Shown one piece after another: positions 1-35,281 of a stretch of DNA of 35,281 nt. The notes below the pieces were generated by a model that did not search any database, had not been told where the DNA came from, and saw only the letters and a list, made by a program, of their open reading frames with translations. A program made the position numbers and the translations under genes. The stretch lies in assembly GCA_021299185.1 (NCBI GenBank), contig JAJTHZ010000009.1:1-35281 (forward strand), written 5' to 3'. Numbering within the stretch: position 1 is the stretch's first letter; the number at the start of each line of letters is the position of its first letter. Source of the stretch: Lysobacteraceae bacterium. GTDB taxonomy: Bacteria; Pseudomonadota; Gammaproteobacteria; Xanthomonadales; Ahniellaceae.

Positions 1-456
1 CGGGTTGCCGATCAGGGCCTGCGCGATGCCGAAGCGCTGCCGCATGCCGCCGGAGTAGGTGCCGAGCTTGCGCTTGCGCGCCTCCCACAGGTTGGTCTGC
101 CGCAGCAGGGATTCGACCACCTCTCGGCGCTCCTTGCGCGCGGCGTAGCCCTTGAGCGCGGCGAAGTGGTCCAGCAGGTCCTCGGCGCTCACCTTCGGGT
201 AGACGCCGAAGTCCTGCGGCAGGTAGCCCAGCGTGCGGCGCACGGCATCCTTGTCGCGTAGCACGTCGATGCCGTCGAAGGTAATCGAGCCCTCGTCGGG
301 CTCTTGCAGGGTGGCGATGGTCCGCATCAGGGACGATTTGCCGGCACCGTTCGGCCCCAGCAGCCCGAACAGCCCCTTCGGGATGTCGAGCGAGACATGG
401 TTCAGCGCCCGCACGCCGTTGGCGTACGTCTTCGACAGGTTCTTGATGGTCAGCAT
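1..456 (-). CDS. ABC transporter ATP-binding protein, N-terminal 152 residues (cut by the window edge)
   Basis: The minus strand reads from ATG at 456 and runs off the window start, so only the first 152 residues are present. Visible are the Walker A loop GPNGAGKSS (about residues 34-42), a Q-loop region around LGYLPQDFG, and the signature YSGGMRQR near the end of the visible part. The Walker B and H-loop would lie outside. A GGGGAA ribosome-binding site precedes the ATG. This is the nucleotide-binding subunit of an ABC transporter; the layout (short N-terminal strand, then GPNGAGKSSLMRTI) resembles ATPases of ABC-2 type exporters, but the substrate cannot be told and the permease would be further left. 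A small inverted repeat lies about 100 bases upstream of the start. Confidence 0.93.
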   Translation of the reverse strand, partial: MLTIKNLSKTYANGVRALNHVSLDIPKGLFGLLGPNGAGKSSLMRTIATLQEPDEGSITFDGIDVLRDKDAVRRTLGYLPQDFGVYPKVSAEDLLDHFAALKGYAARKERREVVESLLRQTNLWEARKRKLGTYSGGMRQRFGIAQALIGNP

Positions 457-557
457 GGTCTTCCCCGGAACGATGGACCGGCGCCCTCCGCGCCGGCATG
501 GAACGGGTCGATGCTGGGGCTGCGGGATGGGCGGGGGCATGTGTGGCAAGTCATGGG

Positions 558-571
558 GTGACCTTGGTCAC
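558..571. promoter_or_regulatory. Inverted repeat GTGACC-TT-GGTCAC, possible operator
   Basis: A perfect 6-bp inverted repeat with a 2-base centre lies about 100 bases upstream of the start of the ABC-transporter ATPase. Position and symmetry fit a dimeric repressor or activator site controlling the transporter operon. No regulator gene is adjacent, so the assignment is only positional. Confidence 0.3.
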
Positions 572-662
572 GGGTGGAGGTTGTGTGTGACGGGGATGGA
601 TGGGGATTGCGGTGGCATTCTGTCGGCGGATGATCGGGGTCGCCGATGCCCCTGCTTCTCCC

Positions 663-1123
663 GTAGGAGCGCGCTTGCGCGCGACCGCCACGTCTCGGCC
701 TCGCCGCTCGCGTCTTGCGTGCGGAGTTGATTCGCTACCGCAATCGAGAAATCGATTCGCGCCGCTGGTTCTGATGTAGGAGCGCTGCGCGCAGCGCGAC
801 CGCCACGTTTCGATCTTGCCGCTGGCGTCTTGCGTGCGAGGTTGCCTTGCTGCCGCAATCGACAAGGCGTTTCGCGCCGCAGCTTCACCTGTAGGAGCGC
901 GCTTGCGCGCGACCGCCACGTCTCGATCTTGCCGTTGGCGTCTTGACCGCGGGGTTGCCTTGGTGTCGCAAGCGACAACAACATAAGCCCGTACGCAAGA
1001 CGCCAACGGCAAGATCGGGACGTGGCGGTCGCGCTGCACGCAGCGCTCCTACAGTCGAGGCCTTGACGAGAGACGCATGCGGCAAGGTCGAGGCGTGGCG
1101 GTCGCGCGCAAGCGCGCTCCTAC
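663..1123. repeat. Cluster of five REP-like elements: three direct copies, two inverted
   Basis: A unit starting GTAGGAGCGC, followed by a short GC palindrome and then GCGACCGCCACGT, starts at 663, 776 and 891 (spacing 113 and 115 bp). The similarity continues past the palindrome through a segment resembling TTGCCGnTGGCGTCTTG. Two copies in reverse orientation end with CTCCTAC at about 1052 and 1123. The central palindrome has two versions, GCGCGCTTGCGCGC and GCGCTGCGCGCAGCGC. This resembles the REP/BIME repeats of Pseudomonas and Xanthomonadales; no RAYT transposase is present in the window. Confidence 0.8.
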
Positions 1124-1306
1124 GGGCGATGCGGAAGTCCTCGCCCGGGATGACACGGCATCCTTCGATCCGCGACAGCGGCGCAGCGACCAACCGCAAC
1201 GCATGCAGCCCAAGGCCCATGCATGCCGCGCAAGAAAAACCCTGCCGCAGCGGGGTCGTTCGTTACCGCGCGGCGCGTCGTTTCCGACGCGCCGCCGAAG
1301 ACGTCC

Positions 1307-2173
1307 TCAGCGCGGCACGCGCGGGCTGGCGATGTCGAAGGCTTCCTTCGCGGCCTTGGCGAGGGCGGCGGCTTCGTCGGCCACCGACTCGTCGGCCTGG
1401 CCGTTCTTTTCCTTCACGATCAGGGTGCCGTCCTTATCCCAGCCCAGGCGCACCTTGGTGCCGCCCTGGTCGCGGATCGCCACCCACAGCTTGCCGTCCT
1501 TCCACGCAAAGCGACGGTTGAAGCGGTTATTGCCTTCGCCGTCGCTGATCGTCTCGCGCACCATGCGCAGGCCATCGTCATCGGCGAACGCGTCCCAGCC
1601 GATTGCGGTTTCCTTGCCCTCGGGGCCGACGATGCGGCTGTCGGCGAAGCGCTTGAGGCCGCCGAGGCGCGCCTCGAAATCCGCGAATTCCTTCACCAGG
1701 TCGACCGCCGGGTCGCGCGTGGCGGTGGTCAGCGCCTGCGCGAGCTGCACGTTGACGCGCGCGGGCTTGCCGTTGGTCAGCACCGGCACGCGGCCGATCG
1801 AGACGAACTTCACCGTGCCCTCGTCCATCACCTGCGCGTCGACGGCGTAGCTGCGGTAGGAGTCGATCGCGTCGTCGGCGTAGGCGAGCGTGAATTCGGC
1901 GGGCAGCGCGGCGATCGGCTGCACGGCGGTGGTGATCACGGTTGGTTCGGCGTCGGCGCGCGTGATGTCGAGCAGGCGCACGGTGACCTGCGCGCCCGCA
2001 CTGAGTGCGACCGGGTTGTCGGCCATCACCATGCCGGTGACGGTGTCGTCGGCCTGCGCGGGCGCGGGTGCCGGCGCGGACGGCGTGCCTGCGCCGGGCG
2101 CGGCGGGCGGGTTCGAGCCGCCGCCGCAGGCGGCCAGGCCCAGGGTGAGGGCGAGAACGACGGGGAAACGCAT
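1307..2173 (-). CDS. YbaY-family lipoprotein with C-terminal extension
   Basis: Encodes 288 residues from ATG at 2173, preceded by a GGAGAG ribosome-binding site. The signal peptide ends in the lipobox LGLAAC (Cys16), followed by an Ala/Pro-rich linker, so the product is an outer- or inner-membrane lipoprotein. Residues about 45-145 match the YbaY/YscW fold: VTVRLLDITRADA, a P-A-E-F-T-L strand, the D-S-Y-R-S-Y-A-V motif and PVLTNGKPARVNV. The remaining 140 or so residues (WDAFADDDGL..., EGNNRFNRRFAWKDGK) are not part of the YbaY domain as I know it and I cannot assign them. An open frame continues upstream of 2173, but the lipobox fixes the start. The gene is divergent from the VWA gene, with 135 bp between them. 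Confidence 0.85.
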   Translation of the reverse strand: MRFPVVLALTLGLAACGGGSNPPAAPGAGTPSAPAPAPAQADDTVTGMVMADNPVALSAGAQVTVRLLDITRADAEPTVITTAVQPIAALPAEFTLAYADDAIDSYRSYAVDAQVMDEGTVKFVSIGRVPVLTNGKPARVNVQLAQALTTATRDPAVDLVKEFADFEARLGGLKRFADSRIVGPEGKETAIGWDAFADDDGLRMVRETISDGEGNNRFNRRFAWKDGKLWVAIRDQGGTKVRLGWDKDGTLIVKEKNGQADESVADEAAALAKAAKEAFDIASPRVPR

Positions 2174-2308
2174 GCTGACTCTCCGGGTCCGGTTCGGCTG
2201 CCAGGCGCGCCGGGGGAGTGGGCGCGGGCTCCGCGGGCGGGCGCACGCGGAGCCGTGCACAATACCGCAGGACCTCGTGTTTGGCACGTTGGGACGAACC
2301 CCGCACGC

Positions 2309-3487
2309 ATGCTGATCCGCTTCTTCCTCGCACTGCGCACGGCCGGGCTCAAGCCCGGCGTGGGCGAATTCATGCACCTGCTGGCCGGGGTCAGGGCCGG
2401 CCTGGCCGAGTGTTCGATCGACCGCTTCCATGCGCTGGCGCGCACCGCGCTGGTGAAGGACGAAACCCAGTTCGACCTGTTCGATCGGGTGTTCGGCGCG
2501 TGGTTCGCCGGCGCCGATGCGCTAGCGCCGGAATTGATGGCGGAGATCCCGCAGGACTGGCTCAAGCGGCAGGCGGAACTGCTGCTCAGCGACGAGGAGA
2601 AGGCGCGCATCGAGGCGCTCGGCGGCTGGGAGGCACTGATGCAGGCGCTGCGCGAGCGCCTCGAACAGCAGCAGGGTCGCCACGAGGGCGGCAATCGCTG
2701 GATCGGCACCGCCGGCACCTCGCCGTTCGGCAACGCGGGCTTCAACCCCGAGGGCGTGCGGATCGGCGGCACCGGCAAGCAGCGCCGCGCGGTGAAGGTG
2801 TGGGAGCGGCGCGAGTATCGCAACCTGGACGACCACGCCCCGCTCGGCACGCGGCAGATGGCGCTGGCGCTGCGCAAGTTGCGGCGGTTCGCGCGCGAGG
2901 GCGTGCCGGACCGGCTCGACCTGCCGGGCACGATCGACGGCACCGCGCGCCAGGGTGGGCTGCTCGACCTGCGCTTCCAGCCCGAGCGCCGCAACGCGGT
3001 GAAGATCCTGCTGTTCCTCGACATCGGCGGCTCGATGGACGAGCACGTGCGCGCCTGCGAGTCGCTGTTCTCGGCCGCCAAGTCGGAGTTCCGGCACCTC
3101 GAACACTTCTACTTCCACAACTGCCTGTACGAGCGCGTGTGGCGCGACAACCGCCGGCGCTGGAGCGAGTGGACGCCGCTGCCGGAGATCCTGCACAAAT
3201 ACCCCGCCGACTGGCGGGTGGTGATCGTCGGCGATGCCAGCATGAGCCCGCACGAGGTGCTGGTGCCGGGCGGCAGCGTCGAGCACCACAACGAGGAGCC
3301 GGGCCTTGCGTGGATTCAGCGCCTGCTGGCGGTCTACCACCGCGCGGCGTGGATCAACCCGGTGCCCGAGGAGCAGTGGGAGTGGACGCCGTCGATCGGC
3401 ATCCTGCGCGAGGCGATGGGCGGGCGCATGTTCCCGCTCACGCTGGACGGGCTCGGTCGCGCGATCACGCGCCTGAAGACCGGATGA
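2309..3487 (+). CDS. VWA-domain protein, CoxE-like
   Basis: Encodes 392 residues from ATG at 2309. The N-terminal half is helical and charged. The C-terminal half is a von Willebrand A domain with a metal-ion-dependent adhesion motif D238-I-G-G-S242, close to the usual DxSxS but with Gly at the middle position. The conserved segments LKPGVGEFMHLL near the start and FQPERRNAVKILLFLDIGG are typical of CoxE-like (PF05762) proteins. These usually work with a MoxR-type AAA+ ATPase in maturation or assembly of metalloenzymes, but no MoxR gene is in this window. There is no signal peptide, so a cytoplasmic role is expected. The stop overlaps the next gene's start (ATGA), implying coupled translation. 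Confidence 0.88.
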   Translation: MLIRFFLALRTAGLKPGVGEFMHLLAGVRAGLAECSIDRFHALARTALVKDETQFDLFDRVFGAWFAGADALAPELMAEIPQDWLKRQAELLLSDEEKARIEALGGWEALMQALRERLEQQQGRHEGGNRWIGTAGTSPFGNAGFNPEGVRIGGTGKQRRAVKVWERREYRNLDDHAPLGTRQMALALRKLRRFAREGVPDRLDLPGTIDGTARQGGLLDLRFQPERRNAVKILLFLDIGGSMDEHVRACESLFSAAKSEFRHLEHFYFHNCLYERVWRDNRRRWSEWTPLPEILHKYPADWRVVIVGDASMSPHEVLVPGGSVEHHNEEPGLAWIQRLLAVYHRAAWINPVPEEQWEWTPSIGILREAMGGRMFPLTLDGLGRAITRLKTG

Positions 3488-4170
3488 GCCGGCCGTTCCT
3501 GCTGCTGCAGACCGGCAGCGCGCCGGACCGCGTGCGGCGGCGCCGCGGCGACTATCCGGACTGGTTCCGCCGCGCGATGCGGCTGCCGCGCGCGGCGCTG
3601 GTCGTCGCCGATGCGCGCACCGCTGCGCCACTGCCCGATCCGCGCGGGCACGCGGGCGTGGTGGTCACCGGCTCGGACGCGATGGTCAGCCACCGCGAGC
3701 CGTGGGGCGAGGCGGCCGCGCACTGGCTGCGCGGCGCCGTCGAGGGCGGTGCCTTCGTGTTCGGCGTCTGCTACGGCCACCAGCTGCTCGGCCACGCGCT
3801 CGGCGGGCAGGTCGACGACAACCCGCGCGGCGAGGAACTCGGCACGACCTGGGTCGAACGGCTGCCGGCGGCGGCGCATGACCCGCTGTTCACCGCGCTG
3901 CCGCAGCGGTTCCGCGCCCAGTCGGCGCACCGCCAGTCGGTGCTGCAGCCGCCACCCGGCGCGCTGCCCCTGGCCCGCTCCGACCGCGAGCCGCTGCAGG
4001 CGATGCGGATCGGCGAGCGCGCCTGGGGCGTGCAGTTCCACCCGGAGTTCTCGGCCGGCGCGATGCGCGGTTTCCTCGATCCCGGCGCGCCGCGCGCGGT
4101 GGCGGCGCCGGCACCGCAGGCCGCGCGCCTGCTGCGTCGCTTCGTGGCGCTGGTGCGCGGCGCGCGCTGA
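3484..4170 (+). CDS. Class I glutamine amidotransferase-like protein
   Basis: Encodes 228 residues; the ATG at 3484 overlaps the stop of the VWA gene by four bases. The nucleophile motif is FGVCYGHQLLGHALGG (Cys96) and the second half of the triad is FHPEF (His187, Glu189). The family includes stand-alone GMP-synthase-like amidotransferases that act on small amines or as gamma-glutamyl hydrolases (for example PuuD-like enzymes). The substrate cannot be inferred. No synthetase domain is fused. Coupling to the CoxE-like VWA protein is the main context clue and its meaning is unclear. Confidence 0.9.
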   Translation: MSRPFLLLQTGSAPDRVRRRRGDYPDWFRRAMRLPRAALVVADARTAAPLPDPRGHAGVVVTGSDAMVSHREPWGEAAAHWLRGAVEGGAFVFGVCYGHQLLGHALGGQVDDNPRGEELGTTWVERLPAAAHDPLFTALPQRFRAQSAHRQSVLQPPPGALPLARSDREPLQAMRIGERAWGVQFHPEFSAGAMRGFLDPGAPRAVAAPAPQAARLLRRFVALVRGAR

Positions 4171-4179
4171 ACCCCGCGC

Positions 4180-4207
4180 TATACTGGGGCCCGACCCCGA
4201 CCCCGAC
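4180..4207 (+). promoter_or_regulatory. Possible -10 element followed by three CCCGAC repeats
   Basis: TATACT (4180-4185) lies 35 bases before the ATG at 4220, so a transcript would start near 4192. Three exact CCCGAC copies (4190-4207) fill the putative 5' leader up to the GGAG ribosome-binding site. No good -35 box is seen. Similar TATACT/TACACT/TAGGAT boxes occur 29-35 bases before other starts in this window, which supports the reading modestly. Confidence 0.35.
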
Positions 4208-4219
4208 CCGGAGCGCGCC

Positions 4220-5011
4220 ATGCAACCCGTACGCGTCGATGCAGGCCGTGGTCTCGCGTGGTTCCGGGGCGGCATCGACCTGGTCCTGCGCAACCCGGTG
4301 CCGCTGGGCGTGATCGCCCTGCTGTTCGTGATCTGCACCTCGGTGGTGTCGCTGGTGCCGATCCTCGGCTGGCTGGCGACGGCGGTGCTGGTGCCGGTGC
4401 TCGGCGGCGGCTACATGGTCGCCCTGCACGAGGAGCACGAGGGCCGCGGCGCGCAGATCGAGCATCTGTTCCGCGGCTTCCAGGACAACGACCGCTTCGT
4501 GCAGTTGATGCTGCTCGGCTTGCCGGGCGTCGTGGCATTCGTGCTGTTCGGCGTGCTGCTGGTGGTGATGGTCGGCGCGGCTGTCCTGCAGATGGGCCTC
4601 GCGGCGGCGCTGAGCGGCGCCGCGGCTGACCCGACCGCGCTGGGTGTCGGCCTGCTGGCGGCGATCGCACTCGGCCTGGTGCTGATGCTGGCCGCGATCA
4701 CGCTGGTGTTGTTCGCGGTGCCGCGCGTGATGCTCGACCGCGTGGATGCCATCACCGCGATGAAGGAGAGCCTGTCTGCCAGCCTCGTCAACGTCGGCGC
4801 GCTGCTGGTGTTCGGCCTGCTGTTCATCGTCGCACTGCTGGCGCTGCTGGTCGCCACCGTCCTGGTCGGATGGATCCCGATCCTCGGCCAGCTGGCGGCG
4901 TTCGCCGCCTGGCTCGCCTTCGGCGTGGGCTGGATCGCGGTCTCCAACGCGGGCGTCTATCTCGCCTGGCGCGACCAGTGGCCGGGCGGCGTGCCGCCGC
5001 CCGCGGCCTGA
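4220..5011 (+). CDS. BPSS1780-type integral membrane protein
   Basis: Encodes 263 residues from ATG at 4220, with GGAG seven bases upstream. About five or six hydrophobic segments are visible: residues 27-60 (containing VPILGWLAT), 95-130, 140-165, 190-220 and 225-245 (with WIPILGQLAAFAAWLAFGVGW). Between the first and second is a short polar stretch HEEHEGRGAQIEHLFRGF. This pattern matches the widespread proteobacterial BPSS1780-family membrane proteins (a DUF2189/UPF0259-like fold) of unknown function. The gene converges on tatC with a single base between the two stop codons. Confidence 0.75.
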   Translation: MQPVRVDAGRGLAWFRGGIDLVLRNPVPLGVIALLFVICTSVVSLVPILGWLATAVLVPVLGGGYMVALHEEHEGRGAQIEHLFRGFQDNDRFVQLMLLGLPGVVAFVLFGVLLVVMVGAAVLQMGLAAALSGAAADPTALGVGLLAAIALGLVLMLAAITLVLFAVPRVMLDRVDAITAMKESLSASLVNVGALLVFGLLFIVALLALLVATVLVGWIPILGQLAAFAAWLAFGVGWIAVSNAGVYLAWRDQWPGGVPPPAA

Positions 5012-5012
5012 A

Positions 5013-5783
5013 TCAGCTGCTCGGCGCCTCGCTGGCGCGCCGCTTGACCACGATCCGCGCAGCGACCAGGCCGATCTCGAACAGGATGCACATCGGCACC
5101 GCCAGCATGATCTGCGACAGCGCGTCCGGCGGCGTGACCACCGCGGCGATCACGAAGGCACCGACGATCACGTAGCGGCGCGCCTCGCGCATCTGCTCGA
5201 CCGTGGCGATGCCGAGCATGGCGATGATCACGGTCGCCACCGGCACCTCGAAGCACAGGCCGAAGACCAGGAACATCACCAGCACGAAGTCGAGGTAGCG
5301 CGCGATGTCGGTCATCATCGACACGCCCTCGGGCACGGTGGCGGTGAGGAAGCCGAACACCATCGGCAGCACGATGAAGTAGGCGAAGGCGCAGCCGACG
5401 TAGAACAGCACCACCGCCGAGACCAGGATCGGGCTCGCGAGGCGCTTTTCGTGCTTGTACAGCCCCGGCGCCACGAACGCCCACGCCTGGTAGAGCAGGA
5501 ACGGCATGGCGATGAAGATGGCGCAGAAGAAGGCCAGCTTCAGCGGGGTCAGGAACGGGGTGACGACGTCGATCGCCACCATCTGCGTGTCCTGCGGCAG
5601 GTGCGCCATCAGCGGCTGCGCGAGCAGCGCGTAGAGATCGTTGGCGAACGGGAACAGGCCGATGAAGACCAGCACCACGGCGATGATCGAGCGCAGCAGC
5701 CGGTTGCGCAGTTCGACCAGGTGCGAGACCAGGGTCTGCTCGGACTCGGCGCCGGGCGACCCGCCGGGCAGCCGCTCAGTCAT
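5013..5783 (-). CDS. tatC: Sec-independent protein translocase TatC
   Basis: Encodes 256 residues, the usual TatC length. The signature SHLVELRNRLL follows a short N-terminal tail, and six membrane segments can be counted, with conserved VTPFLTPLKL and LYKHEKR in the loops. TatC is the inner-membrane receptor that binds twin-arginine signal peptides together with TatB. It is the last gene of a tatA-tatB-tatC operon; its ATG at 5783 lies inside the end of tatB (8-base overlap), so translation is probably coupled. Confidence 0.97.
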   Translation of the reverse strand: MTERLPGGSPGAESEQTLVSHLVELRNRLLRSIIAVVLVFIGLFPFANDLYALLAQPLMAHLPQDTQMVAIDVVTPFLTPLKLAFFCAIFIAMPFLLYQAWAFVAPGLYKHEKRLASPILVSAVVLFYVGCAFAYFIVLPMVFGFLTATVPEGVSMMTDIARYLDFVLVMFLVFGLCFEVPVATVIIAMLGIATVEQMREARRYVIVGAFVIAAVVTPPDALSQIMLAVPMCILFEIGLVAARIVVKRRASEAPSS

Positions 5784-6108
5784 GCGGGGCGCGGTCCGGC
5801 AGGGGCGCCATGCCCGGTGCCGGCTCGGCGGCGGGGCTGGTGCCGGCGACGGCCGGTGCCGCGGCCGCGGCGGGCTTGGTGGGCGCGCCGGGCGATTCGA
5901 TCGACTCGCGGACGTCGCGCGCGCTGCGCTTGACCTCGTCGAGCGCGATCTGGCGCTCGAATTCGCCGCGCACGCTGTTCCAGCCCTGGCGGGCCTTGCG
6001 CACGAAGGAACCGACGGTGCGCGCCGCGCCCGGCAGGCGCTCGGGGCCGAGCACCAGCAGGCCCACGACGCCGATCACCATCAGTTCGACGAAGCTGACG
6101 TCGAACAT
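5776..6108 (-). CDS. tatB: Sec-independent protein translocase TatB
   Basis: Encodes 110 residues. It opens with MFDVSFVELMVIGVVGLLV and the hinge LGPERLP, followed by an amphipathic helix and a disordered Ala/Pro-rich tail ending APHD. The Glu of FVELM in the membrane helix is characteristic of TatB as opposed to TatA. TatB forms the substrate receptor with TatC at the inner membrane. It follows tatA after 19 bases and overlaps tatC by 8. Confidence 0.97.
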   Translation of the reverse strand: MFDVSFVELMVIGVVGLLVLGPERLPGAARTVGSFVRKARQGWNSVRGEFERQIALDEVKRSARDVRESIESPGAPTKPAAAAAPAVAGTSPAAEPAPGMAPLPDRAPHD

Positions 6109-6127
6109 CGGGTCGGCCCGCGCCGGA

Positions 6128-6340
6128 TTACTCGGCGCGATCCTTCGCCGCCTGCTTTTCGGCCTGCTCGGACTTGGCGTCGGCCTCGAGCCGCGGCGCT
6201 TCCTCGTCGCTCATCGATTTCTTGAAGCCGCGGATCGCCTTGCCGAGATCCTGGCCGAGACCCGGCAGTTTCTTGGTGCCGAAGAGCAGGATCACGACCA
6301 CGAGGACGATGATCCAGTGCCAGATGCTGATGCTGCCCAT
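6128..6340 (-). CDS. tatA: Sec-independent protein translocase TatA
   Basis: Encodes 70 residues. The start at 6340 is chosen over an upstream in-frame ATG because it has a strong AGGAGG site eight bases before it and gives the canonical N-terminus [15 protein letters not shown]. The membrane helix is followed by the hinge [10 protein letters not shown] and an amphipathic helix [11 protein letters not shown], then a charged tail. TatA oligomerises to form the translocation pathway. It is the first gene of the operon, about 100 bases downstream of the SYLF gene on the same strand. Confidence 0.97.
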
Positions 6341-6441
6341 GGGACGGGCCTCCTGCGGGGATACGTGGGTCGAGCATAACGCAGCCGCATGACGGCCGCC
6401 GACACGCACTCGTCACGCTTTCGTAACGCCCCGGCGAGCGT

Positions 6442-7119
6442 TCAGTCGGCGGTGCTCTCCTCCAGCGCGTCGCGGAAGGCGACCACCGGCCCGGGCGCGG
6501 CACCGACGCCGCCTTCGAAGATGCGTCGCGGGGTGACGTTGGCGCCGTACACCGCCTCGTTGGCGTCGTGGTCGATGGCCAGCACGGCGCCGTCCAGCGC
6601 CACGCCGGCGAACAGGCCGCGCGAGCGCGAGTAGGAGTAGATCTCGGCCTTCAACTGCGCATCGGTCGATGCGTTGGCGGTGCGACCGACCGGACCGGCG
6701 GCGATCGAGGCGTCGGCGCCGAGGGTGAACTTGCCGTTGACCACGCCATCCACGCCGCGCCGGGTGCGGAACACCAGCACCACGTCGGTGGACTGCACGC
6801 CGGCCTGGAAGCCGACGCTGCCGCCGGTGAGGCTGATGTACGACGGATTGCTCCAGGTGCCGTCGGGCGCGCGCACCGCCAGCAGGCCGCGGCCGTAGCG
6901 GCCACCGACCACGAGGCCGGCCTTGACCACGTCGGGGATCACCGCCACCGCCTCGGCATCGCGCAGCAGGCGGTCCGGCACGCGACGGTCCGGGGCGTCC
7001 ATGATCTCCTGCAGCACGCGCACGGCTTCGCCGGCGCGCTCCGATTCATCCGCGGCGCGGGCGGCCGGCAATGCAGCGACGGTGGCGACGGCAAGCAGCA
7101 GGACGGCGAAGGTTCGCAT
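6442..7119 (-). CDS. Exported SYLF-domain (YSC84/DUF500) lipid-binding protein
   Basis: Encodes 225 residues from ATG at 7119. The signal peptide MRTFAVLLLAVATVAALPAA ends in an A-R-A-A cleavage site. The mature part matches the SYLF family: VIPDVVKAGLVVGGRYGRG, WSNPSYISLTGGSVGFQAGVQ (shown here in pieces), DVVLVF and a Gly-rich GVALDGAVL. SYLF domains bind phosphoinositides in eukaryotes; bacterial periplasmic members are poorly characterised. An open frame continues upstream to 7185, but the signal peptide fixes the start. The tat operon follows on the same strand and the beta-propeller-like gene precedes it. Confidence 0.9.
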   Translation of the reverse strand: MRTFAVLLLAVATVAALPAARAADESERAGEAVRVLQEIMDAPDRRVPDRLLRDAEAVAVIPDVVKAGLVVGGRYGRGLLAVRAPDGTWSNPSYISLTGGSVGFQAGVQSTDVVLVFRTRRGVDGVVNGKFTLGADASIAAGPVGRTANASTDAQLKAEIYSYSRSRGLFAGVALDGAVLAIDHDANEAVYGANVTPRRIFEGGVGAAPGPVVAFRDALEESTAD

Positions 7120-7198
7120 CCGGGACGCTCCGGTTCGGGAAAGGGCCGCGGCAACATGCCGCGCGGCGCCTGAAGGAATCCGCAACGAGGGTCGCGGA

Positions 7199-8167
7199 TC
7201 AGGGCGCAGTGCGGCGCAGCGCGACCAGGGCGATGGCCCCCATCAGCAAGGCCAGCAGGGCGAGCATGCGACTGTCGAGGGCGGGGATCGAGGCCGCGCC
7301 GGGTGCGCCGACCACGAGCGGCGCGCAGACCGGGGGGCCGATCGCCAGCGCGCGGATGCCGGCCGCGTTGTTCGAATTGAACGGGCTGCCGGTGATGGTG
7401 AGTTCCCGCGTCACGCCGCCGTCCGGGCTGAACGCGAGCAGGTACTGGCGGGCCGCGGGTTGCGGGTCGACGACCGCGAACAACGTGCCATCGCTCGCTG
7501 CTGCCAGCGCGCCGCCGGCCGGGATGGGGCGATCGCCCAGCACGTTGGGGATGCGGTTGGCCGAGGCGTTGGGCTCGTTCAATCGATACAGGCCGGCCGA
7601 GGAGCCGACGCCGAGCGCATAGACATTGGAGGCAACCGCCGCGATGCCGCCGATCGCGGTCGACAGGCTGCCGATCGGGCGCACCTCGGCATTGGAGAGG
7701 TCGACCTCCCACAGCCGGTTGCGCTCACGCGAGGCCATCAGCAGCTTGCCGGAGCAGGTGAAGCCGATCGCGGCGTTGAGATTCGTGCCGTTGTCGATCA
7801 GCGAACCGGCCTCGCGGAACTGCCCGATCAGGGTGGCCCGGCCGCTGGCGGTGGAGACGCGGAACAGCGAGGGGCGGGGCGAGTCGGCGACCGCATACAG
7901 CGTGCCGTCGGCGGAGAACGCGAGCCCGTCCACGTCGGCGATCTGGGCGCCGCCGGCGAACCCGAAGCCGCTACCGACCGCGCTGGTCGCGCCGTTCGAC
8001 AGGTCGAGCCGGTAGAGGGTGTCGAAGCCGGCGACAAACGCGAGGTTGCCGGCCTTGATCTCGGGCACCGGATCGGTGGCCGCATCGCCCACGGCCGATT
8101 GCGCCCCTGCTGCCAACGGCAGCCAGGCGAGCGACAGCACCATCCAGCGGCGCAGGCGCAGGCTCAT
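7199..8167 (-). CDS. Exported beta-propeller-like protein with IPTL-CTERM-like tail
   Basis: Encodes 322 residues from ATG at 8167. A signal peptide (MSLRLRRWMVLSLAWLPLAAGAQS) is followed by about 250 residues of short repeated strands with G-F-D-T-L-Y-R-L-D, DGLAFSADGTLYAV, GLYRLNEPN and AASDGTLFAVVD, a pattern of beta-propeller (SMP-30/NHL/WD-like) blades. The C-terminus has IPALD, a hydrophobic helix of about 20 residues and a final LRRTAP. This layout matches IPTL-CTERM-like sorting signals, in which a short I-P-x-L motif, a membrane helix and a basic end mark exported proteins for processing. Function and ligand are unknown. A good promoter lies upstream at 8244-8271. Confidence 0.8.
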   Translation of the reverse strand: MSLRLRRWMVLSLAWLPLAAGAQSAVGDAATDPVPEIKAGNLAFVAGFDTLYRLDLSNGATSAVGSGFGFAGGAQIADVDGLAFSADGTLYAVADSPRPSLFRVSTASGRATLIGQFREAGSLIDNGTNLNAAIGFTCSGKLLMASRERNRLWEVDLSNAEVRPIGSLSTAIGGIAAVASNVYALGVGSSAGLYRLNEPNASANRIPNVLGDRPIPAGGALAAASDGTLFAVVDPQPAARQYLLAFSPDGGVTRELTITGSPFNSNNAAGIRALAIGPPVCAPLVVGAPGAASIPALDSRMLALLALLMGAIALVALRRTAP

Positions 8168-8216
8168 GTCGTCTCTTCGATCCGCTCTTGGGTGGCCGGA
8201 TTCTTGGGTAATCGTC

Positions 8217-8237
8217 GCCGGTCACGGAATGACCGGC
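8217..8237. promoter_or_regulatory. Perfect 8-bp inverted repeat in the leader of the beta-propeller gene
   Basis: GCCGGTCA and TGACCGGC flank a 5-base spacer. On the minus strand it begins at the expected transcription start (about 8237) of the promoter at 8244-8271, so it would form a hairpin at the extreme 5' end of the mRNA, or serve as an operator just downstream of the start site. It is 50 bases upstream of the ATG. Confidence 0.45.
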
Positions 8238-8243
8238 CTTGGG

Positions 8244-8271
8244 ACAATACCAGCAATTGTTGCGCCGTCAA
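8244..8271 (-). promoter_or_regulatory. Sigma-70-type promoter TTGACG-N16-TATTGT
   Basis: On the minus strand, -35 TTGACG (8266-8271, five of six consensus bases) and -10 TATTGT (8244-8249, four of six) are 16 bases apart. It faces the exported beta-propeller gene starting at 8167, giving a leader of about 70 nt. Confidence 0.55.
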
Positions 8272-8553
8272 ACCCTTAGGGAATCTCCGGGCAAGGCGCC
8301 GCCCCGCCGGCGGTGGTGGGCTGGCCAGCAAGGCGCGCGTCGCAGGGTGTGGCGGGGCCCCCGGCCAAGGCGTCCGGCGCGGGCGCGGGGGCGGGCGCGA
8401 ACAGGAGCGCCCCGGGGCGGAGCCTTGTGCACAGGTTTCCAGGCCCCCGAAGGGCGACCGGGGGACGCTTCGGCCGCCGTGGCCACCGGTGTCGCTGCCC
8501 TCGTCACGCCGGCGCCGGTAGGATGGCGGTTTGCTTGTCGGACCCGTCCCGCC

Positions 8554-9738
8554 GTGCCCTATCTCGGTCGACCCGCCTTCCGCCATGACCGGCCGGACGC
8601 CACCGGGGTGCTGCTGGTCAACCTCGGCACGCCGGAGGCGCCGACCACCGGCGCGGTCCGCCACTACCTGCGCGAGTTCCTGTCCGACCCGCGGGTGGTC
8701 GAGCTGCCGCGCCTGCTGTGGTGGCCGATCCTGCACGGCTTCATCCTGCGCACCCGGCCAAGCCGGTCGGCGCGCGCCTACCAGCAGATCTGGACCCCGG
8801 AGGGCTCGCCGCTCCTGCAATACAGCCGCGACCTCGCGGCCCGGGTGGGCGCGGCGCTCGGCGCGGACGACAGCGCCGGCCGGCTGCTGGTGCGGGTGGC
8901 GATGCGCTACGGGCCGCCGTCGATCCCGACCGTGCTGCGCGAGATGCAGGACGCCGGCCTGCGCCGCCTGCTGGTGCTGCCGCTGTACCCGCAGTACTCG
9001 GCGACCACCACCGCGTCGGTGTTCGACGCCGTGTTTGCCGAACTGCGCACCTGGCGCTGGGTGCCCGAGCTGCGCACCGTGGCCGACTACTTCCACGACC
9101 CGGCCCACCTCGACCTGCTGGCCGCCCGCATCCGCGCGCACCGCGCGACGCACGGCGACGCCGACCGCCTGCTGTTCTCCTTCCACGGCATCCCGGAGCG
9201 CTTCTTCCGCGACGGCGATCCCTACTTCTGCCAGTGCCAGGCGACGGCGCGCGAAGTGGCGCAGCGGCTCGAACTGCCGCGCGATCGCTGGATGGTGTCG
9301 TTCCAGTCACGGGTCGGGCGCGAGCCCTGGCTCAAGCCCTACACCGACGAGACGCTCAAGCGCTGGCCCGGCGAGGGCGTGAAGTCGGTGCAGGTGGCCT
9401 GCCCCGGTTTCGCGGTGGACTGCCTGGAGACCATCGAGGAGATCGCGGACGAGAACCGCGAGACCTTCCTGCACGCCGGCGGCGAGCGCTACGAGTACAT
9501 CCCCGCGCTGAACGCCGAAGCCGACCACGTCGACGCGCTGGCCGGCCTGCTGCGCCGCCATCTCGCGGGCTGGGACCCGCTGGATGCCGCCGCCCGTGCG
9601 CGCAACGACGGCCCCGCGATCGCGCTGCGCTCGCGCCGCCACGATGCGATGGCGCAACAGATCGGCGAACCCGCCGCGCACGGGCACACGCAGATCCACG
9701 GCGCGGCGGCGGAGTCCGATCCGGAATCCGGACGGTGA
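8554..9738 (+). CDS. hemH: Ferrochelatase (protoheme ferro-lyase)
   Basis: Inserts Fe2+ into protoporphyrin IX, the last step of haem synthesis. I chose the GTG at 8554, giving 394 residues; the open frame continues upstream, but that part is unlike the family and no ATG lies near. Family motifs are GVLLVNLGTPEAP (residues 18-30), a P-L-Y-P-Q-Y-S strand, catalytic SFHGIPERF (His211) and PGFAVDCLETIEEI (Glu292). Bacterial ferrochelatases are usually about 320-370 residues. The C-terminal 45 or so residues, after LAGLLRRHLAGW, are polar, low in conservation and look like an extension. The stop overlaps the GTG of the next gene (GTGA). Confidence 0.95.
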   Translation: MPYLGRPAFRHDRPDATGVLLVNLGTPEAPTTGAVRHYLREFLSDPRVVELPRLLWWPILHGFILRTRPSRSARAYQQIWTPEGSPLLQYSRDLAARVGAALGADDSAGRLLVRVAMRYGPPSIPTVLREMQDAGLRRLLVLPLYPQYSATTTASVFDAVFAELRTWRWVPELRTVADYFHDPAHLDLLAARIRAHRATHGDADRLLFSFHGIPERFFRDGDPYFCQCQATAREVAQRLELPRDRWMVSFQSRVGREPWLKPYTDETLKRWPGEGVKSVQVACPGFAVDCLETIEEIADENRETFLHAGGERYEYIPALNAEADHVDALAGLLRRHLAGWDPLDAAARARNDGPAIALRSRRHDAMAQQIGEPAAHGHTQIHGAAAESDPESGR

Positions 9739-10595
9739 GCGCGACCGAGATCGAACTCGCGCTGCCGCACCTCACCCTGCGCGGCCTCGCCTTCGGCCGC
9801 CCCGGCGGCGAGCGCGTGCTGGCGGTGCACGGCTGGCTGGACAACGCGGCATCGTTCGGCGCGCTCGCGCCGCGGCTCGACGACGTCGAACTGGTCGCCA
9901 TCGACCTGCCCGGACACGGCCGCAGCGACCATCGCGCGGCCGGCGCCTACTACCACTACGTCGACTACCTGGGCGACGTGCTCGGCGCGGCGGACGCACT
10001 CGGCTGGGACCGCTTCACCGTGCTCGGGCATTCGCTGGGCGCCGCGATCGCCAGCGTGCTGGCGGCCGCGGCACCCGCGCGCGTGCGCCAGGCGTGGCTG
10101 ATCGAGGGCCTCGGTCCGATCGCCACCCCGGAGTCGAAGGCGCTGGACCTGCTGCGGCAGGCGCTGGCCGACCGCGAGGCGATCGCGGCGAAATCGCTGC
10201 GCGTGTTCGCCGGGCTGGACGTCGCGGTCGCCGCGCGCATGCAGGCCAACGGGCTCTCCGAGGCCGCCGCGCGCGCGCTCGTCGAGCGCGGCACGCGGCG
10301 CACCGAGGGCGGCTTCGTGTGGTCCTCGGACCCGCGCCTGACCCTGACCAGCGCGATCCGCCTGACCGAGGCGCAGATCCTGGCCTACCTCGCCGGCATC
10401 GCGTGCCCGACGCTGCTGGTCACCGCCGAACCCTCGCCGCCCTATTTCACCCGTGAAGTGGTCGAGCGCCGCTGCGCGGCGGTCGCCGGCATCGAGCGCG
10501 TGGCCCTGCCCGGCACCCATCACCTGCACCTCGAGGATCCCGCCCCGGTCGCCGCCGCGATCGCCGCGTTCCGCGCGCGGCAGCCGCGCGACTAG
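9735..10595 (+). CDS. Alpha/beta-hydrolase fold protein
   Basis: Encodes 286 residues from a GTG at 9735 that overlaps the hemH stop by four bases. Typical alpha/beta-hydrolase features are VHGWLDNAASF (oxyanion hole, residues 31-41), DLPGHGRSD (57-65), the nucleophile elbow VLGHSLGAA (Ser100) and a late G-T-H-H-L-H-L-E-D carrying the catalytic His. A lid domain lies between about 120 and 220. No signal peptide, so cytoplasmic. The substrate is unknown; an esterase or lipase-like activity is the usual guess. Coupling to hemH appears translational rather than biochemical. Confidence 0.9.
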   Translation: MSATEIELALPHLTLRGLAFGRPGGERVLAVHGWLDNAASFGALAPRLDDVELVAIDLPGHGRSDHRAAGAYYHYVDYLGDVLGAADALGWDRFTVLGHSLGAAIASVLAAAAPARVRQAWLIEGLGPIATPESKALDLLRQALADREAIAAKSLRVFAGLDVAVAARMQANGLSEAAARALVERGTRRTEGGFVWSSDPRLTLTSAIRLTEAQILAYLAGIACPTLLVTAEPSPPYFTREVVERRCAAVAGIERVALPGTHHLHLEDPAPVAAAIAAFRARQPRD

Positions 10596-10620
10596 CCGGT
10601 GACGCGCGCATCGGCACAAG

Positions 10621-10709
10621 CTGTGGGAGCGAGCACCGCTCGCGACTGCAAGACCGCTTCGTGCCGGATGGCGGGAGGCTGCGGTCGCGAGCGGTGCTCG
10701 CTCCCACAA
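10621..10709. repeat. REP-like inverted pair (TGTGGGAGCGAGC family), copy 1
   Basis: The left arm CTGTGGGAGCGAGCACCGCT... (10621-10650) is mirrored by the right arm ending GCTCGCTCCCACAA at about 10709, with two mismatches over 30 bp. The spacer AAGACCGCTTCGTGCC...GGCGGGAGG is shared with copy 2. Confidence 0.85.
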
Positions 10710-10740
10710 CTTTGCGGTCGCGTGCAGTGCCCGCACCCAC

Positions 10741-10900
10741 ACGCCCGCGACGGCAAGCGCGCTTCGGCAGGCAGCAACACCCGTGATTGCGAGCGCGCTG
10801 TGGCAGGCAGCAACGCCCGCAATTGCAAGCGCGCTGTGGCAGGCAGCAACGCTCGCGATTGCGAGCCCGCTGTGGGAGCGAGCAACGCTCGCGACTGCAA
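10741..10900. repeat. 36-bp tandem repeat derived from a REP arm
   Basis: Copies beginning near 10765, 10801, 10837 and 10873 are spaced by exactly 36 bases (core GGCAGGCAGCAACGC, then CGCgATTGCgAGCgCGCT). A more degenerate copy precedes them from about 10741. The last copy merges with the left arm of REP-like pair 2, TGGGAGCGAGCAACGCTCGCGACTGC, showing that the unit descends from one arm of the palindrome. Confidence 0.8.
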
Positions 10901-10954
10901 GACCGATTCGTGCCGCACGGCGGGAGGCTGCGGTCGCGAGCGTTGCTCGCTCCC
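10870..10954. repeat. REP-like inverted pair (TGTGGGAGCGAGC family), copy 2
   Basis: Left arm 10870-10898, right arm 10930-10954, one mismatch over the 25 bp compared (GGGAGCGAGCAACGCTCGCG core). It ends 14 bases from the 3' end of the YgjP-type gene and so may act as a transcript 3'-end hairpin for either converging gene. Confidence 0.85.
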
Positions 10955-10968
10955 CCGATGGGCCGGCG

Positions 10969-11739
10969 TCAGGGCAACTCGCTGCCGATCCAGCGCGCGA
11001 GTTCCGCCTTGACCGCGTGGCCATTGCGCGACAGCCAGGCGCGCTGCTCGTCGTAGGCCGGGAACACCGCCTCCACGCGCTCCCAGAAGCGGCGGCCGTG
11101 GTTGCGGATCCACAGGTGGCTCATCTCGTGCACCACCACGTATTCGAGTGCCGCGGGCGGGGCCAGCATCAGCGACAGGTCCAGCGTCATGCGGCCCTGC
11201 ACCGACAGGCTGCCCCACAGGCTGTTCATCGGCAGCAGGCGCGTGGACAGCACGTTGCGGCCGACCAGCGGTTCGTACAGGCGCACCATGCGCGCGACCT
11301 CGCGCTTCATCTGCGCGACGATGTAGCCGCGCATCGCGCGCCGCGCGATCGCATCGGCCTCGGCGTGGTCGAGGTCGAGCGCGATGCTGGCCTGGCCCTC
11401 CTCGATCCGCACGCGCGGGAACACGCCGTGGTCCCAGCGCACCAGCACGAGGTCGCCGCGCCAGGTGAAGGTGTCGGGCACGCCGGGCACCGGCGGCGCG
11501 AGGCGCACGCCCTGGCGCTCCATCTCGCGCAGTTTCAGTTCCAGCCAGTCTGCGTTCTCGCGCAGGAAGGCCTTGACCTCGGCCGGATGCGTGCCGCGCG
11601 GCGCCGACAGCCGCGGCCCGCGCACGCCCATCGTCAGGCTCATCCGGCGCGCGCGCGGATGCACCGTGGCCAGCACCTTGATGCGGCGGCCGCGGGGCGT
11701 CTCGAGGTCGATGAAGTTGTCTTCGTCGCGCGCGTCCAT
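10969..11739 (-). CDS. YgjP/SprT-like zinc metalloprotease (DUF45)
   Basis: Encodes 256 residues from ATG at 11739, which has AGGTGGAG just upstream. An in-frame GTG at 11778 overlaps the rdgC stop (GTGA) but lacks a ribosome-binding site; it would add 13 residues. The zinc motif HEMSHLWIRNHGRRFW, with the third ligand His after N, is in the last quarter. Family proteins usually have W-G-S-C before it; here it reads LWGSLS, followed by MTLDLSLMLAPPAALEYVVV. The N-terminal half has RARRMSLTM and a surface for the UPF0758-like beta region. Physiological substrate unknown. Same strand as and directly downstream of rdgC. Confidence 0.88.
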   Translation of the reverse strand: MDARDEDNFIDLETPRGRRIKVLATVHPRARRMSLTMGVRGPRLSAPRGTHPAEVKAFLRENADWLELKLREMERQGVRLAPPVPGVPDTFTWRGDLVLVRWDHGVFPRVRIEEGQASIALDLDHAEADAIARRAMRGYIVAQMKREVARMVRLYEPLVGRNVLSTRLLPMNSLWGSLSVQGRMTLDLSLMLAPPAALEYVVVHEMSHLWIRNHGRRFWERVEAVFPAYDEQRAWLSRNGHAVKAELARWIGSELP

Positions 11740-11774
11740 CTCTCCACCTGCGGGGCGGGAGCGCGCGACGGGCG

Positions 11775-12701
11775 TCACCGTCGGCCGCGGTCCGAGGGCC
11801 GCGGCAGGCGGAACACCTCGTCGAGGCGCTCCAACACGGGTTTCAGCGTCAGGGTCATCACCGCGAAGCGCGCGTCGATCTCGCTGCGCGGCGAGTCCCG
11901 GTCGGTCGCTTCCAGCTCTTCCACGACCGCGTCGAGGAAGCGCAGCTTGCGCACCGCCAGGTCCTCGCCGAGCGTGAACGACACATGCCCGTCGACGACG
12001 AGCCCCAGCTGAGTGACCTGCTTGCCGCTCTTGAGATGCTCGCGCACCTCGTCGCTTTCAAGGTCCTGCCGCCGGCAGCGCGCCACCGCGCCGCGGTCGG
12101 AAGGGTCCTTGAGCTCGCACTCGTCGCCCAGGCTGAAGCCTTCCGGCAGCTTACCGCCCGTCAACCACGTGGTCATCAGCGCGCGCGGCGATTCTTCGGG
12201 GTCCGGCGGCTGCGCCGGGAAGGTTTCGACCGTTTCGCGGAGAACGGTGAGGAAACCCTCGGCCTGCTTGCGTGAAGCGGTGTCCACCAGCAGCCAGCCG
12301 GCCTTGGCATCGGCGTAGGCGGACATCCGGCTCGGCTTCACGAACGCCTTGGGCAGCAGGTCGTGCAGGGCCTCGTCCTTGAGCCGCTTGCGCTCGCGAC
12401 CGCCGATCCGCTTGCCACGCTGGGCCTCCAGCGCCTCGATCTTGCGCGCCACGCTCTCGTTGACCACGGCCGGCGGCAGGAGCTTGTCCTCGCCGCCCAG
12501 GGTCAGCAGGGTATATGCACCCATCTGGTGCATGAACGCGTCATCGCCGCGTCCGTACGGGGAAACCCAGCCCCGGGTCTGGGTCTCCAGCGGGCCGCAA
12601 GGGCGCAGGGCGTGCTTCTTCAGGCGCTTGGCGAGACCGTCGTCGAAGGCCTCGGCGCCGGACTTGGGAAAGCGGAAAAAGGTCAGCTGGCGGAAGAACA
12701 T
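11775..12701 (-). CDS. rdgC: Recombination-associated protein RdgC
   Basis: Encodes 308 residues, close to the E. coli length of 303. The start MFFRQLTFFRFP and the segments GWVSPYGRG, LLTLGGEDKLLPPAVVNE, GKRIGGRERKRLKDE and AYADAKAGWLLVDTAS are diagnostic. RdgC forms a ring-shaped dimer on DNA and restrains RecA-mediated recombination. It lies between ttcA and the YgjP-type gene, all on the minus strand, possibly one transcript, with 66 bases to ttcA. Confidence 0.97.
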   Translation of the reverse strand: MFFRQLTFFRFPKSGAEAFDDGLAKRLKKHALRPCGPLETQTRGWVSPYGRGDDAFMHQMGAYTLLTLGGEDKLLPPAVVNESVARKIEALEAQRGKRIGGRERKRLKDEALHDLLPKAFVKPSRMSAYADAKAGWLLVDTASRKQAEGFLTVLRETVETFPAQPPDPEESPRALMTTWLTGGKLPEGFSLGDECELKDPSDRGAVARCRRQDLESDEVREHLKSGKQVTQLGLVVDGHVSFTLGEDLAVRKLRFLDAVVEELEATDRDSPRSEIDARFAVMTLTLKPVLERLDEVFRLPRPSDRGRR

Positions 12702-12767
12702 GGTCGGTCCGGGGAAAGGGGCGCCGCCGCCCGGCGCGGGCCGGGCGGGCGCCGGAACAGGAAAGGG

Positions 12768-13700
12768 TCAGGCGCCGAGGATCTCGAGGCCGGTGCGGGG
12801 TTCAGTGGCGGGGCGGGCGCCGGCGGCGGGCGCAGCAATGGCCTCCGGCGCGGCCGGGCCGTCGCCGAGCAGCCAGGCGGCGGCATCGGGCGCGGCCCCG
12901 TCACGCGCGCCGAGCGCGGCGAAGTCGAACAGCGTGCGGTCGGCCAGCTGCGAGGGGCGCACGTCGCCGATGCCGCGGAAGATCTGGTCGATGCGGCCTG
13001 GATGCTTGCGCTCCCACTCGCCGAGCATCGCCTTGATCGCCTTGCGCTGCAGGGTTTCCTGCGAGCCGCACAGGTTGCACGGCATGATCGGGAAGGCATT
13101 CGCCTCCGCGTACGCGGCAAGGTCGTCTTCCGCGCAGTAGGCCAGCGGGCGGATCACGATGTGCGCGCCGTCCTCGGACTTAAGCTTCGGCGGCATCGCC
13201 GACAGCTTGGCGTGGTGGAACAGGTTCAGGAACATTGTCTCCACGATGTCGTCGCGGTGGTGGCCGAGCGCGATCTTGGTGAAACCTTCGCGCTTGGCGT
13301 GGGTGTAGAGCGCGCCGCGGCGCAGGCGCGAGCACAGCCCGCACATGGTCTTGCCCTCGGGCACCACGCGCTTGACCACGCTGTAGGTGTCCTGCTCGAG
13401 GATCTGGAACGGCACGCCCACCGCCCGGAGGTGGCGCGGCAGCACGTCGGGTTCGTAGCCGGGCTGCTTCTGGTCGAGGTGCACAGCCACCAGCTCGAAG
13501 CGCACCGGCGCCTTGGCCTGCAGCTTCATGAGGATGTCGAGCATCCCGTAGCTGTCCTTGCCGCCCGACAGGCAGACCATGACGCGGTCGCCGTCCTCGA
13601 TCATGTTGAAGTCGGCGATCGCCTGGCCGACCTGGCGCCGCAGTCGCTTGGCCAGCTTGTGGAACTCGTGCTGCGGCTTGCGGGGATCGGCGGCGGTCAT
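12768..13700 (-). CDS. ttcA: tRNA 2-thiocytidine(32) synthetase TtcA
   Basis: Encodes 310 residues from ATG at 13700. It has the PP-loop [12 protein letters not shown] (SGGKDS at 45-50), the iron-sulfur ligands C120-G-L-C123 and C208-N-L-C211, and the [18 protein letters not shown] motif. TtcA activates C32 of certain tRNAs with ATP and inserts sulfur using a [4Fe-4S] cluster. After about residue 275 the tail is Ala/Pro-rich and low-complexity, ending EILGA. Divergent from the small YdcH-type gene. Confidence 0.97.
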
Positions 13701-13779
13701 GGCGGAAACCCGTTAGGGCCTGGCATTGTACCGGGGCGGTCGAGCAGCGGCCGCGGCGACCGGCGCCGGGGCGGCGCGC

Positions 13780-13785
13780 TACACT
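13780..13785 (+). promoter_or_regulatory. Possible -10 element TACACT upstream of the YdcH-type gene
   Basis: TACACT followed by CGTGC lies 29 bases before the GTG start at 13814. The same TAnACTCGTGC string recurs 35 bases before the LytTR gene. No convincing -35 element is seen. Confidence 0.35.
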
Positions 13786-13813
13786 CGTGCGGTCAATCTG
13801 CTCGTATCTTCCC

Positions 13814-14011
13814 GTGGATCCTTCCGAGATCGCGCGCAAGCTGGTCGAACTCAAGGTCGAGCACCGCGACCTCGACCAGGTCATCGAGCGGCTGTCGGCC
13901 GACCGCGGCACGGACGAGCTGCAGTTGAAGCGCCTGAAGAAGCGCAAGCTGGCGATCAAGGACATGGTCGCCTGGCTGGAATCGAAGCTGATCCCCGACC
14001 TGGACGCCTGA
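13814..14011 (+). CDS. Small YdcH/DUF465-family protein
   Basis: Encodes 65 residues from GTG at 13814 (an in-frame GTG at 13787 would add nine residues unlike the family). The sequence is a helical hairpin with D-P-S-E-I-A-R-K-L-V-E-L, EHRDLDQVIERL, and the conserved LKRLKKRKLAIKDM. DUF465/YdcH proteins are small cytoplasmic coiled-coil proteins of unknown role. Divergent from ttcA. Confidence 0.85.
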   Translation: MDPSEIARKLVELKVEHRDLDQVIERLSADRGTDELQLKRLKKRKLAIKDMVAWLESKLIPDLDA

Positions 14012-14123
14012 GCGCGTCCTGGCCGACATCGGACCATTCACCCGGCAACGGCGGACGTCAGCAGGATGACCGATCGCCGGCAGCCGCCGCGCTGGTCCGA
14101 TGGAGGCCAGTTCAGCCGCGCCC

Positions 14124-14129
14124 TATACT
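14124..14129 (+). promoter_or_regulatory. Possible -10 element TATACT upstream of the LytTR gene
   Basis: TATACT followed by CGTGC lies 35 bases before the ATG at 14164 and ahead of an AGGAG ribosome-binding site. No strong -35 is seen. Confidence 0.4.
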
Positions 14130-14163
14130 CGTGCTCATCGGCCGCGCAGGAGACCTCGACCGT

Positions 14164-15165
14164 ATGCCGCGGGTGAAGGTTTGGGTGTGGTGGCTCTCGG
14201 TGTCCTTCGTGTTCGCCGCCCTGCTGATGCGCAGCGACTTCGGCGTGGCGCGCGGGCTTCCCGCCATCCCTTCCTTCGGAATCTGGTTCGGGCATGCCGC
14301 CTTGGGCCTCGGTGCCGCGATCGCGGCCACTCGCTGGCTCGGTGGCCTGCGCTGGATGGCCTCGCGCTCGCCCGTGGCGCAGCTGCTCGTCGGTGGACTG
14401 ATCGGCAGTATCGCCTTCGCCCCGATGTCGACAGGCCTCGAGGCCGTGTTCCCCTCGCCGCAGGACGACGGCATCGACGGTTGGCTGGACGTCCTGGAGC
14501 AACGCGGCGGCCTGACCGCACTCATCGCCGAATGGTTGCAGTTCGCGCCGGCCTACCTCGCGAGCTGGGCCATCCTCAACGCACCGCCGTTGCTCGCCGC
14601 CATGAGCCTGCGCCCCGCGATCCTCGCACCCGTCCCCCAAACCGACGAGGTCGGGATCGAGGTCGGCCGCCGACGGACGCCCGAAGATCCCTCGCCGTCG
14701 GCGGCGGACGCCACCGGCCCACCGTCGTCGCCCGATGCTGACGCGAATGCCGTGCGTGAGGCCGACAGCGAGGCTGAGGCCAAAGCCGAGGCCGAGGCCG
14801 AGGCCGAGGTCAGCGCAGCCGCATCGATGCCGCTGCTGGCCCGTATTCCTCCGGCGATCGGGACCAATCTCGTCGTGGTGCAGTCCGATCTCCACTACCT
14901 GCACGTGCGGACCCCGCGCGGCAGCGCCACGCTGCTGGGCACGATCTCGGAGCTCGAGTCGGAAATGGGCGACCGCGGCCTGCGAGTGCACCGGTCGTTT
15001 TGGGTCGCGCTGGACCACGTGCGGCGCGTGCGACGGACTGCGGCCGGCTGGCATTGCGTGATGTCAGACCAGAGCAAGGTTCCGGTCAGCAGACGACGCC
15101 TGGCAGCCGTGAAGGAGCGACTGGGCGTCGATTTCGTGCGCGAGACGTCGGCCGCCGGGGAGTGA
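14164..15165 (+). CDS. Membrane-anchored LytTR-type DNA-binding regulator
   Basis: Encodes 333 residues from ATG at 14164, with AGGAG ten bases upstream. An open frame extends to 13726, overlapping the YdcH gene, and is rejected. Four hydrophobic segments lie in residues 5-25, 35-60, 75-90 and 115-145. A linker (about 160-225) is acidic and contains a run of Glu-Ala pairs coded by near-perfect GAGGCC hexamers (about 14770-14808). The C-terminal 105 residues are a LytTR domain: VVVQSDLHYLHVRTPRG, LLGTISELESEM, GLRVHRSFWVALDHVRRV and KVPVSRRRLAAVKERL. It presumably binds DNA from the membrane, with the membrane part as sensor or tether. No histidine kinase is adjacent. Confidence 0.85.
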   Translation: MPRVKVWVWWLSVSFVFAALLMRSDFGVARGLPAIPSFGIWFGHAALGLGAAIAATRWLGGLRWMASRSPVAQLLVGGLIGSIAFAPMSTGLEAVFPSPQDDGIDGWLDVLEQRGGLTALIAEWLQFAPAYLASWAILNAPPLLAAMSLRPAILAPVPQTDEVGIEVGRRRTPEDPSPSAADATGPPSSPDADANAVREADSEAEAKAEAEAEAEVSAAASMPLLARIPPAIGTNLVVVQSDLHYLHVRTPRGSATLLGTISELESEMGDRGLRVHRSFWVALDHVRRVRRTAAGWHCVMSDQSKVPVSRRRLAAVKERLGVDFVRETSAAGE

Positions 15166-15200
15166 CGGGCGGCGTGGCCGCCGCCCGTCCAGCATGCCGT

Positions 15201-16991
15201 TCAGGGATTACGGCAAACCGCATCGGGCCCCGCACTCGCGACCAGCTCGCAGGCGCGCGTGGAACCCAGGAACACCGTCACCGCCGACGGGATGGCGCAG
15301 GCGCACTGGGACGCGTCCGGCAGGGCGAGGCGTGCCGCGGCGATATCGATGAGTCCGGTCGCGGGACTCTCGAACACCCAGGCGGGGAAGCTGCTGCCGG
15401 CGATCATCAGCGCAGGCGTGCTGCCGGCGTCGAAGCGGTAGGCGATCGGGGAGAAGCGCACCGAAACGCGGCGTCCCCGGGTCTCCGCGATGGCCGCCTC
15501 GCGAACCATTCGGACCTCGCCATCGGGGCGCACGTCGACGAGCTTCGCCACCAGCGGGCCGCGGTAGTTGCGACGCAGGCGAATCGAGGCTTCGACCTCG
15601 CCGATGATCGGCAGCGCCTCGCGCAGCGGGGTGCCACGCAACAGGCCGACATCGGGGCGCCCGAGCAGCGGCGCCTGGTCGAGCATGCCCGCGGGCGCGA
15701 TCAGGTGGTTGCCACCGAGCGTCGGCACTGGCCGGCTTGCATCGACCGGTATCGCGACTGCGGGCGGCTGCAAGTCGACGGTCCGCGTCTGCGTCGCCAG
15801 CGGCCAACGCGTGCTGGCCACCATCGACTCCGCGCCCTCACCTGCCCAAGTGAACTGCACCTTCGGCCACTGCGCCACCTCGTTCGCATCGTTCTTCAAC
15901 CAAAAGTCGAACCAGGTGAACATCGGTCGCATCGGCCACCGCTCGGGCTCGTCCACGTCGTAGTGGGTGCCATCGAGCATGATCAGGCGGTCATCGCGTC
16001 CGCGGACACCGCGGCGCACCCAGGTTTCGATCGCACTGTCGTGGAAGAAGTCGTGCCAGAGGCCGACCTGCAGCATTGGCGCGCGGAGGCGGCCGCTGAC
16101 GTCTCCGGCCTTGAGCACCTGCGGATTGGTGCGGGCAGCCAGCAGGTCGTTCCAACGCGGCTGGAGGTCGCTGACGATCGGGAATCCCGCAACCGGCGGC
16201 GTGGTCCACCACTCGGACGCGGAGGCGTCGCCTTCGTCGAGCGCATCGAACATGTCGCCGAGCGCCTCGATGGCCATGCCTTTGAGGGTATCGAGTGACT
16301 CGTCGTCGATGCCCAGTCGCTCCTCATGGTCTTCGCTGCTGTCGAGCGAATTCGAGAGCGCCCACGGCAGCAGCGCCTCCCATTTGGTGGTTCGATCGGG
16401 AAAGATCACCCCGCCGAGAAAGTCCGGGCTGGTCGCCTGCGCATAGATGGCACGCACGGACGTCCTTCCCGTCGCGGCGGCCTGCAGTGCGGCCACACCG
16501 CCTGCCGAGTCGCCGAACAAGCCCAGCCGATCGTTGGACCATGGCTGCGCCTCGACCCAGCGCAGCAGTGCCTCGCCGTCGGCACTTTCGTCGAGAAACA
16601 AGCTGAAGCTACCGTCCGACTCGTTGCGCCCGCGAATGAATTGGATGACCAGCGCGTACCCTCGGTCGGTCGCCTCGGTCCAGCCAATGTCCTTGTCATC
16701 GGCCTCGATGTCCTCGTTCGCGTGTTCTTCGGGAAAGCCGCTGACGGGCGTGTAGGGCAGGTCATAGGGGCTGCGTGTGACCAGCGTGGGCCACGGACCG
16801 TTCCCCGTGCCCGGCAGGTAGACCATGGTCTGCAGTTCGGTGCCGTCGGCCGCGGGGACCCGGAACTCGGCCACGAGGTGGCCAGCGGCCGCGCGATGAA
16901 ACCCCGCTGGTGTCGCAATCGCCGCGCCAGAGGGAAGGCACGCCAGAAGCAGCGCGGTGATTGCACCGCGCATTGTGAGGTTCGTGTTCAT
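15201..16991 (-). CDS. Exported CocE/NonD-family (X-Pro dipeptidyl-peptidase-like) hydrolase
   Basis: Encodes 596 residues from ATG at 16991, with GGAG upstream; a longer open frame to 17309 lacks family similarity. An N-terminal signal peptide ends around GAAIATPA. The catalytic domain shows VPAADGTELQTMVYLP, TRSPYDLPY, YALVIQFIRGRNESDG and the nucleophile GLFGDSAGG (Ser162, where relatives often have GxSYxG). DGTHYDVDEPERW probably carries the catalytic His. LKND then leads into a jelly-roll C-terminal domain with PLLGRPDVGLLRG and LRRNYRGP. Cys residues late in the protein (ASQCACA, TRACELV, AVCRNP) may form disulfides. Periplasmic or secreted esterase or peptidase; substrate unknown. A GCACCC/GGGTGC hairpin (17004-17021) sits next to the ribosome-binding site. 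Confidence 0.87.
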   Translation of the reverse strand: MNTNLTMRGAITALLLACLPSGAAIATPAGFHRAAAGHLVAEFRVPAADGTELQTMVYLPGTGNGPWPTLVTRSPYDLPYTPVSGFPEEHANEDIEADDKDIGWTEATDRGYALVIQFIRGRNESDGSFSLFLDESADGEALLRWVEAQPWSNDRLGLFGDSAGGVAALQAAATGRTSVRAIYAQATSPDFLGGVIFPDRTTKWEALLPWALSNSLDSSEDHEERLGIDDESLDTLKGMAIEALGDMFDALDEGDASASEWWTTPPVAGFPIVSDLQPRWNDLLAARTNPQVLKAGDVSGRLRAPMLQVGLWHDFFHDSAIETWVRRGVRGRDDRLIMLDGTHYDVDEPERWPMRPMFTWFDFWLKNDANEVAQWPKVQFTWAGEGAESMVASTRWPLATQTRTVDLQPPAVAIPVDASRPVPTLGGNHLIAPAGMLDQAPLLGRPDVGLLRGTPLREALPIIGEVEASIRLRRNYRGPLVAKLVDVRPDGEVRMVREAAIAETRGRRVSVRFSPIAYRFDAGSTPALMIAGSSFPAWVFESPATGLIDIAAARLALPDASQCACAIPSAVTVFLGSTRACELVASAGPDAVCRNP

Positions 16992-17459
16992 TTCGCTCAC
17001 TCCGCACCCCTGCGTGGGTGCCGCCGACCCGACGGGCATCGCCGGGTGGACGCATCGTGCGGTGACTGCACGACCGTTCGTGGTATCGCGGGCGTCATCC
17101 CGCAACTGCGGAGTTGTTCGTGCACCAGCGGTCGTATGCGGCACGCGCGATCCGCGGGCGAGGACTTGTCTTTGGTGCCGCGCGCAGCACAGCGGCGCTG
17201 CCGGCAGTGCGGACTTCGCGCGGACATCACGTGAGACAAAGGATTCACGCGCCCGTCGGATCGCTGCCGCGATCGCCGTTCGTGCATCGCACGCCTCGCA
17301 CGCGAACACGCTGCCCCATACCAGCCAACATTCGTCGACCCAGCTTGCGCCGCCGCGTCAACGCAGTGTGCAGACGATCCGTCCGGGGCCGTCACGCCGA
17401 CGCGACGCGGGGGTGACCGGCGGCCCAGTCAACGGCGGACGCCGCGATCGGACGCGCAA
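16992..17459. other. 468-bp intergenic region without a recognised gene
   Basis: It lies between plsB and the CocE/NonD-type gene, both on the minus strand. The reading frame of the hydrolase stays open leftwards into it, but the encoded sequence is Arg/Ala-rich and non-conserved. The only structure I can point to is a small inverted repeat near 17004-17021 beside the hydrolase ribosome-binding site. No terminator with a T-tract was found after plsB. Confidence 0.6.
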
Positions 17460-20009
17460 TCAGCCGGTGGGCGACCCGCCGTCGTCCGGCTTCGCGGGCG
17501 CGGGCGTTACCTCGAGCTTCGGGTTGGCGGTGAGCTTGAGGATCGAGTGGCGCAGTTCGCGCGAGAGGATCAGGCGCGCATCCTTGGCGATCGCGGCCAG
17601 CGCGTCGCCGAAATCGAGCTTGCCCGATTCGTCCAGCCACACGAAGCGGTGTTCCTTCAGGGTGGCGATGAAGCCGCGGAACAGGTTGCGGTCGAAGAAC
17701 TCCGGCGCGCTGCGTTCGTACAGCAGGGCGAGGCGCTGCGCGGTGAGGTGGCAGAGGTTCTCGAGCTCCGACGACGACAGCGCGCGCGGGCCGTTCTTCA
17801 CCAGCAGGGCGATCGCGATGTAGTAGCGCTCGAAGGCCTGCACCAGGGTGTGCGCGACCACCCGCAACTGGAAGGCCTCGTCGGTCTGGCCGACGCGCCG
17901 GCGCAGCATGCGGCCCTCGGCGTCGGCCTTGAGCAGGCCGAGTTCGAGGAACACGTCGATGGTCGCCTGCACGCGCTCGCCGAACTGCTCGGCCGTCCAC
18001 GGCAGGAACAGCTCGTTCTGCAGGAAGGGGTAGACGAACTCGCCGAGGCGCTCCACGGTGCCGCGGCGCAGGCGGCGGTTGTTGAGGAAGCAGCACGCCA
18101 CCCAGGCGGCGGTGGCGAACAGGTGGATGACGTTGTTGCGGAAGTAGGACAGCAGCACCGCGCGGTCGCCTTCGGCCGCCAGCACGTCGCCCAGCGGATG
18201 GCGCACGCGCTCGATCGACTGCATGCGCTCGCCGTAGGCGATGATCTCGGCCGGCGTGAGCGCGGTGACGGTGACGCGGTCGGAGTAAGGCACGCGCTCC
18301 AGCAGGTGCTTGCACACCGACAGCGCCGACGACAGGTCGCCCTCGCCCAGCGCGTGCTTGGGCGCGGACAGCAGCACCAGCGCCAGCAGGTTGATCGGGT
18401 TGACGTCGGTGGCGCGGTTGATGTTGACCAGCACGCGGTCGGCCAGCGTCGACACCGCGCCGGCGAACCACTCGGGGCGATCGTCGGCGTCCGGGCTGCG
18501 CTCGCGCCACGCGGGCGCCACGCGGTCGAGGTGCTCGCCGAGGAAGATCGGCTCGCCGAACGACAGCGCCACCTTGCCGTACTTGTGGCGCAGGATGCCG
18601 AAGGCGCGCAGCAGGCCGAGCAGGCTTTCCTTCTCCTTCGGCTTGCCGGACAGCTCGCCGATGTAGGACTTGCCCTCGATCAGCTTCTCGTAGCCGATGT
18701 AGACCGGCACGAACACCACCGGCCGGCGCGGCACGCGCAGGAAGGAGCGCAGCGTCATCGCCAGCATGCCCGCGCGCGGCTCCAGCAGGCGCCCGGTGCG
18801 CGAGCGGCCGCCCTCGATGAAGTACTCCATCGACACGCCGCGCGCGAAGAGCTGGGTCACGTATTCGCTGAACACGGTCGAGTACAGCGCGTTGGCGCGG
18901 AACGAGCGGCGCAGGAAGAAAGCCCCGCCGCGGCGCAGGATCGGGCCGACGACCGGCAGGTTGAGGTTCACGCCGGCCGCGATGTGCGGCGGCACGATGC
19001 CGTTCTCATACAGCTGGTAGGACAGCAGCAGGTAGTCGATGTGGCTGCGGTGGCAGGGCACGTAGACCACCTCGTGCCCCGGCGCCACCTTCTTGAGGGT
19101 GTCGAAGTGGTGCATCGACACGCCGTCGTAGATCTGGTTCCAGAACGGCCGCAGGATGAACGACAGCGAGCGCACCACCGGGTGCGAATAGTCGGCGGCG
19201 ATCTCCCACGCGTAGGCGCGCGCCTTGGCCCAGGCCTGCTCGCGGTCGATGTTCTCCTTCGCCGCGGTGGCGGCGATCGCCGCGCGCACCGGTTCGGCGT
19301 TGAGCACGTCGTCGATCACCGTGCGGCGGTGCGACAGGTCGGGGCCGATGACCGCGGTGCGCAGGCGGCGGAAGTGCGCGCGCAGCACGCGCGCGGCCTT
19401 GCGCACCGTGCGCTCGGGGTCGAGGCCTTCGGCCACCACCTCGCGCAGGCTCACTGCGGGGCTGAAGTGCACGATGGTGTCGCGGCCGTTGAGCAGCAGG
19501 GCCAGCAGGCGGCGGAAGCGGCCGACCACCACCCAGTTCTCCGAGAACAGCACGCGGAACCAGCCGGTGGCGCGGTTCGGCGCGCGACCGACGAAGATCG
19601 ACACCGGCACCACGTGCACGTCGAGCTCGGGGTTCGCGGCGACCGCGGCGAGGAGTTCGCTCAGGCCCTCGGAGCGCGTCGGATGGCGCGGCCGGCCCTC
19701 CAGCCAGGAGCCGCGCCGGGACAGCGACAGCACGGCGCGGTCGCGCCGCATCAGGCCACCGGGCACCGGCATCAGCGGCGGTGGCAGGCCGGCTTCGCGC
19801 GCGGCCTCCTCCAGGATCACCGCGTTCGAAAGCCCATAGCGCTCCAGCACGTAGACCACCGGCACGCCGGGCTTGGTGATGACCTCCAGCGGCCGATCGG
19901 GCTCGGTCTTGATCCGCAGCCACGGACGCAGGCCGCGCGCGAGCAGGCGGAATGGCCAGGGCGCGCGGGCGGCCTCAGGCAGGTTCATGTCGGCGGGGGC
20001 GACGGCCAT
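17460..20009 (-). CDS. plsB: Glycerol-3-phosphate 1-O-acyltransferase PlsB
   Basis: Encodes 849 residues (E. coli 807) from ATG at 20009, preceded by GGAAG. The acyltransferase block has CHRSHIDYLLLSYQLY (HX4D, around residue 320), GAFFLRRSFRANALY, YFIEGGRSRTGRLLEPRAGML, and FVPVYIGYEKLIEGKSY. It transfers an acyl group from acyl-ACP or acyl-CoA to sn-1 of glycerol-3-phosphate at the inner membrane, the first step of phospholipid synthesis. A second in-frame ATG seven codons later lacks a ribosome-binding site. The Ala/Pro/Asp tail is low-complexity. The candidate sRNA/terminator lies about 220 bp upstream on the same strand. Confidence 0.97.
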   Translation of the reverse strand: MAVAPADMNLPEAARAPWPFRLLARGLRPWLRIKTEPDRPLEVITKPGVPVVYVLERYGLSNAVILEEAAREAGLPPPLMPVPGGLMRRDRAVLSLSRRGSWLEGRPRHPTRSEGLSELLAAVAANPELDVHVVPVSIFVGRAPNRATGWFRVLFSENWVVVGRFRRLLALLLNGRDTIVHFSPAVSLREVVAEGLDPERTVRKAARVLRAHFRRLRTAVIGPDLSHRRTVIDDVLNAEPVRAAIAATAAKENIDREQAWAKARAYAWEIAADYSHPVVRSLSFILRPFWNQIYDGVSMHHFDTLKKVAPGHEVVYVPCHRSHIDYLLLSYQLYENGIVPPHIAAGVNLNLPVVGPILRRGGAFFLRRSFRANALYSTVFSEYVTQLFARGVSMEYFIEGGRSRTGRLLEPRAGMLAMTLRSFLRVPRRPVVFVPVYIGYEKLIEGKSYIGELSGKPKEKESLLGLLRAFGILRHKYGKVALSFGEPIFLGEHLDRVAPAWRERSPDADDRPEWFAGAVSTLADRVLVNINRATDVNPINLLALVLLSAPKHALGEGDLSSALSVCKHLLERVPYSDRVTVTALTPAEIIAYGERMQSIERVRHPLGDVLAAEGDRAVLLSYFRNNVIHLFATAAWVACCFLNNRRLRRGTVERLGEFVYPFLQNELFLPWTAEQFGERVQATIDVFLELGLLKADAEGRMLRRRVGQTDEAFQLRVVAHTLVQAFERYYIAIALLVKNGPRALSSSELENLCHLTAQRLALLYERSAPEFFDRNLFRGFIATLKEHRFVWLDESGKLDFGDALAAIAKDARLILSRELRHSILKLTANPKLEVTPAPAKPDDGGSPTG

Positions 20010-20230
20010 GCGAGCGCTTCCATGGGGTGCCGCGGCACGCGGCTCAAGCCCGCGCGCAGGCGATCGCTGCCGCGGCGTTCAGGCCGGGGCGGCGCGGCGA
20101 CGACGGGATCGAGGCGAGTCGGGGGGCCAAGCAGCCACACTCGTGACGGGGTAGGCGACTGTAGGCGCGGGGCTTTCCGCCGCGCAACTGGCCATCGGGC
20201 CGATCGCGCCGCCCCGCATTCCGGTCGCCC

Positions 20231-20265
20231 AAAAAAAAACTCAGATGGTCTTGCGGCCATCTGAG
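20231..20265 (-). terminator. Intrinsic terminator (9-bp perfect stem, T9)
   Basis: On the minus strand CTCAGATGG (5' arm, pairing positions 20257-20265 with 20240-20248) forms a perfect 9-bp stem with an 8-nt loop and is followed at once by nine T residues (20239-20231). It is the only textbook rho-independent terminator found in the window. It could end the proposed sRNA or transcripts reading out of pyrF 200 bases upstream. Confidence 0.9.
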
Positions 20266-20327
20266 CGAACCGGCTGTGTGCCGGAGGGGGAATCGGCATC
20301 GCGGTCGGCGCGGAGCCGTCGCGACGT
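20231..20327 (-). ncRNA. Candidate small RNA, about 97 nt, with C-rich loop
   Basis: On the minus strand a promoter-like sequence (20334-20363) predicts a start near 20327 and the terminator ends at 20231. Between them are short hairpins: CGGC-TCCGC-GCCG, and TGCCG (20294-20298) pairing with CGGCA (20279-20283) around a 10-nt loop ATTCCCCCTC. The loop is complementary to Shine-Dalgarno sequences, a known feature of C-rich-loop bacterial sRNAs such as Xanthomonas sX13 (established for that RNA, inferred here). No open reading frame of useful length lies in it. The alternative is a pyrF 3' trailer or a plsB leader. Confidence 0.5.
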
Positions 20328-20333
20328 GCCGAA

Positions 20334-20363
20334 ATACTAACTTAGCTGCGCTATCTGATGCAA
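20334..20363 (-). promoter_or_regulatory. Promoter-like sequence for the candidate sRNA
   Basis: Reading the minus strand: TTGCAT (20358-20363), 18 bases, TAGTAT (20334-20339). Each hexamer is a partial match to sigma-70 consensus. The -35 hexamer overlaps the edge of the 19-bp palindrome at 20360-20378, as expected for a regulated promoter. Confidence 0.45.
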
Positions 20364-20378
20364 TACCTGAGGTATTGC
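20360..20378. promoter_or_regulatory. Perfect palindrome GCAATACC-TGA-GGTATTGC
   Basis: An 8-bp perfect inverted repeat with a 3-base centre in the AT-rich stretch, overlapping the putative -35 box of the candidate sRNA. It looks like a dimeric regulator site; the regulator is unknown. Confidence 0.55.
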
Positions 20379-20383
20379 TGCCT

Positions 20384-20406
20384 AAAGCATTGATTGATAA
20401 TGCTTT
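20384..20406. promoter_or_regulatory. Perfect palindrome AAAGCATT-GATTGAT-AATGCTTT
   Basis: An 8-bp perfect inverted repeat with a 7-base spacer, five bases beyond the first palindrome and just upstream of the putative -35 box. It has a different sequence from the first, suggesting a second regulator or a hairpin. Upstream placement would suit an activator. Confidence 0.5.
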
Positions 20407-20464
20407 CTCGACACCAAACCAAGCACAAGGACTGGGCGGGGTCAGAACCGGCGGAGATCAGCGC

Positions 20465-21355
20465 TCAGCCAAGGATAGCCGCCTCCCCCCGCAGTTGCGC
20501 AAGCGCTTCGGCGATTGCCGCTGGCGCCGCACCGCGGGCCAGGATGCCGCGCGACACATTGGGCAGCACGCGCGACGCCGCCGCACCGAAGCGCCGCTTC
20601 ACGTCGGCGAAGGTCGCCCCCTGGGCGCCGACGCCGGGCGCCAGCAGCCAGGCCCCGGGCATGCGTTCGGCGAGCGCGCTGGATTCATCGTGGGTGGCGC
20701 CGAGCACGGCGCCGATGCCGCCGCCGATCGGCGCGTGGCGCAGGTTGGCTTGCGCGATCTCGTCGGCCAAAGCCTCGGCGACGCTGCGGCCGTTGGCTGC
20801 GGCGTTTCTGGAGACCAGAGCCTCGGCGACGCCACGGTCGTCGATCAAGCGGGCGGTTTGGGTGGGAGTGCCTTCCGGGTTCGACGAGCGCACCACCACG
20901 AACACGCCGGTGCCGGCGGCGAGCGAGGCATCCACCCCACGCGCCAGCGCGCCGAAACCGAGGTAGGCCTGCGCGGTCCAGGCATCGCAGGCCAGCGGCG
21001 CGCCGGGTCGCGAGAAGGCATCGGCATACGCCTCGGCGGTGGCGTCGATGTCGCCGCGCTTGCCGTCGAGCAGGACCAGCACGCCCTCGGCGCGGCAGTC
21101 GGCGAGCAGGCGCTCCAGCGCGGCGAGACCGGCGCTGCCGTGGCGCTCGAAGTACGCCATTTGCGGCTTGACGATCGACAGCTCGAAGCGCGCGGCCTCC
21201 AGCACGCGGCGGCCGAAGTCGCGCAGCCCCCCCGCGTCGTCCGCGAGGCCGCACTGCGCGAGCAGCTTCGGCGACGGATCGATGCCCACGCACAGCGGCC
21301 CGAAGCGCGCCACGCGCGCGGCCAGCCGCGCCGGGAAGGGCACCGGCGCGCTCAT
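20465..21355 (-). CDS. pyrF: Orotidine 5'-phosphate decarboxylase (type 2, PyrF)
   Basis: Encodes 296 residues from ATG at 21355. It decarboxylates OMP to UMP, the last step of de novo pyrimidine synthesis. The active-site motif is LLDGKRGDIDATA (Asp97, Lys99, Asp102), preceded by GPLCVGIDPS and IVKPQMAYFERHG, and followed by SSNPEG and the phosphate-binding LLAPGVGAQGA. Length and the DGKRGDI/SSNPEG pattern fit the longer type 2 subfamily rather than the E. coli type. The ATG overlaps the stop of the acid phosphatase gene (ATGA), so both are probably translated from one mRNA. Confidence 0.95.
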   Translation of the reverse strand: MSAPVPFPARLAARVARFGPLCVGIDPSPKLLAQCGLADDAGGLRDFGRRVLEAARFELSIVKPQMAYFERHGSAGLAALERLLADCRAEGVLVLLDGKRGDIDATAEAYADAFSRPGAPLACDAWTAQAYLGFGALARGVDASLAAGTGVFVVVRSSNPEGTPTQTARLIDDRGVAEALVSRNAAANGRSVAEALADEIAQANLRHAPIGGGIGAVLGATHDESSALAERMPGAWLLAPGVGAQGATFADVKRRFGAAASRVLPNVSRGILARGAAPAAIAEALAQLRGEAAILG

Positions 21356-22275
21356 TCGCGGCGCAGGTTGCGGCGCATGCAGGCGCGCGCGTCGTCCTTT
21401 TCCGCGCCGTCGCAGAACTTCGCCGCCGCGTCGACCCACGAGCCGTACATCGGATTGGGCAGCATGAACCAGCGGCTGCCCCACCAGTCGCGGTAGGTCG
21501 CGGTGCGGCGCTTGCGCGTCGGGTTGTCGGTCTTCACCCCGCCGAGGAAGTCGCCGAGGTTGTCGCCGAACATCCCGATCACGCGGTAGTCGCGGTCGAC
21601 CAGCCGGCGGCGCGAGACCTTGTCGCTGCCGAAGCCACGCGCGTCGTCGAGCAGCAGCAGGCGCTCCTCGCCGCCCTCGGACAGGGGGAAGCCCAGCGCG
21701 CGCAGGTTGTCGGCGGTGGCCGCACCGTCGGCCGCGCTGCGGTTGGTGACGTAGAACACCGCGATGCCGGCGCCGGCCGCCCACTGGGTGAACTCCACCG
21801 AGCCGGGCACCGCGCGCGCGCGCCGCTCCGCCACCCAGGCCGACCACGATTCAGGATCGAACAGCGCGTCGACGTCGATCCGGCGCGCCTGGTAGGGCGA
21901 GTTGTCGAGCACGGTCTCGTCGGCGTCGAGGATGATCGCCAGCGGCTGGCCGGTGTCGTTGTTGGCCCGCTCGGCCATCGGCATCGCGTTCCAGTTGCCC
22001 AACTGGTTGGCCGCGGTGGCGCGCGCCTCGTCGTCCGGCGCGGATGCCGCCTGCTGCTGCCACTGCACCACCGGCGCCAGCGCGCGCCGCGCGCCGACGT
22101 AGACGCTGCGCGCGGTGGCCTCGTATTCGACCGCGTCCTGCTGCCACGACACGGCGTACAGCTGGTCGTTGGCGGGTGCAGCGGTGGTGGCCGGGGCGTC
22201 GGATTTGCCGGGCGCGCTGGCGCAGGCGGCGAGGAACAGGCAGAAAAGGGCGGCGACGGGCGTACGCAGGGTCAT
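21352..22275 (-). CDS. HAD-family acid phosphatase lipoprotein, e(P4)/5'-nucleotidase type
   Basis: Encodes 307 residues. The signal peptide ends in the lipobox FLAAC (Cys18). The HAD motif I is ILDADETVLDNSPY (Asp117, Asp119); motif II is VFYVTNRS, and motif III/IV are in RRRLVDRDYRVIGMFGDNLGDFLGG. This is the class C / e(P4) outer-membrane acid phosphatase family (PF03767), which dephosphorylates nucleotides such as NMN or NMP in the periplasm. The C-terminal segment has WFMLPNPMYGSW, as in the family. The overlap with pyrF suggests a nucleotide-scavenging link. Confidence 0.93.
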   Translation of the reverse strand: MTLRTPVAALFCLFLAACASAPGKSDAPATTAAPANDQLYAVSWQQDAVEYEATARSVYVGARRALAPVVQWQQQAASAPDDEARATAANQLGNWNAMPMAERANNDTGQPLAIILDADETVLDNSPYQARRIDVDALFDPESWSAWVAERRARAVPGSVEFTQWAAGAGIAVFYVTNRSAADGAATADNLRALGFPLSEGGEERLLLLDDARGFGSDKVSRRRLVDRDYRVIGMFGDNLGDFLGGVKTDNPTRKRRTATYRDWWGSRWFMLPNPMYGSWVDAAAKFCDGAEKDDARACMRRNLRRE

Positions 22276-22352
22276 GGGGTTTCGATCGCGCGGGGGACAC
22301 GCAATTGTAGGACCGAACGCGGTATCGCGGCCCGTCGCCGCCGAAACTTCGC

Positions 22353-23930
22353 TCAGGGCGGCGGCTCGAAGCCGTCACTGAACACGCGGTCGAAGTCGAT
22401 CGGGTCGGAGAACTCGCTGGTGTTGCCGTCGGCATCGATGGCCACGGCCGTGATGTAGAGCACCGCCCCGACCTGGGACGGCGGCAGGGTCAGGCTGACC
22501 GGAACCACAGTCAGCGCCTGCGCCGCGCTGATCGTGGCCTGGCCGATCTCCGCCACGCCTTCGTTGCGGCCGAGGTCGGCGCGATAGAAGCGCACCGTGA
22601 TCGGATAGGTCGCGTTGGCCGGCAGCGTGTCCTGCCGGAACGTCAGGTCGAAGCGGTCCGGGCCGAGCCGCGTGCCGGACACGATCACCGGCCAGTTCAG
22701 CGCGCGGTTGGGGCCGTTGTCGCCGTCGCCGGGATCGTTGGCCCGCGCAATGTTGAAGAGATCGATGCCGATACCGGCGTTGTTGGCGATCGAGTTGCCG
22801 ACGATCTCCAGCGTGCCTTGCTCCGCCTGCAGGGCGGCACCGCTGACGCGCACGCCGACGCCGTTGTTGAAGGCGATGAGGTTGCCTTCGCCCGGACCCG
22901 TGCCGCCGACCACGCTGCGAAACGGCGCGCTGATGCCCTGAGTGCGCAGGATCGCCGCATGGGTGGCCGGATTGCTCCCGTTCGGCAGCGCCGCCAGCCC
23001 GCCGACGTCGGTGCCGATCCAGTTGCCCTGCACCCGGATGCGATGCGGGCCGATCGACCCCGCCCCGCTGCCGATGCCCACTGCGGTCTCGCGGTTGCCG
23101 GAAATCAGGTTGCGGGCGGCAGCCGTATTGCCACCGATCACCACGCCCGCGGGATTCTCCTGCCCGATCCGGTAACCGGCGACGTTGACGCCGGAGCGCC
23201 AGCCGCGGGCCTCGGTGCCCGTGCGGTCGGTGCCGATCAGATTGCCCTGGACCAGGAGGGAACCGGTCGCTTCGAAGCCGCTCGCGATGATGGCGACGCC
23301 CGTGCTGGTCGTCCCGCTGCTGCCGGCGAGCAGGTTGCGCTGCGCGGGCAGCAAGCCGCCGATGCGGACCGCCCCGACGACCGACGCCCCCCCTTCGGCC
23401 AGCGAGATGCCCACTGCCATCACGGACGGCACGTTCGTGCCCGAGACGTCGGCGCCGATATGGCAGCCCTCGACCACCAGACCCGCGGAACCGGAGGCGC
23501 TGATCGCACGTGCGAAGCGGGTGATCGCGATGCCGCGCACGGTGTGCGTGCCCGACGTCGTGCCCGCGGCGATCAGCAGCCCGATCGTGTTGGCCGTCGT
23601 CTGCGAGCTGCTGAGCTCGATCGCAAGGTTGCCATTGAGCCCCCCCTGGTCCGGCGTGTTGGTGTTGGCCACCCAGCCCGGCTGGGTGGTGCCGTCGATC
23701 GTCACCAGCCCGGTGATCATGGGCAGCGGCGAGGCCACGCTGATCACGTGCGGGCCGGTGCCGGGGATCGCGAACACGATGTCGTCGGCGATCGCGGCAC
23801 CGTTGACGTTGCTGTCGGCGATCGCCTGGCGCAACGAGCCGGGGCCGGCGTCGGCGGTGGTGGTGACGGTGAAGGTGGCGGCCTGCGCGGGCAGGACGGC
23901 CAGAAGCAGCAGCGGAAGGATGGCGCGCAT
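22353..23930 (-). CDS. Exported right-handed beta-helix protein with CSLREA-like start and DGFEP tail
   Basis: Encodes 525 residues from ATG at 23930, with GGAG upstream. Signal peptide MRAILPLLLLAVLPAQA, then a CSLREA-like segment (TTTADAGPGSLRQAIADSN), the motif VTIDGTTQPG, and a long parallel beta-helix of N-L-I-G-T-D, N-W-I-G-T-D and N-S-I-A-N-N rungs (about residues 120-410). A short beta-sandwich region follows, and the protein ends DFDRVFSDGFEPPP. Related proteins are surface or secreted and often carbohydrate-binding, but no catalytic residue can be picked out. It lies 21 bases downstream of a larger relative with the same tag, probably in one operon. Confidence 0.85.
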   Translation of the reverse strand: MRAILPLLLLAVLPAQAATFTVTTTADAGPGSLRQAIADSNVNGAAIADDIVFAIPGTGPHVISVASPLPMITGLVTIDGTTQPGWVANTNTPDQGGLNGNLAIELSSSQTTANTIGLLIAAGTTSGTHTVRGIAITRFARAISASGSAGLVVEGCHIGADVSGTNVPSVMAVGISLAEGGASVVGAVRIGGLLPAQRNLLAGSSGTTSTGVAIIASGFEATGSLLVQGNLIGTDRTGTEARGWRSGVNVAGYRIGQENPAGVVIGGNTAAARNLISGNRETAVGIGSGAGSIGPHRIRVQGNWIGTDVGGLAALPNGSNPATHAAILRTQGISAPFRSVVGGTGPGEGNLIAFNNGVGVRVSGAALQAEQGTLEIVGNSIANNAGIGIDLFNIARANDPGDGDNGPNRALNWPVIVSGTRLGPDRFDLTFRQDTLPANATYPITVRFYRADLGRNEGVAEIGQATISAAQALTVVPVSLTLPPSQVGAVLYITAVAIDADGNTSEFSDPIDFDRVFSDGFEPPP

Positions 23931-23951
23931 GGGGTCGGCTCCGGGCGGGGC

Positions 23952-26402
23952 TCAGGGTTCGAAACCGTCGCCGAACAGCGGCAGCTCGAAGCAGGTGCCG
24001 AATTCGCTGGAATCGCCGCTGCGAAGCGTGCCGTCGATCTCCACGAAGCGCAACGCCTGCAGCACCAACTGGCGTCCGCTGAACGACCCGGTGTCGATGT
24101 TGACGATGAAATCCTCCGAGCCGTTGGCGCCGGCGGGCGCGTTGGTGATCTCCACGGTCGCGCCGGCCGGGGTGTTGGCGAACTCGGGTACCTCGCGGCC
24201 CTCGCAGCGTCCGATCCCGATCCCCAGAACGCGATCGGCCGCGAAAGCGCGGATCCGGTAGCGGCCGTTGACCGACTCCAGGCGCCCGCGCACCGCGAGT
24301 TGCGTCGGCGCCACCCGGTCGACGCCGAGCACCACCGGGAAGTTGATGCCACGGTTGCCGGCCGGCGGATTGGCCACGTTGTCGTTGTCGTTGGCGGTGA
24401 AGCCCTGGCCGGCGATGTCGATCGGCGCCTGCAGTACCGAGCCACCCCAGACGGGGGTGTCGGTCACGCTGTTGTCGTTGCCGGTGACCCGCACGCCGAC
24501 GAGGCTGGAGAACGCGATCTCGTTGCGCAGCGTGAAGTTGGCTTCGCCTTCGATCAGCATCCCGCGGCCGTTGCCGAAGCTCGACGGGCAGTTGCCGATG
24601 CACACCGGCGGCAGGCCGATGCGCGAAAGATTGACCAGGTTGTCGCGCGCCTGGCTGCGCAGCCAGATCGCGTTCTCCACCGAGTTCGCGACCAGGTTGT
24701 CACTGTAGGTGCCGAAGTCGCCGTCGACCACGATGCCGTGCGTGTTGCCGCCCTCGAATACGCCGTTGGGCTGCACGCCGATGTAGTTGTTGACCACCTC
24801 GGTGCGCAGCGAGTCGGCCCCGACAAGGATGGCGGCGGAGGTGATGAACCCGCTGCCGGTCTGCGCGGCGATCACGTTGCGCTGCGCGGGATCGCTGCCG
24901 CCGATGGTGACGTCGTCGGCCGCGGCGACCCAGACGCCGCCCTGGCCGTCGTTGGCGGAAGGTCCGAGATCGACGCCGAAGTGGCTGCCCTGGATGCGGT
25001 GGTTGTTGCCGCCCTCGAGCACGATGCCGTAGCCGAAGCCACCGAAGGCCAGGCCTTCGACCACCAGTTCGGTGCCCGACGGCGCGCTGGCAGGCACCCG
25101 CAGGCCGAACAAGCCGCTGCCGCCGCGCAACAGCACGCACTGCTGGCCGTCGTATCCGATGTCCACCGTGTTCGGCGCGTAGCCCGGCTGGGTGGTGCCG
25201 TCGACGGTCAGGCTGTCGGTGATCTGCGGCAGGGCGCTCGCGAGCTGGATCGTCTTTGGGCAACCGCTGCCACCGATGTTGAACTCGATCCGGTTGGGAC
25301 CGATCTGTGAGTTCGCCGCGGTGATCGCCGCGCGCAGGGTCCCGCTGCTGGAGTCCGCCGTGCTGGTGACCGTGAGCACGCCGGCGCCGCCGACGGCCGA
25401 CTCGAAGGCGCCGCGATCGATCGACGGCCCGACGAAGCGCGGGTTGCCGGACACGTCCTGGTTGGCGATGCCGGTCGGAATGGTGTTGGTGCCGGTGTTG
25501 ATGCCGGGCGAGCCGACCTGCAGGCGGAAGTCGCCCGCGGCGGGGCTCACGAAGTCGGGGTCCGCCGAGGTCGTGCCGCTGGTCGAGCCCACGGGCACAT
25601 CGGCGAAGCTGCCGAGGATGTTGTTGCGGAACGTCGCCGGCGCGAGATTGCCGTTGCCCACGAGGTCAGGCGTGCCCGCAGGCAGGCTGCCGCTCAGGAC
25701 GTTGTTGTAAAAGCCGGGCTGCTCGAACTGGCGCACGCAGAGGCCACCGCCGGGCGCAGTGTTGCGGGTGATCGTGTTGTTCGCCACCACCAGGCGCACG
25801 TCGGTGTCGGCGGCCGAATCACCCTGCAGGGTCACGGCGCAATCGCCCGGCGAGCTCCGGTTGGCGATCAGGTTGTTCTTGAACAGCAGCAGCGAGAGCC
25901 CGGCGCCCGACTCGGCGCGTGCCCCGATCTCGCCCGTGCCGCCGAGCACGCGGTTGTCGCTGAACTCCACGGTCTGCGTGGTGTCGCCGCTGGTGGTGCC
26001 GTTGTTGATCGCCAGGAAGCCGACGAAGTCGATGAACGACACGCCGCGCAGGGCGACATCGGTGGGCGTGGCCCAGGAGATGCCGCGCGCCGCGTTGGTG
26101 TTGCGCAGCGTGGTCAGCCCGGGATTGGGCGTGCGCAGGTTGCAGGCGGCATTCCACCCGCCGGTGATGTCGAGTCGCTTGCGCAGGCTGCGCGCGGTGA
26201 AGGCGTTCGAGTTCGACAGGTCGTAGTTGCCCTGGACCAGCCGCACGACCACGCGGTCGTAGGCCGGGTCGGTGGACACGGCGTCGTCGATCGCGGCGCC
26301 GAACTCGGCCACGGTGTCGACGCACAGCGTGCGGTCGACGGCGAGGGCCGGGGCGGCGGCGAACAGCAGGGCGATGGTCGGGGCGGAACGGGCGATGCGC
26401 AT
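23952..26402 (-). CDS. Large exported right-handed beta-helix protein with DGFEP tail
   Basis: Encodes 816 residues from ATG at 26402, with GAGG eight bases upstream; the open frame continues to 26552 but the signal peptide (MRIARSAPTIALLFAAAPALA) fixes the start. Residues about 25-370 form one beta-helix module with LDITGGWNAAC, SFIDFVGFLAINN and a D-P-D-F-V-S-P-A-A-G-D-F-R-L module end. Residues about 370-720 repeat the organisation of the downstream protein: TSTADSSSGTLRAAITAANS, LTVDGTTQPGYAP and beta-helix rungs. The C-terminus, SSEFGTCFELPLFGDGFEP, carries the same tag as its neighbour. Probably surface-located; no enzyme motif was recognised. It is divergent from the sigma-factor gene, 269 bp away. 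Confidence 0.85.
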   Translation of the reverse strand: MRIARSAPTIALLFAAAPALAVDRTLCVDTVAEFGAAIDDAVSTDPAYDRVVVRLVQGNYDLSNSNAFTARSLRKRLDITGGWNAACNLRTPNPGLTTLRNTNAARGISWATPTDVALRGVSFIDFVGFLAINNGTTSGDTTQTVEFSDNRVLGGTGEIGARAESGAGLSLLLFKNNLIANRSSPGDCAVTLQGDSAADTDVRLVVANNTITRNTAPGGGLCVRQFEQPGFYNNVLSGSLPAGTPDLVGNGNLAPATFRNNILGSFADVPVGSTSGTTSADPDFVSPAAGDFRLQVGSPGINTGTNTIPTGIANQDVSGNPRFVGPSIDRGAFESAVGGAGVLTVTSTADSSSGTLRAAITAANSQIGPNRIEFNIGGSGCPKTIQLASALPQITDSLTVDGTTQPGYAPNTVDIGYDGQQCVLLRGGSGLFGLRVPASAPSGTELVVEGLAFGGFGYGIVLEGGNNHRIQGSHFGVDLGPSANDGQGGVWVAAADDVTIGGSDPAQRNVIAAQTGSGFITSAAILVGADSLRTEVVNNYIGVQPNGVFEGGNTHGIVVDGDFGTYSDNLVANSVENAIWLRSQARDNLVNLSRIGLPPVCIGNCPSSFGNGRGMLIEGEANFTLRNEIAFSSLVGVRVTGNDNSVTDTPVWGGSVLQAPIDIAGQGFTANDNDNVANPPAGNRGINFPVVLGVDRVAPTQLAVRGRLESVNGRYRIRAFAADRVLGIGIGRCEGREVPEFANTPAGATVEITNAPAGANGSEDFIVNIDTGSFSGRQLVLQALRFVEIDGTLRSGDSSEFGTCFELPLFGDGFEP

Positions 26403-26627
26403 GGCGGATCCTCGGGGGGCCTGCCCCGTGGAACGGACGACGCCCGCCGGAGCGAACAGCCGGCCGTCCCGCGACCGCGGGGCTGGTGGCGGTCCGCCCT
26501 TCGTCGTCCGCCGGTGTTCGCCCGGGCCGCCTTGGCGCATTCCCCGGTTCATGGATGCCGCGCCCGCACCCTCGCCGACCCTTGCCGCCGCGGCCCATGC
26601 CCGGTGCGCGGCGTGCCGCGGATCGGC

Positions 26628-26633
26628 TATCGT
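26628..26633 (+). promoter_or_regulatory. Possible -10 element TATCGT of the sigma-factor gene
   Basis: TATCGT lies 39 bases before the ATG at 26672 within the 269-bp divergent region. No clear -35 is seen, and no sequence matching a known ECF promoter consensus was identified in either direction. Confidence 0.25.
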
Positions 26634-26671
26634 CGCCTGCGGCGGGGGCCCGCGGATCGGGGACGGGACGC

Positions 26672-27221
26672 ATGGCGGCCGAAGGCGAGCACACCACCCA
26701 GGTCCTGGTCGGCCGCTGCCGCGCGGGCGATGCCGCCGCGCGCGCGGCGCTGATCGCCCGCATCGACCCGCTGCTGCGCCGCTTCGCGCGCGGCCGGGTG
26801 CCGCAGTTGCTGCGCCACGAGCAGGACACCGCCGACCTGGTGCAGTCGACCTGGCTGCGCGTGCTGGACAGGCTCGGCGGCATCTCGCTGCAGGGACCGG
26901 GCGACTTCTTCGCCTACCTGCGCACGGTGCTGATCAACGCCCTGCGCGAGGCCTTGCGCCGCCAGGGCGCCTCGCCGATCGATTTCGACGCCGATGCCGA
27001 GTCCGCGACCTCGATACTGGCCGCCAGCAACGTCGATCCGGACGACTGGCTGGCCTACGAGCAGTCGCTGGCGGCGATGCCGCCGGACCACCGTGTGGTG
27101 GTGCTGATGCGCTACGAGTTCGGGATGAGCTTCGCCGAGATCGCGGCCGAACTGGGCGAGACGCCCGACGCCGTGCGAATGCGCATGAACCGCGCCATCG
27201 CGCGGATCGCGCAGGTGTCCG

Positions 27222-27232
<11 letters not shown>
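26672..27232 (+). CDS. ECF-type RNA polymerase sigma factor (kinase-linked)
   Basis: Encodes 186 residues from ATG at 26672. The sigma-2 region lies around residues 15-75 and sigma-4 around 130-180 (PPDHRVVVLMRYEFGMSFAEIAAELGE in pieces, then TPDAVRMRMNRAIARI). In most ECF factors sigma-2.2 carries an acidic D-A-E-D that contacts the core enzyme; here it is D52-T-A-D55, followed by LVQSTWLRVL. Kinase-linked ECF factors such as EcfP of Vibrio parahaemolyticus and EcfK of Xanthomonas citri belong to such a class; phosphorylation of a Thr in this region by the partner kinase is established for EcfP and inferred here. The downstream kinase gene overlaps by 11 bases. Confidence 0.93.
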
Positions 27233-29785
<2,553 letters not shown>

Positions 29786-29792
<7 letters not shown>

Positions 29793-29811
29793 GGCGCGGC
29801 CGCCTCAGGGC
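29786..29811. other. Perfect 11-bp hairpin spanning two convergent stop codons
   Basis: GCCCTGAGGCG and CGCCTCAGGGC flank CGGC. The TGA of the kinase gene (29790-29792) and the TCA complement of the rep stop (29805-29807) sit symmetrically in the two arms. There is no T-tract, so it is not a standard intrinsic terminator, but it would form a stable 3' end for both convergent transcripts. Confidence 0.55.
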
Positions 29812-31787
29812 CCCAGCAAGGCCGCCAGCCGGTCGAGGTGCGACTTCTTGCGCTCGTCGCGGTCGCTGGCATCGGCCACCGGGTCGCGCCCTTCCCAGCG
29901 CAGGTCGTCGGCCGGCAGCTCTGCGAGGAAGCGGCTGGGGTCGAGGCGCACGACCTCGCCGAAGCGGGTCTTGGTCGCGGCGTACGACAGCACGAGTTGC
30001 TCCTTGGCGCGCGTGATGCCGACGTAGAACAGCCGGCGCTCCTCTTCCAGCCGGCCCTCATCGATGCCGCCCTCGTGCGGCAGGGTGCCGTCCTCGACGC
30101 CGATCAGGAACACGTGGCGGAACTCGAGGCCCTTCGCGCTGTGCAGGGTCATCAGGCGCACCGCATTGCCGGGGTCGTCGCGGTCGGCGTTGGTGAGGAT
30201 GGCGAGCTGTGCGGCGAGATCGCCGACGCCGTCGCCGGAGCGCCGTGCGCCTTCCTTCAGCCATTCGAGCAACTCGCCGACGTTGGCGAGGCGGCGTTCG
30301 AACATCGCCTTGTCGGGCGCGCTCGCGCGCAGATGCGCCTCGTAGCCGGTCTCGGCGAGCAGGGCATCGGCCAGCGCGTCCATGCCGCGCCCGGCGATGC
30401 CGCGCAGTCGATCCACGCGATCGGCGAAACCGCCCAGCGCCGAGGCCGGGCGCGCCGACAACTGCTTGAGCACATGCGTGCTGGAAGCCGCGCGCATCAG
30501 CGAGACGTGCGCGCCGCCGGCGAGTTCGCCCAAGCGCTCCAGCGTGGTCGCGCCGACATCGCACTTGGGCGCCACCACCGCGCGCAGGAAGGCCGCGTCG
30601 TCGTCGGGATTGGCGATCAGGCGCAGCCAGGCCAGCAGGTCCTTCACCTCGGCGCGGTCGAAGAAGGCCTGGCCGCCGGTCAGGTGGTAGGGGATGCGCA
30701 GCAGGCGCAGCGCCTTCTCGATCGCCTTGGCCTGGAAGTTGCCGCGGTAGAGCACGGCGAACTCGCTCCACGGCGCCTTGGTGCTGGTGGCGACGTGCGA
30801 AATCTCGGCGGCGACCTTCTCCGCCTCGATGGTGTCGTCCTTGCAGTCCAGCACGCGAATCGGCGGGCCGTCGGGGTGCTGGCTCCAGAGTTTCTTCTCG
30901 AACAGGTGCGCGTTCTGCGCGATCACCGCGTTGGCCGCGCGCAGGATGCGCGCCGAGCAGCGGTAGTTCTGCTCCAGCTTGATGACGCGCAGTTTCTCGT
31001 AGTCGCGCGACAGTTCGCGCAGGTTCTCTGGCTCCGCGCCGCGCCAGGAGTAGATCGACTGGTCGTCGTCGCCCACCGCGGTGAACGCGCCGCGCGGCCC
31101 TGCCAGTGCCTTCAACAGCCGGTACTGCGCGCGGTTGGTATCCTGGTACTCGTCGACGAGGAGATAGCGGATGCGCTCGCGCCAGCCGCCGACGAGTTCC
31201 GCGTCGGATTCCAGCAGCGCGAGCGGCACGCGGATCAGGTCATCGAAGTCGACCGCGTTGAACGCCGCGAGCCGCTTCTGGTACGCCGCGTAGACCTCGG
31301 CCGCCTGCTCCTCGCGCGCCGTGCGCGAAGCCTCCAGCGCCGCCTCGGGCGCCAGCCCTTCGTTCTTGGCCTTCGAGACCAGGAAGCGGATCGCGTCGAC
31401 CGCGTCGTTCTTCGTGCCGGCCGGAAGCAGTTCCTTGACCAAGCCCGCCGAGTCGTCGGCGTCGAACACCGAGAAGCCGCGGCGCAGGCCGGCGCGCGCG
31501 TGCTCGATCTGCAGGAACTTGAGGCCCAGCGCGTGGCATGTGCAGATCACCGGCTCGTGCTCGCCGCCGAGGGCGCGCAGCAACTTGCCGGCACGTTCGC
31601 GCATCTCGCGCGCGGCCTTGTTGGTGAAAGTGATCGCGGTGATCCGGTCCGCGCGCAGGCCCGAGCGCACCAGGTGGGCGATCTTCTCGGTGATCACCCG
31701 CGTCTTGCCCGAGCCCGCGCCGGCCAGCACCAGCAGGGGGCCGGCCGTGTGGCGCACGGCCTCGGATTGGGCGGGATTCAAGGCCAT
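29805..31787 (-). CDS. rep: ATP-dependent DNA helicase Rep (UvrD family)
   Basis: Encodes 660 residues (E. coli Rep 673). Superfamily 1 helicase motifs appear in order: LAGAGSGKTRVI (Walker A), ITFTNKAAREM (Ia), YLLVDEYQDTNRAQY (II), AVGDDDQSIYSWRGA (III), LEQNYRC (IV), MTLHSAKGLEF (V) and VGITRAKEQLVLSY (VI). Rep unwinds DNA 3'-5' and clears proteins ahead of replication forks. Start ATG at 31787; alternatives to UvrD are less likely given the start MALNPAQSEAV and the short length. It converges with the kinase gene and is divergent from the Sel1-repeat gene. Confidence 0.95.
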   Translation of the reverse strand: MALNPAQSEAVRHTAGPLLVLAGAGSGKTRVITEKIAHLVRSGLRADRITAITFTNKAAREMRERAGKLLRALGGEHEPVICTCHALGLKFLQIEHARAGLRRGFSVFDADDSAGLVKELLPAGTKNDAVDAIRFLVSKAKNEGLAPEAALEASRTAREEQAAEVYAAYQKRLAAFNAVDFDDLIRVPLALLESDAELVGGWRERIRYLLVDEYQDTNRAQYRLLKALAGPRGAFTAVGDDDQSIYSWRGAEPENLRELSRDYEKLRVIKLEQNYRCSARILRAANAVIAQNAHLFEKKLWSQHPDGPPIRVLDCKDDTIEAEKVAAEISHVATSTKAPWSEFAVLYRGNFQAKAIEKALRLLRIPYHLTGGQAFFDRAEVKDLLAWLRLIANPDDDAAFLRAVVAPKCDVGATTLERLGELAGGAHVSLMRAASSTHVLKQLSARPASALGGFADRVDRLRGIAGRGMDALADALLAETGYEAHLRASAPDKAMFERRLANVGELLEWLKEGARRSGDGVGDLAAQLAILTNADRDDPGNAVRLMTLHSAKGLEFRHVFLIGVEDGTLPHEGGIDEGRLEEERRLFYVGITRAKEQLVLSYAATKTRFGEVVRLDPSRFLAELPADDLRWEGRDPVADASDRDERKKSHLDRLAALLGP

Positions 31788-31904
31788 CGGGCGGGCACAT
31801 CGGCGGGGCCGGTGATTCTAGCCCGAGCCCCCATGACGCACGACACGGGAACTTGTCGCCGGCGCAAGCGATCTTTGGTGCTCCCCCGCCGACACGGAGT
31901 CATC

Positions 31905-32633
31905 ATGCGCACCCTCGCCCTCGCCCTCGCCGTCCTGCTGTCCGTCGCCGCCGCGCCGGTGGCCGCCCAGGGACTCACCAAGGCCGAACAGGACGCCCTG
32001 CGCCCGGTCTCGGAGTACCACTTCGACCAGGTGTTCCGCGAGAACGGTTTCGAAGCCTACAAGCGCGGTGATTTCGAGTGGGCGCGCCGGCATTTCCTTT
32101 CGGCCGCGCGCCACGCGGACAAGGCCTCGCAACTGGCGCTCTCCAACCTGTACGCCAACGGCGAGGGCGTGGCGAGGGACCTGGCGCTGGCCTACGCCTG
32201 GGCCGACCTCGCCGCCGAGCGGGGGTTCCCGAAGTTCGTCGCGCGCCGCGAGCAGTTGTGGGCGCAGCTCACCGAGGCCGAACGCGAGCGCGCGATCGCC
32301 GAGGGCACGACGCTGTACGCGGAGTACGGCGACGCGGTGGCCAAGAAGCGCCACCAGATGCAGCTCGACCGCGTCACCTTCCGCAGCATGGGCCGGCGGC
32401 CCTCGCTGCGCGGCGCGGTGGACACCTACGTCTACTCCGGCTGCAGTGGCAGCCGCAACGTGGCGGGCAACGGGATCGGCGGTGGCAGCTGCTTCGTGCC
32501 CGATTACTTCGACGACGAGAACTGGAAATCGAGCGACTACTGGCGCGTGCAGGATTCGGTCTGGGGTGGCGGCAGCGGCGAGGTCGAGGTCGCACCGCTG
32601 CGCCGCGCGGCGGATGCCGTGCCGAAGCGCTGA
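31905..32633 (+). CDS. Exported Sel1-like repeat protein
   Basis: Encodes 242 residues from ATG at 31905, with GGAG seven bases upstream; the open frame runs far upstream through rep but is a shadow there. Signal peptide MRTLALALAVLLSVAAAPVAAQ. One clear Sel1-like repeat reads KASQLALSNLYANGEGVARD then LALAYAWADLAAERG. The C-terminal part (YVYSGCSGSR..., GGGSCFVPDYFDDENWKSSDYW) holds two Cys that may pair. Sel1 repeats mediate protein contacts; no specific function is known. Periplasmic or secreted. Confidence 0.82.
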   Translation: MRTLALALAVLLSVAAAPVAAQGLTKAEQDALRPVSEYHFDQVFRENGFEAYKRGDFEWARRHFLSAARHADKASQLALSNLYANGEGVARDLALAYAWADLAAERGFPKFVARREQLWAQLTEAERERAIAEGTTLYAEYGDAVAKKRHQMQLDRVTFRSMGRRPSLRGAVDTYVYSGCSGSRNVAGNGIGGGSCFVPDYFDDENWKSSDYWRVQDSVWGGGSGEVEVAPLRRAADAVPKR

Positions 32634-32700
32634 GCAGGACCCGCGGCAGGTCGCGCCGGATCGCATCGGGGTCGCGGCGCACCCGCGATCGCAGGCCAAT

Positions 32701-32790
32701 CTGTGGGAGCGAGCAACGCTCGCGACTGCGGCGACCCGCCGCGCGGCGAGCCTCCATCGCCGCAGTCGCGAGCGTTGCTCGCTCCCACAG
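32701..32790. repeat. REP-like pair: perfect 34-bp inverted repeat
   Basis: Arms 32701-32734 and 32757-32790 are perfectly complementary over 34 bp (CTGTGGGAGCGAGCAACGCT core) around a 22-base GC-rich spacer. It is the same family as the two copies near 10.6-10.9 kb but with a different spacer. It lies between the Sel1 and tdk genes on the same strand, so it could block read-through or protect the upstream mRNA. Confidence 0.9.
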
Positions 32791-32874
32791 GGGCAACCCA
32801 GCGGACTGTCGATCCAATGCCCGCAGGGCGGCGCGCAGCACTCGCTCCCGCGGGGCCTCGGGTAGCATAGGCGG

Positions 32875-33522
32875 ATGGCCAAGCTCTACTTCTACTACTC
32901 GGCGATGAACGCCGGGAAGACCACCACGCTGCTGCAGAGCGCGCACAACTACCACGAGCGCGGCATGCGCACCCTGATCCTCACGCCGCGGCTCGACGAC
33001 CGCTACGGCGCGGGGGTGGTGAAGTCGCGCATCGGGCTGTCCGCGCGCGGCCGGCAGTTCGGGCGCGACGACGACCTGGAGGCGATCGCGCGCGACGACG
33101 TGGCACGCACCGGTCCGTTGCACTGCGTGCTGGTCGACGAGGCGCAGTTCCTGAGCAAGCGCCAGGTGTGGCAGCTCACCGGCATCGTCGATGCGCTGAA
33201 GATCCCGGTGCTGGCCTATGGGCTGCGCACCGACTTCCGCGGCGAGCTGTTCGAGGGCAGCCAGTACCTGCTGGCCTGGGCCGACAACCTGGTCGAGATC
33301 AAGACCATCTGCCACAGCGGGCGAAAGGCCACGATGGTGGTGCGGGTGGACGAGAACGGCCGCGCGATCACCGAAGGCCCGCAGGTCGAGATCGGCGGCA
33401 ACGAGCGCTACGTGTCGGTCAGCCGCGCCGAGTTCAAGGACATCACCGCCGGCCACGGCCGCATCGAATTGCAGCAGGCCGTGCTGCCGCTGGGCGAGCC
33501 CGATCCGGAGGCCGCATCGTGA
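32875..33522 (+). CDS. tdk: Thymidine kinase (type II, zinc-site variant)
   Basis: Encodes 215 residues from ATG at 32875. It phosphorylates thymidine to dTMP for salvage. Visible are the P-loop [23 protein letters not shown] (catalytic Glu in DEAQF), [16 protein letters not shown] and the thymidine-lasso region [12 protein letters not shown]. Family members usually have four structural zinc cysteines including ICxCGRK and VC-R-x-H/Y; here these read ICHSGRKA and VSVSRAEF, so most zinc ligands appear lost. TAGCAT (32863-32868) sits so close to the ATG that a leaderless mRNA is possible. The stop overlaps the next gene (GTGA). Confidence 0.95.
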
Positions 33523-34280
33523 GCGCCGAAGCCTGGGTGCGCCCGCACTTCGTGCGCACGGAACGCAAGGCCTTCCTGCTGTACTGGGTGCATGGCGCGT
33601 TCGCACCGGACGTGCAGATCGACGCGCGCCGCTTCCGCACCCGCGGCCTGCCGGCGGGCGTGGAGGGCCAGGTGTTCCTGCACGAGAGCGTGCACGGCAC
33701 GCCGGCCGACCCGCTGTATGGCGACCTCGGCGCGGTGCTGCGCGCCAAGGCGCCGGAAACGTTCGCCGCCGCGGCGGCCGCGCCGCACGCGATGCTGATC
33801 CGCGGCGAGTTGGACGATCCCGCCGACCTCGGCTACCTGCGCGACACCATCGGCTTCATCGCCTGCCTGCTCGCGCACGGCGGGGTCTCGGCGCTGGACG
33901 TGCAGTCGCTGTCCTTGCGTTCGCCCGCGCAATGGGAGGCCGAGGTCTTCGCCCCCGATGCCCCGCAGGCGAAGCAGGAGGTCGTGATGCTGCGCTCGGC
34001 CGACGACCGGCACCCCGGCCGCGCCTGGCTGCACACGCGCGGCCTGCGCAAGTTCGCGCGTCCCGACCTGTCGATCCGCAACGTGCCGCCGGACTCGGCG
34101 TTCAACGCGCAACTTGTGCTGGAACGCGCGGCCGATTACCTGGTCGCCGGCGGCGCGTTCGAGGACGGCCGCGAGGTGCGCATGAGCGTGGCCCCGCCGG
34201 GGCTGGTCGCGCGCATCGGCGGCGACGACGAGGATCCGGATTTCAACAATCGGCACACCGAGTTCATCTGGCCGGTGTGA
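33519..34280 (+). CDS. Uncharacterised protein coupled to tdk
   Basis: Encodes 253 residues from GTG at 33519, overlapping the tdk stop by four bases. I do not recognise the family. The sequence is a globular alpha/beta mix without signal peptide or membrane segment: it opens [27 protein letters not shown], has [59 protein letters not shown], and ends [15 protein letters not shown]. The recurring pattern of aromatic and Arg residues suggests a ligand or protein pocket, but nothing firm can be said. The codon use matches its neighbours, so it is native. The same strand and overlap point to co-translation with thymidine kinase. Confidence 0.8.
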
Positions 34281-34286
34281 ATTCGA

Positions 34287-34363
34287 AGGGCCCAGGGCAC
34301 AGGGCACAGGGCCCAGTGGTGACCCCTGCTTTTCTGGGCCCTGAGCCCTGGGCCCTGGGCCCT
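34287..34363. repeat. 30-bp imperfect inverted repeat of GGGCCCAGGGC units
   Basis: Arms 34287-34316 and 34334-34363 pair over 30 bp with two mismatches around a 17-base spacer ending in TTTT. Each arm itself is built from AGGGCnC repeats. It fills the gap between the tdk-linked gene and mutM, which converge here, and may act as a two-way transcription stop; it lacks a proper T-tract. Possibly a third repeat family of this genome. Confidence 0.75.
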
Positions 34364-34391
34364 AATCCCAAAGCAGCCCGTCGCCTGCACC

Positions 34392-35204
34392 TCAGCGCTG
34401 GCACGCCGGGCACCAACACGACGCCCGCTGGCCGATGTTGCGCGTGCGGATCAGGGTGCCGCAGGCCTTGCACGCTTCGCCGGCGCGACCGTAGACGAAC
34501 AGTTCCTGCTCGAAATAGCCGGGCTCGCCATCGGGTTTCAGGAAATCGCGCAGCGTGGTACCGCCGCGCCGGATCGCGTGCGCGAGGATGTCCTTCACCG
34601 CGGCGGCGAGCGCGGCGTAGCGTTCGCGCGAGACGCGGCCGGCGGCGCGGCGCGGGTCGATGCCGGCGCGGAACAGCGCTTCGGCGGCGTAGATGTTGCC
34701 CACCCCGACCACCACCGCCTGGTCCATCAGGAAGTTCTTCACCGACCCGCGGCGGCGGCGCGACAGCCGCCAGAGGTGGTCGCCGTCGAAGTCGTCGGAC
34801 AGCGGCTCGGGACCGAGCCCGGCCAGCAGGTCGTGGGTGCGCCCGGCCGGCTGCCACAGCCAGCAGCCGAAGCGCCGCGGGTCGTTGAAGCGCAGGCGCT
34901 GGCCCGAGTCGAGCACCAGGTCGACGTGGTCGTGCTTGCGCGGTGGTACGCCATCGTCGAGCACGCGCAGCGAGCCCGACATGCCCAGGTGCACGATCAC
35001 CGCGCCGCCGTCGACCCGCAGCAGCAGGTATTTCGCGCGTCGGTCGACCGCCTCGATGCGTCGACCCTCGAGCAGGCCGGGCAGGGCCGGCGGCACCGGC
35101 CAGCGCAGCTTGCGCGTGCGCAGCACCAGTTCGCGCACCGTGCGGCCGACGACGTGCGGGGCGATGCCGCGACGCGTGGTCTCGACTTCGGGCAGTTCGG
35201 GCAT
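34392..35204 (-). CDS. mutM: Formamidopyrimidine-DNA glycosylase (Fpg/MutM)
   Basis: Encodes 270 residues, the usual length. It begins [13 protein letters not shown] (Pro catalytic after Met removal, Glu in PE) and has [53 protein letters not shown] and [15 protein letters not shown]. The C-terminal zinc finger is [16 protein letters not shown] then CWCPAC. The enzyme removes 8-oxoguanine and ring-opened purines opposite C and has AP lyase activity. Converges with the tdk-linked gene; the following gene upstream (35213 onward) is on the same strand. Confidence 0.98.
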
Positions 35205-35212
35205 GGGGGCCT

Positions 35213-35281
35213 TCAGTCGGGCAGCGTGGTGCCGGCCGGCAGCAGCCAGGCCAGCGGCCGGTCGTCGCGCAGCAGCAGTGC
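35213..35281 (-). CDS. C-terminal end of an unidentified protein (partial)
   Basis: The minus-strand frame entering from the window end reads [14 protein letters not shown] then PAGTTLPD and a TGA at 35213-35215, nine bases before the mutM start. Only 22 residues are visible, too few to assign. The tight spacing suggests a transcriptional unit with mutM. Confidence 0.5.

Follow-up and report, generated by a model that had tools for sequence, protein, structure and literature searches.

A conserved small RNA gene downstream of pyrF in Lysobacterales and its probable orthology with Xanthomonas sX14/Xoo3

Does the DNA between pyrF and plsB in a Lysobacteraceae genome encode a small RNA of its own, and, if so, to which known RNA is it related? 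An earlier note on the window, by which we mean the whole analysed stretch of 35,281 nucleotides, had placed there a minus-strand promoter (TTGCAT-N18-TAGTAT), a start near position 20327 and an RNA of about 97 nt ending in a perfect 9-bp terminator stem with a run of nine T residues. All of these elements are present in the sequence, the promoter at 20363-20334. The sRNA gene is real and strongly conserved, and it is common to much of the order Lysobacterales (Xanthomonadales). The window RNA is very probably a dedicated sRNA and a diverged orthologue of sX14/Xoo3. Known already is sX14/Xoo3 itself, a little-studied RNA thought to be restricted to Xanthomonas; new are the reach across the order and the conserved control region.

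Positions 20220-20400 carry, in minus-strand order, AATCAATGCTTTA (within an AT-rich stretch), TCAGGTATTGCATCAG, an 18-nt spacer, TAGTAT, a GC-rich 5′ hairpin region of about 31 nt, AUUCCCCCU, a CCGG hairpin and a terminator with its T9 (Table 1). The terminator inverted repeat is perfect over 9 bp (20240-20248/20257-20265), and the nine T residues lie at 20239-20231. With respect to folding, the predicted energy of the window RNA is −46.9 kcal/mol, compared with −30.2 ± 2.9 kcal/mol for shuffled sequences (z = −5.7), and none of 200 shuffles folded as well. Pattern scans of the single window sequence left the matter undecided, as no consensus sigma-70 promoter was found and terminator-like sites occurred in chance number; the reality of the gene is settled by conservation.

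Table 1. Features of the sRNA locus and its neighbours in the window.
Feature	Coordinates	Strand	Remarks
Predicted sRNA, about 97 nt	20231..20327	−	Transcription start placed 7-8 nt past the −10 hexamer
−10 hexamer TAGTAT	20334..20339	−	Preceded by conserved AAGT; aligned as TAnnAT, first T 95%
Extended −35 box TCAGGTATTGCATCAG, conserved	20355..20370	−	TTGCAT inside, 20363-20358; TTG 97-98%
IHF-consensus-like box AATCAATGCTTTA (consensus WATCAANNNNTTR)	20383..20395	−	Window is an exact fit
5′ hairpin domain, lineage-specific	20296..20326	−	Minimum-free-energy fold; sequence varies among homologues
Pyrimidine tract AUUCCCCCU, predicted unpaired; candidate seed, Shine-Dalgarno-complementary	20285..20293	−	UUCCCCCUCCGG, exact or with few C/U changes, in f1 and f12
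Conserved hairpin CCGGC-ACACA-GCCGG	20270..20284	−	Four inner pairs invariant; fifth shows one compensatory change
Intrinsic terminator and U tail	20231..20266	−	11 of 12 aligned pairs changed on both sides
pyrF, upstream neighbour	20465..21355	−	TIGR02127 (pyrF_sub2 type), 243.8 bits, cut-off 110.6
HAD class B acid phosphatase / e(P4)-like 5′-nucleotidase, syntenic marker	21352..22275	−	PF03767; TIGR01533 below cut-off
plsB, downstream syntenic marker	17460..20009	−	NF003441, 1009 bits

Two structural details of the earlier reading survived in part. A C-rich loop had been drawn on a 5-bp stem, TGCCG/CGGCA; the sequence ATTCCCCCTC is indeed present around 20293-20284 on the minus strand, and an exposed, C-rich and anti-Shine-Dalgarno-like tract is what we also see, but it forms an open linker rather than a loop. 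The mean unpaired probability of the tract is 0.99 in the window and 0.83 over 70 homologues. We prefer the linker because the TGCCG/CGGCA stem competes with CCGGC/GCCGG, a hairpin whose four inner pairs are invariant across 76 distinct sequences, and the 5-bp stem was dropped on this ground. Similarly, the inverted repeat GCAATACCT/AGGTATTGC exists at 20360-20378, but conservation is confined to its right half, which belongs to the −35 box; the left half shows none, and the 19-bp palindrome was abandoned as a candidate operator.

In terms of distribution, a BLASTN comparison with 61 genomes of the order recovered the 3′ half of the RNA from several genomes of the window's family and from a single further family. 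With R1, a covariance model built on the core (tract, hairpin and terminator), each of the 10 genomes examined in the window's family yielded one copy and no more. A second model, R2, was built from 20 sequences of that family and of f12, with no f2 or Xanthomonas sequence; f2 is Xanthomonadaceae, and f12 corresponds to Rhodanobacteraceae, since it contains the named records Tahibacter and Pseudolysobacter. R2 matched 111 of 147 genomes in f12, representing 23 of its 26 genera, and, across the order, 178 of 398 genomes; a few of the weakest matches in this last set are due to chance. RNA loci also occur in four families besides these two. Weak matches off the locus in L072 and L095 were discarded as chance, and those in L033-L036 were likewise taken as chance. 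At the pyrF loci of Methylococcales and other bacteria outside the order no such RNA was found.

The anatomy retained across these homologues is informative. The tract and the CCGG hairpin are conserved while the sequence of the terminator drifts, its pairing covarying. The covariation score over the two helices is 0.483, compared with 0.125 for shuffled and at most 0.065 for slid alignments, in an alignment that was fitted to the model and somewhat favours structure; this covariation is evidence for an RNA. At the tract, the window's family and part of f12 have UUCCCCCU, and other lineages have UUCCUCCU, UUUCCCUU, GAUCCUCU, GUCCUCC or GUCCACC. The tract is nearly always pyrimidine-rich, and its unpaired state prevails in 64 of 70 predicted transcripts. 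Conservation is lacking in the 5′ domain, of which L023 and L047 have almost nothing left, their predicted RNA being about 73 nt, and the functional core is therefore taken to comprise tract, hairpin and terminator.

The genomic position of the RNA is equally constant. Of 80 aligned matches, 78 lie at a single syntenic site, on the same strand, in six families, with the order acid phosphatase and/or pyrF, RNA, uncharacterised lipoprotein and/or plsB. The lipoprotein, of about 300 aa (for example L022:468-1379, minus strand), is conserved beside plsB across the order; it has no Pfam or NCBIfam match, and the window itself holds no copy between the sRNA and plsB. The type of pyrF varies at this site. 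The window, and apparently L024 and L027, carry the TIGR02127 type, and other family members have TIGR01740 in the same syntenic place; one OMP decarboxylase subfamily has apparently been swapped in place for the other. Further upstream in the window, beyond the acid phosphatase, two large adjacent minus-strand ORFs (22353-26552) contain repeated CSLREA-like/beta-helix sequence and share a C-terminal 'DGFE' end, and one of them has a right-handed beta-helix match.

Conservation extends to the control region, and the promoter ranks with the best conserved parts of the locus. The pattern ARGTRTTGCMTNAR is matched at no fewer than 11 of 14 positions by 70 of the 78 syntenic loci, with TAnnAT following 17-18 nt further on. 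Among these 70 homologues, a site fitting the IHF consensus (WATCAANNNNTTR, at least 8 of 9 positions) starts exactly 27 nt before the −35 box in 38 and is shifted by 1 in 7 more, and nearly all other offsets score 0-1. Judged by its consensus, this conserved box would be bound by IHF. Elsewhere in four genomes the promoter box is no commoner than a reversed-pattern control and no regulon was seen, so that the box looks dedicated to this sRNA gene; the idea of a regulon sharing it was dropped. A separate observation, made by eye, concerns f7, in which a TTGACA-type promoter replaces the TTGC type in most fetched loci (for example L058-L062, L064, L066, L067, L075 and L077). L065, L068 and L076 retain the older TTGC type; f7 shows a switch of promoter at a constant sRNA gene.

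To which known RNA does this gene belong? The Rfam model RF02233 ('Xanthomonas sRNA sX14/Xoo3') matches an RNA at this same site in G063, a genome of f2, with 117 bits, its curated cut-off being 80 bits. The 15 genomes, out of 398, in which it exceeds that cut-off belong without exception to a single genus (g38 of f2), and in the window it gives no match at gathering, nor any on the element at E ≤ 10. The search of relatives and of Rfam proposed in the earlier note gave a divided result: hairpin, terminator and promoter are conserved in relatives, but Rfam finds nothing in the window. For this reason we speak of a diverged orthologue and do not place the RNA within the Rfam family in its present form; since RF02233 gives the window no useful score, the case for orthology is built on synteny, on the promoter, on a shared architecture and on the bridging loci.

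Each of these lines points to sX14/Xoo3. The window copy adjoins pyrF and acid phosphatase, as expected of the sX14 site, and has the CCGG-stem hairpin and U-tailed terminator of the sX14 3′ end. In f2, too, this promoter stands downstream of acid phosphatase or pyrF, and a core can be recognised after it. The aligned promoter with its IHF-like box (IHF-like box, GTNTTGC, 17-18 nt, TAnnAT) precedes sX14 too, and in the Xanthomonas orthologue at L257 the Rfam sX14 model starts 7 nt past the aligned −10 TACGAT. Of seven fetched RF02233 loci, six (L257, L263, L264, L265, L266 and L269) have their best match to R2, a model trained on other families, over the 3′ two thirds of sX14, at about 21 bits and an E-value of about 0.0025 in 104 kb; L268 is not matched there. 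Moreover, in the bridging loci of G413 and G377 the same places are matched independently by RF02233, below its cut-off, and by R2. Among papers mentioning both pyrF and an sRNA in Xanthomonas none was relevant, and Liang et al. (2011) found no Xoo3-related sRNA outside Xanthomonas (PMC3039613).

With respect to mechanism, we propose that RNA polymerase would start at about 20327, helped by IHF bending the DNA at a AATCAANNNNTTA box 55-70 bp upstream and possibly also by some further factor or by the atypical −35 sequence. The terminator would end the sRNA, with Hfq binding the U tail, and the exposed UUCCCCCU tract may pair with G-rich ribosome-binding regions of several mRNAs and lower their translation or stability. 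The window's genome carries a gene for Hfq. Expression of Xoo3 is growth-phase regulated, with a peak during early growth, and falls dramatically when Hfq is missing (PMC3039613). Pairing of the tract with ribosome-binding regions is a plausible mechanism and the one toward which we lean. Before ATG codons in four genomes, the 10-nt complement of the tract, GGAGGGGGAA, does not occur, and the 8-nt complement, GGAGGGGG, occurs 15 times compared with 6 in controls, with no recurring gene and no conserved target. The Xoo3 deletion mutant shows changes in 26 proteins, including redox and energy-metabolism enzymes, and the deletion mutants of Liang et al. (2011) had no obvious phenotype (PMC3039613). 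A single lead in the window's genome, unsupported elsewhere, is a pntA-like transhydrogenase subunit (L219:1516-1809, plus strand, contig C98) with GGAGGGGG before its ATG, which is of interest because the Xoo3 deletion altered redox proteins.

Three other explanations deserve consideration. The first is a conserved sRNA that acts by binding protein through the CCGG hairpin, as a sink for Hfq or for another RNA-binding protein, with no pairing to mRNA. The four unvarying stem pairs beside a tract that drifts between lineages, and the lack of a conserved target in the search above, are what such an RNA might show. Yet the tract is pyrimidine-rich and mostly unpaired, as a seed would be, and the altered proteins of the Xoo3 mutant fit both mechanisms; we consider protein binding without pairing unlikely.

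Improbable to a greater degree is a cis-acting, riboswitch-like leader or attenuator of the lipoprotein gene or plsB, in which the terminator would decide whether transcription reaches plsB. Promoter, RNA, terminator, lipoprotein where present, and plsB do lie on one strand in most homologues, but no conserved aptamer or antiterminator is seen, and the 5′ domain that might house one is variable or can be nearly absent. The distance from terminator to next gene ranges from about 40 to several hundred bp, and the downstream gene itself changes in L070 and L071 and in Xanthomonas, where the fetched stretch holds no plsB. The genes on either side of the intergenic region that holds Xoo3, finally, differ in orientation (PMC3039613).

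That the RNA is just the end of the pyrF mRNA, a 3′ trailer plus its terminator, and that the promoter-like and C-rich sequence arose by chance, is scarcely credible: pyrF is indeed its immediate upstream neighbour in the window, and pyrF read-through would be stopped here, but a promoter that is among the best conserved parts of the region intervenes between pyrF and the terminator, many f12 loci have acid phosphatase instead of pyrF beside the RNA, tract and hairpin outlast the terminator sequence, and the Xanthomonas orthologue was detected as an RNA of 93 nt with its 5′ end mapped by RACE, at about 80 nt on Northern blots (PMC3039613). On this point the earlier note, which had argued for a dedicated sRNA, is upheld.

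Returning to the dedicated, plausibly mRNA-pairing sRNA, the consequences reach beyond this genome. The Rfam model covers Xanthomonas only, and synteny and promoter extend sX14/Xoo3 to environmental, non-pathogenic bacteria of the order. This reach points away from a virulence-specific role and toward a core physiological one, in keeping with the redox and energy proteins altered by Xoo3 deletion. We would go further only tentatively, at a little under even chances, in suggesting that sX14/Xoo3 did not arise in Xanthomonas but represents there a core sRNA ancestral to the whole order, with one dedicated IHF-assisted promoter and an exposed tract that serves as a mobile anti-Shine-Dalgarno sequence, drifting with the ribosome-binding sites of each lineage. 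The many diverged sequences gathered here are what comparative target prediction needs, and the conserved IHF-like and −35 boxes bear directly on how the sRNA is controlled.

In terms of known systems, the alphaproteobacterial CUCCUCCC-loop and ar7-type sRNAs likewise expose an anti-Shine-Dalgarno-like stretch, but they are another class at other loci. The likeness to sX13 drawn in the earlier note does not hold as kinship. In both RNAs an unpaired, C-rich stretch might bind G-rich motifs close to start codons, but sX13 is Hfq-independent, lies by polA (downstream of it) and has three C-rich apical loops (PMC3771888), whereas the window RNA lies between pyrF and plsB, with one linker tract and no three-loop fold; locus and structure together rule sX13 out as the relative. 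The relative is sX14/Xoo3. Its 5′ hairpin is unrelated in sequence to that of the window RNA, its tract is UUGUCCACC (GUCCACC in Xanthomonas; C5 is not universal) in place of AUUCCCCCU, and the fetched downstream stretch in Xanthomonas shows no plsB where the window has plsB on the same strand. The two nevertheless share a locus beside pyrF/acid phosphatase, the promoter box and the IHF-like box, a similar size (93 versus about 97 nt) and a 3′ half consisting of tract, CCGG-type hairpin and U-tailed terminator.
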